This document shows, in pieces, positions 1 to 64,000 of a stretch of DNA of 64,000 nucleotides (position 1 is its first letter; each line of letters starts with the position of its first letter). The notes under the pieces are model-generated. The model was not told the DNA's origin. It ran no database searches and was given only the letters and a program-made list of their open reading frames with translations. The position numbers and the translations under genes were made by a program. The DNA is from Anaeromyxobacter dehalogenans 2CP-C (GTDB lineage Bacteria; Myxococcota; Myxococcia; Myxococcales; Anaeromyxobacteraceae). The DNA lies in NCBI RefSeq assembly GCF_000013385.1, contig NC_007760.1, forward strand, positions 2,729,001 to 2,793,000. Reading direction: 5' to 3'.

Positions 1-464
1 GCCTGCGACACCGCCACCGCCGCGTCGAGCCGGTCGAGGTAGCGCTGCAGCGGCCCGCGCATCATCCGGAACAGCAGGCCGGGCCGGAAGTTCGTGTGGA
101 ACGTGCCGACGAGCGGCCCGGTGGCGTGGTGGATGGCGAGCAGGGGCAGCACCGGGGTGAGCGGCGCGTGCACGTGGACCACGTCGAAGCGCTCGCGGGC
201 GAGGACCTCGCGCAGGGCGCCGCGGACGCCGAGGCCGCCGGTCACCCGGCCGAAGCCGCCGTTCGTGTACGCGGGCAGGCTGCGACCGAGGCGGATCACG
301 TCGGGCTGCGGCGCGCCCGGCTCGGCGCCCAGGTCGGGCATGGCCGAGGTGACGATCCGGACCGTGTGCCCGAGCCGCCTCGCCTCGCGGGCGAAGTGGT
401 GGACGTGCTCCTGGATGCCCCCGACGCTCGGGTAGTAGTACTCGGTGACGACGCCGATCTTCAC
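1..464 (-). CDS. Glycosyltransferase family 4, N-terminal part (runs off the window)
   Basis: The N-terminal 154 residues of a GT4-type glycosyltransferase, read leftward and cut by the window edge. It opens MKIGVVTEYYYPSVGGIQEH, the glycine-rich donor-side loop typical of GT-B enzymes that send sugars from nucleotide donors to cell-surface glycans. Further on are DVVHVHAPLTPVLPLLA and GTFHTNF, both usual GT4 N-domain strands. The start is GTG at 464, with a GGAGGGAGG ribosome site 7 bases upstream. It lies 30 bases after a small membrane protein gene on the same strand and probably shares its transcript. Acceptor and donor cannot be told from this part. Confidence 0.85.
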   Translation of the reverse strand, partial: MKIGVVTEYYYPSVGGIQEHVHHFAREARRLGHTVRIVTSAMPDLGAEPGAPQPDVIRLGRSLPAYTNGGFGRVTGGLGVRGALREVLARERFDVVHVHAPLTPVLPLLAIHHATGPLVGTFHTNFRPGLLFRMMRGPLQRYLDRLDAAVAVSQ

Positions 465-494
465 GGGGCACCTCCCTCCGGCGGAGGGGCGCCG

Positions 495-776
495 TCAGCG
501 GGGCATCGCCTGGCGGCGGCGCTGGAACGGGATCACCCGCGCCTCGCGCTTCGCCAGCGGGGTGAGCCGCCGGCCGAGGGGCGCGCGCCGCCACAGCAGC
601 GGGAAGAGCGCGAGCGTGGCCGCGACCCAGGCGCGCACGGTGACGAGCACGAGCGCCACCGTGGCGACGAGCGTGCGCGCGAGCAGCGCGAGCCGGCCCT
701 CGGGGCTGCCGCGGGGGCCGGGAGCGGGGGCGAGGCGCAGGTGGCGGCGAGCGGGCTGGGCAGCGGGATCCGGCAC
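495..776 (-). CDS. Small hypothetical membrane protein
   Basis: A 93-residue protein of unknown function. A hydrophobic stretch (about residues 33-62, LLARTLVATVALVLVTVRAW onward) could cross the membrane once or twice, and the C-terminus is strongly basic. The start is GTG at 776, preceded by GGAGGA at good spacing and by a TAGATT -10-like hexamer at 797-802, which supports a real gene. It lies just upstream of the GT4 gene and may be its operon partner. No family was recognised. Confidence 0.5.
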   Translation of the reverse strand: MPDPAAQPARRHLRLAPAPGPRGSPEGRLALLARTLVATVALVLVTVRAWVAATLALFPLLWRRAPLGRRLTPLAKREARVIPFQRRRQAMPR

Positions 777-864
777 GGGTTCCGTCCTCCGCGACGAATC
801 TAGACACCGCTCCCACGGACGGCCAGGCGACCTCGGGCGGTGGCGAGGGGCGGCGGCGACCTGC

Positions 865-870
865 TACACA
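865..870 (+). promoter_or_regulatory. -10-like hexamer of a leaderless promoter
   Basis: TACACA with an extended TGC in front, ending 7 bases before the ATG at 878. Transcription would start at or next to the start codon. No -35 match is visible. Confidence 0.4.
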
Positions 871-877
871 CGGCGGG

Positions 878-1366
878 ATGCCCGGCCCACCCCGACGCGC
901 CCACGGCCTCACCCTGGCGGCCCTCGCGGGCGCCGTCCACCTCGCGTGCGACGCGGTCGCCGCGCAGGTCCACGCGGTCGCCCCGCCCTACCTCCTCCTC
1001 GACCACGCGGCCGAGCTCTTCAGGGATCTCCTGGCGTTGGATCGCACCGCCATCCTCGTCACCGTCTCGGTGGCCGCGTCGGCGGTGAACGGCGCCATCG
1101 CGGCGCTCATGGCGGTCGCGCTGGAGGACGCGCCGAGGCGCCGGCGCGCGCTCGCCTGGGTGCTCACCGCCTTCTGGGTACTCTCCGGCGGCCTGCTCAT
1201 CCTCGTCTACCTGTCCCCGCCCTGGGGCGTGGCGCTCGGCAGCCTGGCCGCGGGCGTTCCCCGCGCGTGGGCCGTGGCCTGGGTGCTCGACCGGGCGCTG
1301 GGCCGGCCCGCGCCGGCGGAGCCCGAGGACGGGGCGGGACGGCCGGACGGCGTTCCCCCGGCGTAG
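878..1366 (+). CDS. Hypothetical membrane protein
   Basis: A 162-residue protein with about four hydrophobic segments: near residues 9-30, 62-85 (AILVTVSVAASAVNGAIAAL), 96-115 (AWVLTAFWVLSGGLLILVYL) and 120-140, and a short Pro/Glu-rich C-terminal tail. The pattern is that of a small integral inner-membrane protein. No ribosome site stands out; the -10-like hexamer at 865-870 suggests a leaderless mRNA. It is divergent from the small membrane protein at 495-776 and convergent with the TPR lipoprotein gene. No family was recognised. Confidence 0.6.
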   Translation: MPGPPRRAHGLTLAALAGAVHLACDAVAAQVHAVAPPYLLLDHAAELFRDLLALDRTAILVTVSVAASAVNGAIAALMAVALEDAPRRRRALAWVLTAFWVLSGGLLILVYLSPPWGVALGSLAAGVPRAWAVAWVLDRALGRPAPAEPEDGAGRPDGVPPA

Positions 1367-1400
1367 CGGCCCCGGCGGCCCGTCCCGCCGCCCGCGCGGA

Positions 1401-2294
1401 TCAGCGGCTGGACGGCAGCAGCGGCCGCAGCACGCGCTCTCGCGGCGTGCCGGCCGCGGCCCGGGCCTTCGCCTCGGCGGCGCGCGCCTTGTCCTCGCGG
1501 TGCGTGCGCGCGTAGAAGCGCGCCAGCCGGTCCCAGCCGGCGGCGCGGTCCGGCGTGGCCTCCGCCGCCGCCACCAGCTCCGCCTCGGCCGCGGGCAGCA
1601 GCCCCGCGGCCTCGTACCGCTCGGCGAGGCGGGCGCGCACCAGCGCATCCCCGGGCCGCTCGCGGCTGGCGCGGTGCAGCTCCAGCAGCGCCTCGTCGCC
1701 GCGCCCGAGCCGCTCCAGCGCGAGCGCGCGCCGGACCCGGACCTCGGCGTCGGCGCCGAGGTCGAGCGCCGCCGCGTACTCGGCCACCGCCGCCGCGTCG
1801 TCACCGCGCAGCTCGGCGAGGCGCCCGGCCAGCACCCGGCGCCGCGGGACCGCGGCCGCCTCGGGCGCGCCGGCGATGAGCGTGGCGGCGCGGTCCAGCT
1901 CGCGGCCGTCCGCGACCAGCAGGTCGGCGAGCGCGAGGCGCGCCTCGCCGGAGCCGGGGGCGAGCGCGAACGCGGCCTCCAGGATCTCGCGCGCGCCCTC
2001 CAGGTCGCCGTCGCCGCGGAGCGCCTCGGCGCGCGCCACCAGCACCTCCGTGCGCGGGCGCCGGCCGCCGGGCTCGGCCGCGGGGGCCGGGGGGGTGGCC
2101 GCGCCGGGCGGGGTGGGCTGCGCGGGGGACGCCGCGGGGGCGGCCGCCGGGGTGACCGCCGCAGCCGGCGCGGGCTGCGCCTTCGGGGCGGCGGCGGTGG
2201 GCGGCCGCGAGAAGGTGTGGGCGCGGGGGGTGCAGCCTGCGACGGCGACGGCGGCGAGGACGGCCAGGGGCGGGAGGGTGCGCATCACGCGCAT
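1401..2294 (-). CDS. Tetratricopeptide-repeat lipoprotein
   Basis: A 297-residue predicted lipoprotein. The N-terminus is a signal sequence ending in the lipobox AVAGC with Cys21 as the lipidated residue. A long Ala/Pro-rich linker (about 25-80) follows, then roughly five TPR-like helical pairs from residue 85 on (for example LRGDGDLEGAREILEAAFAL and LGADAEVRVRRALALERLG). TPR domains mediate protein contacts, and the lipid anchor would place it in the envelope. ATG 2294 and ATG 2285 are both possible in-frame starts; the first is used here. It is divergent from mutS2. Confidence 0.75.
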   Translation of the reverse strand: MRVMRTLPPLAVLAAVAVAGCTPRAHTFSRPPTAAAPKAQPAPAAAVTPAAAPAASPAQPTPPGAATPPAPAAEPGGRRPRTEVLVARAEALRGDGDLEGAREILEAAFALAPGSGEARLALADLLVADGRELDRAATLIAGAPEAAAVPRRRVLAGRLAELRGDDAAAVAEYAAALDLGADAEVRVRRALALERLGRGDEALLELHRASRERPGDALVRARLAERYEAAGLLPAAEAELVAAAEATPDRAAGWDRLARFYARTHREDKARAAEAKARAAAGTPRERVLRPLLPSSR

Positions 2295-2379
2295 GATAAC
2301 CCCGGGGACCGCTCGCCCCTTCCCCCGGTGCGCGCCGGCCCTGGCGCGCCGCCGCCAGGCGCGGTAACTGACGGCCCGC

Positions 2380-4770
2380 ATGCGCGCGGAAGACACGCTG
2401 AACGAGCTGGGCTGGCCCCGGATCCTCGAGGCGCTGGCGGGCCGCTGCCGGCTGCCCGCCGGACGCCGCCAGGCCGCCACCCTCCCCTTCCTGCCCGACG
2501 CGCCCGCGGTGCGCGAGGCGCTCGCGCGGGTGGGCGAGGCCCGCGCGCTGTCGGAGGCGGGCACCTCGCTGCCGCTCGGCGGCGTCGCGGACGTGGAGCC
2601 GCACCTCGACCGCGCCGCCAAGGGCGGCGTGCTCGAGCCGCTCGCGCTGCGCGAGTGCGCCGGGCTCGCCCGCGCCGCCGCCCGCACCCGGGCGACGCTC
2701 GAGCCGCGCGCGGCCGAGCTCCCGCGCCTGTGGGCGCTCGCCGAGGCGCTCAGCCCCTCGGCCGGCGTGGCCGACCGCATCGAGCGCGCCATCGAGCCGG
2801 ACGGCTCCATCTCCGACCGCGCCAGCCCGGCCCTCGCCGCCGCGCGGGACCGCTCCCGCGGGCTGCACCGCGCCCTGAAGGCCCAGGTCGAGGCGCTGCT
2901 CGACGACGGCGAGATGCAGCGCCACCTGCGCGACCGGTACTTCACCATCCGCAACGACCGCTACGTGCTCCCGGTGCTGGCGAGCGCGCGCGGGCAGGTC
3001 CCGGGCATCGTCCACAACGCCTCGCAGTCCGGCCAGACGCTGTTCGTGGAGCCGGACTCGATGGTCGAGCTCGGCAACGAGCTGTCCATCGCGAACGCCA
3101 TGGCCGCCGAGGAGGAGCAGCGCATCCTCCGCGAGCTGTCGCAGGCGCTCACCGCCGGCGCCGGCGCGCTGGCGCGCGACCTCCAGGTGCTGGCCCGCCT
3201 CGACCTGCTCGAGGCGGAGGCCCGGCTCGCCTCGGACCTCGACGCGCACGCGCCCGAGGTGGGCCCGGAGCCGGCCGGCTTCGAGCTGCTCTCGCTCCGC
3301 CACCCGCTGCTCGTGCTGCAGGCCAAGAAGGTGGTGGCGAGCCACGTGCGCCTCTCGCCGCCGCAGCGCGCGCTCATCGTCTCCGGCCCGAACGGCGGCG
3401 GGAAGACGGTCGCCATCACCGCGGTGGGCCTCTCCGCGCTCATGCTGCGCGCCGGCCTGCCGGTGGCGGCGGCCGAGGGCTCGCGCCTCCCGTTCTACCT
3501 GGAGGTGAAGGCCGCGGTGGACGAGCGCGGCGACCTCACCAAGGACCTCTCCACCTTCACCGCGCACCTCGCCGCGGTGAAGGACATGCTGGCCGGCGCG
3601 GTGCCGGGCTCGCTGATCCTGGTGGACGAGATCGCCGCCGACACCGATCCGCGCGAGGGCGCCGCGCTCGCCGCCGCGATCCTGGAGGCGCTGGTGGAGC
3701 GCGGGGCCACCGTGCTCGTCACCACCCACCTCGACGAGCTGAAGGCGCTCGCGCTCACCGACGCGCGCTACGGCAACGCCCGCGTCGGCTTCGACGCGGA
3801 GCGGCTGGTGCCGACCTACCAGGTGCACCTCGGCGCGCCGGGCAGCTCGTCGGCGATCGAGGTCGCGGCGCGGGTCGGGTTGCCGGCCGCGGTGGTGGAG
3901 CGGGCGCGCGCGGCGCGGCACGGCCAGGGCGGCGCGCTCGGCGAGGCGCTCCGCGCGCTCGACGAGGAGCGCGGCCGGCTCGCGGCCGAGCGGCGCGGCG
4001 CGGAGGAGGCGCGCGCCGCGGCCCGGGCGGCCGAGCAGCGCGCGCGGGCGGCGGAGGAGGCGGCGCGGCGGGCGGAGCGCGAGGCCGGCGCGCGCATGGG
4101 CGCGGCGCTGGCGGAGGAGCTCGAGGCGGCGCGCGCCGAGGTGGCCGAGCTCATGGCCGAGCTGCAGGCGCGGCCGAGCGTGAAGAAGGCGGCCGAGTCG
4201 AAGGCGCGGCTCGACGCGTGGCACGCCACGGTCTCGCAGGCCGCGGAGGCGACGCGCGCCCGCGCCGAGGCGGGGCCGGAGGCGCTGCCCGGCGGCGAGG
4301 TGAAGCCGGGCGCGCGCGTCCGGATCCTGTCGCTCGGGCAGGAGGGCGAGGTGGTGGAGGTGGACGGCAAGGACGCGCTGGTGCGCGCCGGGCCACTCAA
4401 GATCCGCCGGCCGGTGAAGGACCTGATCGCGCTCGCCGGCAAGGCGCGCGACGCGGGGCTGGCCCGCACGCGCGGGGAGAAGCTCGCCGCGGCGAGCGCG
4501 GCGCGGCCGGGCGCGCCGGTGAGCGCCGAGCGCCGGCTCGACGCGCGCGGACTGCGGGTGGAAGAGCTGCTGCGCGAGGTGGACCGCTTCCTCGACCGCA
4601 TGTACGCGGACGGTGAAGCCGAGTGCGTGGTGCTGCACGGCCACGGCACCGGCGCGCTCAAGCAGGCGCTGCGGGATCACCTTGCCGCATCCCCTTACGT
4701 GGGAGCCTTCCGTTCCGGCGATCGGCACGAGGGTGGCGATGCGGTGACGGTGATCGCCCTCCGCCGTTAG
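2380..4770 (+). CDS. mutS2: Endonuclease MutS2
   Basis: A 796-residue MutS2-family protein, a DNA- and ribosome-associated ATPase/endonuclease that lacks the mismatch-recognition domains of MutS. The core and lever region comes first, then the ABC-type ATPase with Walker A GPNGGGKT (336-343) and Walker B SLILVDE (about 411-417). A long Ala/Glu/Arg coiled coil spans about 520-625. The C-terminal Smr nuclease domain (about 719-796) carries LDARG and HGHGTG. Length matches the family. TAACTG lies 9 bases before the ATG at 2380. In other bacteria MutS2 suppresses recombination or rescues collided ribosomes; which applies here is unknown. Confidence 0.95.
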   Translation: MRAEDTLNELGWPRILEALAGRCRLPAGRRQAATLPFLPDAPAVREALARVGEARALSEAGTSLPLGGVADVEPHLDRAAKGGVLEPLALRECAGLARAAARTRATLEPRAAELPRLWALAEALSPSAGVADRIERAIEPDGSISDRASPALAAARDRSRGLHRALKAQVEALLDDGEMQRHLRDRYFTIRNDRYVLPVLASARGQVPGIVHNASQSGQTLFVEPDSMVELGNELSIANAMAAEEEQRILRELSQALTAGAGALARDLQVLARLDLLEAEARLASDLDAHAPEVGPEPAGFELLSLRHPLLVLQAKKVVASHVRLSPPQRALIVSGPNGGGKTVAITAVGLSALMLRAGLPVAAAEGSRLPFYLEVKAAVDERGDLTKDLSTFTAHLAAVKDMLAGAVPGSLILVDEIAADTDPREGAALAAAILEALVERGATVLVTTHLDELKALALTDARYGNARVGFDAERLVPTYQVHLGAPGSSSAIEVAARVGLPAAVVERARAARHGQGGALGEALRALDEERGRLAAERRGAEEARAAARAAEQRARAAEEAARRAEREAGARMGAALAEELEAARAEVAELMAELQARPSVKKAAESKARLDAWHATVSQAAEATRARAEAGPEALPGGEVKPGARVRILSLGQEGEVVEVDGKDALVRAGPLKIRRPVKDLIALAGKARDAGLARTRGEKLAAASAARPGAPVSAERRLDARGLRVEELLREVDRFLDRMYADGEAECVVLHGHGTGALKQALRDHLAASPYVGAFRSGDRHEGGDAVTVIALRR

Positions 4771-4972
4771 CGGCAGCCGGATTCCTTAGAAATCGAGCAC
4801 TTGACGGACTGCGGCACGAACGCGCAGTGCCTGCGCGGGTGCAAGATTTGCCGACGGCGACAACATTTCTGCGCTCGGCTGTCTGCCTGATGTGGTAGGA
4901 AATTCCCACCCGTCCGGGCCGCAACTCGACACTCCCCGGACACACCCGCGCTCCGATTTCTGGAGGAACTGC

Positions 4973-6253
4973 ATGAAGGCTCTGAAGAAGCTGTTCGTCG
5001 CAGCCCTCGCCCTGTCGCTGCCTCTGGCGACGCTCGCTCAGGCGACCGAGGCCGCAAAGCCTGCGGAGGCCGCTCCGGCGGCTGCGCCGGCCCCTGCCGC
5101 GAAGCCGGCCGAGGAAACCATCAAGGTCACGCCGTACGGCTTCGTGCTCCTCAACGCGTACTGGGACGGCAACACCCTCGTGAACAAGGACTACCCGGGC
5201 CAGGCGGCCAGGGCCGGCACGAACGAGGGCGGCGCGTTCCTGATGAGCGCGCGGCAGTCCCGCGTCGGCATGCGCCTCGCGACGTCCGGTGACAACTGGA
5301 CGGGCGCCGCGCTCACCGGCGTCATCGAGTTCGACTTCAAGGCCGGCCACGTCGGCGTGGCGCCGCAGGCGAGCACCACCTGGTACAACGGCTTGATGCG
5401 GCTCCGCCTCGCGGCGATGACCGCCACCTGGAAGACCCCGTACGGCAACTGGGCGGTCCTCGCCGGCCAGGAGTACGGCCTGGTGAACCCGCTGTTCGCC
5501 GAGTCGCTGGCGTGGGTCGCCGATCCGCTGTTCTGGCAGGCCGGCAACCTGTGGCGCCGCTCGCCGCAGATCCGCCTGTCCTACAACGGCCAGTTCGACA
5601 TGGTGGGCCTGAGCCTCGCCGCCGCCATGCTGTCGCCCGCCGACGCCGGCCAGCCGGTGGACAACGGCTACGGCAACCGCTCCCGCACCCCGAACTTCGA
5701 GGCCCGCGGCGCCGTCAGCGTCAAGGCGGCCCCGGACATCAGCGGCACGGTGGGCGTCGGCTACCACATGCAGACGCGCCGCTACAATTACGGGACGCCC
5801 GACCAGAAGGACGTGGACGGCTACATGCTCGGCGTGGACGCCGACCTGAACCTGACGCAGTTCCTCCAGGTGAAGGGCGAGTACTACACGGGCAAGGGCG
5901 CCGACGACACCTACAACACCATCGGCGCGCCGACGGTCCAGACGGATCCGCCGTACGCCAAGGTGAAGGGTGACGGGTACTGGGCGCAGGGCATCATCAA
6001 GCCCCTGCCGCAGCTGTGGCTGACGATCGGCTACGGCAAGGCGAAGATGGACGACGGCGACCTCGGCTTCGTCGCGGCGGCCAACCAGGCGGCCACCCGC
6101 TTCGAGAACACCCAGCTGGCCGGCGGCGTGCTCGTGAACGCCGGCAAGTTCTGGCGGTTCGGTGTCGAGGCGATGCAGGTCGAGACCAAGTACCTCGTCG
6201 GCGCGGATCAGAAGGCGACCCAGATCGCCCTCTCCTCGCAGCTGAAGTTCTAG
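4973..6253 (+). CDS. Outer-membrane porin-like protein
   Basis: A 426-residue predicted beta-barrel. It has a signal peptide (MKALKKLFVAALALSLPLAT, cleavage likely near LAQA), an Ala/Pro linker, then alternating amphipathic strands from about residue 50 (VTPYGFVLLNAYWDG) to a terminal strand ending LSSQLKF, whose last Phe is typical of barrels recognised by BamA. ATG 4973 follows TGGAGGA. A TGGTAGGAA extended -10-like element lies at 4893-4901. It precedes the Liv-type binding protein and could supply that system's substrate across the outer membrane; this is inference from position. Substrate unknown. Confidence 0.75.
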   Translation: MKALKKLFVAALALSLPLATLAQATEAAKPAEAAPAAAPAPAAKPAEETIKVTPYGFVLLNAYWDGNTLVNKDYPGQAARAGTNEGGAFLMSARQSRVGMRLATSGDNWTGAALTGVIEFDFKAGHVGVAPQASTTWYNGLMRLRLAAMTATWKTPYGNWAVLAGQEYGLVNPLFAESLAWVADPLFWQAGNLWRRSPQIRLSYNGQFDMVGLSLAAAMLSPADAGQPVDNGYGNRSRTPNFEARGAVSVKAAPDISGTVGVGYHMQTRRYNYGTPDQKDVDGYMLGVDADLNLTQFLQVKGEYYTGKGADDTYNTIGAPTVQTDPPYAKVKGDGYWAQGIIKPLPQLWLTIGYGKAKMDDGDLGFVAAANQAATRFENTQLAGGVLVNAGKFWRFGVEAMQVETKYLVGADQKATQIALSSQLKF

Positions 6254-6265
6254 CTTCTCCTCGAG

Positions 6266-6304
6266 GGGCGCCCGGGCGACGCCCGGGCGCCCTTCGTGTT
6301 TTCA
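6266..6304 (+). terminator. Intrinsic terminator-like hairpin between the porin and livK
   Basis: A perfect 13-base inverted repeat (6266-6278 with 6280-6292) followed by TTCGTGTTTT. It lies only 28 bases before the livK start, so livK would depend on read-through or on a promoter within the hairpin region. It may act as an attenuating terminator. Confidence 0.6.
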
Positions 6305-6331
6305 GCGCACCCCTTCACCCAGGAGCGAATC

Positions 6332-7483
6332 ATGACGAAGAAGCTCGCGATGGCCGTGGCGGCGCTCGCCCTCGCGCTGCCCGGCACCGGCAGCGCGCAG
6401 GTGAAGATCGGCTTCATCAACTCCATCACCGGCCCCGAGGCGCCCATCGGCGAGAACCTCACCAACGGCGTGGACATGGCCGTCGAGGATCTCAAGAAGC
6501 AGGGCGTGAACGTGACGCTGGTGAAGCAGGACGACACCGGCAAGCCGCAGGTCGCGATGAGCGCCATGGAGCAGCTCGCCACCGGCGACGAGGTCGCCGC
6601 CGTGGTCGGCCCCTACACCTCCGCGACCGCGAACGCCGTCGCGAAGCTGGCCCAGCAGTACAAGGTGCCGCAGGTGGTGCCGGCCGCCGCGAAGGAGGAG
6701 ATCACCAAGCAGGGCTACGACTGGGTGTTCCGCCTGAACGCCCCGGCGCACCAGTACGCGCAGTCGCTCATCGACGCGGCGCTGACGTTCGGCAAGCCGA
6801 AGTCGATCGCGTTCATCTACGAGTCCACCGACTTCGGCGCGTCGGTCGCCGGCGCCGGCAAGGACTACGCGCAGAAGAAGGGCCTGAAGATCGTGGCGGA
6901 CGAGGCGTACCAGAAGGGCGCGCCCGACTACCGCTCCACGCTCACCAAGATCAAGGCGCAGAACCCCGACCTCGTTTTCATGGTCTCCTACGTCGCCGAC
7001 GCGATCCTGCTCATGCGGCAGTCGCGCGAGGTGGGCCTGAAGCCCCAGGCGTTCCTGGGCGGCGGCGCCGGCTTCGACACGGCGCAGTTCGAGGGCGAGA
7101 AGGACATCTCCAACCTGGTCTTCTCGGTGACCCAGTGGACGCCCGAGTCCTCCAAGGCCGCCACCGCGTTCGCCGATCGCTACAAGGCGAAGTACGGCAA
7201 GAAGCCGACCTACCACGCGGCCTGCGCCTACGCGGCCATGATGGTGGTGGGCGAGACGGCCGCGAAGAACGGCGGCGACCGGAAGAAGATCCGCGACGCG
7301 CTCGCGAACGGATCGTGGACCGGCATCATGGGCAAGGTGGACTTCGAGACGTACGAGGGCTTCACCAACCAGAACAAGCTCGTCATGCCGGTGATCCAGT
7401 ACCAGGGCGGCAAGTCGGAGACCGTCTTCCCGAAGGAGGCGGCGCAGAAGAAGGCCGTCTACCCGTTCCCGGGCTGGAAGTAG
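6332..7483 (+). CDS. livK: Branched-chain amino-acid ABC transporter, periplasmic binding protein (LivK-like)
   Basis: A 383-residue type I periplasmic binding protein of the Leu/Ile/Val-binding family. A signal peptide ends at GSA before QVKIGFINSITGPEAPIGEN, the classic first strand. Later motifs AVVGPYTSATANAVA, FRLNAPAHQYAQS and AFIYESTDFGASVA follow the family order. ATG 6332 follows AGGAGCG. The gene lies between two terminator hairpins, ahead of its own permease and ATPase genes, which allows separate high expression of the binding protein. The ligand may be branched-chain amino acids or another carboxylate; sequence alone does not decide. Confidence 0.9.
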   Translation: MTKKLAMAVAALALALPGTGSAQVKIGFINSITGPEAPIGENLTNGVDMAVEDLKKQGVNVTLVKQDDTGKPQVAMSAMEQLATGDEVAAVVGPYTSATANAVAKLAQQYKVPQVVPAAAKEEITKQGYDWVFRLNAPAHQYAQSLIDAALTFGKPKSIAFIYESTDFGASVAGAGKDYAQKKGLKIVADEAYQKGAPDYRSTLTKIKAQNPDLVFMVSYVADAILLMRQSREVGLKPQAFLGGGAGFDTAQFEGEKDISNLVFSVTQWTPESSKAATAFADRYKAKYGKKPTYHAACAYAAMMVVGETAAKNGGDRKKIRDALANGSWTGIMGKVDFETYEGFTNQNKLVMPVIQYQGGKSETVFPKEAAQKKAVYPFPGWK

Positions 7484-7522
7484 ATCGCCGCGCGGACGCG
7501 CGCGCAGCGTGAAGTCAGCTTC

Positions 7523-7563
7523 GAGCCGGGGGGCGGCGCGACCGCCCCCCGGCTCTTCTTTTT
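7523..7563 (+). terminator. Strong intrinsic terminator after livK
   Basis: A perfect 14-bp stem (7523-7536 with 7542-7555), loop CGCGA, then TTCTTTTT. It is a textbook rho-independent terminator and separates livK from livHMGF. Confidence 0.9.
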
Positions 7564-7586
7564 CCGGCCCGGCGCGCCGGGGATCG

Positions 7587-7615
7587 TTGAAGTCCAAACT
7601 CGGCTTCGGTACCCT
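7587..7615 (+). promoter_or_regulatory. Sigma70-like promoter of livHMGF
   Basis: TTGAAG (7587-7592), a 17-base spacer and TACCCT (7610-7615), directly after the livK terminator. The start would leave a leader of about 70 bases before livH, unlike the leaderless promoters elsewhere in the window. Confidence 0.55.
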
Positions 7616-7693
7616 GACGGGCCCCGTCGAGCCGGAGATTCAAGGCGCGCTGCCGGCGCGCGGGCGCCAGAAGCGTCCAGCGGAGGAGCCTCG

Positions 7694-8560
7694 ATGATCG
7701 TGTTCTTGCAGTCGGTGCTGAGCGGCCTGCTCGTGGGCGGCGTCTACGCGCTCATCGGGATCGGGCTCACGTTGATCTTCGGCGTGATGCGCGTGACGAA
7801 CTTCGCGCACGGCGAGCTGCTCATGCTGGGCATGTACCTCGCCTGGCTCGCCTTCACCGGGCTCCACGTGGATCCGTTCCTGTCGATCGTGCTGGTCGCG
7901 CCCGCGATGTTCCTGTGGGGCGCGTTCCTGCAGAAGTCCTTCGTGAACCGGGTGCTCGGCGCGCTGCCGCAGAACCAGATCCTGCTCACCATCGGGCTCG
8001 GCCTGATCATGTCGAACACGGTGATGCTGATCTTCACCTCCGACTACCGGATCCTGACCACCACCTACTCGTCCTCCAGCTACAAGCTGGCCGGCCTGTC
8101 GATCTCGCAGCCGCTGCTCTACGCGTTCCTCATCACGGTGGCGATCACCGGCGCGCTCTACTGGTTCCTGCTCAAGACCGACACCGGCCAGGCGATCCGC
8201 GCCACCGCGCAGGACCGCGACGCGGCCCAGCTCATGGGCATCAACGTGCGGCGCATGTCGGTGCTGGCGTTCGGGATCGGCTCGGCGCTGGCCGGCACCG
8301 CCGGCGCGCTCATCTCGCCGACCTACTACATCTTCCCGCAGGTGGGCAGCACCTTCACGCTGAAGGCGTTCGTGATCGTGGTGCTGGGCGGCATGGGCAG
8401 CGTCGTCGGCGCCACGCTGGGCGGCATCATCATCGGCGTGGCCGAGTCGCTGTCCGCCGTCTACATCGCGTCCGGGCTGAAGGAGCTGGTCACGTTCGTG
8501 CTGTTCCTCGCCCTGCTCCTCTTCAAGCCCGCCGGCCTGCTCGGCAAGACGAGGGCCTGA
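7694..8560 (+). CDS. livH: Branched-chain amino-acid ABC transporter permease LivH
   Basis: A 288-residue inner-membrane permease of the LivH family with about eight transmembrane segments. It begins FLQSVLSGLLVGGVYALIGI and has GVMRVTNFAHGELLMLGMYL, the family hallmark near residues 31-50. The cytoplasmic coupling loop RATAQDRDAAQLMGINVRR is at about 172-190. It pairs with LivM to form the channel. ATG 7694 follows GGAGG. It is the first gene of a four-gene operon and only 4 bases separate it from livM. Confidence 0.95.
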   Translation: MIVFLQSVLSGLLVGGVYALIGIGLTLIFGVMRVTNFAHGELLMLGMYLAWLAFTGLHVDPFLSIVLVAPAMFLWGAFLQKSFVNRVLGALPQNQILLTIGLGLIMSNTVMLIFTSDYRILTTTYSSSSYKLAGLSISQPLLYAFLITVAITGALYWFLLKTDTGQAIRATAQDRDAAQLMGINVRRMSVLAFGIGSALAGTAGALISPTYYIFPQVGSTFTLKAFVIVVLGGMGSVVGATLGGIIIGVAESLSAVYIASGLKELVTFVLFLALLLFKPAGLLGKTRA

Positions 8561-8564
8561 TCCG

Positions 8565-9671
8565 ATGCGCACCCGACTCCCGGTTCCCCTCCCCTCGCGC
8601 GCCCCCCGCGGCTACTCGGTGGTGGGCCTGCTCGTGTTCGTGGCGGCGGTCGCCGCGCTCGCCATCTTCCCGCAGTTCGTCAAGAAGCCCTACGTGCTGC
8701 ACATGGGCGTGCTGCTGTTCCTGGCGGTGATCCAGGGGCAGGCCTGGAACGTGGTGGGCGGCTACGCCGGGCAGTACTCGGTGGGCCACGCCGCGTACTT
8801 CGGCGTGGGCGCCTACGTCACCATGATGCTGCTCGAGGTGAACAAGATCGCGCCGTGGTGGGGCGTGTGGGCGGCCATGGCGGCCTCCGTGCTGCTGTCG
8901 CTCGTCATCGGCAGCATCACCTTCCGGCTGCGCGGCCCGTACTTCGTGCTCGCCTCGATCTCGGTCGCCGAGATCATCCGGCTCGCCACCCTGTACTTCA
9001 AGGACCTCACCCGCGGGGCCGAGGGCTTCCTGCTCGGCGAGATCCCGACGATGAACCTCCTCGGCAACGAGATCCTGTTCATCGGCAAGCGGCCCTTCTA
9101 CTTCGTGGGCCTGGGCCTAGCGGTCGTGGCGGTGGCGGTCAACTGGGTCGTCCAGCACTCGAAGCTCGGCTACTACTTCCAGGCCATCCGCGAGGACCAG
9201 GACGCCGCGCACTCGCTCGGCATCAACCTGTCCTTCTACAAGAACGTGGCGCTCTCCATCTCGGCCGCGCTCACCGCGCTGGCCGGCGGGTTCTACGCCA
9301 TGTTCGTGAAGTTCATCGACCCGAACACGGTGTTCGGGCTGGACGTGTCGGTGCAGATCGTCCTGCTCTGCATCATCGGCGGCATCGGGACCATCATCGG
9401 CCCCGTGATCGGCGCGGTGGTGCTGGTGCCGCTCTCCGAGATCCTGCGCAACCCGAAGGGCCTGGTGCAGGTCGGCGTGCTCCCGCCCGACTCCGGCTTC
9501 GTCACGTTCGTGGAGCGGTACCTCTCGAACGCCCACCTGCTCGTCTACGGCATCCTGGTGGTGCTCGTGATCCTGTTCGCGCCCGAGGGCGTGCTCGGCG
9601 TCATCCGGCGCGCCGCGACGCGCTGGGGGCGCCGGCCGCAGGACGTCCCGCCCGCCGCGGCCAAGGCCTAG
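8565..9671 (+). CDS. livM: Branched-chain amino-acid ABC transporter permease LivM
   Basis: A 368-residue second permease subunit with about ten hydrophobic segments. Family motifs include GQAWNVVGGYAGQYSVGHAA (about 52-71) and the coupling loop AIREDQDAAHSLGINLSFYK. The basic N-terminal 20 residues are cytoplasmic, and the tail after IRRAATRWGRR is short and polar. It starts 4 bases after the livH stop and ends 11 bases before livG. With LivH it forms the membrane part of the importer. Confidence 0.95.
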   Translation: MRTRLPVPLPSRAPRGYSVVGLLVFVAAVAALAIFPQFVKKPYVLHMGVLLFLAVIQGQAWNVVGGYAGQYSVGHAAYFGVGAYVTMMLLEVNKIAPWWGVWAAMAASVLLSLVIGSITFRLRGPYFVLASISVAEIIRLATLYFKDLTRGAEGFLLGEIPTMNLLGNEILFIGKRPFYFVGLGLAVVAVAVNWVVQHSKLGYYFQAIREDQDAAHSLGINLSFYKNVALSISAALTALAGGFYAMFVKFIDPNTVFGLDVSVQIVLLCIIGGIGTIIGPVIGAVVLVPLSEILRNPKGLVQVGVLPPDSGFVTFVERYLSNAHLLVYGILVVLVILFAPEGVLGVIRRAATRWGRRPQDVPPAAAKA

Positions 9672-9682
9672 GAGAGAGCGCC

Positions 9683-10402
9683 ATGGCGATCCTCGACATC
9701 AAGCACGTCTCCAAGTTCTTCGGCGGCCTCGCGGCCAACTCCGACGTCTCCTTCTCGATGGAGAAGGGGATGATCATGGGCCTCATCGGCCCGAACGGCG
9801 CCGGCAAGACCACGCTGTTCAACTGCATCACCGGCTTCTACCCGCCGTCCAAGGGCGAGGTGCTGTTCAAGGGCGTCCGGATGAACGGCCTGCAGCCGAA
9901 CCAGGTGTGCCACCTGGGCATGGTGCGCACCTGGCAGAAGGTGCGGCCGCTCGCGAAGATGACGGTGCTCGACAACGTGATGGTGGGGGCGCTGGCGCGC
10001 ACCACCAGCCTGAAGGTCGCGCGGCAGGTGGCGCTGGAGCAGCTGCACGTGGTCAAGCTCGAGCACAAGGAGGAGTTCCTGGCCGGCGGCCTCCCCATCG
10101 GCGAGCGCAAGAAGCTCGAGGTGGCCCGCGTGCTCGCCACCAAGCCCGAGCTGCTGCTGCTCGACGAGGTGATGGGCGGCCTCAACCCGGCCGAGTCCGA
10201 GGAGATCATCCAGCTCATCCTCGAGCTCCGGAAGGGCGGCCTCACGCAGATGGTCATCGAGCACGACATGAAGGCCATCATGCGCATCTCGGATCGCATC
10301 GTGGTCCTCAACTCCGGCGAGAAGCTGGCCGAGGGCGCGCCGCAGGAGATCGTCAACAACAAGGACGTGGTCTCCGCCTACCTGGGCGAGGAGGTGGAGT
10401 GA
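9683..10402 (+). CDS. livG: Branched-chain amino-acid ABC transporter ATPase LivG
   Basis: A 239-residue ABC ATPase. Walker A is GPNGAGKT (36-43) and Walker B is ELLLLDEVMGGLNP. The signature segment reads LPIGERKKLEVARVL rather than LSxGQ, a substitution in the ATP-sandwich loop that differs from the regular SGGEQ of its partner LivF. ATG 9683 follows GGAGAG. The stop TGA overlaps the livF ATG by one base (TGATG), so the two ATPases are translationally coupled and probably form a heterodimer beneath LivHM. Confidence 0.93.
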   Translation: MAILDIKHVSKFFGGLAANSDVSFSMEKGMIMGLIGPNGAGKTTLFNCITGFYPPSKGEVLFKGVRMNGLQPNQVCHLGMVRTWQKVRPLAKMTVLDNVMVGALARTTSLKVARQVALEQLHVVKLEHKEEFLAGGLPIGERKKLEVARVLATKPELLLLDEVMGGLNPAESEEIIQLILELRKGGLTQMVIEHDMKAIMRISDRIVVLNSGEKLAEGAPQEIVNNKDVVSAYLGEEVE

Positions 10403-11106
10403 TGCTGAAGCTCGAGAAGCTGTCCTTCGCCTATGGCGACCTGAAGGTCCTCTGGGACGTGGACCTGGAGGTGAAGCAGGGCGAGATCGTCACCGTGGTC
10501 GGCGCGAACGGCGCCGGGAAGTCCACCATCCTCAAGAACGTCTCGCGCCTGGTGAAGCCGGGCCACGGGCACATCACGTTCCTGGGCCAGGACCTGCGCA
10601 AGCTCGCCTCGCACGAGGTGGTGGAGCTGGGTGTCGTGCAGGTGCCGGAGGGCCGCCGCATCTTCCCGGAGATGACGGTGCTCGAGAACCTGCGCATGGG
10701 CTCGTTCGTGAAGGCGACGCGCAAGGACCGCGATCGCAACATCGAGCGCGCGTTCACGCTGTTCCCGCGCCTCAAGGAGCGGCAGAAGCAGCTCGGCGGC
10801 ACCATGTCCGGCGGCGAGCAGCAGATGCTCGCCATCGCGCGCGGCCTGATGGCCAACCCGAAGCTGCTGCTGCTGGACGAGCCCTCGCTGGGCCTGTCTC
10901 CGCTGCTGGTGAAGAGCATCTTCGAGATCATCAAGGAGATCAACCGCCAGGGGACCACCATCCTGCTGGTGGAGCAGAACGTCTACCAGTCGCTCCGCAT
11001 CTCCACGCGCGCGTACGTGCTGGAGACGGGACGGGTGGTACTCTCCGGAACGGGCGCGGAGCTGCTCGACAACGCCCACGTCAAGAAGGCCTTCCTGGGG
11101 ATGTGA
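10402..11106 (+). CDS. livF: Branched-chain amino-acid ABC transporter ATPase LivF
   Basis: A 234-residue ABC ATPase of the LivF type. Walker A is GANGAGKS (from residue 34), the signature is MSGGEQQMLAIARGL, Walker B is KLLLLDEPSLGLSP, and the H-loop lies in ILLVEQNVYQ, which has Gln-Asn in place of the usual His-Asp as in many LivF proteins. It supplies the second nucleotide-binding domain of the importer. It overlaps livG by one base, and the next gene starts 2 bases after its stop. Confidence 0.95.
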   Translation: MLKLEKLSFAYGDLKVLWDVDLEVKQGEIVTVVGANGAGKSTILKNVSRLVKPGHGHITFLGQDLRKLASHEVVELGVVQVPEGRRIFPEMTVLENLRMGSFVKATRKDRDRNIERAFTLFPRLKERQKQLGGTMSGGEQQMLAIARGLMANPKLLLLDEPSLGLSPLLVKSIFEIIKEINRQGTTILLVEQNVYQSLRISTRAYVLETGRVVLSGTGAELLDNAHVKKAFLGM

Positions 11107-11108
11107 TC

Positions 11109-11558
11109 ATGGCGGACGCGAAGCTCACGGTCGGCGACTGGATGACGAAGAACCCGATCACCATTGAGGACGAGTCCTCGGTGATCGAGGCGATCCACCT
11201 GCTCAAGGAGAAGAACATCCGGCGGCTGCCGGTGATGCGGCAGGGGCGCCTGGTCGGGCTGGTGACGGAGAAGATGCTGTTCGGCTACATGCCGGCGAAG
11301 GCGACCACCCTCGACCAGTGGGAGCTGCACTACCTGCTCTCCAAGACCCCGGTCCGCGCCGCGATGAACCCGGCGCCGCACACGGTCCACCCGGACACGC
11401 CGCTGGCCGAGGCCGCGCGCCTGCTGCACGACCGCAAGCTGAACGGCGTCATCGTGGTGAGCGCGCAGGGCGATCTGGAGGGGCTGCTCACCACCACGAA
11501 CGCGCTCGAGGCGCTCATCCACTTCTCGGGCGCCGCCTCCGCGAGCGCGAAGCCGTAG
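11109..11558 (+). CDS. Tandem CBS-domain protein
   Basis: A 149-residue protein made of two CBS domains: residues about 5-60 (TVGDWMTKNPITIEDESSVI, then IRRLPVMRQGRLVGLVTEK) and about 78-140 (VRAAMNPAPHTVHPDTPLAE, then NGVIVVSAQGDLEGLLTTT). CBS pairs bind adenine nucleotides and act as energy or metabolite sensors; the arrangement resembles AcuB. ATG 11109 is preferred because GGGGA sits 7 bases upstream; a GTG at 11103 would overlap the livF stop but has no room for a ribosome site. Tight linkage to livF suggests a role with the transporter, which is inference. Confidence 0.85.
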   Translation: MADAKLTVGDWMTKNPITIEDESSVIEAIHLLKEKNIRRLPVMRQGRLVGLVTEKMLFGYMPAKATTLDQWELHYLLSKTPVRAAMNPAPHTVHPDTPLAEAARLLHDRKLNGVIVVSAQGDLEGLLTTTNALEALIHFSGAASASAKP

Positions 11559-11618
11559 TCCGAGGCCGAGGCCCGCCCGCCCCCGTCCCGCGGGGCGGGG
11601 GCCCGGCCCCGGCCGCCT

Positions 11619-12362
11619 CTACCAGAAGAACTTCGCCGCCGCGAACAGCCCGATCGCGATGGCGAACGCCTTCATCCCCGCCGGCGGGAGGCGCTGCGCC
11701 AGGTGCGCGCCCGCCCAGCCGCCCACCAGCGACGCGACCGCCATCAGCGCGGCGAGCGGCGGGTCCACCTTCCCCCACGCCAGGAACAGCACGCACGCCA
11801 CGCCGTTCGTGAGCAGCGCGAACAGCACCTTGAGCGCGTTCGCGTGCTGCAGGCTGGACGGCAGCAGGATGCCCATCGCCGCCAGCATCAGGATGCCGAT
11901 CCCGGCGCCGAAGTAGCCGCCGTACACCGAGATGAGGAACTGGATGATCCAGAGCGCCACCGGGTGGTTGCCGGCGACCTGGTGCCCCACCGCGCGGCGG
12001 ATGGGCCCCTGGAGCGCGAGCAGCGCGCAGGCGAACAGGATCAGCCACGGCACCACCGCCGCGAACGCCTTCTCGGGCAGCGCCAGCAGCAGCACCGAGC
12101 CGAGCGCGCCGCCCAGCAGCGCCGGCAGCCCGAGCACGAGCGCGCGGTGCCGCTCCTCTTCGATGTGGCGCCGGTAGGCCCACACCGAGGAGATCTGGCC
12201 CGGCCAGAGCGCCACGGTGCTGGTGGCGTTCGCGGTCACCGGGGAGAGGCCGGCGAGCATCAGCGCGGGGAAGGTGAGCAGCGTGCCTCCGCCCGCGACG
12301 GCGTTCACCAGGCCGGCGGCGGCGGAGGCGGCGGTCACGAGGACGCCCTGGGCGATGGTCAC
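11619..12362 (-). CDS. TauE/SafE-family membrane exporter
   Basis: A 247-residue integral membrane protein of the sulfite exporter TauE/SafE family with about eight hydrophobic segments in two repeats. The first repeat has GLVNAVAGGGTLLTFPALML (about 18-37), the family glycine motif, and SPVTANATSTVALWPG follows. The second has YGGYFGAGIGILMLAAMGIL. Members move sulfite, sulfoacetate or other small organic anions across the inner membrane; the substrate here is unknown. The start is GTG 12362 with a TAATCA hexamer 6 bases upstream, suggesting a leaderless mRNA. Confidence 0.9.
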   Translation of the reverse strand: MTIAQGVLVTAASAAAGLVNAVAGGGTLLTFPALMLAGLSPVTANATSTVALWPGQISSVWAYRRHIEEERHRALVLGLPALLGGALGSVLLLALPEKAFAAVVPWLILFACALLALQGPIRRAVGHQVAGNHPVALWIIQFLISVYGGYFGAGIGILMLAAMGILLPSSLQHANALKVLFALLTNGVACVLFLAWGKVDPPLAALMAVASLVGGWAGAHLAQRLPPAGMKAFAIAIGLFAAAKFFW

Positions 12363-12368
12363 CGCATG

Positions 12369-12374
12369 TGATTA
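12369..12374 (-). promoter_or_regulatory. -10-like hexamer of a leaderless promoter (TauE gene)
   Basis: TAATCA on the minus strand, 6 bases before the GTG start at 12362. No -35 match is evident. Confidence 0.35.
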
Positions 12375-12458
12375 GCGGGCCGGGCGGGCGCCCGCACCCC
12401 GACCGGCGGGTTGCGCGCGGCGGCCGGCTGCGGCGAGATGGCGGTGGAGGTCTCCCGC

Positions 12459-12773
12459 ATGCCCACCACCGTCACCGCCGATCACGGCGAGATCCTGCAC
12501 CGGGCCGGTCGCGCCCACCTTTCCCCTGCCCTGCGCGACGGAGCGCCGGCCCTGGCCGGCCACGGCGACACGGCCGGGCGGTGCGGGTGGGAGCCGTTCT
12601 TCCGCGCCCTGGGCGCCCGCGGCCTGGCGGTCGCGTTCGAGGAGGACGGCGGCGCCCGCCTGGTGCCGCGCGGGGACGCGCCCACCCACGCGCCGGGGCC
12701 CGGCGAGGGCGGCGTGGAGGGCGCGCGCCGGTTCCTGCGCGCGCTCCGGGGCGAGTGGACGCCGCCGGCCTGA
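12459..12773 (+). CDS. Small hypothetical protein
   Basis: A 104-residue predicted soluble protein without a recognised family. A segment GWEPFFRALGARGLAVAFEE near the middle looks folded, while the C-terminal third is Gly/Pro/Arg-rich. ATG 12459 is chosen because GGAGG lies 8 bases upstream; an ATG at 12438 is also open. It is convergent with rnr, with a repeat cluster between them. Confidence 0.45.
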   Translation: MPTTVTADHGEILHRAGRAHLSPALRDGAPALAGHGDTAGRCGWEPFFRALGARGLAVAFEEDGGARLVPRGDAPTHAPGPGEGGVEGARRFLRALRGEWTPPA

Positions 12774-12789
12774 GGGCGGCCGGAGGCGG

Positions 12790-12938
12790 CTCGGGGTGAG
12801 CGCCTTCGACTCGGCTCCCCCTTCGACTCGGCTCCCCCTTCGACTCCGGCGAGCCTTCGGCTCGCCTACGCTCAGGGTGAGCGGGCGGGAAAACGCTCAG
12901 GGTGAGCGGGCGGGAAGCCGCTCAGGGTGAGCGGGCGG
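12790..12938. repeat. Dispersed repeat, locus 1: tandem units and a central hairpin at a convergent junction
   Basis: Between the stops of the small protein and rnr. Two and a half copies of an 18-base unit (CTTCGACTCGGCTCCCCC) at 12803-12848 run into a perfect 7-bp hairpin (12849-12855 with 12859-12865, loop TTC). Three copies of a 21-23-base unit beginning CGCTCAGGGTGAGCGGGCGG follow at 12869, 12894 and 12919, spaced 25 bases apart. Related loci are at 29312 and 44679. It could serve as a two-way terminator or be a non-coding mobile repeat. Confidence 0.8.
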
Positions 12939-12962
12939 ACCGCGCGACGCCGTGGCGGGCGC

Positions 12963-15539
12963 TCAGCGCCCGCGGCGCCGGCCCTTGCCGCCGCCGCCCG
13001 GCTTCCCACCCCGCGGCTTGCCGCCGCCCTGCCTGCCGCCCGCCGTCCGACGCCCGCCGGCCTCCTGCTTCCCGCCGCGCGGCTGCGCGCCCGGACGCCG
13101 TCCAACGGGCTCGCCCCGGCGCGCCGGCTTCCCGCCCGCGCGCCGCCGGAGCGCCTCGGCGAGATCGCCGCGCCCCCGGGCCGGACCGCGCGCGCCCTCC
13201 GCCTCGGGCCGCGCCACGGCCACCTCGGCCGGGCCGCGCTCGCCGGACCCGCCGCGCCGGCGCTTCCCGCGCGCGCCCTCCGCCGCGACCGCCATCGCCT
13301 CGGCGCCGGCCAGCACGAAGTCGATCCGCCGCCGCACCGGGCTCGCCGCCGCGACGAGGACCTTCACCTCGTCGCCCACCCGGATCGCCCGGCCGCCGGC
13401 CGCGTCCACCAGCGCGTGCTGCACGACGTCCAGCTCGAAGTCGCCGGGGAGGTCCTCCACCTTCACCAGGCCCTCGACCATCCAGCGCTTCAGCTCCACG
13501 AACGCGCCGAACTCGACCACCGCCGACACCACGCCGTCGAACGTCTCGCCGACCTTGTCCTGCATGAACAGCGCCGCGTAGAAGGACGCGATCTCGCGCT
13601 CCGCCTCCATGGCCGCGCGCTCGCGCTCGGACGCCAGCGCGGCCATCTCCTCCAGCGCCTCGGCCGGCGTGCCGCGCACCTGCCGCCCCTGGCGCCTCGC
13701 CCACTCCTCCTTGAGCAGCCGGTGGACCACGAGGTCCGGGTAGCGGCGGATGGGCGAGGTGAAGTGCAGGTAGTGCTCGGCGGCCAGGCCGTAGTGGCCG
13801 ATGTTGTCCGGGCTGTAGACCGCCTGCATCATGGCCCGGAGCAGGAGCTGGTTGAGCGCGCGCTGCTGCGCGTGCCCCTGCAGCTTCTCCAGCAGCGCGT
13901 TCAGCGCGCGCGGGTCGGCGGGCAGCTCCGGGACCTCGAAGCCGTGCGCCGCCGCCAGGTCGAGGAACGCCTGGAGCTTCTCCTCGTCGGGCAGCCCGTG
14001 CACCCGGTAGATGGTGGAGAGGTCGCGCGCGCCGAACCAGCGCGCCACCGCCTCGTTCGCGGCGAGCATGAACTCCTCGACGATGCGGTGCGCGCGGTTG
14101 CGCGGGCGGCGCTCGATGGCCGCGACCTGGCCGTCGTCGCCGAGCACGATCTTCGCCTCGGGCAGGTCGAAGTCGATGCTGCCGCGCCGCCGCCGCATGG
14201 CGGTGAGCTTGTCCTGCAGCTCCGCCATGAGCTCGAACGACTCGCGGAAGCGCTCGCGCCCCGGGACCCGCTCGCCGGCGAGCACGCGCGCCACCTCGGT
14301 GTAGGTGCAGCGCGCGGCGCTCCGCATCACCGCCTCGTACACCTCTGCGGTCTGCGTCTCGCCGCGCCCGTCCACCACCATGTCCGCGACCATGCAGAGG
14401 CGGTCCACCTCGGGGTTGAGCGAGCAGATCCCGTTGGAGAGCCGCTCCGGAAGCATGGGCAGCACCTGCATCGGGAAGTAGACGCTGGTGCCGCGCCGGA
14501 ACGCCTCCTGGTCGAGCACGGTGCCGGCGCGCACGTAGTGGGCCACGTCGGCGATGGCCACCACCAGCCGGTACATGGGCTTGCCCTTGCGCGAGGGCAG
14601 CCGCTCCACGTGCACCGCGTCGTCGAAGTCGCGCGCGTCCTCGCCGTCGATGGTGACGAGCGGCAGCGCGGTGAGGTCGCGCCGGCCGCGCCAGTCCTCG
14701 GAGCGGACGTGGTCCGGCGTCTCCACCGCCTCGGCCTGCACCGGCTCCGGGAACACGTCCGCGAACCCGCGCGCGTACGCGACCTTCAGCACCTCGACGC
14801 GCGGCTCGCCGGGGCGGCCGATCGCCTCCACCACCTCGCCGCGCAGCGCCGGGCTGTCCGGGTCGAGCGCGACCTTCACCACCTCGCCGTCGCGGGCGGC
14901 CGCGGTCTCGGCCACCGGCACGTAGCCCTCCAGCTCGGCGTCCGCCGGGACCACGAAGCTCTGCTTGCCGCGGGCGTGGTAGGTGCCGACCAGCAGCCGC
15001 CGCCGGCGCTCCACCACCTCCACGATCTTCCCCGCCGTGCGCCCGCCGCGCGCCGGGACGATCTCCAGGCGCACCAGGTCGCCGTCGAGCGCGCGCGCCG
15101 CCTCGTGCGGCGGCACGAACACGTCCTCGCCCTTGCGGTCGATGCGCGCCACGAACCCGAAGCCGTCGCGGTGCTTCTTGAGCGTGCCGAGCACGCCGCC
15201 GCTGCGCGCGGCCCGGCCCGCCGCGGCCGCCAGCCCCTGGCCGCGCGCGGACGGCGTGAGCCGCCCCGGCCCGGCGCCGTCGCCCGGGCGCCCCGGCCGC
15301 TTGCCGCCCCGCTCCGCCGCCGCCGGCTGCTTCGCCCCCGCCAGCGAGAAGCGGTTCCCGTCGCGGACCAGCACGCCCTCGCGCGCGAGGTCGCGCAGCA
15401 CGCGCTTCACCTCGGTGCGCTGGCCGGGGTGGATGTTCCCCCGCTGCATCACCTCGCCGACCGAGAGCGCCTTGCCGCCGGCCTTGCGAAGCTCGTCCAC
15501 CAGCGCCGCGCGGCGGCGCTCCTGCAGATCGCGCTGCAT
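12963..15539 (-). CDS. rnr: Ribonuclease R
   Basis: An 858-residue 3'-5' exoribonuclease of the RNB family, slightly longer than the 813 residues of the E. coli enzyme. An N-terminal winged-helix-like region (1-70) is followed by cold-shock-type domains (about 110-260). The RNB catalytic domain has the metal-binding Asp cluster in TIDGEDARDFDDAVH near 297-311, and HFTSPIRRYPDLVVHRLL lies near its end. An S1 domain (GETFDGVVSAVVEFGAFVEL) precedes a roughly 100-residue Arg/Gly/Lys-rich tail that could bind RNA or ribosomes. It starts just after the AIM24 gene stop, so the two are probably co-transcribed. Confidence 0.95.
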   Translation of the reverse strand: MQRDLQERRRAALVDELRKAGGKALSVGEVMQRGNIHPGQRTEVKRVLRDLAREGVLVRDGNRFSLAGAKQPAAAERGGKRPGRPGDGAGPGRLTPSARGQGLAAAAGRAARSGGVLGTLKKHRDGFGFVARIDRKGEDVFVPPHEAARALDGDLVRLEIVPARGGRTAGKIVEVVERRRRLLVGTYHARGKQSFVVPADAELEGYVPVAETAAARDGEVVKVALDPDSPALRGEVVEAIGRPGEPRVEVLKVAYARGFADVFPEPVQAEAVETPDHVRSEDWRGRRDLTALPLVTIDGEDARDFDDAVHVERLPSRKGKPMYRLVVAIADVAHYVRAGTVLDQEAFRRGTSVYFPMQVLPMLPERLSNGICSLNPEVDRLCMVADMVVDGRGETQTAEVYEAVMRSAARCTYTEVARVLAGERVPGRERFRESFELMAELQDKLTAMRRRRGSIDFDLPEAKIVLGDDGQVAAIERRPRNRAHRIVEEFMLAANEAVARWFGARDLSTIYRVHGLPDEEKLQAFLDLAAAHGFEVPELPADPRALNALLEKLQGHAQQRALNQLLLRAMMQAVYSPDNIGHYGLAAEHYLHFTSPIRRYPDLVVHRLLKEEWARRQGRQVRGTPAEALEEMAALASERERAAMEAEREIASFYAALFMQDKVGETFDGVVSAVVEFGAFVELKRWMVEGLVKVEDLPGDFELDVVQHALVDAAGGRAIRVGDEVKVLVAAASPVRRRIDFVLAGAEAMAVAAEGARGKRRRGGSGERGPAEVAVARPEAEGARGPARGRGDLAEALRRRAGGKPARRGEPVGRRPGAQPRGGKQEAGGRRTAGGRQGGGKPRGGKPGGGGKGRRRGR

Positions 15540-15540
15540 C

Positions 15541-16374
15541 CTAGTCTCCGAACAGGCGGCCGAGATCCGTGCCGCCGTGCTGCTGCGTGGGGAACAGCGG
15601 GAACAGCGCGCCCGCGAGGGCCTGGAGGTTGCGCGTCTGCAGCCACACCTCGCCCGGCCCGGCGAACTCCGCCACCAGCGCCTCGCCGGACACGATCGAG
15701 CGGAGCCATCCGCGGCGGCTGGCCTTGCGCACCTGGTACGGCATGGCCGCGTCGAACGCGACCACGTGGCCGGTGTCCACCACGTACCGCCCGCCCGCCG
15801 GGATGGGCCGGCGCACGATGGCGCCGTAGGACGAGAGCAGCGCGGTGCCGCGGCCGGAGAGGCGGATGAAGAACAGCCCCTCGCCGGCGAACAGGCCGCG
15901 GAAGCCGGCGAACTCGGTGTCGATGCGGGTCTCCGGGTCCGAGGCGAGCCAGGAGGAGGACTGCACCAGCAGCGTGCGCCCCTCCAGCTCCAGCCCGATC
16001 ACGTCGCCCGGGACCGGCGGCGCGAGCAGCACCTCGGCCGGCCCGCCCATGGCGGTGAACGTCGAGACGAAGACCGACTCGCGGGTGACCATCCGGCGGA
16101 GCGCGCCCATCACCCCGCCCTGCATCCGCGACTGCAGGTCCACGTTGCCGCTCATCGAGACCATCGCGCCCGCCTCGGCCAGGATCGACTGGCCGGCGGC
16201 GAGCTCGACGCGGGCGCACGCGAACGCGTTGCCGCCCACGAGCTGGTAGCGGAGCGTGCTCGCGGCGGAGGTGGTGGCGAGCACGTCCCCGGCCGCGCCG
16301 GCGCGCAGCACCGCGCCGCACGCGCGGCAGGCCGCGTCGGGCCCGGTCTCGTCTCCACAGCTGGGACAGCGCAT
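15541..16374 (-). CDS. AIM24-family protein with N-terminal zinc ribbon
   Basis: A 277-residue protein. The first 20 residues form a zinc ribbon (Cys3, Cys6, Cys16, Cys19). The rest is the AIM24/TIGR00266-type beta-rich domain, with GNAFACARVELAAGQSILAE, a repeated Met-Ser-Gly-Asn-Val core and GEGLFFIRLSGRGTALLSSY. Bacterial members have no firm biochemical role. A TAGACT hexamer lies 6 bases before ATG 16374, so the mRNA may be leaderless. The stop is 1 base from the rnr start, indicating an operon. Confidence 0.85.
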   Translation of the reverse strand: MRCPSCGDETGPDAACRACGAVLRAGAAGDVLATTSAASTLRYQLVGGNAFACARVELAAGQSILAEAGAMVSMSGNVDLQSRMQGGVMGALRRMVTRESVFVSTFTAMGGPAEVLLAPPVPGDVIGLELEGRTLLVQSSSWLASDPETRIDTEFAGFRGLFAGEGLFFIRLSGRGTALLSSYGAIVRRPIPAGGRYVVDTGHVVAFDAAMPYQVRKASRRGWLRSIVSGEALVAEFAGPGEVWLQTRNLQALAGALFPLFPTQQHGGTDLGRLFGD

Positions 16375-16380
16375 GGCGCG

Positions 16381-16386
16381 AGTCTA
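16381..16386 (-). promoter_or_regulatory. -10-like hexamer of a leaderless promoter (AIM24-rnr)
   Basis: TAGACT on the minus strand, 6 bases before ATG 16374. It is identical to the hexamer in front of the gene at 27093. Confidence 0.45.
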
Positions 16387-16473
16387 CACGCGATGCGCCG
16401 CGGCCAGGGACGGAAGGCGGGGGAACGCGCCCACCGCCCCGCCCGCCCGCGCGGGCGCCTCGCCGGCCGGGTG

Positions 16474-16479
16474 TATAAA
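16474..16479 (+). promoter_or_regulatory. -10-like hexamer of a leaderless promoter (moeA)
   Basis: TATAAA, 6 bases before GTG 16486, an unusual AT-rich patch in this G+C-rich region. It faces the divergent AIM24 promoter. Confidence 0.45.
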
Positions 16480-16485
16480 CGGTCC

Positions 16486-17709
16486 GTGCTCACCCCAGAG
16501 ACCGCCCGGGCGCGCATCCTGGCCGCCCTCTCCCCGCTCGCGCCGCTGCCCGGCGAGCGCGTGCCGCTCGCCGACGCGGTCGGCCGGGCGCTGGCGGAGG
16601 ACCTCGTCCCCGGCCGCGACCTCCCCGCGTTCGACGCCTCCACCATGGACGGGTACGCGCTCCGCGCCGCCGACGCGCGCCGCGCCGGCGCGCGCCTGCC
16701 GGTCGCGTTCGAGGTGTACGCCGGCCGGCCCGCCGCCGCCCCGCTGCCCCCGGGGAGCTGCTGCCGGATCTTCACCGGCGCGCCGCTGCCGGAGGGCGCC
16801 GACGCGGTGGAGATGCAGGAGGAGGTGCGCCGCGCGGGAAAGGCGGCGGTGTTCCGCCGCGCCGCGGAGCAGGGGCGCTTCGTGCGCGCGCGCGGCTCGG
16901 ACCTCGCGGCCGGCGCGGTGGCGATCGCCGCCGGGACGGTGGTGGACCCGGGCGCGGTGGGGCTCGCGGCCGGGATCGGCCGCGCCGAGCTGGTGGTGCG
17001 CCGCCGCCCGCGGGTCGCGATCCTCCCCACCGGCGACGAGCTCGTGCCGCCCGGCAGCCTCCCCGGCCCCGGCGAGCTGGTGGACTCGAACGGCCTCGCG
17101 CTCGCCGCGGCGGTGCGCGAGGCGGGGGGCGAGCCCATCCTGCTCCGCCCCGCCCGCGACGAGGCCGGGAGCCTCTCGGCCGCGCTCGCGGCCGCCCGCG
17201 GCGCCGATGCGCTCCTCACCTCCGGCGGCGTCTCGGTCGGCGAGCGCGACCTGGTGCGCGCCGCGCTCGAGCGCGCGGGGGCGCGGCTCGACTTCTGGCG
17301 GGTCGCGATGCGCCCGGGGAAGCCGTTCGCGTTCGGGCTGTGGGGCACGACCGCGGTGTTCGGGCTCCCCGGCAACCCGGCCAGCACGCTGGTGACGTTC
17401 GAGCTGTTCGTCCGCCCGGCGCTCCGCGCGCTGGCGGGGCTCCCCGGCAGCGGCCGCGTGGTGGCGGTGGGCCGGCTCGCGGCCGCGCAGGAGAAGCCGC
17501 CCGAGCTCACGGTCTACCTGCGCTGCCGCGTGCGGCCTTCGGGGGACGAGCTCGTGCTCGAGCCGCTCCGGACGCAGGTCAGCGGCAACCTGTCGTCCAC
17601 CACCGGTCACGCCGCGCTGGCCGTCCTCCCGCCCGGCCGCGCGCGGCTCGCGCGCGGCGCGCGGGTCCGGGCGATCCTGCTCGCCGCCGACGTGCGGCAC
17701 GATGGGTGA
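16486..17709 (+). CDS. moeA: Molybdopterin molybdenumtransferase MoeA
   Basis: A 407-residue MoeA, which inserts molybdate into adenylylated molybdopterin in the last step of molybdenum cofactor synthesis in the cytoplasm. It has FDASTMDGYAL near residues 49-59, the GCxIFTGAPLP-type strand (CCRIFTGAPLPEGADAVEMQ), the MoCF domain with LPTGDEL and TSGGVSVGERD, and the FGLPGNPAS loop. Length is normal. The GTG start has no ribosome site but has a TATAAA hexamer 6 bases upstream. No other cofactor-synthesis gene is in the window. Confidence 0.93.
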   Translation: MLTPETARARILAALSPLAPLPGERVPLADAVGRALAEDLVPGRDLPAFDASTMDGYALRAADARRAGARLPVAFEVYAGRPAAAPLPPGSCCRIFTGAPLPEGADAVEMQEEVRRAGKAAVFRRAAEQGRFVRARGSDLAAGAVAIAAGTVVDPGAVGLAAGIGRAELVVRRRPRVAILPTGDELVPPGSLPGPGELVDSNGLALAAAVREAGGEPILLRPARDEAGSLSAALAAARGADALLTSGGVSVGERDLVRAALERAGARLDFWRVAMRPGKPFAFGLWGTTAVFGLPGNPASTLVTFELFVRPALRALAGLPGSGRVVAVGRLAAAQEKPPELTVYLRCRVRPSGDELVLEPLRTQVSGNLSSTTGHAALAVLPPGRARLARGARVRAILLAADVRHDG

Positions 17710-17744
17710 AGCGCACCCCCCGTCCGTGGTATGAGGGGCGGGCA

Positions 17745-18491
17745 ATGGCCCGTGCGCGATGGGAACGCCCGGAGGAGCACGATCACGTCCTCCTCCTCGC
17801 CGACGACGACGACCTCCACCTCGAGGTCGTGAAGCGGCACCTGGAGTCCGTCCCCGGACGGCAGCGCGCGCAGGTGCTGGGGCGCTACCCGCTCTATCGC
17901 ATCCTGGTGGCCCGCAACGGTGAGGAGGCGCTCCGGCGCGCCACCGCGCAGGTGACCGCCGTCGCGGTGGACCTCGTCATGCCCCGCCGCAACGGCCTGG
18001 AGGTCATCCAGGAGCTGCGCGCCCGGCGCCCCGACCTCGCCATCCTGGCGTTCACGGCGGGTGCCCCTGCCTCCGAGGCGGTGGCGGCGGTGATGGCCGG
18101 CGCGGACTTCTTCCACGAGTACCGGGACGAGCCGGAGCCGCTCGCGTTCGAGCGGGCCCTGGAGCTCGCGCTCGACCGGCGCCGGCTCACGCGCCTCATC
18201 GAGAAGGGCGAGGCCGAGGTGGACGAGGCCCGGGCGCGCCTGTCGCAGCTCTCCGGCGACCTCGCCCGCGCCATGCCCGGGTTCCGCCCGCCTCAGGCGC
18301 GCGAGGACGTGCTCCCGTTCAAGGAGGCTGCGCGGCGCTACCTCACCGCTTCGGCGCGCCTCTTCGAGGGGGACAGCCAGGGCCTGGCTCGTGCGCTCGG
18401 GATCTCGTACTTCGCGCTCAGGCGACTTCTCGCGCGGTATCAGGTGCCCCTTCCGTCCAGGTCGAGGAGACAGGGGACAACCTCCCGGTAG
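17745..18491 (+). CDS. Atypical response regulator with a Fis-type DNA-binding tail
   Basis: A 248-residue protein. The receiver domain has the acidic pocket Asp20-Asp22 and phospho-acceptor Asp76 (AVDLVMPRRNG). A longer than usual insert (SVPGRQRAQVLGRYPLYR) follows helix 1. The conserved Lys near the end of the domain is absent: that segment reads MAGADFFHEYRDEPEP. A helical linker is followed by a Fis-like helix-turn-helix at about 200-240 (QGLARALGISYFALRRLLAR). ATG 17745 follows GAGGGGCGGG. There is no kinase beside it. The missing Lys suggests altered or phosphorylation-independent signalling. Confidence 0.8.
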   Translation: MARARWERPEEHDHVLLLADDDDLHLEVVKRHLESVPGRQRAQVLGRYPLYRILVARNGEEALRRATAQVTAVAVDLVMPRRNGLEVIQELRARRPDLAILAFTAGAPASEAVAAVMAGADFFHEYRDEPEPLAFERALELALDRRRLTRLIEKGEAEVDEARARLSQLSGDLARAMPGFRPPQAREDVLPFKEAARRYLTASARLFEGDSQGLARALGISYFALRRLLARYQVPLPSRSRRQGTTSR

Positions 18492-18525
18492 AAACGCCCC
18501 GCGAGAGGTGTTATTTCTCTCGGTG

Positions 18526-18559
18526 TGCGGAACCCGCAGTCCGGGTTGCGGATTCCGCA
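18526..18559. promoter_or_regulatory. Paired palindromic operators upstream of the XRE gene
   Basis: TGCGGAACCCGCA (18526-18538) and TGCGGATTCCGCA (18547-18559) are two 13-base palindromes whose centres are 21 bases apart, two DNA turns. They lie 33 bases before the XRE start, which suggests cooperative autoregulation. Confidence 0.6.
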
Positions 18560-18591
18560 AATCACCCACCGTGACACCGCAGGGAGCCACC

Positions 18592-18798
18592 ATGGCCGCA
18601 CTCGCCGACAAGTTCGCCGTCAACCTCAAGAGCGAGCGTCTCCGCCGCAAGCTCTCCCAGGAAGCCCTCGCCGCGAAGGCCGGGCTGTCCGTCTCGTACA
18701 TCTCCATGCTCGAGCGCGGGCAGCGGACGCCGCCCCTCGACACGCTCGAGTCGCTGGCCAAGGCGCTGTCCGTCTCGCCGACGTCGCTGCTGTCCTGA
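18592..18798 (+). CDS. Small XRE-family DNA-binding regulator
   Basis: A 68-residue protein that is essentially a single Cro/C1-type helix-turn-helix domain (residues about 10-65). LSQEALAAKAGLSVSYISML contains the two recognition helices, then ERGQRTPPLDTLESLAKALS, a canonical family ending. There is no effector or sensor domain, so it probably acts as a dimeric repressor. ATG 18592 follows GGGAG. Two palindromes spaced two helical turns apart directly upstream are likely its own operators. Confidence 0.9.
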   Translation: MAALADKFAVNLKSERLRRKLSQEALAAKAGLSVSYISMLERGQRTPPLDTLESLAKALSVSPTSLLS

Positions 18799-18969
18799 TC
18801 CACCGGCCCGCGCGCGCGGCGCGGCCCACCGCGTCGCGCGCCCGCCGGGCCGCACCCCGCTCCTCCCCCCGCGCCCGTCCACGTGGCGTCCGCCGCGGAG
18901 ATCGCTTATGTTCCGGCGGTCCGCCGGTCCCGCCCCTCGACCGGCCCCCACCTTCGAAAGGACGTCGGC

Positions 18970-19248
18970 GTGGCGCGAATGGTGATGTGCAAGAAGCTCG
19001 GCCGTGAGCTGCCGGGCCTCGCCTACAAGCCCTTCCCGAACGAGCTCGGGCAGCGGATCTACGACTCGATCTCGCAGGACGCCTGGAAGCTCTGGCTCGA
19101 GCACTTCAAGATGATCCTCAACGAGTACCGCCTCTCCCCGGCGGACCCGCGGACCACCGAGATCCTCTTCCAGCAGGCCGAGCAGTTCTTCTTCGGCGAG
19201 AACGCGCAGCTCCCGCCCGACTACCGGCCCCCGCCGTCCAAGGGCTAG
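18970..19248 (+). CDS. yggX: Fe(2+)-trafficking / oxidative damage protection protein YggX
   Basis: A 92-residue YggX-family protein, almost the same length as the E. coli protein (91). Cys7 sits in the N-terminal strand, and the conserved core [20 protein letters not shown] is followed by NEYRL. Family members protect iron-sulfur clusters and assist iron traffic. GTG 18970 follows AAAGGA; an ATG 9 bases later is also possible. It is 25 bases upstream of the radical SAM gene on the same strand, a plausible pairing because that enzyme carries an iron-sulfur cluster. Confidence 0.9.
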
Positions 19249-19273
19249 CCGCCCCGCCGGCGCGGCGGGCGAG

Positions 19274-20719
19274 GTGGCGCGGGAGCGCACGGTGCGGCGT
19301 CCGGGCGAGATCCTCCTCCTCTCCACGTACGAGCTCGGCCACCAGCCGCACGGGCTGGCGCTGCCGCTCGCGTTCCTGGAGCGGGCCGGCTTCGCGCCCG
19401 CCTGCCTCGACCTCGCGGTCGAGGCGCTCGACCCGGCCCGCGTCGCCGCCGCGCGCCTCGTCGCGATCTCCGTCCCCATGCACACCGCCCTGCGCCTCGG
19501 GCTCGAGGCGGCGGCGCGCGTGCGGGCGCTGAACCCCTCGGCGGCGATCGCCTTCCACGGCCTGTACGCGCCGCTCCACGCCGGCCTGCTGCTCGAGGCC
19601 GGCGCGAGCGCCGTGCTCGGCGGCGAGTGCGAGGAGCAGCTCGTCGCGCTGGCGGCCGCGCTCGAGCGCGGCGAGGACCTCGCCCGCTTCGTCCAGCGCG
19701 GCGGCGGCGCCGCGCCGACGGCCCGGCTCGACTACCCCATCCCGAACCGTGGCGCGCTGCCGGCGCTGTCGCGCTACGCGCGCCTGGCGGCGGCCGACGG
19801 GACGCTCCGGGTGGCCGGCTACGCCGAGGCGACCCGCGGGTGCAAGCACCTCTGCCGCCACTGCCCCATCCCGCCCGTGTACCGCGGCCGCTTCGTGGCG
19901 GTGCCGGTCGAGACGGTGGTCGAGGACGTGGCGCGACAGGTGGCGCTCGGCGCCGCGCACGTCACCTTCGGCGACCCCGACTTCTTGAACGGCCCCACCC
20001 ACGCGCTCCGCGTCGCGCGCGCGGTGCACGCCCGCTTCCCCGCGCTCACGTTCGACTTCACCGCCAAGGTCTCGCACCTGGTGGCGCACGCGGACGCGGT
20101 CGCCGAGCTGGCGCGGCTCGGCGCGGTGTTCGTCACCTCCGCGGTCGAGTCGCTGTCGGATCGCGTGCTGGCGGCGCTCGACAAGGGCCACGACCGCGCC
20201 GACGCGATCGCCGCGTTCCGCGCCTGCGCCGCGGCCGGCGTGCCGCTCCGCCCGACGCTGATGCCGTTCACGCCCTGGGGGACGCTGGACGACCTGGTGG
20301 ACCTGCTGGACGTGCTCGATGCGGAGGGGATGCTCCCCAACCTCGATCCGGTGCAGCTCTCCATCCGCCTGCTCGTGCCGCCCGGCTCGCTGCTGGAGGG
20401 CGCGCCCGGGATCGCGTTCGAGGGGCTCGACGCGGCCGCGCTCACCTGGCGCTGGCGCCACGCCGATCCGCGGATGGACGCGCTGCAGCCGCGCATCGCC
20501 GGCGAGGTGGAGGCCGGCGCCGCGCGCGAGGCGCCGCCGCTCGAGACCATCGAGCGGGTGCGCGCGCTGGTGCGCGCCGCGGCCGGGTTGCCGCACCGCC
20601 ACGTGCGCGTGCTCGCCCCCGACCAGCGGCGCGTGCCGCGCCTCACCGAGAGCTGGTTCTGTTGAGCAGAGCCAACTGCCCGTCAGGTGGACGGGCTCTC
20701 CGAAGACCCCCGACGCTGA
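19274..20719 (+). CDS. B12-binding-like radical SAM protein, predicted selenoprotein with Cys-Sec-Ala-Glu-Pro tail
   Basis: Residues about 10-115 resemble a cobalamin-binding Rossmann domain (ILLLSTYELGHQPHGLALPL, then GECEEQL). The radical SAM core carries Cys190-x3-Cys194-x2-Cys197 (TRGCKHLCRHCP) for the 4Fe-4S cluster. The frame appears to stop at TGA 20663-20665 after ESWFC. Read as selenocysteine (residue 464) it continues U-A-E-P and 14 further residues to TGA 20717, giving 481 residues. A SECIS-like hairpin follows. I recall a named family with CUAEP or CCAEP tails; this was not checked here. GTG 19274 is used; GTG 19292 has a better ribosome site (GGGAG). Substrate unknown. If Sec is not inserted, the protein ends at 20665. 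Confidence 0.85.
20668..20699 (+). promoter_or_regulatory. Bacterial SECIS-like hairpin downstream of the in-frame TGA
   Basis: A perfect 7-bp stem (20678-20684 with 20690-20696) closes the loop AGGTG (20685-20689), and AGA (20668-20670) can pair with TCT (20697-20699) below an internal loop. The GGU of the loop starts 20 bases after the TGA, within the spacing of known bacterial SECIS elements, which SelB reads through a GGU-containing loop. Confidence 0.8.
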
Positions 20720-20735
20720 CGCGCCCGAGCCACGG

Positions 20736-21536
20736 TCAGCGGGCGCCGCGCGCCGCCCAGGCCCGCGCGCGGAGCGCGATCGTGCCGTCCGCCGACACCG
20801 GCAGCGTCGCCCGGAACGCCTCGCGCAGCGCCGCGCGGCGATCCTCCGGGAGCGACGCGGCGTAGGCCGGCGCCGGACCCTGGCCGGCCAGGAACGGCGC
20901 CCAGCACTCGGCGAAGTCGCGGAAGACCGTGGGCACCTCCACCGCCCGCACCTCGACGCTCCCGAGGCCTGCGCCCTCGAGCAGGGCGGCGAGCGGCCCG
21001 GGCGCGCAGAGGGGGAAGCGCACCGCCTCGTCGAGCGCTGCGGCCGCCGGGTCGAGCGCGCGCGCCGCGTCCCAGAACCGGCGGACGTACTCCATGCCGG
21101 CGGCGTAGTCCCAGACGTACAGCGCCACCGCCGCGCCCGGCCGCGCGGCCCGGGTCAGCTCCGCCACCATGCGCGCCGGCTCGGCGACGAAGTTGAGGAC
21201 CAGGCCCGACACCACCGCGTCGAACGCGCCGTCGCGGACCGGGAGCGCCTGCGCGTCCGCGGCAGCGAAGGCGCGGCGGGCGCCGGTGCGGGCGCGCGCG
21301 TGCGCGACGAAGCCCATCGACCGGTCGAGGCCCACGACCACCTCCGGCGCCGCCAGCGCCGCGACCGCGTCGCCGAGCGCGCCGGTGCCGCAGCCCGCGT
21401 CGAGCCACCGGCCGTGCGGCGCCGCCCCCAGCCACGCGACCACCTCCCGCGCCACCAGCCGGCTCCAGCGGCCGATGTACGCGTCGTAGCCGGCCCCGAC
21501 GTCCCAGACGTCGTGCGCTGCCGGATCCGCGGGCAT
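20736..21536 (-). CDS. Class I SAM-dependent methyltransferase
   Basis: A 266-residue methyltransferase of the type I Rossmann fold. Motif I is WLDAGCGTGALGDAV (about 44-58), the acidic end of strand 2 is VVGLDRSMG, and the segment DAQALPVRDGAFDAVVSGLV marks motifs II-III. The C-terminal half, from about 160, is helical and Ala-rich. ATG 21536 follows GGGGAGG. It is convergent with the radical SAM gene, whose Sec-extended end is 16 bases from this stop. The acceptor substrate cannot be told. Confidence 0.85.
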   Translation of the reverse strand: MPADPAAHDVWDVGAGYDAYIGRWSRLVAREVVAWLGAAPHGRWLDAGCGTGALGDAVAALAAPEVVVGLDRSMGFVAHARARTGARRAFAAADAQALPVRDGAFDAVVSGLVLNFVAEPARMVAELTRAARPGAAVALYVWDYAAGMEYVRRFWDAARALDPAAAALDEAVRFPLCAPGPLAALLEGAGLGSVEVRAVEVPTVFRDFAECWAPFLAGQGPAPAYAASLPEDRRAALREAFRATLPVSADGTIALRARAWAARGAR

Positions 21537-21579
21537 GCCCTCCCCTTGCGCCGGAGGGGCGCGCCGCGCACGTCCCGGA

Positions 21580-22854
21580 TCAGGCGACCGGCAGCGGGGC
21601 CCGGATGTCGAAGGAGAGCCGGCCGTGCGCCTCCCGGAGGGTGCGCTCCACCTCCTCCGGCGTCTCCCCCTTCGCGAACAGGAAGCCGAGGTAGCTGTCG
21701 CCCTCGGGGAGCGGCACCACCTCGCGCCCCTCGGGCACGGTGATGACGACGTCCTCGACCCCGGGCACCGCCCGCGCCTGCTCCACGCCGCGGACCCCGT
21801 GGAGGACGCCGCGCCGCGGGATGGGCAGCATCATCACGCCGGAGGCGCGCGCCTCGCGCCGGAGCTGCTCGAGCGGCAGGCCCATGGCGTGCGCGACCAG
21901 CACCTCCTCCAGCGTGAGCCCGGCGCCGAAGCGCAGCGTGCGCGAGCAGAGGCCGCCGATGGAGCGCGCCGCGATCTCCAGCACCACCGGGCCGTCCGGC
22001 GACAGGCGCAGCTCCGCGTGCACCGGCCCCTCGCGCAGGCCGAGCGCCGCCGCGCCGGCCGCGGTGATGCGCTCCACCTCGGCGCGGAGGGCCGCCGGGT
22101 GGCGCGAGGGCGTCACGTAGATCGTCTCCTCGAAGTAGGGGCCGTCGAGCGGGTCGGGCTTGTCGAACAGCGCCAGGACCTCGAGCCGGCCGCCGCGCAG
22201 CAGCCCTTCCAGCGCCACCTCGGCGCCGGGGACGAACGCCTCCACCAGCACGCTGCCGGCCGCCTCGCGCTCGCGGGCGCGCCGCTCGACGCGGGTGTCG
22301 TGCAGGAGCCGCTGGATCCGGCGCCAGGCCGCCACGAAGCCGGCCGGATCGTCGGCGCGGATCACGCCGCGCGACGCCGAGAAGATGAGCGGCTTCAGCA
22401 CGCACGGGTACGGGGCGGCGCGGGCGGCCGCCTCCGGGTCCTCGTCGAGCGCGTGCAGCCGGAACGCGGGCACCGGCACCCCCGCGTCGCGGAGGGTGGC
22501 GCGCATGGCGTGCTTGTCGGCGGCCCGGCGGGCGGCGACGGGCGGGTTGAACGGCAGGCCCAGCTTCTCCGCGGCCAGCGCGGCGATCACCGCGGTCGGA
22601 TCGCTGCCCGGGACGATCCCGGCGATGGGGCGCGTCCGGGCCGCCTCCGCCACCTGCTCCGCCGCGTGCTCCGGCTTGCGGTAGTCGAGGGAGAGGAGAT
22701 CGGCCTCCGGGCCGAAGGTGTCCTCGATCTGGTGGCAGCGGTCGCTCCCCACCAGCAGCGGGACCCCCAGGCGGCGGGCGGCGTCGCGGAAGTCGTCGAG
22801 GCGGTAGCTCGTGGTGGGGACGAGGAGGAGCAGCGAACCGTGCGGCGTGGACAT
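21580..22854 (-). CDS. ATP-grasp domain enzyme
   Basis: A 424-residue ATP-grasp ligase of the type that joins a carboxylate to an amine or thiol through an acyl-phosphate. The pre-ATP-grasp domain (1-100) opens LLLLVPTTSYRLDDF and includes GIVPGSDPTAVIAALAAEKL. The ATP-binding half has PYPCVLKPL and a glycine/serine-rich loop (SASRGVI). The metal-binding acids lie in GPVHAELRLSPDGPVVLEIA, then RSIGG. ATG 22854 has TAAACT 8 bases upstream, so it may be leaderless. It lies between the methyltransferase and E1-alpha genes on the same strand. Substrates unknown. Confidence 0.8.
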   Translation of the reverse strand: MSTPHGSLLLLVPTTSYRLDDFRDAARRLGVPLLVGSDRCHQIEDTFGPEADLLSLDYRKPEHAAEQVAEAARTRPIAGIVPGSDPTAVIAALAAEKLGLPFNPPVAARRAADKHAMRATLRDAGVPVPAFRLHALDEDPEAAARAAPYPCVLKPLIFSASRGVIRADDPAGFVAAWRRIQRLLHDTRVERRAREREAAGSVLVEAFVPGAEVALEGLLRGGRLEVLALFDKPDPLDGPYFEETIYVTPSRHPAALRAEVERITAAGAAALGLREGPVHAELRLSPDGPVVLEIAARSIGGLCSRTLRFGAGLTLEEVLVAHAMGLPLEQLRREARASGVMMLPIPRRGVLHGVRGVEQARAVPGVEDVVITVPEGREVVPLPEGDSYLGFLFAKGETPEEVERTLREAHGRLSFDIRAPLPVA

Positions 22855-22862
22855 GGCGCCGG

Positions 22863-22868
22863 AGTTTA
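22863..22868 (-). promoter_or_regulatory. -10-like hexamer near the ATP-grasp gene start
   Basis: TAAACT on the minus strand, 8 bases before ATG 22854. It leaves a leader of about one or two bases at most. Confidence 0.4.
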
Positions 22869-22948
22869 TGCGGCCGGACGGCCGCGCGGGCAACCGGCTC
22901 GCCGGGCGGCGGTCGGGTTTCCGGGAAATCCCCGCCCGCGCGCCGGGA

Positions 22949-24178
22949 TCAGGCGCCCCGGGCCGCGCGCGCGGGGCCGGCCAGGCACTCGTCGCGCTGC
23001 TCGCGCTGCTGCCGGAGCGGCGCGGCGTAGACGTCGTCGAACAGGCTCTCGCGCGCCGGCGGCGGGAGCGCCTCGACCCGCGCCACCGCGGCGCGGATCT
23101 CCTCGTCCGCCTCGCGCAGCAGGGCCGCATGCGCACCCGGGGCGAGCGCCCCGGTCGCCTCCAGATACGCGCGCAGCCGCTCGACGGGATCCCGCGCGCG
23201 CCACGGCGCCACCTCGGCCTCGTCGCGGTAGCCGCGCGGGTCGTCGGACGTGGTGTGCGGGCCGACGCGGTAGGTGACGCACTCGAGGAGCGTGGGCCCC
23301 TCCCCCGCCGCCGCCCGCGCCCGGGCCCGGCGGGCGGCCGCGTGCACCGCCAGCAGGTCGTTCCCGTCCACCCGCTCGCCGCGCACCCCGTAGGCGAGGC
23401 CCTTCTGCGCGATGGTCTCCGCCGCGGTCTGCATCGCGGTCGGCGTGCTGATGGCCCAGCCGTTCGCGCGGCACAGGAACACCACCGGCACCCGGTGCAC
23501 GCCGGCGAAGCCGAGGGCGGTGTGGAAGTCGTGCGTGCTGGTGGCGCCGTCCCCGAACCAGGTGAGCGCGACCATGTCGTCGCCCTTCAGCCGGGCCGCC
23601 CAGGCGGCGCCGACCGCGTGCGGGAGCTGCGTGCCGAGTGGCGCGCTCACCGAGGCGTAGTGGCCCTCGCGCCAGGTCTCGTGGCACGGCATCTGCCGGC
23701 CGCGGGCGAGGTCGCCCACGTTGCCGAACAGGTTGCAGAGGAACGCGTCCAGCGGGAGCCCGCGCAGCAGCGCGGCGGCGTGCTCGCGGTAGCACGGGAA
23801 CAGCCAGTCCTGCGGCGCCATGGCGGCGGCCGCGCCCACCACGCACGCCTCCTCGCCCTCGGCGCCGACGTAGAAGCCGATGCGGCCCTGGCGCTGCAGC
23901 GCCGTCATGCGCGCGTCGAGCGCGCGGGCGCGCACCAGGTGCCGGTGCAGCGCGAGCGCCTCCTGCGGCGAGAGCGTCGCGTGGCGCGGGTCCGCGTCGC
24001 CGCGATCGTCGAGCACCCGGAAGATCGGGAACTCCGCCTCCCATCGTCCCGCGTCCGCCGCCCTGCCTCCGGCGTCCGGCACGGCGGGCGCCGGCGGCGG
24101 CGCGGGGACGGCGCGGACGCGGGCGGCGGGGGGATGGCGGACCGGAGCTGCCTTCTCGGGACGTACGGTGGAACGCAC
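22949..24178 (-). CDS. Thiamine-diphosphate 2-oxoacid dehydrogenase E1 component, alpha subunit
   Basis: A 409-residue E1-alpha of the pyruvate/branched-chain 2-oxoacid dehydrogenase type, which decarboxylates a 2-oxoacid on thiamine diphosphate. The first 50 residues are Ala/Pro-rich. The thiamine-diphosphate motif runs from FGDGATSTHDFHTALGF to CRANGWAIST, with Ala-Asn in place of the usual Asn-Asn. The phosphorylation-loop-like segment is YRVGPHTTSDDPRGYR. No E1-beta, E2 or E3 gene follows, so partners must be elsewhere. The GTG start has TAGGGT 6 bases upstream, and a divergent LysR regulator shares the promoter region. Confidence 0.9.
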   Translation of the reverse strand: MRSTVRPEKAAPVRHPPAARVRAVPAPPPAPAVPDAGGRAADAGRWEAEFPIFRVLDDRGDADPRHATLSPQEALALHRHLVRARALDARMTALQRQGRIGFYVGAEGEEACVVGAAAAMAPQDWLFPCYREHAAALLRGLPLDAFLCNLFGNVGDLARGRQMPCHETWREGHYASVSAPLGTQLPHAVGAAWAARLKGDDMVALTWFGDGATSTHDFHTALGFAGVHRVPVVFLCRANGWAISTPTAMQTAAETIAQKGLAYGVRGERVDGNDLLAVHAAARRARARAAAGEGPTLLECVTYRVGPHTTSDDPRGYRDEAEVAPWRARDPVERLRAYLEATGALAPGAHAALLREADEEIRAAVARVEALPPPARESLFDDVYAAPLRQQREQRDECLAGPARAARGA

Positions 24179-24184
24179 GGTCCG

Positions 24185-24215
24185 ACCCTAGCGGCGGGCA
24201 CGAGCATAAGTCCAA
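24185..24215 (-). promoter_or_regulatory. Promoter of the E1-alpha gene
   Basis: TTGGAC (24210-24215), a 19-base spacer and TAGGGT (24185-24190), read leftward. The -10 ends 6 bases before GTG 24178, predicting a leaderless mRNA. The LysR palindrome lies directly upstream of the -35. Confidence 0.45.
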
Positions 24216-24224
24216 GTGATTGTG

Positions 24225-24240
24225 GTGATGTGAGCATCAC
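24225..24240. promoter_or_regulatory. Putative LysR-type operator
   Basis: GTGATG-TGAG-CATCAC, a perfect 6-bp inverted repeat with a 4-base spacer, centred about 54 bases upstream of the predicted E1-alpha start and about 50 bases before the LysR start codon. The position suits both activation of E1-alpha and autoregulation. Confidence 0.55.
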
Positions 24241-24281
24241 ACTGCTTGATATGCTGGCGCGCCGCCCCGGAGGACGTCCGC

Positions 24282-25184
24282 ATGGATCTCGCCCAGCTCG
24301 AGCTGCTCGCCGCCGTCGCGGAGGAGCGCAGCTTCACCCGCGCCGCGGAGCGCCTCCGGCGCACGCAACCCGCCGTGAGCCAGGCCCTGCGCCGGCTGGA
24401 GGACGAGGTCGGGGCGACGCTGGTGGACCGCTCCTCGCGCGACGCCAGCCTCACCGCGGAGGGCAAGGTGCTGCACGACTACGCGCAGCGCATGCTGAAG
24501 CTGCGGCGCGACGCGGGCGAGGCGCTGGAGGCGCTCCGCGACCTGCAGCGCGGCACCGTGGCGGTGGCGGCGAACGAGCACACCGCCACGCACCTGCTCC
24601 CCGTCCTCGCCGCGTTCCGGCGCCGCCACCCGCGCCTGCGGGTCGAGGTGCACCGCGGCCTCGCGCGCGAGATCCCCACCGCCGTGCTCGGCCGCGACGT
24701 GGAGCTGGGCGTGCTCACCTACCGCCCCGCGCAGCCCGGGCTGGTCGCGCAGCAGATCGCCACCGACGACCTGGTGCTGCTCGTCCCGCCCGAGCACGCG
24801 CTCGCCGGGCGCGGCACCGTCTCGATCCGGCAGCTCGGCGGCGAGGCCTTCCTGGCGCACCACGTCCGCTCCCCGAACCGCGAGCGGGTGGTGAAGGCGT
24901 TCGCGCGCCACCGGACGCCGCTCGACATCGTGATGGAGCTGCCCACGCTCGACGCGGTGAAGCGGCTGGTGGTGGAGCGGGTCGGCATCGCGCTCATGCC
25001 CGCGCGCGTGGCCGAGCCCGAGCTCGCGCGCGGCGAGCTGGTCGGCCTGACCGTCCGGGAGATGCGCTTCCCGCGCCCCGTGCTGCTCGTGCACCGCCGC
25101 GACGCCCCGCTCTCGCGCGCCGCCGAGGCGCTGCTCGAGTGTGCCCGGGAGGTCGCGCCGCGCGGGGCCGCGCGGACCGGCTGA
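24282..25184 (+). CDS. LysR-family transcriptional regulator
   Basis: A 300-residue LysR regulator. The N-terminal winged helix-turn-helix (1-60) has SFTRAAERLRRTQPAVSQAL and the LEDEVGATLVDRSSR wing. The effector-binding periplasmic-protein-like domain runs from about 90 to 295, starting GTVAVAANEHTATHLLPVLA. Family members activate a divergent target and repress themselves. ATG 24282 follows GGAGGA. The divergent target here is the E1-alpha gene, so the co-inducer could be a 2-oxoacid; this is inference. Confidence 0.92.
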   Translation: MDLAQLELLAAVAEERSFTRAAERLRRTQPAVSQALRRLEDEVGATLVDRSSRDASLTAEGKVLHDYAQRMLKLRRDAGEALEALRDLQRGTVAVAANEHTATHLLPVLAAFRRRHPRLRVEVHRGLAREIPTAVLGRDVELGVLTYRPAQPGLVAQQIATDDLVLLVPPEHALAGRGTVSIRQLGGEAFLAHHVRSPNRERVVKAFARHRTPLDIVMELPTLDAVKRLVVERVGIALMPARVAEPELARGELVGLTVREMRFPRPVLLVHRRDAPLSRAAEALLECAREVAPRGAARTG

Positions 25185-25365
25185 ACGGGCGCGCCCGGGG
25201 GCCCCGGCGGTGACGACGGGACCCCATCCCCTTCCCACCCGCCTCACCGCGCCGGCGGGGGGACGTCACGTTCGCTCGGCGTCCGGGACCGTCCTCGTCG
25301 GCCGTGCGGGCGGACGCACGAAGCCACGTCCGGCGTCCTCTGATGGGGATGACCAAAGTGGAGTG

Positions 25366-25779
25366 ATGGAGACCCGGGACGTGCTCGTGGTCGACGACGA
25401 TGCCGCTGGGAGGGGTGCGCTCTCGCAGCTCCTCGCCATGCGGGGCTACACGGTCCGCGAGGCGGAGAACGGACGCGTCGCGCTGGACCTCGTCGCCGAG
25501 CGCGTGCCCGGCTTCCTGGTCCTCGACCTCGAGATGCCGGTCATGGACGGCTGGGAGGTGCTCGCGTCGCTGCGCCGAACCGGTGCGCTCGACGTCATCA
25601 CGGTGGTGGTCGTCTCGGCGGGGCCGTCGCCACCGTCCGACGTCGCGTTCCTGCGCAAGCCCTGCGAGTTCGGCGAGCTTCTCGGGATGCTGATCGCGGC
25701 CGATCGTTCCAGGGGCTCGTCGATGGAGGGGCGGCCCCAGGGCCGCGCGACGGCTCGTCCGGACTTCGAGCGGACCTGA
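25366..25779 (+). CDS. Single-domain response regulator
   Basis: A 137-residue receiver domain without an output domain. It has the acidic pocket at Asp10-Asp12, phospho-acceptor Asp54 (FLVLDLEMPVMDGWEVL) and Lys98 (FLRKP), all intact. The last 25 residues are a polar tail. ATG 25366 follows GTGGAG. The stop overlaps the ATG of the kinase gene by one base, so it is very probably the phosphoryl partner of that kinase. The 180 bases before it hold no other gene. Confidence 0.88.
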   Translation: METRDVLVVDDDAAGRGALSQLLAMRGYTVREAENGRVALDLVAERVPGFLVLDLEMPVMDGWEVLASLRRTGALDVITVVVVSAGPSPPSDVAFLRKPCEFGELLGMLIAADRSRGSSMEGRPQGRATARPDFERT

Positions 25780-26912
25780 TGCTACAAAGGCGCCCAGGGG
25801 GTGTCTCCGTGCTCCACGAGTTCCTGAACCAGCACCGCGACGCCATCATCGAGCGCGCGCGGGCGAGGGTCGCCGCGAGGCGCGTCCCCCTCCCTTCCCG
25901 GTCCGAGCTCACGGAGGGCGTCCCTGCGTTCCTCACACAGCTCGCCGAGCTGTTGCGCGAGGAGGTGCAACCGTCACGTTCCGTGTTCGTTGCGACGACG
26001 CCGGGACGTGCTCACGAGGCGATGGGGAACGCCGCCGATCAGCAAGGGGACGACCTGCTCCGCGCAGGCTTGACCGTCGCCCAGGTGGTCGAAGGGTATG
26101 GCGACGTCTGCCAGGCGGTGACGGAGTACGCCAGCGAGCTGAAGGCGCCGATCAGCCTGGACGAGTACCACACGCTGAACCTGTGCCTCGACGTGGCCAC
26201 CGCCCGAGCGGTGAGCGCCTTCTCCGCCGCGCGCGACCGCCGCACGACGACGCAGGAGACCGAGCGACTGGGCGTCCTCGCGCACGAGATGCGGAACCTC
26301 CTGTCTACCGCGATGCTGTCCTATCAGGCGCTGAAGGGCGGTGGAGTGGGCATCGACGGCAGCACCGGCGCGGTGCTCGGGCGCAGCTTGCGCGGTCTGC
26401 GCGACCTCATCGACCGCTCGCTGACCGAGGTTCGCCTGGCCGCCACGCTCCTCGACCCGGAGCGCGTCGTGCTGGCCGAGTTCATCGAGGAGATGGAGGT
26501 CTCCGCCGCCCTGGACGCGACGGCGAAAGGGCTGGCGCTCGACGTCCCTGCCGTCGAGCCCGGCGTGGCGGTGAACGTCGATCGCCCGCTGCTTGCCTCG
26601 GCGGTCGCCAACCTCGTCCAGAACGCGATCAAGTTCACCCCCGCGGGCGGTCGCGTGTCGCTCACCGGGCGCCGGAACGCGACGCACGTCCTCATCGAGG
26701 TCGAGGACGAGTGCGGTGGGCTCCCCGAGGGCCGTGCCGAGACGATGTTCCAACCGTTCGACCGGGGAGGAACGGATGCGGGCCCCCCCGGCCTCGGCCT
26801 CGGGCTCAAGATCAGCCGCGACGCCGTGATGGCGAACGACGGCCAGATCCAGGTTCGGAACCTTCCGGGCAGGGGCTGCGTGTTCAGCATCGCGCTGGCG
26901 CCGGTCGAGTGA
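25779..26912 (+). CDS. Soluble sensor histidine kinase with RsbRD-like N-terminal domain
   Basis: A 377-residue kinase without membrane segments. The N-terminal 150 residues (VLHEFLNQHRDAIIERARAR, then LLRAGLTVAQVVEGYGDVCQ) look like the RsbRD/RsbT-coantagonist-type helical domain. The H-box LGVLAHEMRNLLS has His169. The ATPase domain has the N-box NLVQNAIKFTP, a divergent G1 box EDECGGLPEG in place of DxGxG, and G2 GLGLGLKISRDAV. It is translationally coupled to the receiver gene by a TGATG overlap. The signal is unknown but presumably cytoplasmic. Codon use is less GC-extreme than in neighbouring genes. Confidence 0.88.
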   Translation: MLQRRPGGVSVLHEFLNQHRDAIIERARARVAARRVPLPSRSELTEGVPAFLTQLAELLREEVQPSRSVFVATTPGRAHEAMGNAADQQGDDLLRAGLTVAQVVEGYGDVCQAVTEYASELKAPISLDEYHTLNLCLDVATARAVSAFSAARDRRTTTQETERLGVLAHEMRNLLSTAMLSYQALKGGGVGIDGSTGAVLGRSLRGLRDLIDRSLTEVRLAATLLDPERVVLAEFIEEMEVSAALDATAKGLALDVPAVEPGVAVNVDRPLLASAVANLVQNAIKFTPAGGRVSLTGRRNATHVLIEVEDECGGLPEGRAETMFQPFDRGGTDAGPPGLGLGLKISRDAVMANDGQIQVRNLPGRGCVFSIALAPVE

Positions 26913-27080
26913 GATCACGGTCTCGCCCCGGCTGACGTACGGCAGCGTCGCCGCTGCTGGCCCACTGCGTAGCTTGCCCGGAAGAGGAAGCTGGGCGGCC
27001 ACTCGCCCGCTCGGCGAAGCGACAGAGGCCTTCCCGTGGAAGGTGCGCTCTGCGCGAGTTCAGCGCGCCGCGCCGCCTGC

Positions 27081-27086
27081 TAGACT
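27081..27086 (+). promoter_or_regulatory. -10-like hexamer of a leaderless promoter
   Basis: TAGACT with an extended TGC, 6 bases before ATG 27093. Confidence 0.45.
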
Positions 27087-27092
27087 CGCTGC

Positions 27093-27365
27093 ATGAGCTA
27101 CGACGCCGACCTCGAGGCGGCTCATCGGAGGTGCGGGAATCACCGCGCTGAGCTCCTCGCGAGCGACGTCTGCGGGTGCTTCTACTGCCTCGAGACGTTC
27201 TCTCCGACCGAGATCGAGGACTGGATCGACGAGGACGCCGCCGGCGTCGGCAAGACCGCCCTCTGCCCGCGCTGCAGCATCGACTCGGTGATCGGCTCGA
27301 GGTCCGGGCTCCCCACCGACCGGGAGTTCCTGTCGAGGATGCACGCGTACTGGTTCGAGCGCTGA
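27093..27365 (+). CDS. Small zinc-binding cytoplasmic protein
   Basis: A 90-residue acidic protein with six cysteines: Cys14, then Cys27-x-Cys29-x2-Cys32 (VCGCFYCLETF) and Cys58-x2-Cys61 (LCPRC), a likely zinc ribbon. The motif ETFSPTEIEDWIDE links the two halves. Proteins of this look are often annotated only as cytoplasmic proteins; no function is known to me. The mRNA appears leaderless. Codon use is less GC-extreme than average for the window. Confidence 0.75.
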   Translation: MSYDADLEAAHRRCGNHRAELLASDVCGCFYCLETFSPTEIEDWIDEDAAGVGKTALCPRCSIDSVIGSRSGLPTDREFLSRMHAYWFER

Positions 27366-27471
27366 GCCGCGGTTGCCAAGGCAAAGGCTGAGCTCGCGAG
27401 ACGCCGGCTACGCGGGTGACGAGGGTACGGGGTGTCCACGGGCTCGTTCCCCCGGCGTTACCCCACAAAAG

Positions 27472-27508
27472 AAAACGGGCGGCCAGGTTTCCCTGACCGC
27501 CCGTTTTT
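27472..27508 (-). terminator. Intrinsic terminator of the tRNA-Ala transcript
   Basis: An 11-bp outer stem (27472-27482 with 27497-27507) read leftward ends in a T-rich run (TTTTCTTTT). It starts 5 bases beyond the tRNA 3' end. The other strand also ends in five T residues, so it may work both ways for the gene at 27093. Confidence 0.85.
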
Positions 27509-27512
27509 ATTG

Positions 27513-27585
<73 letters not shown>

Positions 27586-27594
27586 GAAGATCTT

Positions 27595-27876
27595 CTATGT
27601 CGTGCTGCCTGCCGGGCTCTCGCGCTCCAGCTCCGCGAGGTCCCGCTCCTGCTGCTCGAGCCGGAGCTCGAGGTCCTGCACCTTCTTCACCACCACCGCG
27701 AGCTCGCCGGGTATCGTCACCCGCCCGGCCCGGGCCAGCGCACCGAAGCGCTCGCCGAGGTCGCGCAGGGCCTTGTCCAGCGCTCGTCGGGTCGCGGTCC
27801 GGTCCAGCTTCCGCTTGCCGATCTGTGATCGGAGGATGACCCGATCCCGCAGCGCTTCGAAGAGCTTCCCTGCCAC
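27595..27876 (-). CDS. Small coiled-coil protein upstream of tRNA-Ala
   Basis: A 93-residue highly charged protein. A basic N-terminal half (RSQIGKRKLDRTATRRALDK) leads into a C-terminal heptad pattern (ELAVVVKKVQDLELRLEQQE) that predicts a coiled coil. There is no signal or membrane segment. The start is GTG 27876. A TAATCA -10-like element lies about 45 bases upstream, so this gene and the tRNA probably share a transcript that ends at 27472. No family was recognised. Confidence 0.65.
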   Translation of the reverse strand: MAGKLFEALRDRVILRSQIGKRKLDRTATRRALDKALRDLGERFGALARAGRVTIPGELAVVVKKVQDLELRLEQQERDLAELERESPAGSTT

Positions 27877-28164
27877 TCGCGTTCCCGCCCGGCCATCGAG
27901 GACCGCTCGGGAGGGGCAGTGATTAACGCGAGGGCGGCGCGGCAGTCAAGGCCGTTGTCGCCTGCCGCGGCAGGGCGCTCCGAGGATGGGCGGCGCGGTC
28001 ACACCGCTGTCCTCGCGCAGCGTCACCTGGCCGCTCCGGCCCGCGCCGCGCCCGCGCCGCGCGCGCGGAAAGCGCCCGCGATCCCGCGGTCTCCGCGCCG
28101 GGCGCTCCCTCCGCGGGAGGAGGTGGCACCGCCGTTGCTACCCCGGTCCTTCCGGAGGTGTCCC

Positions 28165-29277
28165 ATGCGGCTCACCGCTTCCCTGCTCGCCCTCTTCCTC
28201 GCGCTGCCGCCGGCCCTCGCGGCGGCGCGCGACGATCGGTCCACCGTCCGCGGCAGCGCCCGCGCGCCGGCACGCGGCGGCCCACCGCGCGGTGGCGCGG
28301 TCGGTCCGCGCGGCGGCTTCCGCGGCGGCGGTCCGGTGGCGGCGCCGGTGCCGGGCGCCATGCCCGCGCCGTACGCCCGCGGCGCCCCGGCGTCCCCGCG
28401 CGCCTACGCGCCCGGCGGCTACGCCTACGGGCCGCGCGCGCCGGCCCCGTACGCCACGCGCGGCGCGCCCGCGCCCTACCGCACCGCCCCCGCGCCCTAT
28501 TACCGCGGCGCGCCGGCGCCCTACCCGTCGGCCCCGGCGCCGGGCCGCGGCGGCTACCGCGGCGGCTACGCGGTCGCGCCGGGCGTGGCGGTGGTCGCGA
28601 CCGCGCCGTTCTGGTGGGGCTGGGGCTGGGGCTACGGCTACTACCCGCTCTATCCGAGCCCGTACGGCGGCCCTCCGGGCACCGTGGCCGGCGACGGCAG
28701 CGGCGCGTACTACCCGGCCCCGCAGCCCGAGCCGGTGACCCTGCGCCTCGACGCGCGGGTGGCCGCCGTGCCGGACGGCTACACCGGCGGCGTGGCCATC
28801 GCGATCGAGACGCCGACGCTCGGCTTCAACGCCAGCGTGGACGGCCTGGAGCGCGACGGGCTGACCCGGCTGCCGGGCGCGAGCGGCGACGCGCTGGGCT
28901 GGGGCACCGCGCACGTGACCTGGGCGTTCCTCTCCGAGCCCTCCGTCCAGCTCCGGCTCGAGGCGGGCGGCTCGATGCTCTCGATGCCGCGCACCGGCGC
29001 GTTCGCGGACAAGACGCACGCCGGCGACGTGTCGTTCGGCCCGGACGTCGGCGTCTCGGGGCAGCTCGGGCTCATCGGGCCCATCGGCCTCGAGGGGCAC
29101 GCGCGGGTCACGCCGCTGCCCATCGCGGTGACCGACTCGCGCGCGGCGGTGGCGTTCCGCGGCGGCCCGCTGGCGCTGACCCTGGGCTGGCGCGCCATCC
29201 ACGTGTTCGGCGACGGCACGGAGGCGCCCTCGGCGGACTTCACCGGGCCGGAGCTCGGGCTGTCCTTCCGGTTCTGA
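28165..29277 (+). CDS. Secreted Gly/Ala/Pro/Tyr-rich surface protein with a beta-rich C-terminal domain
   Basis: A 370-residue protein with a signal peptide (MRLTASLLALFLALPPALAA). Residues 30-190 are low complexity, with repeats of the form APYxRGAPAPY and Arg-Gly clusters, then a WWGWGWGYGYYPLYPSPYGG patch. The C-terminal 180 residues (from about VTLRLDARVAAVPDGYTGGV) show alternating strands and end in LGLSFRF, a Phe-terminated strand typical of outer-membrane barrels. ATG 28165 follows GGAGGTG. It may be an outer-membrane or cell-surface protein; function unknown. The 290 bases upstream hold no other gene. Confidence 0.7.
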   Translation: MRLTASLLALFLALPPALAAARDDRSTVRGSARAPARGGPPRGGAVGPRGGFRGGGPVAAPVPGAMPAPYARGAPASPRAYAPGGYAYGPRAPAPYATRGAPAPYRTAPAPYYRGAPAPYPSAPAPGRGGYRGGYAVAPGVAVVATAPFWWGWGWGYGYYPLYPSPYGGPPGTVAGDGSGAYYPAPQPEPVTLRLDARVAAVPDGYTGGVAIAIETPTLGFNASVDGLERDGLTRLPGASGDALGWGTAHVTWAFLSEPSVQLRLEAGGSMLSMPRTGAFADKTHAGDVSFGPDVGVSGQLGLIGPIGLEGHARVTPLPIAVTDSRAAVAFRGGPLALTLGWRAIHVFGDGTEAPSADFTGPELGLSFRF

Positions 29278-29311
29278 GGGCGATCCGCTCGGGCGACTGG
29301 CTCACCAGGAC

Positions 29312-29368
29312 CCTTCGACTCCGGCCGCGCCTGCTGCGCGGCCTACGCTCAGGGTGAGCGGGTCGAAG
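29312..29368. repeat. Dispersed repeat, locus 2, with an 8-bp central hairpin
   Basis: CTTCGACTCCGG, then a perfect 8-bp hairpin (29323-29330 with 29336-29343, loop CTGCT), then CCTACGCTCAGGGTGAGCGG. The outer CTTCGAC and GTCGAAG also pair. The flanks match locus 1 at 12838-12888, but the hairpin arms are different in sequence. It sits between two convergent genes. Confidence 0.8.
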
Positions 29369-29386
29369 CGGCACCCCTGAAAGCGA

Positions 29387-29420
29387 AACGGCGGGCCCGG
29401 CGCGATGCCGGCCCGCCGTT
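29387..29420 (-). terminator. Terminator after the 35-residue basic protein gene
   Basis: A 14-bp stem with one bulged base (29387-29401 with 29407-29420), loop GCGAT region, followed leftward by TTTCGCTTTC. It is placed 21 bases after the stop of the small gene. Confidence 0.7.
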
Positions 29421-29441
29421 CGCGTCCGGGGAGGACGCGGG

Positions 29442-29549
29442 CTACTTCTTCGACGACTTCGTGGCCGCCGCCTGGCGCTTCTTGCGCGCCTTCCACTGCT
29501 GGCGGCGGCGGGACTTCATGCGGTTGTGCTTGCTCTTCGAGTTCGCCAT
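29442..29549 (-). CDS. 35-residue highly basic protein
   Basis: MANSKSKHNRMKSRRRQQWK begins a protein in which 17 of 35 residues are Lys, Arg or His. ATG 29549 has a perfect AGGAGG 5 bases upstream, and a terminator follows the stop, so the short gene looks genuine. Such composition fits RNA binding or a ribosome-associated peptide, but no family was recognised. It follows the P1 peptidase gene by 71 bases on the same strand. Confidence 0.7.
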   Translation of the reverse strand: MANSKSKHNRMKSRRRQQWKARKKRQAAATKSSKK

Positions 29550-29620
29550 GCGTCCTCCTGGAAAGGGACCGCGAAACGCGGGGCGCCCTGTATACCACGG
29601 CCGCCGGCCGCGGGCCGCGG

Positions 29621-31090
29621 CTACCCCTCGCCGGACCCCCCGCCGTCGGGGCGCGGTCCCGCCCCGTCCTTGGTCCGCGTCCCCGCGCTCCGGGGCGCCT
29701 CGTCCCGGCGCGGCTCCGCCGCCTCGCGCTTCGCCTCCTGCGAGTCGCTGCGCGCGTCCTGGCGCTCGATGCGCGTGGGGCTCCCCTGCGTCGCGCCGGG
29801 GCCGGCCGCGGCGCCGGGCGGGCGGGCCGGCCGCGCCATGCCCTCCGCGCCGCGGACCGCGCTCGGCTTGGCGGCCGAGGCGGGCGGCGCGGTGCGCGAC
29901 CGCGCGGCGGCGTCCGGCGCCGGCGGCCGACGGCCGCGCATCGGGGGAGCGGCCGCCTGGCGCGCGGCGTCCGCCTGCCAGGTCGTGACCATCTCCTTCA
30001 CGTCGTCGAGCGGCAGCGCCTTGCTCACGTTGCCGTTCACGCCCTCCATGTCCCGCGCCATGCAGAGCGCGTTCAGGATGGCCTCCTCGGTCGCCTCGAT
30101 GACCGCCTCGTAGAGCGGGTCGAGCCGCTGGTCGAGCAGGATCTTCATCCGGTAGACCATCTTGTTGGTCTCGCGGGGCACCTGGTTCGCGGTCGAGAAC
30201 GCGAGCACGATCTCCCCGGAGCCGTGCATGGCGGTGGAGCCCACGCGCCCGATGCCGAGCGCGGCGCGCTTCGCGAGGCGGTTGAGCTGGTGCGTGATGA
30301 GCGGCGCGTCGGTGGCGATCACCGCGATGATCGACCCGTAGTTGCGGGTGCGCCGGTTGGCCGGGCGGTAGCGCGCCTCGAGCACCTCGCCCACCGGCAG
30401 GCCGCCGATGCGGAGCTGCCGCATCACGCCGAAGTTGGACATCACCAGCACGCCCACCGTGTAGCCGCCCAGCGTCTCGGGGAGCTTCCGGCTGGACGTC
30501 CCGATCCCCGCCTTGAAGTCGCAGGTGATCATGCCGGTGCCGCCGCCGACGCTCCCCTCCGGCACCGGCCCGTCGCTGGCGGTCCGGAGCGCCTCGTAGA
30601 CGTGCTCGTCCTTCACGTGCCGGCCGGCGATGTCGTTGAGCCACGAGTCGTCGCACTCGCCGACGAGCGGGATGATGACGTCGTGCTCGTCGCCGATCCC
30701 GGGGTACCGCTCCACCATCCACTTCACGGCCGCGTCGGAGACGGCGCCGACCGAGAGCGTGTTGGTGAGGAAGATGGGCGTCTCCACCAGCCCCCACTCC
30801 AGGAGCTGCGTCATCCCGGAGACCTCGCCGGCGCCGTTCAGCACGAAGCCGCCGCCGACCACCCGGTCCTCGAACACGTTCGTCGGGTTGGGGAGGATGG
30901 CGGTGACGCCGGTGCGGACCGGCCCCTTGCCGACACGGAGCGGGCCGGCCCCGCGGGTCACGGTGGAGTGGCCGACGCGCACCCCGGCCACGTCGGTGAT
31001 GGCGTTCCAGCGGCCCGGCTTGTAGCGGCCCAGCGAGATGCCCAGGTCGCGGGCGCGGCAGCGCGGCTCGTTCGATGCGGTCTCGGGCAT
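29621..31090 (-). CDS. P1/S58-family (DmpA-like) aminopeptidase
   Basis: A 489-residue self-processing aminopeptidase of the DmpA family. These enzymes cut between Gly and Ser to expose a nucleophilic Ser; here Gly252-Ser253 lies in NYGSIIAVIATDAPL, close to DmpA Gly249-Ser250. Other family segments are ITDVAGVRVGHSTV, GGGFVLNGAGEVSGM and GGGTGMITCDFKAGIGTSSR. A 135-residue Ala/Pro/Arg-rich, probably disordered tail follows residue 355 and is unusual for the family. TAAGTC lies 6 bases before ATG 31090. No signal peptide is seen, so it is probably cytoplasmic. Confidence 0.9.
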   Translation of the reverse strand: MPETASNEPRCRARDLGISLGRYKPGRWNAITDVAGVRVGHSTVTRGAGPLRVGKGPVRTGVTAILPNPTNVFEDRVVGGGFVLNGAGEVSGMTQLLEWGLVETPIFLTNTLSVGAVSDAAVKWMVERYPGIGDEHDVIIPLVGECDDSWLNDIAGRHVKDEHVYEALRTASDGPVPEGSVGGGTGMITCDFKAGIGTSSRKLPETLGGYTVGVLVMSNFGVMRQLRIGGLPVGEVLEARYRPANRRTRNYGSIIAVIATDAPLITHQLNRLAKRAALGIGRVGSTAMHGSGEIVLAFSTANQVPRETNKMVYRMKILLDQRLDPLYEAVIEATEEAILNALCMARDMEGVNGNVSKALPLDDVKEMVTTWQADAARQAAAPPMRGRRPPAPDAAARSRTAPPASAAKPSAVRGAEGMARPARPPGAAAGPGATQGSPTRIERQDARSDSQEAKREAAEPRRDEAPRSAGTRTKDGAGPRPDGGGSGEG

Positions 31091-31096
31091 GCAAAA

Positions 31097-31102
31097 GACT
31101 TA
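31097..31102 (-). promoter_or_regulatory. -10-like hexamer of a leaderless promoter (P1 peptidase)
   Basis: TAAGTC on the minus strand, 6 bases before ATG 31090, within a T-rich patch in the coding direction. Confidence 0.45.
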
Positions 31103-31193
31103 CGCCACCCGCCGCCCCGGGCGAAGCGGAAATCCCGTCCTGGCGCGGACGGCCGGTCCGGCCGTGGGGCTCCCGCCGGGGCGCGGCGCCGGC

Positions 31194-33377
31194 TCAGTGC
31201 CGGTGCGGCGCCTGCGGCCGCCGCTCGCCGGCCTCGCCGCCTGCCCCGCCGTTCCCGCCGGCCGGCGACTCCCCGCCCGGCGCGCCGTTCGCCGGCGCCG
31301 AGGCCTGCGCCTCCCGCTCGGCGGCGGCCTGCGCCCGCCGGGCCCGCTCGCGCTCGCGCTCCCGCTCCTGGTAGCGCCGGATGGCGAACGAGAGGATCTC
31401 GCCGATGAGCCCGCGGTAGTCCATGCCGGCGGCCTGCGCGATGAGCACGAGGTCCGACCAGCCCGGCGCGAGGCCGGGGAGCGGGTTGCACTCGATGAAG
31501 TGGATCCGCCCCTCGGCGTCCATGCGGAAGTCGAGCCGCGCCACGTCCCGGCAGCCGAGCGCGGTGAAGCACTCGCGCGCCGCCTTCTCCAGCCGGTCCA
31601 GCTCGCGCGGCGAGAGCTTCGCCGGCACCTCGTACCGGATCCGCTCGCTCCAGTCCTGCTTCATCTCGAACGAGTAGATGGGCGTCGGGTCCTTCGCGTC
31701 GAGGAACACGATCTCCATGGGCGGGAGCACGCGGGGCCGCCGCTCGCCCAGCAGGCCGACGGTGAACTCGCGGCCGGAGACGTAGCCCTCCGCCAGCGCC
31801 GGCTGCCGGTACTTCGCGATGAGCTCGCGGGCCACCTCGCGCAGCTCGAGCTCGTCGCGCACCACCGACTTGCGGGTGACGCCCTTCGACGTTCCCTCCG
31901 CCACCGGCTTCACGATGAGCGGGAACGTCAGCTCGCGCGGCAGCCGCTCGTTGCCGGTGTTCAGCACCAGGTAGTCGGGGGTGAGGATCCCGTGGGTGCG
32001 CACCATCCGCTTCGCGAGCGCCTTGTCGAGCGAGACCGAGAGCGCCGACGGATCCGAGCCGGTGTACGGGATGTCGAGCAGCTCGAGCAGCGACGGCACC
32101 TGCGACTCGCGGCTGCGCCCCTTGAACCCCTCGGCGATGTTGAACACCACGTCCACCGGGGTGGAGGCGAGCTGCAGCGGCAGGTCCTGCGTCGCCTCCA
32201 GGTCCACCACCTCGTGGCCCCAGCTCGCGATGGCCTCGCGGATGGCCTGCAGCGTCTTCGGCGAGTCGTACTCCGCCTCCTCGTCCTGCTCGCCGCCGGG
32301 GTCGGGGGTGACGCGCTTCACGTTGAAGCTGAAGCCGACCTTGAGCCGCTCGGTGCGCCGCGGCCGCCCGCGCCGGGCGCTCTTGTCCACGATGTTCCAG
32401 CGCTGCACCGCGCTCTGGATGACCGCCCCGAGCACGGCGTCCTCGTGCAGCCCCTCCAGCGCCGCGGCCGCGTAGATGCCGGCCCCGGGCTCCAGCGAGG
32501 GCAGCGCGTTGATCTCGAGGAAGTACAGCTCGCCGTCGTCGCCCAGGCGCAGGTCGATGCGCCCGAGGTCGCGGATGCCGAGCTCGCGGTAGACGGTCTC
32601 GCAGAGCTGCTGGATGCGCTCGGCCTGCGCGCGCTTCACCTTGGCGGGCGCCCGCACCGACACCGCCTTGTCGAGCTTCGTCTTCAGCTCGTAGTCGTAG
32701 ATGGCGTACTTGCGCCCGGCGGTGACGGCGGGGTCGATGACGTACTCGACCGGCTGGAGCACGCCGTGCCGGTCCGGCGCGGCCGCCTCCAGGAACGGGA
32801 CGGTCAGGTCGCGCCCGACCACGAACTCCTCCACCAGCAGGCCCGCGGGATAGCGCGCCAGCCCGTCCTGCACCACCTCGTGCAGGCGCACGGGGTCGTC
32901 CACCACCGAGTCCTGGGTGATGCCCTTCGAGCTGCCCTCGAAGTTCGGCTTCACGATGACCGGGTAGCGCAGCGCGTTCACCTGCAGCTGCCAGGGCTCC
33001 TCGACGTACTGCCAGCGCGGCGTCCGGACCCCCTTCTGCGCGAGCACGAGCTTGGTGAGCTGCTTGTCGAGCGTGACCGCGAGCGCGTACGCGTCGGAGC
33101 CGGTGTACGGCATGCCCAGCTCGTCGAACAGCGCCGGGAAGAACGCCTCGCGGAAGCGCCCGCGGCGGCCCTCGGCGGTGTTGAAGATGAGGTCCGGCCC
33201 GAACGCCTCGAGGCGCGTCACGGTGCGCGAGGCCGGACCGGAGACCTCGATGCGCTCGACCCGGTGGCCGAGCCGCTCGATTGCGCCGGCGAGCGCGTCC
33301 ACCGTCTCGCGGGTGTCGAACTCGGCCTCCTCCTCGGAGTCGGAGATCCGGAGGTTGTGCGTCAGGGCGATGCGCAT
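31194..33377 (-). CDS. Tandem D-Ala-D-Ala-ligase-like ATP-grasp protein (double domain)
   Basis: A 727-residue protein with two complete Ddl-like halves. Half one (1-335) opens MRIALTHNLRISDSEEEAEF and has FNTAEGRRGRFREAF, PYTGSD, PVIVKPNFEGSSKGI and YFLEINALPSLEPG. Half two (345-675) opens VGFSFNVKRV and has FNIAEGFKGRSRESQVPSLL, PYTGSD, PLIVKPVAEGTSKGV and HFIECNPLPGLAPG. Both keep the Lys and the Glu/Asn metal ligands, so both may be active. The tail is Glu/Arg then Gly/Ala-rich. ATG 33377 follows GGAGAGG. No mur genes are nearby, so a role other than peptidoglycan D-Ala-D-Ala synthesis is likely; the substrate is unknown. Confidence 0.85.
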   Translation of the reverse strand: MRIALTHNLRISDSEEEAEFDTRETVDALAGAIERLGHRVERIEVSGPASRTVTRLEAFGPDLIFNTAEGRRGRFREAFFPALFDELGMPYTGSDAYALAVTLDKQLTKLVLAQKGVRTPRWQYVEEPWQLQVNALRYPVIVKPNFEGSSKGITQDSVVDDPVRLHEVVQDGLARYPAGLLVEEFVVGRDLTVPFLEAAAPDRHGVLQPVEYVIDPAVTAGRKYAIYDYELKTKLDKAVSVRAPAKVKRAQAERIQQLCETVYRELGIRDLGRIDLRLGDDGELYFLEINALPSLEPGAGIYAAAALEGLHEDAVLGAVIQSAVQRWNIVDKSARRGRPRRTERLKVGFSFNVKRVTPDPGGEQDEEAEYDSPKTLQAIREAIASWGHEVVDLEATQDLPLQLASTPVDVVFNIAEGFKGRSRESQVPSLLELLDIPYTGSDPSALSVSLDKALAKRMVRTHGILTPDYLVLNTGNERLPRELTFPLIVKPVAEGTSKGVTRKSVVRDELELREVARELIAKYRQPALAEGYVSGREFTVGLLGERRPRVLPPMEIVFLDAKDPTPIYSFEMKQDWSERIRYEVPAKLSPRELDRLEKAARECFTALGCRDVARLDFRMDAEGRIHFIECNPLPGLAPGWSDLVLIAQAAGMDYRGLIGEILSFAIRRYQERERERERARRAQAAAEREAQASAPANGAPGGESPAGGNGGAGGEAGERRPQAPHRH

Positions 33378-33444
33378 GGGGAGACCTCTCCCGGCCCGTG
33401 GGGACGCGGGGCTCGAGGCAGGACGGCGCTGGCTGGTGGAGGCT

Positions 33445-33978
33445 TCATGCGGCCGCGCGCTGGCGCGTGGCGCTCGCCGGCGGGCTCGGCGGAGCCGGCG
33501 CGGCGTGCGTGAGGTCGCGGACGACGGCGTCGTCCTTGGCGAGCACCTTCCCGTCCACCACCTGCGTGTCCGCGAAGATGTCGCCGATGCGGATGCCGAG
33601 CCGGTCCGAGACGATCATGTACGCCTCGAACGCCACGATGGGCACCCCGGCCACGAAGAACACCGGCCAGAGCAGCGGCACGGACCAGAACACCGCCACG
33701 AGCGCGAACGGCGCGTTGCGCAGCATCGACTCGTGGTAGCCGGCGGGGGCGCGGCGCGGGACCACCACGGTGCGCACGCCGAAGACCTTCTTGCCGATCG
33801 ACTGGCCCTGCATGAGCCCGTCGGCGACGAGCAGGTAGAACGCCGAGAGGATCGGCCCGATCTGCGGCGAGACCTGCGCGAGCGCGAACGCGATGGTGAG
33901 GTCGGCGAGCCGGGACAGGCCCCGGAGCGTCAGGTCCGCCTTGGGATACGGGCTCCCCTCTCGCCGCGCCTCGCGCAT
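33445..33978 (-). CDS. RDD-family membrane protein
   Basis: A 177-residue RDD-family protein with about three to four membrane segments. The name-giving motif is in LSRLADLTIAFALAQVSPQI (about 19-38), followed by DGLMQGQSIGKKVFGVRTV, the usual second conserved block. The C-terminal 35 residues are polar and Ala/Pro-rich. RDD proteins are small inner-membrane proteins, some linked to ion exchange. It is the third gene after hemB and the DUF4177 gene in a tight operon; its start lies 3 bases past the preceding stop. Confidence 0.88.
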   Translation of the reverse strand: MREARREGSPYPKADLTLRGLSRLADLTIAFALAQVSPQIGPILSAFYLLVADGLMQGQSIGKKVFGVRTVVVPRRAPAGYHESMLRNAPFALVAVFWSVPLLWPVFFVAGVPIVAFEAYMIVSDRLGIRIGDIFADTQVVDGKVLAKDDAVVRDLTHAAPAPPSPPASATRQRAAA

Positions 33979-33981
33979 CCG

Positions 33982-34194
33982 TCAGGGCTCCCCGGGCGGC
34001 TCGCCGCGGACGAAGAACAGGTACGCGAGCGCGGGGCGGTGCGAGCCGTCGCGCGTCACGAAGTGCAGCGACTCGAAGCTCCAGCCCTCCCCCGTCCGCT
34101 CGTTCAGGGCGCGCTCGAGCGTCTCGTCGGACACCGGCGAGACCTCGACGACCTTGTACGCGGCGGGCTGGGGCACGGGCCGGAGCACGGTCAC
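33982..34194 (-). CDS. Small DUF4177-like protein
   Basis: A 70-residue protein, [20 protein letters not shown] then [16 protein letters not shown], matching the DUF4177 pattern of a short alpha/beta fold with conserved Gly-Trp. GTG 34194 overlaps the hemB stop (GTGA), so translation is coupled. It sits between hemB and the RDD gene. Function is unknown. Confidence 0.75.
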
Positions 34195-35216
34195 CGCTTC
34201 TTCCCGGAGAGGAGCTGGGCCGCGTGCTTCGCGTAGTAGGTGAGCACGAGGTCCGCGCCGGCGCGCCGGCAGCAGAGCAGCGTCTCGAGCACCACCCGGT
34301 CCTCGTCGATCCAGCCGCGCTCGGCGGCGGCCTTGATCATCGCGTACTCGCCGGACACGTGGTACGCGGCGGTGGGCAGGTCGAAGCGGTCGCGCACCTG
34401 GCGGACGATGTCGAGGTACGGGACGGCCGGCTTCACCATGATCATGTCCGCGCCCTCGGCGACGTCGAGCTCCACCTCGCGGAGCGCCTCGCGCCAGTTG
34501 GCGGGGTCCATCTGGTAGCCCTTGCGGTCCTTGGGGATGCCCGGGCCCTCCACCGGCGCGCTCTCCGCCGCGTCGCGGAACGGGCCGTAGAACGCGCCCG
34601 CGAACTTCGCCGCGTAGGACAGGATGGGCACGTCCTGGTAGCCGGCGCCGTCCAGCTCGGCGCGGATCGCCGCCACGCGGCCGTCCATCATGTCCGAGGG
34701 CGCCACGATGTCGGCGCCGGCGCGCGCGTGGGCGAGCGCCTCCTTGGCGAGGAGCGGCAGCGTGAGGTCGTTGTCCACCTGCAGCTCGTTGCCCGGGCCG
34801 CCGGCCTTCGACGCCTTGAGGATGCCGCAGTGCCCGTGGTCGGTGTACTCGCACATGCACACGTCGGTCATCACCACCATCCCGGGCACCTTCTCCTTCA
34901 GCGCCCGGATGGCCTGCGGGACGATCCCGTCGTCGGCGTACGCCTCGGTGCCCTGCGGATCCTTGTGCGCGGGGATCCCGAACAGGATGACCGAGCGGAC
35001 GCCCGCCTCCCAGCCCTGCTGGACCTCGGCCACCAGCTCGTCCACCGAGAGCTGGAACACGCCCGGCATGCTCTTCACCGGGTTCCGCACCTTCGCGCCG
35101 GGGAGCACGAAGAGCGGCCACACCAGGTGCTGGGGGGCGAGGGTGGTCTCGCGCACCAGGCTCCGGAGGGCCTCGGTGCGGCGCATGCGGCGGGGGCGGT
35201 GCTGAGGGAAAGGCAT
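34191..35216 (-). CDS. hemB: Delta-aminolevulinic acid dehydratase (porphobilinogen synthase)
   Basis: A 341-residue HemB, which condenses two 5-aminolevulinates to porphobilinogen in tetrapyrrole synthesis. The zinc-binding cysteines Cys120, Cys122 and Cys130 are in [13 protein letters not shown], marking the zinc type. The active-site lysines are in [15 protein letters not shown] and IMVKPA, which form Schiff bases with substrate. Length is normal. TAGAAA lies 7 bases before ATG 35216, so the mRNA may be leaderless. It is the first gene of hemB-DUF4177-RDD. Confidence 0.96.
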
Positions 35217-35223
35217 GGGCCGT

Positions 35224-35229
35224 TTTCTA
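35224..35229 (-). promoter_or_regulatory. -10-like hexamer of a leaderless promoter (hemB)
   Basis: TAGAAA on the minus strand, 7 bases before ATG 35216, in the only AT-rich patch of the gap. Confidence 0.45.
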
Positions 35230-35309
35230 GCGCAGTCGGGGCCGCCGGGAAAGGCGGCCGAGTGCCCCGGGGGTCCGCCCCGGCTCCCGGCACCACCCGG
35301 CGGCCGGGC

Positions 35310-36659
35310 CTACGGCGACGGCGTGCCGGGCTCGAAGACCTCGCGCATCACCAGCCCGCTCTGCAGCCGCGGGTAGAAGTAGGTGCTCTTCTGCGGCATG
35401 GTCTCGCCCGCGTCGCCCACCGCCTCCACCTGCCACATGGGCGTCGGGTTGACCAAGAAGCCGACCTGGTGCTCGCCGGAGAGCACCCGGTTCACCGCCT
35501 CGCCCGCGTCGCGGACGTAGGTGAGGCTCTCCTGGTTCTCCTGGGCGCTGGCCGAGAGCCCGAGCACGTGCTGCAGCACCACCGAGTGGAGCACGGTGAC
35601 GTCGAGCGCGCGGAGCGTCTCGTTGCGCGGGAGCTCCGCCTCCTCCAGGTCCGCCTCGTCGCGCAGCGTGAGCACGCGCGCCTTCTGGTCCTCGGCGGTG
35701 ACCATCAGGAACGAGGACGACTTGCCGAAGTGCTCGGAGAGCTTGGCGATGGCCCAGGCGCGGCCGGCCGGGCGGCGGATGTCCTCCGGCAGCGTCTCGA
35801 TCCGGAAGTAGCGCTCGAGCGCGCCGGTGAGCCGCGCCACCGAGAAGTCCTTCAGCCCGAACACGAGCCGGTGCGTCGGGAACAGCATCAGGCCCGGGTC
35901 GCTCATCGGGCACAGGAACATGAGGATGTAGTTGTGCCCCGCGTCGGGCGGCAGCCCGGGCCGCTGCGCCTCCACCAGCTTGCGGTAGGCGAGCCCGGAG
36001 ACGTACCGGTGGTGGCCGTCGGCGATGAAGATCCGCTTGTCGGCCACGGCCTGCTGGAGCGCCGCCACCACCTCCGGCTGCTCGGCGCGCCAGAGCCGGT
36101 GGTGCACGCCGTCGTCGGAGTCGGTCTCGGCCACCAGCTCGCCGGCGGTGACCGCCTCCAGCGCGCGAGAGGTGGTCCGGTCCTCGTCCCGGTACAGGCC
36201 GATGATGGGGGAGAGGTTGGCCCGGACCGCCTTCAGGATCTCGAGGCGGTCGGCGCGGGGCGCGGTGAGCGTCTTCTCGTGCGGGACGATGACGCCCTCG
36301 GAGAACTCGTGCAGCCGCACCGCCGCCAGGAAGCCGCGGCGCCGCGCCTGCCGCCCGTCGGGCGCCCAGAACGCCTGCTCGAGCGCGTACAGCGCCGGCG
36401 CGGGGTCGCGCCGCAGCACGCCGTTCTGCATCCAGCCGGCCCAGGTCTCGGCGGCGCGCGTGTACTTGTTCGAGCCCGGCCCGTCCCCGGCGCGCTCCTC
36501 GCCCATGGCGACGTGGGCGATGTTCTCGGGGCTGCGGCGCAGCAGCTCGTCGCGCTGCTCCAGCGAGACGAGATCGTAGGGCGGGGCCAGCAGCTGGCCG
36601 AGGGCCCGGCCGCGGGTGGCGGCGTAGCGGACGCCGCGAAACGGGACGATCTCGGCCAT
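35310..36659 (-). CDS. DUF1015-family protein
   Basis: A 449-residue DUF1015 (SerB-cluster-like) protein. It opens EIVPFRGVRYAA and has PPYDLVSLEQRDEL, SPENIAHVAMGEE and the central signature IADGHHRYVSGLAYRKL near residue 220. Members are widespread, soluble and poorly understood; the conserved Asp-Gly-His-His-Arg suggests an active site. TACGGT lies 10 bases before ATG 36659. It follows tsaC by 18 bases on the same strand. Confidence 0.88.
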   Translation of the reverse strand: MAEIVPFRGVRYAATRGRALGQLLAPPYDLVSLEQRDELLRRSPENIAHVAMGEERAGDGPGSNKYTRAAETWAGWMQNGVLRRDPAPALYALEQAFWAPDGRQARRRGFLAAVRLHEFSEGVIVPHEKTLTAPRADRLEILKAVRANLSPIIGLYRDEDRTTSRALEAVTAGELVAETDSDDGVHHRLWRAEQPEVVAALQQAVADKRIFIADGHHRYVSGLAYRKLVEAQRPGLPPDAGHNYILMFLCPMSDPGLMLFPTHRLVFGLKDFSVARLTGALERYFRIETLPEDIRRPAGRAWAIAKLSEHFGKSSSFLMVTAEDQKARVLTLRDEADLEEAELPRNETLRALDVTVLHSVVLQHVLGLSASAQENQESLTYVRDAGEAVNRVLSGEHQVGFLVNPTPMWQVEAVGDAGETMPQKSTYFYPRLQSGLVMREVFEPGTPSP

Positions 36660-36677
36660 GGGGCCCCGGACCGTAGA

Positions 36678-37316
36678 TCACGGCCCCGTACGGTGCAAGG
36701 CGCCGGTGGGGCCGGCGAGCGCCGCGGTCACCTGCTCGATGGACACGGCGCCGGGCCGGACCACCCGCAGCTCCTCGCCGGCGACCGCCACCACGGTGCT
36801 CGGGAGCCCCCCGGGCGTCGGGCCGGCGTCGAGCACGTGGTCCACGGCGGCGCGGAGGGCGGCGTCGAGCGCCTCGACCCGGTCCGGCGGCGGCCCGCCG
36901 GAGAGGTTCGCCGAGGTGGAGACCAGCGCCCCGCCGGCCATGCGCGCCAGCGCGCGCGCCACCTCCGACCCGGGGATCCGCACCCCGACCGTGCCGGACC
37001 CGGCGGTGATGGCCTCGGAGAGGCCCGGCCGCGCCGGGAGCACCAGCGTGAGCGGCCCCGGCCAGAGGCGCCCGGCCAGCCGCGCCGCCGCGCCCTCCAG
37101 CGACGCCACCCGGTCCACCTGCTCCCGGTCGGCCGCGACGAGCGGCAGGGGCTTGCCCTCGGGCCTCAGCTTCGCGGCGGCGAGCCGGGCGAGCGCGGCG
37201 CCGTCGGAGGCGAGCGCGCCGAGCCCGTAGAACGTCTCGGTGGGATAGACCACGATGCCGCCGGCGCGCAGCACGGCGGCGGCCGCCGCGATCCGCGCCT
37301 CGAGGTGGGCGTCCAT
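36678..37316 (-). CDS. tsaC: Threonylcarbamoyl-AMP synthase (Sua5/YrdC family)
   Basis: A 212-residue YrdC-domain protein that makes threonylcarbamoyl-AMP for the t6A37 modification of ANN-decoding tRNAs. It has GGIVVYPTETFYGLGALASD (about 19-38), KLRPEGKPLPLVA, LWPGPLTLVLPA and VGVRIPGSEVARAL, then LVSTSANLSGGPPP. It ends near the YrdC boundary without the Sua5 extension. TAGAGT lies 6 bases before ATG 37316, and its first three bases are the stop codon of the preceding sugar transferase gene. Confidence 0.94.
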   Translation of the reverse strand: MDAHLEARIAAAAAVLRAGGIVVYPTETFYGLGALASDGAALARLAAAKLRPEGKPLPLVAADREQVDRVASLEGAAARLAGRLWPGPLTLVLPARPGLSEAITAGSGTVGVRIPGSEVARALARMAGGALVSTSANLSGGPPPDRVEALDAALRAAVDHVLDAGPTPGGLPSTVVAVAGEELRVVRPGAVSIEQVTAALAGPTGALHRTGP

Positions 37317-37322
37317 GCGCGG

Positions 37323-37328
37323 ACTCTA
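37323..37328 (-). promoter_or_regulatory. -10-like hexamer of a leaderless promoter (tsaC)
   Basis: TAGAGT on the minus strand, 6 bases before ATG 37316. The TAG is also the stop codon of the gene at 37326-38738, so coding end and promoter overlap. Confidence 0.45.
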
Positions 37329-38738
37329 CCGCGCGCCGCGCCCGAGCAGCACCGCCGGGATGGTGCGCAGCACGATCCGCACGTCCTGCCAGAGCGACCA
37401 CCGGTCGATGTAGTCGAGGTCGAGCTGCATCCAGCGCCCGAAGCCGACCTCGGACCGGCCGGACACCTGCCAGGTGCAGGTGAGCCCGGGCTTCACCGAC
37501 AGGCGGCGCCGCTGCCAGCGCTCGTAGCGCCGGACCTCGTCCGGCAGCGGCGGGCGCGGGCCCACCAGGCTCATCTCGCCCCGGAGCACGTTCCAGAGCT
37601 GGGGCAGCTCGTCGAGCGAGGTGCGGCGGAGCACCTTCCCCACCCGCGTGACGCGCGGATCGTCGCGCAGCTTGAACACCGGGCCGTCCATCTCGTTGCG
37701 ATCGGCGAGCCGCGCCTGCTCCGCCTCGGCGCCGGCGCGCATGGAGCGGAACTTGTAGAGCGTGAAGGTGCGGCCGGACAGCCCGACCCGCCGCTGCCGG
37801 AACAGCACCGGGCCGGGCGAGTCGAGGCGCACCGCCAGCGCCACGGCGGCGAGCAGCGGCGAGAGGACGACGAGCGCGAGCGCGCTCGCCACCACGTCGA
37901 TGGCCCGCTTCGCGAGCAGCGGCAGCGCGTCCTGCGGCGCCGAGGCGTAGGAGAGCACCGGGATGCCGTCGAGGTCCTCCACCGTGAGCCGGCCGTGGCG
38001 CGGCGGGAACGGCTCGAGGCCGATCTTCGCCACCACGCCCTGCTCCTGGCAGGCCGCCACCGCGGCCTCCATCCCCGGCAGCCGGTCGCGCGGGACGGCG
38101 AACACCACCAGGTCCACCACGTACCGCTCCAGCACCGCCGCGAGCTCGTCCACGCGGCCGAGCACCGGCCCCGGGATGCCCCGCCGCGGCGCGCCCTCCT
38201 CGAGGACGAAGCCCGCGAACGTGAAGCCCCACTCCGGCCGCGCCAGCAGCCGCTGCCGCATGGCCCGGGCCATCGGCCCGCTGCCCACCACCGCGAACGC
38301 GCGCGTGTTGTGCCCGCGGCGCCGGGCCTCGTGCGCCAGGGTGCGGACCGCCACGCGGCTGCCGGCCAGCAGCACCAGCGCGATCCCGTTCCAGCCGAGG
38401 AGCAGCAGGCGCGAGAGGTCGCGGTCGCGCCCGAGGAAGCTCGCCGCCGCCACGCCCAGCGCCAGCAGCCCGACCGCGCGCGCCAGCCGGAGGATCTCCT
38501 CGCGGCGCGAGCGGGTGCGGTACTGCCCGTACACCCCGGCGGCCCCGGCCGCGGCCGGCCAGAGCGCGAGCGCCACCGCGAGCCAGGCGAGGTGCCGGCC
38601 CGCGGGGAGCAGCGGGGGCACCGCCGGGACGTCCACCGCCGCGCGGAGCGCGAGGGCGAGCCCGAACGCGGCCGCCACGAGCGCCAGGTCGAGCGCGCGC
38701 AGCCCCGCGGAGACCGCCCCTGCCCGCTCCTTCAGCAT
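37326..38738 (-). CDS. Polyprenyl-phosphate sugar phosphotransferase (exopolysaccharide initiation)
   Basis: A 470-residue polyisoprenyl-phosphate hexose-1-phosphate transferase of the WbaP/ExoY superfamily. Four N-terminal membrane segments (about 15-110) precede a Rossmann-like domain ([17 protein letters not shown]). A fifth segment follows ([20 protein letters not shown]), and the catalytic domain begins [16 protein letters not shown], with [29 protein letters not shown] and VGPRPPLP. It would load the first sugar on undecaprenyl phosphate and so start the glycan made by the genes to its left in transcription order. ATG 38738 follows GAAGG. Confidence 0.92.
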
Positions 38739-38879
38739 GCCTTCACCGTGTGTGATCCCGCCCGGCGGGTGCCGCCGGTGCCACCAACGTCGCGATGCGC
38801 GCGCCCGCCCGGAAGCCCGGCCGCGGGGCGCAGCCCTGGCCGCGGCGCGGCCCCGGGCACGCGGGCGCACCGTCCGGGC

Positions 38880-40178
38880 TCACGCGACGCGCTCCCCGCC
38901 TGGCCGCGGCCCGGCCACCGTGCCGCGGGGGCCGGTCGATCCGGCGGCCGTGCCGGCCGCGAGCCTCGCCTCGACCGAGATGCTCCGGGTGTGGCGCGTC
39001 GCGCCCCAGCGCCGGTCCCGCCGCCGCAGCAGCCCCGCCACCAGCAGGGGCGCCCAGGCGGCCTGCAGGAGCAGCGTGTACCCGTAGCGGAGCGCCACCC
39101 GCGCCGGCACGCGCTCCGCGGCGAGCGCCGCCACCGGGAACGCCACCGGGCACGCGAGCAGCGGCAGCCAGGCGCCGAGCGGGACGTGCGGGGGGCCCGC
39201 CGGGTGGCCCAGCGCCGCGGCCGCCACGCGCGCCGCGACCCCCGCGCCCGCGAGCATCGCCACCGCCGACCTCGACGGCTGCAGGCAGGCCACCGCGCCG
39301 TCCAGCGCCGCGAGGTCGCGGTGCCGGAGCGCGCGCCAGAGCAGCGGCAGCGTGTGGCGGCGGGCCACGTCGAGGTGGCCGCGCGCCCAGCGGACGCGCT
39401 GGCGCCACGAGGCGGCGAGCGTGGCCGGCTTCTCGTCGTAGGTGACCGCCTCCGGGGCCCACTCCACCCGCACGCCGGCGCGGAGCAGCCGGAGCTGCAG
39501 CTCGCGGTCGTCGGTGAGGCAGGCGGGGTCGGGCGGCCAGGCGCGCAGCACGTCGGTGCGGACGCAGTAGCCGGTGCCGTTCAGGAGCGCGGAGAAGCCG
39601 AGCCGCGCGCGCGAGCGCTCGAACAGGCGGGCCGCGACCGCGTGCTGGAGCGCGCTCGCCTGCGTCACCCAGCTGTCGTCCGGGTTCTTCGCCTCGATGG
39701 TGCCCTGGAGGACGCGGGCGCCGGCGGAGAGGCGGGCGTCCATGGCGGAGAGGAAGCCCGGCGCCATGACGTTGTCGGCGTCGAACACGCACACCGCGTC
39801 CGCCGGGTAGAGCGCCAGCGCGCGCTCGCGGGCCCAGGCGAGCGCGTGCCCCTTGCCGAGGTTGCGGGGGTCGTGCCGCTCCAGCACCGCGTCGGCGCCG
39901 GCGGCGCGGGCCCGGGCCGCGGTGTCGTCCGAGCAGTTGTCCGCCACCACCACCACGCGGAACATCGACCGCGGGTGATCCTGCCGGAGCGCCGCGCCCA
40001 CCGCGTGCGCCACCACCGCCGCCTCGTCGTGGGCGGGGACGAGCACCAGGAAGCGGTGGCGGGGCGGCGCGGGCGCGGGCGCGCGGCGCGGGAGGAAGCC
40101 CGCCAGCGCCACCGCGAACGTGTACGCCATCAGGGCGAACAGGCCCCACTCGATCGCCGCTGCCACCGCCTGCGCCAT
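38880..40178 (-). CDS. Processive-type membrane glycosyltransferase family 2
   Basis: A 432-residue GT2 protein. One N-terminal membrane segment precedes the catalytic domain: FLVLVPAHDEAAVV, VVVADNCSDDTA, the DxD motif VFDADN, the acid TDDRELQLRLL and the QRVRWARGH motif typical of processive enzymes such as cellulose or hyaluronan synthases. Three to four segments follow (about 290-390). It would polymerise or add sugars at the inner face of the membrane. ATG 40178 is the chosen start; a longer in-frame extension is very basic and unlikely to be coding. Confidence 0.85.
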   Translation of the reverse strand: MAQAVAAAIEWGLFALMAYTFAVALAGFLPRRAPAPAPPRHRFLVLVPAHDEAAVVAHAVGAALRQDHPRSMFRVVVVADNCSDDTAARARAAGADAVLERHDPRNLGKGHALAWARERALALYPADAVCVFDADNVMAPGFLSAMDARLSAGARVLQGTIEAKNPDDSWVTQASALQHAVAARLFERSRARLGFSALLNGTGYCVRTDVLRAWPPDPACLTDDRELQLRLLRAGVRVEWAPEAVTYDEKPATLAASWRQRVRWARGHLDVARRHTLPLLWRALRHRDLAALDGAVACLQPSRSAVAMLAGAGVAARVAAAALGHPAGPPHVPLGAWLPLLACPVAFPVAALAAERVPARVALRYGYTLLLQAAWAPLLVAGLLRRRDRRWGATRHTRSISVEARLAAGTAAGSTGPRGTVAGPRPGGERVA

Positions 40179-40328
40179 CCACGCTCCCCGGACGGCGTCC
40201 CGCGCACGCGTGCCCCCGGGTCGCACCGAGCGCCGCCGTCTCGCGGAGGATCTGCGTGCACCCCGGGCGCGCGACAAGGCTCCGGGCCGCCGGGGGCCCG
40301 GATGCCCGCGGCCGCGCTTCACGCACCG

Positions 40329-41828
40329 TCACGTGCGTCGGGCGGCGCCGGCGCCGGGCGCGGGCGACCCCGCGCCGGCAAGCCCGCGGGCGGGGCGCAG
40401 GGCGCGCGCCGCGAGCACTGCCGCGCCGATCGCCAGCCCCAGCAGCAGGTGCTGGATGGGGAAGCGGTAGCGCATCTGCCCCGCCCAGGGTTCGAGGGCC
40501 GGGCTGAGCCCCGCGTTCACCCCCGCGATCGCCCACAGCGTCGCGAGCGCCGCGCCGGCCCCGGCAGGTCCGGGTACGTCGTCCCCGCGGCGGCGGCGGC
40601 GCGCGCGAAGCCAGAGCGCGAGCGGCGGCAGGAGCAGCGCGGCCGCGGAGAGCCACGGCATCCCCACCCGCCACGCGGCCTCCGCGTCGCGCGCGGCGCG
40701 GTGCTGCCAGGCCCCCGGGGGCCACTGCGGCGGGCCGTCGGGCCGGGCGCTCCAGCCCAGCTGCAGCGCGAAGCGCCCGAGGAGCTGCTCCGCCGCGTCC
40801 GCCCACACGCGCAGCCAGCCGCCCGGCACCGCCGCGAGCGCGCGCAGCGCGACGCGCTCGGCGACCGGCTCCGCCGCGGTCACCTCGAGCCGCCCGGCCG
40901 CCTCGGCCAGCTCGGGCGCGACCACCTGCGCGAGCGGCCCCACGGCGCGCCACCACCCGATCCACTCCCGCCCCTGCTCGGCGGCGAGCCGCTCGTACAC
41001 CTCGCGGATCGGGGCCTGATCGGGCGGCAGGTGGCGGTACACCGCCGGGTGGCCGACGTGGTTGAGCAGGGAGAGGCCCGCGCCGGGGGAGAACTCGAAC
41101 CGGCCGGCGCGGGCGAGGTTCAGCGACGCCATCGCCAGCACGACGGCCGCGACCGCCGCCCACGCGAGCGCCACGTCGCGCCGCGCGAGCGCGCGCCGCG
41201 CCGCGAGGAGCAGCGCCGCCAGGAGGTACACGCCGGCGGAGGCGAGGAAGATGGGGCGCACCAGCGCGGCCGCGGCCCACAGCAGCCCCGCGCCGGCGAC
41301 CGCCGCCCGCGTCCTGCCGCCGAACGCCGCGACGGTGGCGAGCGCGGCGCCGCACACCAGCGCCAGGCAGAGCGTCTCGGAGTAGATGGTCACGGCCATG
41401 AACAGCAGGTCCACGAAGGACAGCGCGGCGAGCCCCGCGGCGAGCGCGGCGGCCAGGCTGCCGGTGAGCCGGCGGACCAGCGCGTACGCGAGCACGACGC
41501 TCGCGACCCACAGCGCCGCCTGCGCGCCGGCGACCCGCCCGAGGTCGGGCCCGCGCCCTCCCACGAGCGCGACGAACGCGGGGTAGCCCGGCATGCGCAG
41601 GCCCAGCGGCGGGAGCTCGCCGCGCGCGAGGTGACCCGCGTCGTGGAGGTACGACGGGGTGTCCCAGAAGCGGGCCGGCTCCAGGCCGCCCAGCACCGCC
41701 CACGCCTCGAGCGCGCCGGCCACGAGCAGGGCGATCGCGCCCAGGGCGACCGCGCGCCCCGCGGCGCGATCGGCGACGCGGTCGCGCGCCCCCGCCGTGC
41801 CGCCGGCCTCGTCCCCCGCAACGTCCAT
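40329..41828 (-). CDS. Polytopic membrane glycosyltransferase (GT-C type)
   Basis: A 499-residue protein with about ten or more hydrophobic segments. The first periplasmic loop after segment 1 carries FWDTPSYLHDAGHLARGELP, with an acidic Asp at the position used by GT-C enzymes of the ArnT/PMT type; then PGYPAFVAL and VTIYSETLCLALVC. The C-terminus is short and cytoplasmic. Such enzymes transfer sugars from polyprenyl-phosphate donors on the periplasmic side. It resembles the gene at 46972 in loop layout. It is divergent from the GT2-GT4 fusion. Confidence 0.78.
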   Translation of the reverse strand: MDVAGDEAGGTAGARDRVADRAAGRAVALGAIALLVAGALEAWAVLGGLEPARFWDTPSYLHDAGHLARGELPPLGLRMPGYPAFVALVGGRGPDLGRVAGAQAALWVASVVLAYALVRRLTGSLAAALAAGLAALSFVDLLFMAVTIYSETLCLALVCGAALATVAAFGGRTRAAVAGAGLLWAAAALVRPIFLASAGVYLLAALLLAARRALARRDVALAWAAVAAVVLAMASLNLARAGRFEFSPGAGLSLLNHVGHPAVYRHLPPDQAPIREVYERLAAEQGREWIGWWRAVGPLAQVVAPELAEAAGRLEVTAAEPVAERVALRALAAVPGGWLRVWADAAEQLLGRFALQLGWSARPDGPPQWPPGAWQHRAARDAEAAWRVGMPWLSAAALLLPPLALWLRARRRRRGDDVPGPAGAGAALATLWAIAGVNAGLSPALEPWAGQMRYRFPIQHLLLGLAIGAAVLAARALRPARGLAGAGSPAPGAGAARRT

Positions 41829-41972
41829 CGCGCCACCTTATCGCGCCGGGGAGCCCTCCCGCGGCGCCGCGCCCGGGAGGCCATCACCGGGACATCGATC
41901 CGCCCCCGCCGGCCCGGCGCCGCCGGGGCGCCGTGCGCTGGCCACGCGTGCGCCCGCCCCCTAGCTTTCCAC

Positions 41973-44675
41973 GTGCCCATCGCCCTCGAGCGCGAGCCCC
42001 GCGAGCCAGACACCCTCCCCGATCCGGACGCCCCCGAACCGGAACCGGACCGCCTCCCCGCGGCGCTCGCCGCGGCGCGCGCGGTCGCCGAGCGCGAGCG
42101 CCGGCGCGCCGAGGCGCTGGAGGAGCGCCTCCGGGCGGTCGAGGGCGCGCTCCACGACGTGGAGGCGAGCCGCGCCTGGCGCGCGGCGCTCGTGTACTAC
42201 CGCGTGCGCGACGCCGTGCCGGCCGCGGCCTGGGCGCGCCGGGCGGCCCGCGCGCTGCGCCGGAGCGTGCGGGCGCGGCTCGGGGCGGCCGGGCCGGAGC
42301 GCGCGCCGGCCCGGCTCCCGGCGGCGGGCGGCGCGGGGCCGCTCGCCGGGATGACGCTCGGCCACCGCGGGCGCGTGAGCGTGGTCCTGCCGGTGTTCGA
42401 CCAGGCCGACCTGCTGCCGGCCGCCATCGAGAGCGTGCTCGCCCAGACCCACCGCGACCTCGAGCTCATCGTGGTGAACGACGGCTCGCGCGACGGCGTC
42501 GAGCGGGTGCTGGACCGCTACGCCGATCACCCGCGGGTGGTGGTGCTCACGCAGCCCAACCAGAAGCTCCCCTCGGCGCTGAACAGCGGCTTCGCCGTCG
42601 CGACCGGCGAGTGGTTCACCTGGACGTCCGCCGACAACCTGCTGCTGCCGAACCAGCTCGAGGTGCTGCTGGCCCGGCTCCGCGCCCGGCCCGACCTCGC
42701 CATGGTCTACTCGGACTACCAGGCCATCGACGGCGAGGGCCGGCCGCTCCGCGACCCCGCCTTCCGGCCGCAGGACCAGGATCCGCGGGACCCGAGCCGC
42801 ATGCGCCTGCCGCGCGAGGTCACCACCGAGAACCTGCTCCGGAGCGGCGACAACTTCATCGGCGCGAGCTTCCTGTACCGGCGCGACGCGGCCCGCCTGC
42901 TCGGCCCGTACGCCGAGGACACCTTCGGCGGCGAGGACTACGACTACTGGCTGCGGATGCACGCGCTGTTCGGCATCGGGCACGTGGACGAGGTGCTGTA
43001 CCGGTACCGCGTCCACGAGAACAGCCTGAACGCCCGGGCGCGGGCGCTGCGCATCGCCGACGCGGTGGACCGGCTGCGCGCCCGCCACGAGGCGCGGCTG
43101 GCGGCCCTGGCCGCGCCGCCGGCCTGGCGCTGCACCGGCCTGGCGGTCCCCGGCGTGCGGCTGGCCGGGCCGGGCGAGCCGTGCGACGTGTCGGCCCACC
43201 TGCTCTCCCGGCGCGACGACCCCGCGGTGGCGGAGGCCGCGCGCCGGCCGGACGTGCTGCGGGTGTGCGTGGTGGACGGGCCGCTCGACGCGCTGGAGCG
43301 CGAGGCGCTCGCCCCGTACGACCTGCTCCTCACCCGCGAGCCCGGGGCGCAGGCGCTCGCGAGCCGCTGGTTCCCGGAGCGGGCGTTCCTGCTCGACCCG
43401 TCCGCCGCCGCGCCGCTGCTCGCGCGCGTCGCCGCCTACCGCCTGTTCGAGAAGCGCCGCGTGCCCGCGCCGCGGCACCCGCCGGCGCGCGTCTACCCGG
43501 TCGCGTCGCCGCTGCGGGTGGGGCTCCAGGCGGAGGGGCTCGACCGCGGCGGCCTGGAGCAGGTCGTGGCCGACCTGGCGCTCAACCTCCCGCGCGAGCG
43601 GGTCCGCGCCACGGTGCTCGTGCACGCGCGCGCGCCCGGGGCCATCGGCGCGCGGCTGCGCGACGCCGGGGTGGACCTCGTGATCACCGGCGGGGACGAG
43701 CGGCGGCTGGCGCGCGCGGCGGAGGAGCGGAAGCTGCAGGTCATGAGCCTCCACTACAGCGTGGCCGGCGCCGGCGACCTGGGCCGGCGCGGGCTCGCCG
43801 GCGTGTACACCGCGCACAACGCCTACGTGTGGATGGAGGGCGCGGAGCGGGCGCGCCGGGCGGCGGCGCTGCGCGCGATGGACCTCGTCGTGGCGGTCTC
43901 GACGCCGGTCGAGCGCTACGTCGAGGAGGTCTTCGGGGTGGACGCGCGCCGGGTGCGCGTCATCCCGAACGGCCTCGACCCGCGCGGCCTCGACGCCCCG
44001 CCCGCCTCGCGCGCGGCGCTCGGGATCGGCGAGGGCGACGTGGCGTTCGTGCAGGTGGGGCGGTTCGCGCGAGAGAAGCTGCAGGGCGTGACGGTCGAGG
44101 CGTTCCGCCGGATCGCCGGCGGGCTCCCGCGCGCGCACCTGGTGCTGGCGGGCGCGCCGGCCGACGCCGGCTACGCCGCCGAGGTGGCCGCGGCCATCCG
44201 GCGGGCGGGCCTCGACGACCGGGTGCACCTCGTCCACCGGGCGGGCCGGGCCGAGGTGGCGGGGCTGCTCCGGATCGCCGACTGCCTGGTGCAGCCTTCG
44301 CTGGTGGAGGGCTGGAGCGTGGCGGTGATGGAGGCGATGTACCACGGGGTGCCGCTCGTGCTCACCGACGTCGGCTCGGCCCGGGAGGTGGTGCGCGGCG
44401 GCATCGGCCTGGTGCTGCCCAACCCGTACCCGCGCCTGGCGACGCTCGACCTCGCCGAGCTGCGCGCGCTGGCCCGCAGCTACCCGGAGGCGAACCTCGC
44501 TGCGCTCGCCGAGGCGATGCGCGAGGTGGCGCTGCACCGCGACGCGTGGCGGGCGCGGGCGGCGGCGGGGCGGGCGCGCGTGCTCGGCGAGCTGGACGTC
44601 GCCACCATGGCGCGCGCGTACGCCGACGCGTTCGAGGACGCCTGGCGCCGCGCGCGCAAGCCGGCGCCGCGGTGA
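41973..44675 (+). CDS. Two-domain glycosyltransferase, GT2 fused to GT4
   Basis: A 900-residue fusion. An Arg/Glu-rich coiled coil (about 30-60) is followed by a GT2 domain (about 132-360) with SVVLPVFDQADLLPAAIESV, VVNDGS, TWTSADN and FGGEDYDYWLRMH. After a linker the GT4 domain (about 510-890) has VGLQAEGLDRGGLEQVVADL, VYTAHNAYVWMEG, IPNGLDPRGLD and the Glu-x7-Glu segment PSLVEGWSVAVMEAM near 775. One chain could thus add two sugars in sequence. GTG 41973 is the start; the reading frame stays open far upstream only as an antisense artefact. It is the only rightward gene in the polysaccharide locus. Confidence 0.9.
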   Translation: MPIALEREPREPDTLPDPDAPEPEPDRLPAALAAARAVAERERRRAEALEERLRAVEGALHDVEASRAWRAALVYYRVRDAVPAAAWARRAARALRRSVRARLGAAGPERAPARLPAAGGAGPLAGMTLGHRGRVSVVLPVFDQADLLPAAIESVLAQTHRDLELIVVNDGSRDGVERVLDRYADHPRVVVLTQPNQKLPSALNSGFAVATGEWFTWTSADNLLLPNQLEVLLARLRARPDLAMVYSDYQAIDGEGRPLRDPAFRPQDQDPRDPSRMRLPREVTTENLLRSGDNFIGASFLYRRDAARLLGPYAEDTFGGEDYDYWLRMHALFGIGHVDEVLYRYRVHENSLNARARALRIADAVDRLRARHEARLAALAAPPAWRCTGLAVPGVRLAGPGEPCDVSAHLLSRRDDPAVAEAARRPDVLRVCVVDGPLDALEREALAPYDLLLTREPGAQALASRWFPERAFLLDPSAAAPLLARVAAYRLFEKRRVPAPRHPPARVYPVASPLRVGLQAEGLDRGGLEQVVADLALNLPRERVRATVLVHARAPGAIGARLRDAGVDLVITGGDERRLARAAEERKLQVMSLHYSVAGAGDLGRRGLAGVYTAHNAYVWMEGAERARRAAALRAMDLVVAVSTPVERYVEEVFGVDARRVRVIPNGLDPRGLDAPPASRAALGIGEGDVAFVQVGRFAREKLQGVTVEAFRRIAGGLPRAHLVLAGAPADAGYAAEVAAAIRRAGLDDRVHLVHRAGRAEVAGLLRIADCLVQPSLVEGWSVAVMEAMYHGVPLVLTDVGSAREVVRGGIGLVLPNPYPRLATLDLAELRALARSYPEANLAALAEAMREVALHRDAWRARAAAGRARVLGELDVATMARAYADAFEDAWRRARKPAPR

Positions 44676-44678
44676 CCT

Positions 44679-44739
44679 CCGCTCGCCCCTCGACAGGCTC
44701 GGGGTGAGCGGAGCTAGAGATCCGCTCGGGGTGAGCCCG
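44679..44739. repeat. Dispersed repeat, locus 3, short form without central hairpin
   Basis: CCGCTC-GCCCC, then TCGACAGGCTC, then GGGGTGAGCGG form an imperfect palindrome at 44679-44711. A partial second copy (CCGCTCGGGGTGAGC) lies at 44722-44736. It shares TCGAC and GGGTGAGCGG with loci 1 and 2 and again lies between convergent genes. Confidence 0.7.
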
Positions 44740-44800
44740 TGCACGCCCGGCCTCGACCTCACCGCCTGAACCCCGAGCGGAGGGATCGACGCGAGCGTCG

Positions 44801-46990
44801 TCAGGGCGGCGCGCCGAGCGCCCGCAGCACCTGCTCGGCGCGCGCGCGCCAGGTGTTCGCGGCGACGGCCTGCTCGCGGAGCGCGCGGTGCGCGGGGTCG
44901 TCCCGCCGGCCCAGGGCGCCCCGCAGCGCGGCCAGGAACGCGTCCGGCCCCTCGGCGACAGCGACCGCCGGCTCGCCGAGGCAGGCGTCGATGGGCGTCG
45001 AGACCACGGGGGCGCCGGCCGCGAGGTACTCGTGGAGCTTCACCGGCGAGGCGGCGCGGGTGACCTCGTCCAGCACGAACGGGATCACCGCCGCGTCCAG
45101 GCGGCAGGCGTACCCGGCCAGCGCCGGGTGCGGCTTCTCGCCCAGCACGTGCACGTTGGGCCGCCGCGCGAGCCGGGCGAGCGCGCCGCCGTAGTCCGCC
45201 CCGAGCAGCACGAAGGAGAGGTCCGGCGCGCGCGCGGTCACCGCGTTCAGGAGCGCCCAGTCGATCCAGGGCGCGAACGCGCCCATGTACCCGACCACCG
45301 GCCGGCCCTCGGCGAGCACGGCGGCGAGGTCCTCCGGCACCGGCGCGCCGGGCGGGAGTGCGAAGTCCTCCGGCGCCACCGCGTTCGGCACGAGCCGCAC
45401 GTCCTCGCGCAGCGGGCGCAGCCCCGCCGCGAGCCGGGGCGCGGTCGCGAGCACGAGCTCCGCGTCGCGCGCGAGGGCGGCGCGATCCGCCTCCATGGCC
45501 GGCCCGTGCAGCGGGTCGAGCGAGGCGTGGTCCACGCAGTCGTAGACCAGGCGCGGCCGGCGCAGGAGCGCCGCGTGGACGCGGTGCTGCGGCCACATCA
45601 GCCAGAGCACAGGCCGCTCCAGCTCGCCGGCCAGGCGCAGGTCGGAGGCGAGGAACAGCCCGGGCTCCAGCTCGCGCAGCCCGTCCACCTCGTCGCGGGC
45701 CGGGTCCGGGGTGCAGAACACCACCGCGCAGCCGCGGCGGGCGAGCGCCCGGGCGAGCTGCTGCGGCCGCTGCCGCAGGAACGTCCAGGGGAGCAGCGGC
45801 GGGAACACCACCGCGGCCGGCGCGCCGCAGGCGCGGGCGGCGAGCGCGCGGAGGGCGTCCCCCGAGCGCGAGCGCGGCGGCCCCGGGGCGACGGCGCGCT
45901 CCGCCAGCGCCCGCACGTGGGCGCGGTAGGGCGGGTCGGACGAGGGCGGCGGCGCCCCTGGCCCGGCCGCGAGCGCGCGGGCGGCCGCGGCGCCGTCGCG
46001 GAGCGGGTCGGGCGCGCCCAGGGCGTCCGCGGCGGCGGCGGCGCAGGACCGGCCGTCCTCGTCCACCCCCGCGCGCCACCGCGCCCGCGCGCCCCGCAGC
46101 GAGCCGCGGACGACGTCCCCCGGCGCGCGCCGGAGCGCGCCGAGCAGCCGGCCCGCCGCGTAGCCGCGCGGCGCGCGGGCCGCCTCGAGCGCCGCGGCGA
46201 GCGCGCCCGCCTCGCCGGAGAGCCAGCCCTCGGCCCGGGCCAGCGCCGCCGCGAGCGCGTCGCGCTCCGCCCGCCAGGCGTCCCGCTCCGCCGCGAGCGC
46301 CCGGTTCACCCCGGCGAGCGCGGCGGCGCGCGCGGCGAGCGCCGCCACCGCCGGCGCGGGGCGCGGCGGCAGGTCCGGGGCGCCGCGGCGCGCGTACACC
46401 GCCAGCGCCTGCGCGCCCGGCCAGCGCGAGCCGGGCCGCCCCGACACGTCCTCGGCGCGGAGATCCCAGAGATCGAAGCCCGCCACCTCGGCCGGGAAGC
46501 TCTCCCACTCGAACGTGGCCTCGTGCTCGGGGATGCGGTCCCGCTCCTCGAACGGCACGAGCAGGACGGCCCAGCGCCGCACCCGGCCGAGCGCCGCCGC
46601 CAGCGCGCCCCAGGGGTCGCGGAAGTGCTCCAGCGTGTTCGAGGTGAACAGCGCGTCCACCTCGGCGGGCGGCACGCCGTCGGCGCGCTCGAACGCGAGG
46701 CCGGGGTGGCGGCGCCGCGCGGCCGCGACGGCCGCGGCGGACACGTCCGCGCCCGCCACCGGCAGCCCGAGCCCGGCCGCGAGCGCGGCGGTCCCCTCCC
46801 CCTCGCCGCAGCCGAGGTCGCAGACCGTGGCCCGGCGGGCGCGCAGGTCCTCGACGACCTCGGGCGCGAGGAGCGACAGGCCCACCTCGGCGAAGAACCG
46901 CGCCTGGGCCGGCCCGCCGTGGGCGTCCCAGTCGCCCGTGGCGAAGCGCGCCTCCCAGTACGCGGGCGAGTTCACGGCGTGGGCGGCCAT
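44801..46990 (-). CDS. Methyltransferase-glycosyltransferase fusion protein
   Basis: A 729-residue protein. Residues 1-215 are a class I methyltransferase (VCDLGCGEGEGTAALAAGL, then FTSNTLEHFRDPWGAL). A charged coiled coil (about 225-280) and linker lead to a GT4/GT1-like domain (about 380-729) with FLRQRPQQLARALARRGCAV, YDCVDHASLDPLHG, VGYMGAFAPWIDWALL and AASPVKLHEYLAAGAPVVST. It may cap or decorate a glycan by methylation and glycosylation. ATG 46990 follows GGAGGAGG and overlaps the end of the preceding gene by 19 bases, so translation is probably coupled. Confidence 0.88.
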   Translation of the reverse strand: MAAHAVNSPAYWEARFATGDWDAHGGPAQARFFAEVGLSLLAPEVVEDLRARRATVCDLGCGEGEGTAALAAGLGLPVAGADVSAAAVAAARRRHPGLAFERADGVPPAEVDALFTSNTLEHFRDPWGALAAALGRVRRWAVLLVPFEERDRIPEHEATFEWESFPAEVAGFDLWDLRAEDVSGRPGSRWPGAQALAVYARRGAPDLPPRPAPAVAALAARAAALAGVNRALAAERDAWRAERDALAAALARAEGWLSGEAGALAAALEAARAPRGYAAGRLLGALRRAPGDVVRGSLRGARARWRAGVDEDGRSCAAAAADALGAPDPLRDGAAAARALAAGPGAPPPSSDPPYRAHVRALAERAVAPGPPRSRSGDALRALAARACGAPAAVVFPPLLPWTFLRQRPQQLARALARRGCAVVFCTPDPARDEVDGLRELEPGLFLASDLRLAGELERPVLWLMWPQHRVHAALLRRPRLVYDCVDHASLDPLHGPAMEADRAALARDAELVLATAPRLAAGLRPLREDVRLVPNAVAPEDFALPPGAPVPEDLAAVLAEGRPVVGYMGAFAPWIDWALLNAVTARAPDLSFVLLGADYGGALARLARRPNVHVLGEKPHPALAGYACRLDAAVIPFVLDEVTRAASPVKLHEYLAAGAPVVSTPIDACLGEPAVAVAEGPDAFLAALRGALGRRDDPAHRALREQAVAANTWRARAEQVLRALGAPP

Positions 46991-48414
46991 GGCGCCTCCT
47001 CCCCGCTCCGGCCGGTCCGCGCCGCCGCGAGCAGCAGCGCCGCGAGCGGCACCAGGAACGCGACGCGCGACTGGTAGCGCCCGTTGGGCGAGGAGAGCGC
47101 CCCGCACACCGCCGCGTTCGCCACCACGCCCGCGAGCAGCACCGCCGCGAGCGCCCGCGCGTCCGCGCCGCGCCGGTCGCGCGGCCGGCGCAGGAGCAGC
47201 GCGGCCGCGGCGAGCGCGCCGACCGCGACCGTCACCCGCTCGGCCCGCTCCAGGCCGCCGAGGTCGAGCGTCCCGCGCCGCTGCCGGCCCGCGTCGTAGG
47301 CCGCGAGCTGCGCCGGGAAGCTCCGCGCCAGCATCTGGTGCGACCAGCCGCCGGCCGCCTCCGCCGAGTCCACCCAGCGCAGGTCGAAGCGCACCAGCTG
47401 CTCGGCGCCGCCGCGCACCGCGTCCACCGCCTGGCGGGCCAGCCACCGGGGCTCCGAGAGCGAGGCCCGCACGATGCTCCGGCACTCGGCGATGCCCTCG
47501 GGCGAGAAGCCGCCGATCCGGTAGAACGGGCTGTCCGGCCGCCACACGAACTGGTCGATGTCGTGCGGCACGCGCGCGCGCCACCGGCACAGCCGCCAGC
47601 CGGCCTGCGGGCAGCGTGCCGCCAGGACCTCGTGCAGGAGCCCGGTCTCGGCCATGCGGCCGGCCAGGAACACCGGGGAGGCCGGCACGAGCGCGAGGCC
47701 CGCGCCGAGGTGGCGGTTCAGCGCCGCGAGCCCTGCGGCGCCGGCGGCGACGGCGAGGGCGGCCACCGCGACGCGGCCGGCGCGGGCGAGGCGCCCGGGC
47801 GCCCTCCGCAGCGCCACCGCGAGCGCGCCCGCGCAGACCAGCGCGCCGATGGGCAGGAGCGAGGCGTGCGACGCGACCGCGAGCGCGACCACCCCCCAGG
47901 CGCCCGCCCGCGCCCCGGGGCCGGCCCGCTCGCCCAGCAGGAGCGCCAGCGCGAGCAGCGCGCCCGGCGCCAGCACGTCGGGGAGCAGGTGGCCGGCGGT
48001 GACGCCGGCGCTGGTGGCCGCGGCGAGGACGGCCGCGGCCAGGGCGGCCCAGGCGCCCGGCCGCGGGGCGCCGGCGGCGCGGAACGCGGCGCGGAGGAGC
48101 GCCGCGAGGAGCAGCGCCTGCGCCGCCACCACCAGCCACGGCCAGCGCCCCAGCGCGACGGCGCGCGCCACCAGGCCGTAGACGATGGGGCGGTCGGGGT
48201 TGGGCTGGAGCACCCGCGCCGACTCGAGGTAGGTGCCGGTGTCGGAGTAGACCAGCGGGAAGCCGTTGTGGAGCGCCACCGCCGAGAGCGCCGCCGCCGC
48301 CAGCGCGAGCCCGGCCGCGGCCGCCGCCGCGCCCGCCGCGCGGCGGCCGAGCGCCGCCCCCGCGCGCCGCGCGCGCTCGGCCCCGCCCGCCGCCGCGAGC
48401 ACCGCCTCGCCCAC
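46972..48414 (-). CDS. Polytopic membrane glycosyltransferase-like protein
   Basis: A 480-residue protein with about ten hydrophobic segments. The first loop, HNGFPLVYSDTGTYLESARV, places an Asp after segment 1 as in GT-C enzymes, and later are TAGHLLPDVLAPGALLALAL and a long periplasmic domain (RMAETGLLHEVLAARCPQAG onward). GTG 48414 follows GGAGG. It lies between the exporter ATPase gene and the methyltransferase fusion in a tightly packed operon. Donor and acceptor are unknown; the family assignment rests on topology and the acidic loop. Confidence 0.72.
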   Translation of the reverse strand: MGEAVLAAAGGAERARRAGAALGRRAAGAAAAAAGLALAAAALSAVALHNGFPLVYSDTGTYLESARVLQPNPDRPIVYGLVARAVALGRWPWLVVAAQALLLAALLRAAFRAAGAPRPGAWAALAAAVLAAATSAGVTAGHLLPDVLAPGALLALALLLGERAGPGARAGAWGVVALAVASHASLLPIGALVCAGALAVALRRAPGRLARAGRVAVAALAVAAGAAGLAALNRHLGAGLALVPASPVFLAGRMAETGLLHEVLAARCPQAGWRLCRWRARVPHDIDQFVWRPDSPFYRIGGFSPEGIAECRSIVRASLSEPRWLARQAVDAVRGGAEQLVRFDLRWVDSAEAAGGWSHQMLARSFPAQLAAYDAGRQRRGTLDLGGLERAERVTVAVGALAAAALLLRRPRDRRGADARALAAVLLAGVVANAAVCGALSSPNGRYQSRVAFLVPLAALLLAAARTGRSGEEAPWPPTP

Positions 48415-48425
48415 ACGCCCTCCGC

Positions 48426-49190
48426 TCAGCCGGTCCGCGCCACCGGCGGCGGCGTGAAGCCCTGCAGCTCCCGGTAGCGCCGGATCGCGTCGGCCGGCGC
48501 GCCGTCGTGGCACACGCCGCCCCGGTGCAGGAGCAGCACCCGCCGGCACACCGCCGCCACCTGGTCCATCTGGTGCGAGACGAGGAACAGCGTGGTCCCG
48601 CCCGCGAGCAGCGCGCGGATCCGCTCCAGGCAGCGCGCCTGGAAGCGCTCGTCGCCCACCGCCAGCACCTCGTCCACCACCAGGATCTCCGGCTCGACGT
48701 CCACCGCGATGGCGAACCCGAGCCGCGCGTACATGCCGGAGCTGTAGTTCTTCACCGGCACGTCCTCGAAGCCCTCCAGCTCGGCGAACGCGAAGATCCG
48801 CTCCAGCCGCCGCGCCATGTCGCGCCGGGCCCGGCCCATCAGCGCGCCGTTCAGGAACACGTTGTCGCGGCCGGAGAGCTCGGGGTCGAAGCCGGCGGCG
48901 AGCTCGATGATGGGCGCCACCCGCCCCTCCACCCGCACCCGGCCCTCGGTCGGGCGCAGCACGCCGGCCGCGAGCTTGAGGAGCGTGCTCTTCCCCGAGC
49001 CGTTCGCGCCGACCAGCCCCACCGCCTCGCCCGGGCGCACCTCGAAGCTCACGCCGCGCAGCGCCCACAGCTCGTCCGCCTCGCGCAGGTGCCGGAAGCC
49101 GCCCAGCACCGCCTCCTTGAACGAGCGCACCCGCTCCCGGTGCAGGCGGTAGCACATCCCCACGTCCTCGAAGGTGATGGTCCCGGTCAT
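48426..49190 (-). CDS. wzt: Polysaccharide ABC exporter ATPase (Wzt-type)
   Basis: A 254-residue ATPase of the Wzt/KpsT/TagH group. Walker A is GANGSGKST (61-69), the signature is NYSSGMYARLGFAIA, Walker B is EILVVDEVLAVGD and the H-loop is LVSHQMDQV. It lacks the C-terminal carbohydrate-binding domain of long Wzt proteins, so export should not need a capped chain end recognised by this subunit. The start is 1 base after the permease stop, which indicates a coupled pair. Confidence 0.93.
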   Translation of the reverse strand: MTGTITFEDVGMCYRLHRERVRSFKEAVLGGFRHLREADELWALRGVSFEVRPGEAVGLVGANGSGKSTLLKLAAGVLRPTEGRVRVEGRVAPIIELAAGFDPELSGRDNVFLNGALMGRARRDMARRLERIFAFAELEGFEDVPVKNYSSGMYARLGFAIAVDVEPEILVVDEVLAVGDERFQARCLERIRALLAGGTTLFLVSHQMDQVAAVCRRVLLLHRGGVCHDGAPADAIRRYRELQGFTPPPVARTG

Positions 49191-49191
49191 G

Positions 49192-50082
49192 TCAGAGGTG
49201 GTGGATGTGGCCGTGCTCGCAGCGGGTGAACACCGCGCCGCCGACCGCGAGCGAGACGAGCGCCGCCAGCATCGCGAACGCGACGGTGGAGGCGGCCGGG
49301 CTGCGGCCCTCGTACACGCTCTCCTGGAAGAGCCGCACGATGGGCGCGGCGGGGTTCGCGGCGAGCACGGCGCGCAGGGCGGGCACCGGGAGCTGCTCGA
49401 GGAAGCTCGCCGGGTAGAACACCGGCGTCACGTAGAACCAGACCTGGAACAGCAGCTCGACGAGGTGGCGCAGGTCGCGGAAGAACACCGTCGCCGACGA
49501 GAGCAGCAGCGCCAGCCCCGCCGTGAACGCGGCCGCGCAGGCGAGCGCGAGCGGGAGCCAGGCCCAGCTCGCGCCGGGCGGCCGGCCGGTGGCGAACGCC
49601 AGCAGCGCCAGCGCCGGGATCGAGAGCAGCGCGTCGGCGAGCTTCGAGCCCACCACCGCGAGCGGGTACACCGCCTGCGGCACGGCCACCTTCCGGATGA
49701 GCGACTGGTTCCCGACGAGCGCCGTGGAGGCGCCGGTGGTCCCCACCGCGAGCAGGGACCACGGGAGCAGCCCGCACAGGACGAACAGCGGGTAGTCGGG
49801 GACGCCGATCCGCAGGATGGTCGAGAACACCAGGGTGTAGACGACCATCTGGAGCAGCGGGTTGAGCAGCGTCCAGATCATCCCGAGGACGCTGCGCTTG
49901 TAGCGGACCTTGAGGTCGCGCAGCACCAGCAGCGCGAGCAGCTCGCGGAAGCGCCAGACGTCGGCGGCGGCGCGCGCCAGCGCGGGCGCCGCGGGGGGCG
50001 CGGCGGGGCGGGTCGTCGAGGCGGAGGGAGAGAGCGCGGTCACGTCCGAGGGAACGTAGGCGTCGATCGCTCGCCCGGGCAC
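49192..50082 (-). CDS. wzm: Polysaccharide ABC exporter permease (Wzm-type, ABC-2)
   Basis: A 296-residue ABC-2 permease with six membrane segments. An N-terminal cytoplasmic region holds LLALLVLRDLKVRYKRSVLG, a family signature near 48-67, then IWTLLNPLLQMVVYTLVFST. With the adjacent ATPase it would flip lipid-linked glycan to the periplasm. The short C-terminus GHIHHL is His-rich. The next gene upstream, the O-antigen ligase-like gene, ends 31 bases before its start. Confidence 0.93.
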   Translation of the reverse strand: MPGRAIDAYVPSDVTALSPSASTTRPAAPPAAPALARAAADVWRFRELLALLVLRDLKVRYKRSVLGMIWTLLNPLLQMVVYTLVFSTILRIGVPDYPLFVLCGLLPWSLLAVGTTGASTALVGNQSLIRKVAVPQAVYPLAVVGSKLADALLSIPALALLAFATGRPPGASWAWLPLALACAAAFTAGLALLLSSATVFFRDLRHLVELLFQVWFYVTPVFYPASFLEQLPVPALRAVLAANPAAPIVRLFQESVYEGRSPAASTVAFAMLAALVSLAVGGAVFTRCEHGHIHHL

Positions 50083-50113
50083 CCGCCTGCCCCGCGCGGT
50101 CGCGCGTCCGGGC

Positions 50114-51496
50114 TCAGGGGACGGCCCGCAGCACGGGCCGCGCGCGGGACGCCCCCGCGGAGCGCGGCCGCGCCAGCACCGCGGCCGCCGCGAGCAGGAA
50201 CCCGTTCGCGTACAGCGGCTCCATCGCCCACAGCACGTCGTGCACCAGCGCGTTCACGGTCAGTGCGGCGAGCGCCGCCAGCGCCCCGGCCGCGGCGGCC
50301 CGGGCGAGGGGGTCGCCGGCCCGGCGGGCGCGCAGGAACGCGCGCACCAGCAGCGCCACCCAGGCCAGCACCGCGCCCGCGAGCAGCGGGCCGCCCTCCG
50401 CCCAGGCCGACAGCGGCGTGTCGTGGCACCACGAGCGGACCGGGGTGTCGGCGCTGTAGGTCTCGTAGTAGCGCCGGCCCACCTGGGGGAGCGCCTTGTA
50501 GCCGACCCCGGTGAGCGGGTGGTCGGCGATCACCGCCCGGCAGGCGCGCCAGATGGCGGCCCGGTCGGCGTTGGTGTCGGCGGAGAAGGCCCGCTCCAGC
50601 CGCACGCGCAGGTCGGGGACGGCGCAGCCGGCCGCCACCGACGCGGCGAGGGTGAGCGGCAGCGCCACGCGCCGGACGCTCCGCCCCGCCGAGAGCGCCA
50701 GCACCACCGCGGCCACGACGAGGCCGGCCCAGGCCGCGCGCGAGGTGGTGAGCACGACGGCCCAGGCGGCGCCCCCGGCGCCGAGCGCGAGCGCGATCCG
50801 GGTCCGCCGGCGCAGCGGCGCGAGCAGCGCGAGCGCGGCCGCGAGCGCGGCGAGCGGCGTGAGCGAGAGCGCCAGCCGCGTGTACCAGCTGAACAGGCCG
50901 ACCGCCCCGTAGCGCCCGGTGGGGACGTCGAGCGGGCCGACCCCGGTGTAGAGCTTCGCGCGGAGCGGCGCGTCGCGCAGGCCGAGCGCGTGGAGCAGGT
51001 CGAAGCCGGTCCGGTGCTGCGCCCACGCGATCGACGCGGGCACGAGCGCCGCCACCGCCCACGCCACCACCAGCGCGAGCGCCCGGCGGCGCGGCGCCTC
51101 GGGATCCTCGCCGGGATCCCCGCGCTCGATCGCGAGCAGGAACACGAGCGGCACCGCGAGGCCCCGCGCGTAGAGGACGTGATCGAGGCGGCCCGCCCCG
51201 GCGCCGGCCAGCGCCGCGATCGCGATCGACGCCAGCGCGGCGCCGAGCAGCACCACCGTCGCGAGCGCCACCTGCGCGCCGGGCGCCGGGACCGGGGGCC
51301 CGCGCCCGCCGGCGAGGCGCCGCAGGAGGAGCGCCCCCAGCGCGACCCCCGCGCCGATCTGCATGCCGGCGATGGAGACCGGCAGCGAGGCCGCGGTCAG
51401 CGCCGCGCCGGCCCAGGCCAGGCGCACCAGCGCCGCGCGGGCCGCGTCGGCCCGCCCTCCCTGCGCGTGAACGACCACCGCTTCCGCCGGGCGCAC
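50114..51496 (-). CDS. O-antigen ligase/polymerase-like membrane protein
   Basis: A 460-residue protein with about eleven membrane segments and the Wzy_C/WaaL-type large periplasmic loop near 295-360 (AFSADTNADRAAIWRACRAV, then PLTGVGYKALPQVGRRYYET and HDTPLSAWAEGGPLLAGAVL). These enzymes transfer glycan from undecaprenyl diphosphate to lipid A core or polymerise repeats. Because the locus also has an ABC exporter, a ligase role fits better than a Wzy role, but both remain possible. Confidence 0.85.
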   Translation of the reverse strand: MRPAEAVVVHAQGGRADAARAALVRLAWAGAALTAASLPVSIAGMQIGAGVALGALLLRRLAGGRGPPVPAPGAQVALATVVLLGAALASIAIAALAGAGAGRLDHVLYARGLAVPLVFLLAIERGDPGEDPEAPRRRALALVVAWAVAALVPASIAWAQHRTGFDLLHALGLRDAPLRAKLYTGVGPLDVPTGRYGAVGLFSWYTRLALSLTPLAALAAALALLAPLRRRTRIALALGAGGAAWAVVLTTSRAAWAGLVVAAVVLALSAGRSVRRVALPLTLAASVAAGCAVPDLRVRLERAFSADTNADRAAIWRACRAVIADHPLTGVGYKALPQVGRRYYETYSADTPVRSWCHDTPLSAWAEGGPLLAGAVLAWVALLVRAFLRARRAGDPLARAAAAGALAALAALTVNALVHDVLWAMEPLYANGFLLAAAAVLARPRSAGASRARPVLRAVP

Positions 51497-51566
51497 TCGG
51501 GCGCAAGGTGGGGCGCCGGGCGGCCGGGCGCGAGCGGGGTGTTTGGGGGCGGCGGCGCCGGGCGGG

Positions 51567-52649
51567 TCACCGCGCCCGGTGCACCGCGATCGCGCCGAGC
51601 GCCAGGAACACCACGTTCGGCGCCCAGGAGGCGACCCACGGGGCCACGCGCCCCGAGAGGCCGAGCGCCGAGCTCACGCCCTGCATGCCCCAGAACAGGA
51701 GCGTCACGCCCACCGCCTCGAGGAGCGCCGCGGAGAGGTGCCCCTTGCGGTCGCGCCGGAGCGCGAGCGCGAGCGCCAGCAGCGCGCCGGGGATGCCGGC
51801 GAACGGGTACGCGAGCCGGTCGTAGCGCTCGAGCTGGAACTCGGTCACCGGCTGGCCCAGCCGCTTGCGGATCCCGATCTGCCGGATGAGCGTGCTCCAG
51901 CGCATCTGGTCGGGCTTGCCCGCGATGACGGCGAACGCGTCGGGCGGCTCGTCGAACGCGTACCGCTTGCGCTCCGCCCGCTCCAGCGCCATCGACCCGT
52001 CCGGCCGGAACGTCCGGTCCTCGACGTCCTCCAGGATCCAGGCCCGGCCGTCCGGGTGCATCCGCGCGGCGTCGATCCGCCGCGCCAGCGTGAACGCCTC
52101 GGAGAGCTCGTACACGGTGACGCGCTCGAAGCCGCCGTCGGGCAGGTTGCCGCGCAGGTGGTACACGCGCTTTCCGTCCACGCCGCGGAACCAGCGCTTC
52201 GGCTCCCGCGCCGCCAGGAACCGGCGAAGGTTGCCGCCGCGCGCGAAGCGGTGCGCGGTGATCTCCTCGGCGCGCTCCGCCGCCTGCACGCCCACCACGT
52301 CGTTCAGCACCACCAGCACGCCGCCGGCGAGCAGCGTCACCGCCAGCACCGGGACCGCCAGCCGCCACGGGCCCAGCCCCACCGCGCGCATGGCGGTGTA
52401 CTCGCGGGTCTGGCGGAACATGGACGTGGCGATGCCCGCGCCCAGGATCAGCGCGGCCGGGGCCACCATGTACACGACGCCGGCGGCCTTGTACGCGTAG
52501 AGCTGCAGCACCGCGGGCAGCCAGCCGGCGCCGGTGTACGCGGCGGCGTTGTCCACGAAGTCCACGGCCAGGTAGATGCCGACCACGCCGGCCAGGGCCA
52601 CCAGGAACGCGCCGAGCATGCGCCGCGCGACGTAGCGGAACAGGATCAC
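51567..52649 (-). CDS. lptG: Lipopolysaccharide export permease LptG
   Basis: A 360-residue YjgP/YjgQ-family permease with three membrane segments before and three after a large periplasmic domain (about 125-260). It opens MILFRYVARRMLGAFLVALA and has SMFRQTREYTAMRAVGLGPW (about 94-113), the coupling helix contacting LptB. With LptF it draws LPS from the inner membrane. It overlaps lptF by 4 bases. No lptB, lptC or lptA gene is in the window. F and G paralogues are similar, so the F/G labels rest on order and on matching the first helix. Confidence 0.88.
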   Translation of the reverse strand: MILFRYVARRMLGAFLVALAGVVGIYLAVDFVDNAAAYTGAGWLPAVLQLYAYKAAGVVYMVAPAALILGAGIATSMFRQTREYTAMRAVGLGPWRLAVPVLAVTLLAGGVLVVLNDVVGVQAAERAEEITAHRFARGGNLRRFLAAREPKRWFRGVDGKRVYHLRGNLPDGGFERVTVYELSEAFTLARRIDAARMHPDGRAWILEDVEDRTFRPDGSMALERAERKRYAFDEPPDAFAVIAGKPDQMRWSTLIRQIGIRKRLGQPVTEFQLERYDRLAYPFAGIPGALLALALALRRDRKGHLSAALLEAVGVTLLFWGMQGVSSALGLSGRVAPWVASWAPNVVFLALGAIAVHRAR

Positions 52650-53761
52650 CGCACCGCCTCGGGCCCGCGCCGCGCCATGAGCAGGACCAGCGCCACCCCG
52701 GCCGCGCCCAGCACCAGGTTCGGGAGCTGCAGCGCGAACGCCGCCGGGAGGTGGCCGAGCTGCGTGAGCACCTCGCCGCCGCGCAGCAGCAGGTAGTGCA
52801 CCACCACCAGCAGGAAGGTGGCGCCCATGCCGAACGCGCGGCCGCCGCGGCGCTCCGCGCCGAGCGGCACGCCGAGCAGCGCGAACGCGACGACCACGAG
52901 CGGCGCGGAGAGCTTGCGGTGGAGGTAGCCCTCCTGCCGGCGTTCCTCCACCACGTCGCCCTTCTCGCGCGCGGCGGCGGCGCGGGCGCGCAGGTCGGAC
53001 ACGGTCGCCTCGCGGCTCGACTTCGCGAGCACGTTGCGATCGCTGAGCGCGGTGCCCAGCCCGACCAGCAGCTCGGCCTTGCCGAACGCGGCCGAGGCGT
53101 AGTCGGCGGTGCCGACCTCCTCGCGGTGCACCTCGCCCTGCTCCAGCACCAGCCGCATGTCCTGGCCCGCGCCGACCGGCTCGAGGCGGCCGCGGCGCGA
53201 GAGCGCCAGCATGGGCGCGTCCGGGTTGGAGCGGTCCTGGATGAGCACGTTCTCCCAGCGGCCCCCGCGGGCGCGCTCCGTGTAGATGGTGTAGCCGGGG
53301 ATCTGGTCGTAGAACGTGCCGCCGCGGACGTCGTTCGTGACGTTGCGCTTCACCACGTCGTTGAGCCGCAGGCGCGCGGCCCGGATGCTGGCAGGCTCGA
53401 CCGAGAGCGAGAGCCAGGCGCCCAGCGCCGCCACCACCAGGCCGAGCAGCAGCGGCACGCGCACCAGGCGCACCGGCGAGAGCCCCGCCGCGCCGAGCGC
53501 CACCACCTCGCGGTCCTCCGCCAGCCGCCCGACGCCCAGCACCACGCCCAGCAGGAACGCCACCGGGATCACGTAGCCGAGCAGGTGCGGCATGAGGGAC
53601 AGCATCACCAGCCCGACGTCCACCAGCGACACGCCGGAGCCGAACAGGACGTCGGCCTGCCCCAGGATCTGCGTGGCGAGCAGGATCTGCGTCAGGAACA
53701 GCAGCGCCGCGGCGAACGGGAGGAGGATCTCCCGTGCCAGGTAGCGGTCGATCAGGCCCAC
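52646..53761 (-). CDS. lptF: Lipopolysaccharide export permease LptF
   Basis: A 371-residue YjgP/YjgQ-family permease that opens LIDRYLAREILLPFAAALLF. LPHLLGYVIPVAFLLGVVLG and GRLAEDREVVALGAAGLSPV form the coupling helix region, and a periplasmic jellyroll-like domain (about 125-270) follows. The start is 8 bases after the purE stop, and the end overlaps lptG by 4 bases, so purE-lptF-lptG appear to be one transcript. Confidence 0.88.
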   Translation of the reverse strand: MGLIDRYLAREILLPFAAALLFLTQILLATQILGQADVLFGSGVSLVDVGLVMLSLMPHLLGYVIPVAFLLGVVLGVGRLAEDREVVALGAAGLSPVRLVRVPLLLGLVVAALGAWLSLSVEPASIRAARLRLNDVVKRNVTNDVRGGTFYDQIPGYTIYTERARGGRWENVLIQDRSNPDAPMLALSRRGRLEPVGAGQDMRLVLEQGEVHREEVGTADYASAAFGKAELLVGLGTALSDRNVLAKSSREATVSDLRARAAAAREKGDVVEERRQEGYLHRKLSAPLVVVAFALLGVPLGAERRGGRAFGMGATFLLVVVHYLLLRGGEVLTQLGHLPAAFALQLPNLVLGAAGVALVLLMARRGPEAVR

Positions 53762-53769
53762 GCGCCCGG

Positions 53770-54282
53770 CTATCCCTTCGCGCCCAGCCTGGCCTGGAGC
53801 GCGGCGTCCTTCGCCTCGACCTCCTCGGCCATCTTCCGGCGCTGCGCGCGCACGCGCTCCGCCACCTCGGGGTCGGCGCGGGCCACGATGCGCGCGGCGA
53901 GCAGGCCGGCGTTGCGGGCGCCGGCCTTGCCGATGGCGAGCGTGCCCACCGGCACGCCCGCCGGCATCTGCGCGGTGGAGAGCAGCGCGTCGAGGCCCTT
54001 CAGGTCGCTCGCCGCGAGCGGGACCCCCAGCACCGGCAGCTCGGTCTCGGCGGCGCAGACGCCGGCGAGGTGCGCGGCCGAGCCGGCGCCGCAGATGATC
54101 ACCTGGATGCCGCGCCCGGCCGCCTCGCGCGCCAGCTTGCCGGTGCGCTCGGGCGTCCGGTGGGCGGACGACACGTGGACCTCGGTCGCGACGCCCAGGT
54201 CCTCGAGCGCCTTCCGCGCCTCCGACATCGCCTCCCAGTCCGAGTCGGAGCCCATCAGGATCAGCACCTTGGGTTCGCTCAT
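53770..54282 (-). CDS. purE: N5-carboxyaminoimidazole ribonucleotide mutase PurE
   Basis: A 170-residue class I PurE, which converts N5-CAIR to CAIR in purine synthesis. It has VLILMGSDSDWEAMSEARKA (about 6-25), SSAHRTPERT with the substrate-binding His, CGAGSAAHLAGVCA and PVLGVPL. ATG 54282 overlaps the purD stop (ATGA). No purK gene follows; that partner must be elsewhere. Confidence 0.96.
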   Translation of the reverse strand: MSEPKVLILMGSDSDWEAMSEARKALEDLGVATEVHVSSAHRTPERTGKLAREAAGRGIQVIICGAGSAAHLAGVCAAETELPVLGVPLAASDLKGLDALLSTAQMPAGVPVGTLAIGKAGARNAGLLAARIVARADPEVAERVRAQRRKMAEEVEAKDAALQARLGAKG

Positions 54283-55541
54283 GGCTTCTTGCCGATGTCC
54301 TTTCGATACTGCATGCCGCGGAAGCGGATCCGGCCGGCGGCGGCGTAGGCCCGCGCCGCGGCGTCGTCGAGATCGCGGCCCAGCGCGCACACCGTCAGCA
54401 CGCGCCCGCCGCTCGTCACCACGCGGCCGGCCGCGTCCGCGGCGGTGCCGGCGTGGAACACCTGCACGCCCTCGTCGAACGGGCCGTCCAGCCCGTCGAT
54501 GGCGTCGCCGCGCGCCACGTCGCCCGGGTAGCCCTCGGCCGCGAGCACGACGCCCACCGCCGCGCGGGCGTCGAACGCGATCTCGGCGGCGGAGAGGTCG
54601 CCGCGCGCCGACGCGAGCAGCGCCGGCACCACGTCGCTCGCCATGCGGAGCAGGATGGGCTGGGTCTCGGGATCGCCCAGGCGCGCGTTGAACTCGAGCA
54701 CCCGCGGGCCGCGCGGCGTCAGCATCAGGCCGGCGTAGAGCGCGCCGCGGAACGGGCGGCCGCGCCGGGCCAGCTCCCGCACCGCCGGGAGCAGCACGTC
54801 GCGCTCGACCATCCCGGCCACCTCCGGCGTGACGTTCGGCGTGGGCGAGAACGCGCCCATGCCGCCGGTGTTCGGCCCGCGGTCGCCGTCGAAGATGCGC
54901 TTGTGGTCCTGCGCGGCCGCGAGCAGCCGGACGCGCTCGCCGTCGGTGAAGCAGATGCAGCTCGCCTCCGGCCCCTCCAGCCGCTCCTCGACCACCACCC
55001 GGGCGCCGGCGCCGCCGTGCACGCGGTCCACCAGCATGGCGCGGAGCGCGGCCTCCGCCTCGGCGGCGTCGCCGCACACCACCACGCCCTTGCCGGCGGC
55101 GAGGCCGTCGGCCTTCACCACCACCCGGCCGTCGCGGGCGCGCGCCCAGGCGACCGCCGGCGCGACCTCGTCGAACGTCTCGTACTCCGCGGTCGGGATC
55201 CCGGCCGCGCGCATGACGTCCTTCGCGAACGCCTTCGAGCCCTCGATCTCGGCCGCGGCGGCGGCGGGCCCGAACGCCGGGACGCCGGCCTCCTGGAGCC
55301 GGTCCACCAGCCCGGCCACGAGCGGCGCCTCCGGCCCGACGACCACCAGGTCGATGGCGTTCTGCCGCACCCACGCGACGAGGCCCGCCACGTCGGTCGC
55401 GGCCAGCGGGACGAGCGTGGCGACGCGCGCGATGCCCGGGTTGCCGGGCGCGGCGAAGAGGGCCCGCACCAGCGGGCTCCTCGAGATCTTCCAGGCGAGC
55501 GCGTGCTCGCGGCCACCCGATCCGACGACGAGGACTCGCAT
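54279..55541 (-). CDS. purD: Phosphoribosylamine-glycine ligase PurD
   Basis: A 420-residue ATP-grasp enzyme that joins glycine to phosphoribosylamine. It has the N-domain opening MRVLVVGSGGREHALAWKIS, then GPEAPLVAGLVDRLQEAGVP, VVKADGLAAGKGVVVC in the ATP-grasp fold, and NTGGMGAFSPTPNV with GLMLTPRGPRVLEFNARLGD. Length is normal. A TATAAG element lies 11 bases before ATG 55541, so it may also have its own promoter 98 bases after purH. Confidence 0.96.
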   Translation of the reverse strand: MRVLVVGSGGREHALAWKISRSPLVRALFAAPGNPGIARVATLVPLAATDVAGLVAWVRQNAIDLVVVGPEAPLVAGLVDRLQEAGVPAFGPAAAAAEIEGSKAFAKDVMRAAGIPTAEYETFDEVAPAVAWARARDGRVVVKADGLAAGKGVVVCGDAAEAEAALRAMLVDRVHGGAGARVVVEERLEGPEASCICFTDGERVRLLAAAQDHKRIFDGDRGPNTGGMGAFSPTPNVTPEVAGMVERDVLLPAVRELARRGRPFRGALYAGLMLTPRGPRVLEFNARLGDPETQPILLRMASDVVPALLASARGDLSAAEIAFDARAAVGVVLAAEGYPGDVARGDAIDGLDGPFDEGVQVFHAGTAADAAGRVVTSGGRVLTVCALGRDLDDAAARAYAAAGRIRFRGMQYRKDIGKKP

Positions 55542-55639
55542 GAGAACCCGGGCTTATACCACGGGCCGGCGCGCCGGAAGGCCCGGCGGAGTCGAGCACG
55601 GAGGGGCCCCCGGGGGCGGGGGCGGCGGGCGTCCCGCGA

Positions 55640-57214
55640 TCAGTGCCGGAAGTGCCGCATGCCGGTCGCGACCATGGCGATGCCCGCCTTGTCGGCCGCG
55701 GCGATCACCTCGGCGTCGCGCATCGAGCCGCCGGGCTGGATGATGGCGGTGGCGCCGGCCTTGATGATCTCCTCGACGCCGTCGGCGAACGGGAAGAAGG
55801 CGTCGGAGCCCACCGAGGAGCCGCGCACGTCGAGCGCCGCCTTCATGACCGCGGTCTTCACCGACTCCACCCGGCTGGTCTGGCCGCCGCCGATGGCCAC
55901 GGTCCGGTCGTCCTTCGCGAACACGATGGCGTTCGACTTCACGTGCTTCACGACCTTCCAGGCGAACAGCAGGTCCTTCCACTCCTGCTCGGTGGGCGCG
56001 CGCTTCGTCATCACCTTGCAGTCCTCGCGGCGGACGGAGCCGAGGTCGCGGTCCATCACCAGCAGGCCGCCGGGGATGGAGCGGAGCTCGCGCCCCTCCT
56101 CCGGGCGGCGGCGCCAGGTGGCGCGGGCGGCGCCGAGCCGCGGGGCCTCGAGCAGGCGCAGGTTCTTCTTCACGGCCAGGGCGGCGCGCGCCGCGGCGTC
56201 GTAGCCGGGCGCGATCACGCACTCGAGGAACAGGCTGGTCAGCTCCGAGGCGGTGGCCTCGTCCACCGGCCGGTTCAGCGCCACGATGCCGCCGAACGCG
56301 GAGACCGGGTCGCACTCGCGGGCGCGCGCGAACGCCTCGCCCGCCGTGCGGCCGGTGGACACGCCGCAGGGCGTGTTGTGCTTGATGACGACGCAGGCGG
56401 TCTCGTCGAACTCCATCACCCCGGCGAGCGCGGCCTGCAGGTCGAGCAGGTTGTTGTAGCTGAGCTCCTTGCCCTGCAGCACCTGGGCGAACGCGACCGA
56501 CGGCTCCTCCGGCTCCCGGGCGGCGCGGTAGAACGCGCCGGCCTGGTGCGGGTTCTCGCCGTACCGCAGGTCGTACGCCTTCGTGTAGACCGCCGCGAGC
56601 GTCGCGGGGAAGTGCGCCGGCGCGGCCTCGGGCGTCTCGCGCGCGGTGAGGTACTCGGAGATGGCGGCGTCGTACGCGGCGGTGTGCGCGAACGCCTTCT
56701 TCATGAGGTAGAAGCGCGTCGCGTCCGAGAGCGCGCGCGTCGCCTCCAGCTCCGCCGCCACCTTGTCGTAGTCGGCCGGGTCCACCACCACGCCCACGTG
56801 CGCCGAGTTCTTGGCGGCGCTCCGCACCATGGTCGGGCCGCCGATGTCGATCTCCTCGACGCAGGTCTCGAACGGCTTGCCGGCCGCGACCGCCTCGCGG
56901 AACGGGTAGAGGTTCACGACGACGAGGTCGATGGGCGGGATGTCCCGCGCCTTCACGTCCGCCTCGTCGGAGGCGAGGCCGCGCCGGTAGAGGATGCCGC
57001 CGTGCACGCGCGGGTGGAGCGTCTTCACGCGGCCGCCCAGGATCTCCGGCGCCTGCGTGTAGTCGCCCACGCCGGTGACCGGGACGCCGGCCTCGGCGAG
57101 CGCCTTCTGCGTGCCGCCGGTGGAGAGCAGCTCCACGCCGAGGGCGGCGAGCCGCCTGGCGAAAGGAACGAGACCGGTCTTGTCGGAGACCGAGACGAGC
57201 GCGCGGCGAGTCAT
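55640..57214 (-). CDS. purH: Bifunctional AICAR transformylase/IMP cyclohydrolase PurH
   Basis: A 524-residue enzyme for the last two steps to IMP. The N-terminal cyclohydrolase (1-140) has VSDKTGLVPFARRLAALGVE, STGGTQKALAEAGVPV and MVRSAAKNSAHVGVVVDPAD. The transformylase part has RYGENPHQAGAFYR with the active-site His, then FVIKHNTPCG-like VIKHNTPCGVSTG, and ends GMRHFRH. ATG 57214 follows GGAGGA; TACAAG lies about 30 bases further upstream and could be the -10. First gene of a purH-purD-purE-lptF-lptG run. Confidence 0.96.
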   Translation of the reverse strand: MTRRALVSVSDKTGLVPFARRLAALGVELLSTGGTQKALAEAGVPVTGVGDYTQAPEILGGRVKTLHPRVHGGILYRRGLASDEADVKARDIPPIDLVVVNLYPFREAVAAGKPFETCVEEIDIGGPTMVRSAAKNSAHVGVVVDPADYDKVAAELEATRALSDATRFYLMKKAFAHTAAYDAAISEYLTARETPEAAPAHFPATLAAVYTKAYDLRYGENPHQAGAFYRAAREPEEPSVAFAQVLQGKELSYNNLLDLQAALAGVMEFDETACVVIKHNTPCGVSTGRTAGEAFARARECDPVSAFGGIVALNRPVDEATASELTSLFLECVIAPGYDAAARAALAVKKNLRLLEAPRLGAARATWRRRPEEGRELRSIPGGLLVMDRDLGSVRREDCKVMTKRAPTEQEWKDLLFAWKVVKHVKSNAIVFAKDDRTVAIGGGQTSRVESVKTAVMKAALDVRGSSVGSDAFFPFADGVEEIIKAGATAIIQPGGSMRDAEVIAAADKAGIAMVATGMRHFRH

Positions 57215-57340
57215 GTCGGGCTTCCTCCGTGGGAGGGCGCCCTTGTAACGCTCGCGGCGACACCTTTCAAGGGCGTGGGTGGCCCAGGCCCCCGCCGCCG
57301 GGGCGTGCGCCGCCGCTCCCCGCGCAGCGGGGGAAGCCTG

Positions 57341-57895
<555 letters not shown>

Positions 57896-57974
57896 CCCCT
57901 GCCCTCCCTCTCCACCTGCGGCGCCCCGGAGGGCACCGGCCACCATCCACCTCGGGCACCACCCACCGCCGCCG

Positions 57975-58481
57975 CTAGCCGGCCCGGACCGTCTCGTCCG
58001 CGCCCACCGTCGCGACCGCGCCACCCACCCGCTCGATCCGCCCGAGCGCCCGCTTCAGCTGGCGCTCGGCCTGCACGAGCTCGTCCTCGAACCGCTTCCG
58101 GCGCGGGTGCGCCCGCGCCTTCTCCGCCAGCTCCGCCAGCAGCGCGTGGAGCCCCTGCTCCACGTCCTCGAGCCGGTTGCGCACCGTCACGAAGCTGCCG
58201 CGGATGTCCTCGACCGTGTAGCCCTCCGCCATCATCCGCTTGATGAGCGCGATGCGCCGCACCACCGACACCGGGTAGAGGCCGGTGGAGCCGGTGTGCT
58301 TGCCCTTGCGGCCCACCCGCCGGCTCCGGGGCAGCAGCCCCAGCTGCACGTACTTCCGGAAGGTCGCCGCCGAGAGGCGGGCGCCCCGCGACTCGAACAG
58401 CCGGACCACCTCACCGCTCGTGATCCCGCCGGCGCGCTCCCGCTCCAGGCGGGCGATCTCGTCGTTGCGGAGGAAATCCAC
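57975..58481 (-). CDS. MerR-family transcriptional regulator
   Basis: A 168-residue protein with a MerR-like winged helix-turn-helix at about 18-95 ([20 protein letters not shown], then [17 protein letters not shown] and [20 protein letters not shown]). A long dimerisation coiled coil follows (about 108-155). There is no cysteine for metal sensing and no effector domain. Its promoter spacer contains a perfect palindrome, as in MerR-controlled promoters. It probably regulates itself and the downstream sigma-region-4-like gene. Confidence 0.85.
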
Positions 58482-58525
58482 TCGATCGATTCGCTTGAGA
58501 GTTGAACATCGAAAACTTGATTTCG

Positions 58526-58554
58526 AGGCTAAGCCATTGAATGGCGAACGTCAA
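58526..58554 (-). promoter_or_regulatory. Promoter with operator in its spacer (MerR-family gene)
   Basis: Read leftward: TTGACG (58549-58554), 17 bases, TAGCCT (58526-58531). The spacer holds the perfect palindrome GCCATT-C-AATGGC (58533-58545). An overlapping repeat, CCATTGA with TCAATGG (58535-58541 and 58551-58557), covers the -35. The rest of the 58482-58713 gap shows no gene. Confidence 0.7.
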
Positions 58555-58713
58555 TGGACGAAGGCGCGCACGGGCGGGGCGTGGAGGTGCGCGGCGGCCC
58601 GCGCCGCGCGTGCGGCACGGCCGATGCGCGGGGTGGGCGGAGCGGGATCGCGGCGGGACGGCGAGGCGGCGCCCCGCGGTCGCGGGACGCGGGCGGCGCC
58701 GGCCGGAGCGGCG

Positions 58714-60348
58714 CTACCGGAGCGTCAGGTTGGCGTGCCGGTCGGTCCGGCGGCCCGGCGCGATCTCGACCGTCAGCTCGCGCGCGCCGTACCGGGGGTG
58801 GCTCAGCCGGACCCGGTGCGGCCCGGGCGCGAGCGAGCGCGTCACCGGGGTCTCGCCCAGGCCCTGCCCGTCCACCTGGACGTACGCCCACGGCGTCGCG
58901 GTGACGTGGAGGACGCCGGGGCGCCCGGGCTCCTCGCGCGCGGCCGCGGGCGCCGCCGGCGCGGCGAGCGCGGGAGGCGCCGGCGCCGGCTCCCGCCGCT
59001 CGGGCCCGGGCCCGGGCCCGGAGGACGGCGCGCGCGCGAGCGCGTCCGGGGGCGCCTCCGCGGCCGGCGAGTGGACGGTGGGTGAAGCGCCGCCCGGCGA
59101 CGGCTCCGCTGCCCGTCCTCGGGCCGCCGGCCCCCACCGGAGCGCCGCCGCGCCGGCGGCCGCGAGCGCCGCCGCCGACGCGATCGCGAGCGCGATCCGC
59201 GCCCGCCCCACCGACCGGCGCGACGGCGCGGTCGCCGCCACGCGGGTCCGGGTCGGCGCGGTCGCGTCGCCCGCCGGCGCGCGGACGGCGGCCTCGGCCG
59301 CGAGCGCCGCCTCCACGTCCGGCGCCGCCGCGGCGCCCTCCCCGCCGCGGGTCCCGCCCGCGGGCGGCTCCGCCGCGAGGAGCACGGGCTGCACGCGGGT
59401 GGGCTGCGAGCCCGGTCCCGCGGGCGCGGCGGCCCCGTCCGGCCAGAGCCGGTGCATCAGGGCGCGCAGGTCCCAGTCCTCCGGCGCCTGCGCGAGGCGC
59501 AGCAGGACGCGCGAGAGCGCGGTGGCGAGCTCGCCGGCGGACGCGGTCCGGCGCGCGGGCTCGTGCTCCAGCGCGGCCAGCACCAGCGCGTCCAGCTCGG
59601 GCGGCACCTCGTCGTTCCACGCCGAGGGCGGCGGCGGCGGCGCGCCCTCGAGCACCGCCGCGAGCGTCGCGGCCTCGCTGTCGCGCGCGAACAGCCGGCG
59701 CCCGGCGCACAGCTCCCACAGCACCACGCCCAGCGCGAACACGTCGGCGCGCGCGTCCACCGGCGCGCCGCGCGCCTGCTCCGGCGCCATGTACGCGAGC
59801 TTGCCCTTCACCGTGCCGGGATCGGTGAGCCCGCCCTGGCTCATGGCGCGGGCGATGCCGAAGTCGGCGAGCTTCACCTCGCCCTCGAACGACACGAGGA
59901 CGTTGTGCGGGGAGACGTCCCGGTGGACCAGCCCGAGCGGCCGCCCGCCGTCGGCGAGGCGGTGCGCGTAGGAGAGCCCCCGCGCGACCTCCGCGCACGC
60001 GTGGACCGCGCGGGCCAGGCCCAGGCGGACGCCCGCCTCGCGCGCGCGCTCCACCACCTGGCCGAGGTGGCGCCCGCGCACCAGCTCCATGGCGATGTAG
60101 TAGCGGCCGTCCACCTGGTCGAACTCGAAGACCTGGACGACGTTCGCGTGGGTGAGGCGCGACGCGAGGCGCGCCTCCTCGATGAACATCCGGACGAAGT
60201 CGCTGCGCGCGCCGTGCTCGCCGCGGACGCGCTTCAGCGCGACCTCCTTCACCACCCCGGCCGCGCCCGCCACCTCGGCGCGCCACACGTCGGCCATGCC
60301 GCCCGACGCGAGCAGCTCGACCAGCCGGTACTTTCCGAACGCCCTCAC
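58714..60348 (-). CDS. Transmembrane Ser/Thr protein kinase with C-terminal PEGA domain
   Basis: A 544-residue Hanks-type kinase. The kinase domain (about 7-285) has the Gly loop [11 protein letters not shown], Lys39 (VALKRV), catalytic HRD at 142-144 (VHRDVSPHN), DFG at 162-164 and [10 protein letters not shown] Pro/Ala linker and one membrane segment ([20 protein letters not shown], about 373-392) follow, then a second linker and a PEGA domain (about 478-544, [20 protein letters not shown]) on the outer side. PEGA domains are thought to bind envelope components. GTG 60348 has TACAAT 8 bases upstream. Confidence 0.94.
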
Positions 60349-60356
60349 CGGGCGTG

Positions 60357-60362
60357 ATTGTA
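60357..60362 (-). promoter_or_regulatory. -10 hexamer near the kinase start
   Basis: TACAAT on the minus strand, a close match to the sigma70 -10, 8 bases before GTG 60348. The leader would be at most two bases. Confidence 0.5.
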
Positions 60363-60388
60363 CCCGGCCGTCACTCCCAGGAAAGGAA

Positions 60389-60421
60389 CGGCGGGGCGCG
60401 CCGCACGGACGCGCCCCGCCG
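60389..60421 (-). terminator. GC-rich hairpin upstream of the kinase gene
   Basis: A perfect 12-bp stem (60389-60400 with 60410-60421) with a 9-base loop. Read leftward it is followed by TTCCTTTCC, so it could end transcripts coming from the DUF4091 gene before the kinase promoter. Confidence 0.5.
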
Positions 60422-60694
60422 GAGGAGGGTCCGGCGCGACCGGGATGGCCGGCCGCGCCGTCGTCCAGGGGGATGCTCGCAGGCGATCGGCGAGCGCAGC
60501 GAGCCCGCCGGGGCGCCGGCGCGCGCGCGGCGAAGCCGCCCGCGGCGGCGCACGGGACCCGGCGAGCAAGGTGGGGCCCCGCGGAGCTCCGCTCCGTGGG
60601 GCGGGGCGCAGCCCCGTGGGATCCTCGCTGAACGACGGCGTGGGCCGCGACACCGGAGGTGATCGCGGCCCACCGAACCGTCGTTCAGCCTCGC
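60422..60694. other. Non-coding gap with a chain of three hairpins
   Basis: There is no gene between the kinase start and the DUF4091 stop. Hairpins lie at 60577-60601 (11 bp with one G-U, loop TCC), 60602-60616 (6 bp, loop GCA) and 60629-60687 (two 10-bp stems in line). The last begins 8 bases after the DUF4091 stop and could end or stabilise its mRNA. Confidence 0.6.
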
Positions 60695-62524
60695 TCAGCG
60701 GCCGCGCCGCCGCGCAGCGGCCATCGCCCGCGCCAGGGCGCGGCGCCGCGGGACGAGCGCGAGCAGGGCCAGGGCCGGGAGCGCCAGCAGCGCGCCGCCG
60801 CCGAACCCGCCCGAGCCGCAGCCGCCGCCGCTCGAGCCGGAGAAGCCCGCCTCCACCGCGGCCGGCATGGGCTTGCCGCCGAGCTCGAGGATGCGCTGCG
60901 CGATCTGCTGGCGCGCCTGCTCGAACTTCTCCGGCGCGACGTCGGTGGACCACGCGTTCGGGAACAGGTCCCGCGCGATCTTACGGGCCAGCTCGGGATC
61001 GCCGGCGTCGGAGAGCGCCTTCAGGTACTCGTAGTCCTGCATGCCGGCGCGGATCATCTTGACGCGCACCGAGGCCACCGGGATGTCGGTCTTGCCGCCG
61101 ATGCGCGAGGGCTTGCCGGGGTAGAACAGCGTCCCGTCGCCGTTGCCGGAGAAGTCCCACTGGCTGGTCCACGGGTCGCTGCGGAAGCTGTAGGCCGTCT
61201 CCCAGTACAGCTCGCCGCTGGCGCGCTCGAGGAACGTGATCCACTCCATGGCGCGGTTCCGCGAGGCGGACGCGTCGATCATGTAGCTCGGCCAGCCGGT
61301 GAAGTAGCGGTCGGACTCGGACGGCGACCCGATGTTCACGGTCCCGCCGCACCCGTGGCTCATGCAGCTCTGGTACAGCCAGACCTCCTTGCGCGGGCCC
61401 GAGGCGAGGAACGGGTCGTAGCGGTCGCGCTGGTCCCCGGCGACGGCGCTGCCCGGGCGGTCGTCCATCCAGTTCACCACCGGCACCATCACGTCGATGT
61501 CGTCGGCGACGCCGTGGTCCTCGGCGTCCCAGAGCTGCGTGGTGACGAGCGTCCGGAACTCCGGGTCGCCCTGCTTCGCCGCGCTGGCGCGCGCCGGGAT
61601 GTCGCTCCAGGCGCAGGTGAGCGGCGGCTCGTCGCAGGTGTAGTCGAACAGCCGGTCGAACCAGCCCCGCTCGCGCGCGTGCTTCGCCCAGGCGGCGTGC
61701 TCGTCCACGCTGGTGCGGCCGCCCACGTACTTCACCGCGGTGAGCTTCGCGCCCTGCAGGCGGGTCGGGGCGGTCCCGTCGATGAGCGGCCCGTAGAAGC
61801 GGTCGAGGTGGCCGAGGTCGGCGTGCTGGCCGTCGTCGTTCAGGCCGGTGAGCGTGATGCGGTGGTCGAGCGAGAGCTGGCCGTAGCGCGCGCGGAGCGC
61901 GGCGTCGGCGTCGCCGGACACGCCGTGGGCGGCGGCGATGACGCCGTAGGAGAGGCCGAACGAGGTGCGCAGCGAGGAGGTGGACGGGAGCGCGAAGTCG
62001 TACACGCTCAGCGCCACCGGCACGCGCGCCTCGCCGGCGTCGGAGGAGATCACCACCGCGCCCTGGTAGATGCCCGAGCGCGCGCCGGCCGGCACGTGCA
62101 CGTCCACCCAGACCGCGCGGCTCTCGCTCCCCACGTCGAACGGGAACGCGTTGCGCTTCTCGCCCACCACGTCGTCCACGTCGGGCACGAGCGCGTCGGG
62201 CCAGCGGCCGGTGCCGCCGTCCACCGCGGACGGGCTGGTCACGTTCAGCGTCTCCACGCGGAACAGGCTGACGGAGAGCCCGTCGAGCCCCTCCACGCGC
62301 GCGGTGACGCCCTTCGCCGGGCCGGTGACGACCACCTGGAACGCGGCGAACTCGTTGCGGGCCGCCGCGAGGTGCGCCTCGGTCTGGGGCCGCGCCTTCG
62401 CGTCGGGCCGGATCTTCTCGGTGGCGCTCGCGACCCACGCCTCGGCGGCGGAGGCCGCCAGGGGCAGCAGGGAGAGCGCCAGCGCGACGGAGGCGGCGGT
62501 GAAGGCTCGGCAGCGGGTCTTCAT
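60695..62524 (-). CDS. Secreted DUF4091 (glycoside-hydrolase-like) protein with a MYXO-CTERM-like tail
   Basis: A 609-residue protein with a signal peptide (RAFTAASVALALSLLPLAAS, cleavage after ASA). An N-terminal beta-sandwich-like domain (30-180) contains VWVDVHVPAGARSGIYQG. A central barrel-like region has CDEPPLTC and MVPVVNWMDDR, and the C-terminal DUF4091 part has NRAMEWITFLERASGELYWE, LFYPGKPSRIGG and RVKMIRAGMQDYEYLKAL. It ends with a Gly/Ser/Cys-rich stretch, one hydrophobic helix and an Arg cluster, the arrangement of MYXO-CTERM sorting tails. ATG 62524 follows AAAGGA. Likely a surface-anchored glycan-active enzyme; the catalytic residues are not certain. Confidence 0.85.
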   Translation of the reverse strand: MKTRCRAFTAASVALALSLLPLAASAAEAWVASATEKIRPDAKARPQTEAHLAAARNEFAAFQVVVTGPAKGVTARVEGLDGLSVSLFRVETLNVTSPSAVDGGTGRWPDALVPDVDDVVGEKRNAFPFDVGSESRAVWVDVHVPAGARSGIYQGAVVISSDAGEARVPVALSVYDFALPSTSSLRTSFGLSYGVIAAAHGVSGDADAALRARYGQLSLDHRITLTGLNDDGQHADLGHLDRFYGPLIDGTAPTRLQGAKLTAVKYVGGRTSVDEHAAWAKHARERGWFDRLFDYTCDEPPLTCAWSDIPARASAAKQGDPEFRTLVTTQLWDAEDHGVADDIDVMVPVVNWMDDRPGSAVAGDQRDRYDPFLASGPRKEVWLYQSCMSHGCGGTVNIGSPSESDRYFTGWPSYMIDASASRNRAMEWITFLERASGELYWETAYSFRSDPWTSQWDFSGNGDGTLFYPGKPSRIGGKTDIPVASVRVKMIRAGMQDYEYLKALSDAGDPELARKIARDLFPNAWSTDVAPEKFEQARQQIAQRILELGGKPMPAAVEAGFSGSSGGGCGSGGFGGGALLALPALALLALVPRRRALARAMAAARRRGR

Positions 62525-62966
62525 CGGGGTCGTCCTTTCCGGGTTCGTTGCAGCGCCCGGACAACGACAGGCCGACCGACCGAATTTCTCGCCCTCCGTG
62601 GGGCAGGGGTGCGTGGAAGAGGGTGCAGGTCGGCCGCTCGCGCATGCCGTCCCACGTGCGTCGCCACTCCGACCGCACGCCCTCACCTGCGCCTACACCG
62701 GGCTCGCTCGCTCGTCGTTTCGCTGCGGCCGAGCGGCGAGGCGCGCAGCGCCGGCCCCTCTCCCGCCGTGCGTGCGGGCGCCGCGCCGCCCGGCCTTGCC
62801 CCGGGCGCAGCGCTGGACGTGGAGAAATTGGGGCGCGACGGCGTCGGGCACTGGCCGCCGCGCGCCGGAGGGCGCAGCGACCGCGCCCCGGAGGCGCGCT
62901 CCCTCGACGCGCGGGATCGCGATCAGCGGCCGCGATCCCGCGGCCCGGTCCCACGCCCGTGCGCGA
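62525..62966. other. Intergenic region with a 12-bp hairpin
   Basis: These 442 bases hold the leader of the DUF4091 gene and no convincing gene. A perfect 12-bp inverted repeat (62910-62921 with 62931-62942) lies 24 bases after the stop of the gene at 62967 and could terminate it, although no T run follows. Nothing else is seen. Confidence 0.5.
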
Positions 62967-63527
62967 TCACTCGCCCTGCGGCCACGGGGCCGCCGCGGCG
63001 CCCGGCAGCGGCGGCGGGGTCGCGGCCGCACGCTGCGACGGCAGCGGCGGCGGGCGCAGCGCGCCGGGCCGCGGGGTCGCGGCGCCGGCCTCGCGCGCGG
63101 GCGCGATCACCGCCGGCCCGTGCTCCAGCAGGTCGATGCGCATGCGCACGCGCTCCAGGCGCTCGAGCGCGGCGGCGAGCGCCTCGTCGAGCCACTCGTC
63201 GGCGGCGCGCCGCTCGTCGATCGCCACGATGCGCCCGGCCCGCCGCAGCGTGTCCCAGAGCGCGCGGTGGAGCAGCTTGAACTCGCGCGCCACGCGCGCC
63301 GGCGGCGCCCCGGACCGGACCAGCACCCCGCAGCGCAGCAGGCCGTCCGCGCCGCGCGCGGCGCGACCCGGGGGAGCGTCCCCCCGGAGCGCGAGCGACA
63401 GCTCGCGGAGGAGCGGCCCGACCGCGAAGCCGATCGCCTCCTCGCCCCCCAGCTCCGCCGACACCGCGCGCCGCCACGCCTCGGCGATCTCGCCGCGCTG
63501 CTCCTCGACGAGGAGCCCCACCGCCAC
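62967..63527 (-). CDS. Hypothetical protein with an RsbRD-like helical domain
   Basis: A protein of about 186 residues, from GTG 63527 (GTG 63521 is also possible). It opens VGLLVEEQRGEIAEAWRRAV and has GGEEAIGFAVGPLLRELSLA, GVLVRSGAPPARVAREFKLL and a final long helix ALAAALERLERVRMRIDLLE. This layout matches the N-terminal domain of the histidine kinase at 25779, but no kinase part follows; the tail is Pro/Ala-rich. The frame stays open upstream to 63923, but that part is Arg/Pro-rich and looks non-coding. Function unknown, perhaps a signalling partner. Confidence 0.55.
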   Translation of the reverse strand: MAVGLLVEEQRGEIAEAWRRAVSAELGGEEAIGFAVGPLLRELSLALRGDAPPGRAARGADGLLRCGVLVRSGAPPARVAREFKLLHRALWDTLRRAGRIVAIDERRAADEWLDEALAAALERLERVRMRIDLLEHGPAVIAPAREAGAATPRPGALRPPPLPSQRAAATPPPLPGAAAAPWPQGE

Positions 63528-63872
63528 CGCACCCAAAGCTGCCTCCCGGGAACGCGTCCTCGACCCGGAACCGGCCGGGTCCAGGGGGACGGTTAGCAAG
63601 CCGCCGGCCAGCGCCACCGCACCGCTGGCGCGCCGGCGCGCCGCCGCTCGCGCGGGCGGCCGTGGGAACGGCGCTTCCCATCCGGCGAACGGACCGCCAC
63701 CTCGGGAGGCGCCGCGCGCCTCGCCCACCTGCGCGCGCGCCTCCGGGGCGTGGCGCGGTGCGTGGCCGGGCCTTTGCTTTGCGGCACCGGGGACGGCGGG
63801 GCGGCACCGGGGTGGTCGCCCCGGCCCCCGGCCGCGCGGGCGGGGGGCCCGGAACGGAAGCACCGGGGCGGG
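63528..63872. other. Intergenic region, no gene seen
   Basis: 345 very G+C-rich bases between divergent genes. No promoter match, RNA gene or repeat of note was seen. The open frames here have Arg/Pro-rich translations and no start signals. Confidence 0.5.
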
Positions 63873-64000
63873 ATGGGCGCGATCGGCTACTACGGATACC
63901 TGGCGGCGCGCGTGCCGCCGCATCGGCTGCTCGCCACCGCGGCGCGCCGGGCGGTGCGGGGCGCCCGCAACCGCCTCGCGCCGCCGCTCGCGCCGTCGCC
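63873..64000 (+). CDS. Truncated gene, N-terminal 42 residues of an unidentified protein
   Basis: MGAIGYYGYLAARVPPHRLL begins a basic N-terminal region that runs off the window. ATG 63873 follows GGGGCGGG. The Arg-rich amphipathic helix after residue 15 could be a membrane-surface or substrate-binding helix, and some polysaccharide-lyase-like (heparinase II/III) proteins begin this way, but 42 residues do not allow a firm call. Confidence 0.5.
   Translation, partial: MGAIGYYGYLAARVPPHRLLATAARRAVRGARNRLAPPLAPS

What the first reader, a model, noticed from the sequence alone, without database searches (positions are those of the whole stretch)
19274..20719. Radical SAM gene whose apparent TGA stop encodes selenocysteine in a Cys-Sec-Ala-Glu-Pro tail
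Seen: the frame ends at TGA 20663-20665 directly after TGT (Cys463). In the same frame the next codons are GCA GAG CCA, then 14 more codons to TGA 20717. Read as Sec this gives C-U-A-E-P. The extended end falls 16 bases short of the convergent methyltransferase stop and so fits exactly into the gap. Known, from recall only: a radical SAM family is named for CUAEP or CCAEP tails. Inference: automatic annotation would cut this protein at 463 residues and lose its probable redox-active Cys-Sec pair. The N-terminal B12-like domain and the yggX gene upstream suggest an oxygen- or iron-sensitive enzyme of unknown substrate.
Basis: partly seen in the sequence, partly recalled or inferred. Interest (0 to 1): 0.9.

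Follow-up and report, generated by a model that had tools for sequence, protein, structure and literature searches.

The report
Radical SAM selenoprotein with Cys-Sec tail
In this Anaeromyxobacter-type genome a UGA codon near the end of an enzyme gene is read as the rare amino acid selenocysteine rather than as a stop, which places the gene in a protein family that NCBI has already named but whose function is unknown; it usually sits beside a gene for a peptide-bond-forming enzyme and an iron or iron-sulphur gene, which gives a testable lead to what it makes.

Summary
The finding is real. UGA 20663-20665 in the radical SAM gene at 19274(or 19292)-20719 is decoded as selenocysteine, giving a Cys-Sec-Ala-Glu-Pro tail. 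Evidence: NCBIfam NF040546 (CUAEP/CCAEP-tail radical SAM (seleno)protein) matches through the UGA at 674.7 bits (cut-off 500). The genome encodes tRNA-Sec, SelA, SelB and SelD. All 17 full-length Anaeromyxobacteraceae genes keep the in-frame TGA. Codons after UGA are protein-constrained (E and P in 52 of 52 Sec genes, varied codons). A 7-bp hairpin with an AG[GU]U-type loop 19 nt after the UGA meets the bacterial SECIS model in 33 of 39 Sec genes against 2 of 52 Cys genes, with compensatory changes. Sec genes occur almost only in genomes with SelA. What I add: the gene pairs with an ATP-grasp amino-acid-ligase-like gene in 58 of 81 loci (nine phyla) and with yggX or nfu in about 45. Its nearest relative is the arsinothricin enzyme ArsL, whose plasmid clusters often carry an ATP-grasp gene too. 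Best model: ArsL-like chemistry on a soft substrate held by the Cys-Sec tail (inferred; substrate unknown).

The parts
19274..20719 (+). CUAEP-tail radical SAM selenoprotein gene, ORF read through UGA (likely start GTG 19292)
   Evidence: NF040546 674.7 bits, cut-off 500; Radical_SAM PF04055 58.3 bits; translation
19841..19864 (+). CxxxCxxC radical SAM motif (C190, C194, C197), invariant in 52 aligned members
   Evidence: sequence
20663..20665 (+). UGA codon for selenocysteine (residue 464 in first-reader numbering)
20648..20716 (+). C-terminal tail E-S-W-F-C-U-A-E-P-T-x-x-Q, with invariant E459, W461, C463, position 464 (C or U) and P467
20678..20696 (+). Bacterial SECIS hairpin: stem GCCCGTC (20678-20684), loop AGGTG (20685-20689), stem GACGGGC (20690-20696); loop 19 nt after the UGA, -12.7 kcal/mol
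   Evidence: model as described in PMC13188914
20717..20719 (+). true stop codon TGA
18883..19248 (+). yggX-like Fe(2+) trafficking protein gene directly upstream, a recurrent neighbour
   Evidence: PF04362 117.7 bits; beside 28 of 81 loci
20736..21536 (-). class I SAM methyltransferase, convergent; not conserved next to the family outside Anaeromyxobacter
21580..22854 (-). ATP-grasp protein with L-amino acid ligase C-terminal domain (LAL_C2), the most conserved neighbour; the ORF as called reaches 23136, the shorter start is inferred
   Evidence: PF13535 and PF18603; in 58 of 81 loci within 4 kb

Best explanation
The gene encodes a selenoprotein of the curated family NF040546. SelB with Sec-tRNA-Sec reads UGA 20663 as selenocysteine, guided by the hairpin 20678-20696, giving a radical SAM enzyme that ends in a Cys-Sec-Ala-Glu-Pro arm (decoding signature shown by comparison; incorporation not measured). 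Inferred mechanism: like its nearest relative ArsL, the enzyme cleaves SAM at its CxxxCxxC [4Fe-4S] cluster and attaches a SAM-derived group, probably 3-amino-3-carboxypropyl (ACP), to a soft (thiophilic) substrate held by the vicinal Cys-Sec pair. The neighbouring ATP-grasp ligase then probably couples the amino-acid product to another amino acid. YggX or Nfu probably supplies or protects the iron-sulphur cluster. The substrate is unknown; inorganic arsenic is not favoured. The confidence given is for the Sec-decoding and family statement; I give the ArsL-like chemistry about 0.35.
For: Family: NF040546 674.7 bits over a cut-off of 500, aligned past the UGA. Sec machinery: tRNA-Sec with anticodon TCA, selB, selA, selD, itself with an in-frame TGA. 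Conservation: TGA in 17 of 17 full-length Anaeromyxobacteraceae genes; AEP after UGA under protein constraint. SECIS: model met in 33 of 39 Sec genes, 2 of 52 Cys genes, about 2 of 39 in codon shuffles; stem pairing 0.954 against at most 0.731 when arms are re-dealt, with several pair types per position; Gln codon beside the loop always CAG in Sec genes, CAG or CAA in Cys genes. Sec type tracks SelA: 23 of 24 Sec against 9 of 23 Cys genomes. The label is clustered on the tree but needs about 12 changes. ArsL kinship: next best family, alignable through the W-H-x-D-x-R-x-D-x-L region before the tail. ATP-grasp neighbour in 58 of 81 loci and in three of four RCCLKC/ArsL plasmid loci.
Against: No mass spectrometry or 75Se data. 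The chemistry rests on homology to ArsL-type proteins at about 30-33% identity. The residues around H70 (M-H-T-A) differ from ArsL (L-F-D-S or L-F-D-A), so the substrate may differ. No arsR, arsM, arsN1, arsC or arsQ relative was found in the 81 loci; ArsB-like proteins occur in 5 Chloroflexota loci only. The ATP-grasp gene was not found near some members, such as Dictyobacter, Poribacteria and T. roseum, so the pairing is not universal.
Confidence: 0.93

Rival explanations
1. The Cys-Sec tail is a redox arm, as in mammalian thioredoxin reductase: it forms a selenenylsulphide that passes electrons to or from the active site, and does not hold the substrate.
For: A vicinal Cys-Sec pair near a C-terminus is a known redox arrangement (own knowledge). 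The pair is invariant as C or U at both places in all 52 aligned members, and one member has the order U-C, which fits a pair that works together.
Against: The nearest relative ArsL has a Cys tail (RCCLKC) in the corresponding place; by my recollection of Yao et al. 2024 (title seen, text not held) that tail binds arsenite.
Confidence: 0.3
2. The enzyme matures or modifies an iron-sulphur protein or makes an iron-related small molecule, and the chemistry is unlike ArsL's.
For: yggX lies beside 28 of 81 loci and nfu beside 17-18, largely in different lineages; GBBH-like_N and aconitase genes recur in some. The gene is found in every well-assembled genome of the genus that was sampled, which suits a housekeeping role.
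Against: YggX and Nfu could merely serve the enzyme's own cluster. The ATP-grasp ligase is the more frequent partner (58 of 81).
Confidence: 0.25
3. UGA 20663 is an ordinary stop and the downstream codons are untranslated.
For: Standard annotation can stop here, as the RefSeq record of the T. roseum homologue does.
Against: Protein-level constraint on AEP after UGA, the SECIS signature with covariation, Cys at the position in relatives and the full sel gene set.
Confidence: 0.02
4. The protein is an ArsL-type arsinothricin enzyme working on arsenite.
For: Second-best family match, 263.6 bits.
Against: Below the 450-bit cut-off, no RCCLKC tail, no arsM, arsQ, arsN1 or arsR around.
Confidence: 0.06

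Closest known systems
NCBIfam NF040546 rSAM_CUAEP, CUAEP/CCAEP-tail radical SAM (seleno)protein
   Same: Full-length match well over cut-off, CxxxCxxC, W-[FY]-C-[CU]-A-E-P tail, UGA for Sec
   Different: Nothing essential; this is a member. I found no paper on the family in the library searched, and the 2026 selenoproteome review PMC13188914 does not name it.
ArsL, arsinothricin biosynthesis radical SAM protein (NF040542, RCCLKC tail)
   Same: Same overall architecture, B12-like N-terminal region, radical SAM core, short vicinal-Cys tail; an ATP-grasp neighbour in three of four plasmid loci inspected
   Different: Tail RCCLKC with three Cys and no Sec; set among ars genes; the window protein scores 263.6 bits against a cut-off of 450
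Radical SAM selenoproteins TIGR04167 and TrsS (NF045646)
   Same: Radical SAM proteins that carry Sec, listed in PMC13188914
   Different: Other families; neither appears among the NCBIfam matches of this protein
AprD4 and TsrM (solved structures)
   Same: Nearest folds: AprD4 TM-score 0.66, TsrM 0.61-0.62, by query length
   Different: 16-19% identity, different substrates, no Sec tail

Membership tests
NF040546 rSAM_CUAEP | Whole-protein score above the curated cut-off (500 bits) | tested here: met
   674.7 bits
NF040546 rSAM_CUAEP | C-terminal C-[CU]-A-E-P motif | tested here: met
   ...ESWFCUAEP; the same motif with [AST]EP in 78 of 80 relatives, CCAAP in the other two
NF040546 rSAM_CUAEP | Radical SAM CxxxCxxC motif | tested here: met
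   C190, C194, C197 invariant
Bacterial selenoprotein | selA, selB, selC and selD in the genome | tested here: met
Bacterial selenoprotein | bSECIS: 3-9 nt loop with G in the first two places (mostly followed by G or U), stem of 4 bp or more, 16-37 nt from UGA, -7.5 kcal/mol or lower | tested here: met
   7 bp, loop AGGUG, 19 nt, -12.7 kcal/mol; model from PMC13188914
Bacterial selenoprotein | Cys at the aligned position in non-Sec relatives | tested here: met
   53 Cys members
Bacterial selenoprotein | Selenium found in the protein | not testable with these tools
   needs mass spectrometry or 75Se
NF040542 ArsL | Score above the curated cut-off (450 bits) | tested here: not met
   263.6 bits
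NF040542 ArsL | RCCLKC C-terminus | tested here: not met
   WFCUAEP instead
NF040542 ArsL | arsM, arsQ, arsN1 or arsR nearby | tested here: not met
   none in the loci of 81 family members by tblastn at E below 1e-8; the window itself was not in that search, but its neighbours show none
NF040542 ArsL | Cleavage of SAM to a 3-amino-3-carboxypropyl radical | not testable with these tools
   needs purified enzyme
Cobalamin-binding radical SAM enzymes | B12-binding domain above Pfam cut-off | tested here: inconclusive
   23.1 bits, cut-off 32.1; fold resembles both B12-using and non-B12 enzymes

The most novel reading that the evidence does not exclude
CUAEP/CCAEP enzymes are a second, widespread class of ArsL-like radical SAM enzymes. 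They use a Cys-Sec arm to hold a soft inorganic or thiophilic substrate, attach the 3-amino-3-carboxypropyl part of SAM to it, and pass the product to a dedicated ATP-grasp amino-acid ligase, in an undescribed pathway tied to iron or Fe-S metabolism in at least nine phyla.
Probability: 0.25. Interest if true: 0.8.

Novelty: new member of a known kind. Interest (0 to 1): 0.42.

Why it matters
Standard annotation would cut this gene short and lose its most conserved residues; the host in fact makes a radical SAM selenoprotein. The conserved partnership with an ATP-grasp ligase and with yggX or nfu turns a family of unknown function into a testable pathway. Natural Sec and Cys versions in relatives, with about 12 switches on the tree, make a ready set for asking what selenium adds to a radical SAM enzyme.

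Tried and rejected
Papers on CUAEP or CCAEP: none in the library; the search for radical SAM, ATP-grasp and selenoprotein together also gave none, and RCCLKC gave none. The two Haft papers and Yao et al. 2024 are not held. Folding the region from the UGA as one piece favours another pairing (AGAGCC with GGCUCU); I set this aside because a ribosome at the UGA would cover AGAGCC and because the 20678-20696 hairpin is the one that covaries. The convergent methyltransferase as a pathway partner: rejected, since a relative was found beside the gene only in Anaeromyxobacter. Arsenic metabolism as the setting: not supported. Rfam found only one tRNA in the window; I know of no general Rfam model for this kind of SECIS, so that is no evidence against it. 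Distances between the tail and the Fe-S cluster in the predicted model could not be measured, as coordinates are not exposed.

Full report
Observation. The frame 19274-20665 encodes 463 residues ending in Cys and is followed in frame by TGA, GCA GAG CCA and 14 more codons to TGA 20717-20719. The extended gene stops 16 bases before the end of the convergent methyltransferase ORF (20736-21536). The start is more likely GTG 19292, which has a GGGAG stretch at 19281-19285 and matches the N-termini of relatives.

Family. NCBIfam NF040546, 'CUAEP/CCAEP-tail radical SAM (seleno)protein', matches residues 13-473 at 674.7 bits against a cut-off of 500. Pfam finds the radical SAM core; the B12-binding domain stays below cut-off. 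The AlphaFold model is confident (mean pLDDT 93.4) and most like AprD4 and TsrM. The family is therefore already recognised. I found no paper on it in the library searched, and a 2026 review of prokaryotic selenoproteins (PMC13188914) does not name it.

Host machinery. The window lies in a 5,013,479-base single-contig genome whose nearest named relative by this protein is Anaeromyxobacter sp. PSR-1 (95% identity). It has a tRNA-Sec with anticodon TCA, selB (315.3 bits with its neighbouring pieces, cut-off 242.25), selA (514.7 bits) and selD (380 bits, itself with an in-frame TGA in the motif GAGUACK).

Relatives. The 80 loci from genome contigs give 78 tails that fit W-[FY]-[CU]-[CU]-[AST]-E-P, and two with CCAAP. 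Of 81 rows in the tree, the window included, 28 carry Sec and 53 Cys. All 17 full-length genes found in the family Anaeromyxobacteraceae carry the in-frame TGA, and so do all 14 found in 150 genomes of the class of L087 (13 tails read). On a tree built without the tail, the Sec/Cys label needs 12 changes against 23.5 in shuffles; starred branches force at least 4. SelA over cut-off was found in 23 of 24 Sec-type genomes and 9 of 23 Cys-type genomes, two Sec-type genomes with weak or fragmentary matches being set aside (Fisher p = 3e-5). The one Sec-type genome without SelA, that of L081, has tRNA-Sec. Species are related and many genomes are incomplete, so this p-value is indicative only.

Selection after the UGA. 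In 52 Sec-type genes the second and third codons after UGA encode Glu and Pro in all 52, and the first encodes Ala in 48, Ser in 3 and Thr in 1, with four Ala, two Glu and four Pro codons in use. Some of these genes were found by a motif that includes AEP, so the figure is somewhat biased; the whole-profile searches give the same picture. This is the mark of translation past the UGA.

SECIS. The window hairpin is GCCCGUC-AGGUG-GACGGGC, 19 nt after the UGA, -12.7 kcal/mol. It meets the published bSECIS model (PMC13188914). That model is met by 33 of 39 distinct Sec-type genes and 2 of 52 Cys-type genes, and by 2.0 of 39 on average when codons downstream of AEP are shuffled. Twenty-five distinct stems pair at 95.4% of positions, against a maximum of 73.1% in 2000 re-dealings of the arms, with G-C, C-G, A-U and U-A exchanges; the register was chosen for best pairing, which favours the structure a little. 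In two Anaeromyxobacter relatives (L009/L096 and L109) the hairpin is shifted by about 6 nt while the AGUU loop is kept, which points to selection on RNA. The Gln codon beside the loop is CAG in 37 of 37 Sec genes, but CAA in 15 of 46 Cys genes.

Annotation loss. The RefSeq CDS WP_012643191.1 of Thermomicrobium roseum (NC_011961.1) bears the CUAEP/CCAEP name yet ends at ...TESWFC, followed by UGA GCG GAG CCG CTC.

Neighbourhood. Within 4 kb, a relative of the window's ATP-grasp protein (PF13535 with LAL_C2, an L-amino acid ligase domain) lies beside 58 of 81 loci in nine named phyla; yggX lies beside 28 and an nfu-like gene beside 17-18, largely in different lineages. DUF169 recurs in Nitrospirota and is fused to the radical SAM protein in L039. 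In L009, L010, L011 and L013 the ATP-grasp gene is kept on the opposite strand as in the window. The methyltransferase was found only in L009 besides the window. I did not compute a formal chance level, but a given single-copy gene should rarely fall within 4 kb in many phyla.

Relation to ArsL. ArsL (NF040542) is the next family, below its cut-off. Plasmid-borne RCCLKC-tail proteins align over about 400 residues at 30-33% identity and end in a vicinal-Cys tail shortly after the shared W-H-x-D-x-R-x-D-x-L region. Three of four inspected RCCLKC loci (Alicyclobacillus, Priestia, Pantoea) also carry an ATP-grasp gene among ars genes; the Pseudomonas arsQ-arsL-arsM locus does not. These ATP-grasp proteins are distant relatives of the CUAEP partner (about 21-32% identity). 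ArsL is reported to add the 3-amino-3-carboxypropyl group of SAM to arsenite (PMC8552651). From memory, and untested here, its tail binds arsenite (Yao et al. 2024). The CUAEP family lacks arsR, arsM, arsN1 and arsQ neighbours and has M-H-T-A where ArsL has L-F-D-S or L-F-D-A, so I expect a related reaction on another substrate.

Mechanism. Shown by comparison: UGA is decoded as Sec and the tail is conserved. Inferred: the Cys-Sec pair holds a soft substrate (about 0.35 together with ACP-type chemistry) or acts as a redox arm (about 0.3). Unknown: the substrate, the product and whether cobalamin is bound.

Verdict. A correct and well-spotted selenoprotein in an already curated family, with a new and testable functional setting. 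Interest 0.42.

Noticed in passing
L087:9318-9398 (same gene as L137): An Anaerolineae MAG carries the UGA one codon earlier, giving Sec-Cys (W-Y-U-C-A-E-P) instead of Cys-Sec. Its genome has SelA and tRNA-Sec. It is the only such case seen, so an assembly error is not excluded.
   Followed up: partly
L048 and L051, just after the CCAAP codons: Two Cys-type genes in genomes where no SelA was found keep an 11-bp hairpin with an AGCU loop at the SECIS position. It may be a relic of a former SECIS; L028, L021, L025 and L086 show weaker or shorter traces.
   Followed up: no
L125:5950-7386: The Thermomicrobium roseum RefSeq protein WP_012643191.1 is annotated as CUAEP/CCAEP-tail but is cut at the Cys before the UGA, and so lacks the tail.
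   Followed up: yes
L039:8037-10244: The Cys-type radical SAM gene is fused in frame to a DUF169 protein through loss of the stop codon; DUF169 is the separate next gene in related Nitrospira.
   Followed up: no
[quoted passage not shown]
   Followed up: partly
G000:C1:3870998-3871924: The host's selD is itself a selenoprotein gene, with an in-frame TGA in the motif GAGUACK.
   Followed up: partly
window 20655-20673: A second potential hairpin, GGUUCUGU/GCAGAGCC, holds the UGA in its loop. Its role, if any, is unknown.
   Followed up: no

Follow-up and report, generated by a model that had tools for sequence, protein, structure and literature searches.

A hairpin downstream of an in-frame UGA in a radical-SAM gene of Anaeromyxobacter dehalogenans 2CP-C is very probably a bacterial SECIS element

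The hairpin at 20678–20696 of the window is very probably a functional bacterial SECIS element, as judged from sequence comparison. It follows an in-frame TGA in a radical-SAM gene of Anaeromyxobacter dehalogenans 2CP-C; the window is the whole stretch of DNA analysed, 64,000 nucleotides of contig NC_007760.1 (positions 2,729,001 to 2,793,000). Its conservation through many bacterial phyla as a selenocysteine (Sec) signal appears well supported. The SECIS interpretation offered in the initial annotation was upheld: the stem was kept with compensatory changes in homologues carrying TGA and lost in those carrying cysteine (Cys), and the genome has the full Sec machinery. The SECIS reading would confirm a Sec codon that ordinary translation takes for a stop. 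That the hairpin falls within a family of selenium radical-SAM proteins catalogued before is also well supported, so that it is of a known kind and the strong new support concerns this instance.

Table 1 Features in and around the radical-SAM gene (positions in the window).
Feature	Position	Strand	Basis
YggX-type Fe(2+)-trafficking / oxidative damage protection protein	18979..19248	+	NF003817, 122.8 bits (cut-off 74); upstream neighbour
Predicted radical-SAM selenoprotein gene, NF040546 (putative start)	19274..20719	+	NCBIfam, 674.7 bits; Pfam Radical_SAM PF04055
Second hairpin, UGA in loop	20655..20673	+	-9.6 kcal/mol, z -4.4; by-product of conserved W-F-C-U-A-E-P codons
Candidate Sec codon UGA	20663..20665	+	C-U-A-E-P motif; of 105 homologue tails, 87 have TGA and 18 a Cys codon at this place
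Coding tail after Sec, 17 codons, AEPTARQVDGLSEDPRR	20666..20719	+	Translation; final stop TGA 20717-20719
Lower stem, 3 bp, AGA x UCU	20668-20670 with 20697-20699	+	Complementary bases present; conservation unsupported
Predicted SECIS upper stem, 5' arm GCCCGUC	20678..20684	+	Covarying stem, two-sided changes in 6/7 pairs
Predicted SECIS apical loop AGGUG	20685..20689	+	Conserved G is G20686, next G/U, next U; loop table of 80 Sec sequences; bSECIS G[G|U] (PMC13188914)
Predicted SECIS upper stem, 3' arm GACGGGC	20690..20696	+	Same as 5' arm
ATP-grasp enzyme with L-amino-acid-ligase C-terminal domain	21580..22854	-	PF13535, PF18603

The read-through protein matched profile positions 1–467 of 468 of NF040546 (CUAEP/CCAEP-tail radical SAM (seleno)protein), whose equivalog cut-off is 500 bits, and its C-terminal motif ESWFCUAEP has the C-[UC]-A-E-P tail by which that family is recognised. 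The gene is a full member with no difference from the family, the name of which itself covers Sec and Cys forms. The AEPTxxQ motif that follows the UGA was kept among relatives, Cys homologues included. A sub-threshold B12-binding match was found beside the Pfam radical-SAM domain. ArsL, the radical SAM enzyme of arsinothricin biosynthesis (NF040542; PMC8552651), showed clear homology over ca. 400 residues (263.6 bits). However, this score is below the NF040542 cut-off of 450, the label of that family is RCCLKC rather than C-U/C-A-E-P, and the ArsL-type C-terminus did not align with the gene. ArsL is a relative, the gene is a non-member of its family, and the function of ArsL cannot be transferred to it. 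The 2006 selenoproteome census listed 11 selenoproteins of A. dehalogenans, namely three FdhA, SelD, and seven others, and includes no radical-SAM protein (PMC1794560). Our literature search found no published SECIS description for the NF040546 family.

The genome of 5,013,479 bp, in one contig, has tRNA-Sec (anticodon UCA), SelA, SelB, and SelD. In-frame TGAs occur in the SelD gene itself and in three FdhA-like genes. In SelD and in the one FdhA-like gene whose TGA region was read (loop GGUCU), a hairpin that can fold and has G in its loop comes after the TGA, which fits recognition of both by one SelB.

Reading the sequence directly, we found the structure that the initial annotation had described: positions 20678–20684 and 20690–20696 pair as a perfect 7-bp stem closing an AGGUG loop, and 20 nt lie between the UGA and the GGU at 20686–20688. 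The stem-loop lies inside the coding region, which continues for 17 codons past the UGA. The bSECIS model requires an apical loop of 3–9 nt, a stem of 4–16 bp, a distance of 16–37 nt from the UGA, an energy of at most -7.5 kcal/mol, and G[G/U] within the first two loop positions (PMC13188914). Checked by hand against Fig. 2A of that paper, the hairpin satisfied all of these constraints and missed none, with a 5-nt loop (AGGUG), a 7-bp stem, a distance of 19 nt from the UGA to the loop, and an energy of -12.7 kcal/mol for the 19-nt hairpin alone; 0 of 200 shuffled sequences were as stable (z -3.6). When 20666–20702 was folded in isolation, another structure was preferred, in which the GGU is paired. 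When ca. 6–10 nt after the UGA, which the ribosome would cover, were left out, the 7-bp hairpin was the sole stable fold remaining.

The 3-bp lower stem of the initial annotation fared less well. AGA and UCU are indeed present, but what separates them from the upper stem is a one-sided 7-nt bulge (20671–20677) and not an internal loop, and they were not conserved. Among 55 relatives, 62% of the cells were paired, the outer pair was unpaired in 31 of the 55, the A-U pair had no two-sided change, and the G-C pair changed on one side only. Since the relatives give it no support, the lower stem was dropped from the element. The second hairpin, whose loop holds the UGA, was likewise rejected as a signal: synonymous shuffles equalled it in both Sec and Cys forms, and it is not Sec-specific. 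In the Rfam search at gathering thresholds, tRNA was the sole match.

The host DNA is G+C-rich, and a lone hairpin of such quality is not rare near its TGAs. The window contains 820 TGAs when both strands are counted. Under a loose rule (perfect stem of at least 7 bp, G[G/U] loop, 16–37 nt from the TGA), 1.6% of them had a hairpin this good or better, and 5 of 109 TGA stops of long open reading frames were positive. With a strict GGU loop and a spacing of 17–21 nt, a 7-bp hairpin occurred at ca. 0.1% of the TGAs, namely at the 20663 site alone. Because similar hairpins follow 1.6% of the window's TGAs, the single hairpin is by itself modest evidence, a good lead rather than proof. The earlier description of it as independent evidence for Sec was too strong on this account, although that description holds for the comparative evidence.

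Thirty Myxococcota genomes had a family member over the cut-off. A single TGA lay inside the match in 29 of them; the remaining one (L033) had none, and Cys stands there where the others have TGA. Scanning genome contigs brought in a further 80 loci, which came from Nitrospirota, Rokubacteria, Planctomycetota, Poribacteria, Gemmatimonadota, Chloroflexota, Thermomicrobiota, and other groups. Among the 105 tails read at the Sec site (Table 1), the Cys codon was TGC in 11 and TGT in 7, the others having TGA; four further tails read by hand comprised two with TGA and the hairpin sequence and two with Cys and without it. The distance between the hairpin and the UGA was nearly constant among homologues, whereas the position of the final stop was highly variable.

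By a fixed rule, a stem capped with a G[G/U]U loop was detected in 77 of 81 Sec rows, but among the 18 Cys rows in 2 (p 6e-13 by Fisher's test, which takes no account of phylogeny). In an alignment of 55 distinct Sec sequences, 93.5% of the cells paired and six of the seven stem pairs changed on both sides, the remaining one being an invariant C-G. The covariation score was 0.677 against 0.211 for shuffled alignments (0 of 500 as high), and slid registers gave at most 0.175. In the same columns of 17 Cys genes, 41% of the cells were paired and covariation was absent (0.153 against 0.137). The stem thus changes in a compensatory manner in UGA homologues and is relaxed or absent in Cys homologues; the homologue alignment proposed in the initial annotation, for which lack of conservation of the stem or of the loop in homologues keeping the TGA would have spoken against a SECIS element, gave the opposite result. 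The 55 sequences were those fitting the loop register of the window, a selection that favours pairing, and therefore the unselected tests, namely the fixed rule and the codon shuffles described below, weigh most.

The GGU loop that the initial annotation expected to be constant was not so. Homologue loops read A-G-[U/G]-U, mostly with GUU; among 80 Sec sequences, A-G-U-U was found in most, A-G-G-U, the type of the window, in a minority, and AGGCU or CGUCG rarely. What stays constant in the loop is a G, after which G or U usually comes, in agreement with the bSECIS model (PMC13188914).

On the tree, six switches between Sec and Cys (undirected) were required. Four independent pairs on well-supported branches were available; among them the hairpin tracked the codon in ca. 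3.6 and opposed it in 0, for which a sign test gives p 0.125 at best.

Could the stem be a by-product of the conserved tail T-x-x-Q-[LVF] and of codon usage, with the UGA read as Sec and the true SECIS located elsewhere? The Q codon CAG and the codon after it form the loop in most members, as such an origin would have it, and Q is also retained by Cys forms. However, in shuffles of synonymous codons, which preserve each peptide and its codon usage, the G[G/U]U hairpin was destroyed in Sec forms, with p<=0.05 in 84% of 80 Sec genes (p 0.028 for the window gene itself), against 0% of 18 Cys genes, in which shuffling had no such effect. Additionally, the hairpin was displaced relative to the UGA in three Anaeromyxobacteraceae genes, by -2 nt in L016, +5 nt in L010, and +6 nt in L023. 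In these genes the local peptide differs and TxxQ[LVF] is altered or gone, yet the stem and an AGUUU or AGUUC loop survive elsewhere in the tail. Since the hairpin moved with its loop kept, selection acts on the RNA, and peptide constraint does not explain the displaced hairpins. A by-product of the peptide is consequently a very improbable explanation.

We consider it equally improbable that TGA 20663 is an ordinary stop followed by a chance fold where two genes converge in G+C-rich DNA. The frequency of comparable hairpins at other TGAs of the window is in keeping with such a fold, as is a convergent methyltransferase gene, which ends 16 nt past the second TGA. On the other hand, the protein motif AEPTxxQ, common to the Cys homologues, runs past the TGA, the changes in the stem are compensatory, and the Sec form co-occurs with SelB or tRNA-Sec. 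An intrinsic transcription terminator of the radical-SAM gene is more improbable still. The stem is G+C-rich and close to the end of the reading frame, but a T-run is absent (the stem is followed by TCTCCGAAGACCCCC), the near-constant distance is to the UGA while the final stop varies widely, and the Cys forms have lost the stem.

The co-occurrence was evaluated from the genomes that carry the homologues. Of the 23 Sec-form genomes checked, 22 had SelB or tRNA-Sec. Among 18 Cys-form genomes, 5 were positive and 13 lacked both (Fisher p 6e-6 for the contrast, phylogeny ignored). The sole Sec-form exception was an Acidobacteria MAG (G220, locus L073) in which neither was found, probably due to incompleteness of the MAG. 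The five Cys-form genes whose genomes carry both SelB and tRNA-Sec are L084, L086, L092, L106, and L110; these genes use Cys in spite of the apparent availability of Sec decoding.

With the hairpin as a SECIS element, a ribosome having the UGA in its A site would hold the nearest downstream nucleotides inside and leave the 7-bp stem free at its entrance. SelB, going by what is established for its binding and delivery, would then recognise the G-[G/U]-U apical loop and bring selenocysteyl-tRNA-Sec. The UGA would be decoded as Sec, and translation would continue for 17 codons until it reached TGA 20717. This would yield a radical-SAM selenoprotein whose C-terminus consists of C-U-A-E-P-T-x-x-Q and a short variable end. 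The CUAEP family would thereby gain a clear comparative SECIS case, with covarying Sec stems, loss in Cys genes, and out-of-frame moves in which the loop is kept. Its homologues of both the Sec and the Cys form, some with the hairpin intact and some with it lost, are good material for studying the requirements of SelB.

Neighbouring genes were counted by targeted tblastn, as all-against-all clustering of open reading frames was swamped by spurious frames in the G+C-rich DNA. Among the 80 loci from the contig scan (L039–L118), a YggX-type gene lay within ca. 135 nt upstream of the radical-SAM gene in 17, from Myxococcota, Chloroflexota, and one Latescibacterota genome. An ATP-grasp gene similar to that of the window was close to the radical-SAM gene in 32 of the same 80 loci, in several phyla; it was mostly downstream on the same strand, while in the window it is convergent. 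The ATP-grasp enzyme is a possible pathway partner of the radical-SAM protein. The Cys-Sec pair on a mobile C-terminus could serve as a redox pair or as a soft-metal ligand. Rather speculatively, the CUAEP radical-SAM protein and the ATP-grasp enzyme might form an uncharacterised small-molecule module, in which an ArsL-like enzyme would bind a metal(loid) or soft substrate by its Cys-Sec tail and make an unusual SAM-derived amino acid, to be ligated by the ATP-grasp enzyme.

The Anaeromyxobacteraceae appear to have rebuilt the coding tail after Sec several times, a hairpin with the same type of loop persisting; L010 is near the window gene on the tree, yet its tail has little in common with that of the window. 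Elsewhere in the window, the best NCBIfam match of a LysR regulator gene (24246–25184, + strand) was the selenium-metabolism-associated LysR family, at a sub-threshold 165.8 bits (cut-off 250).
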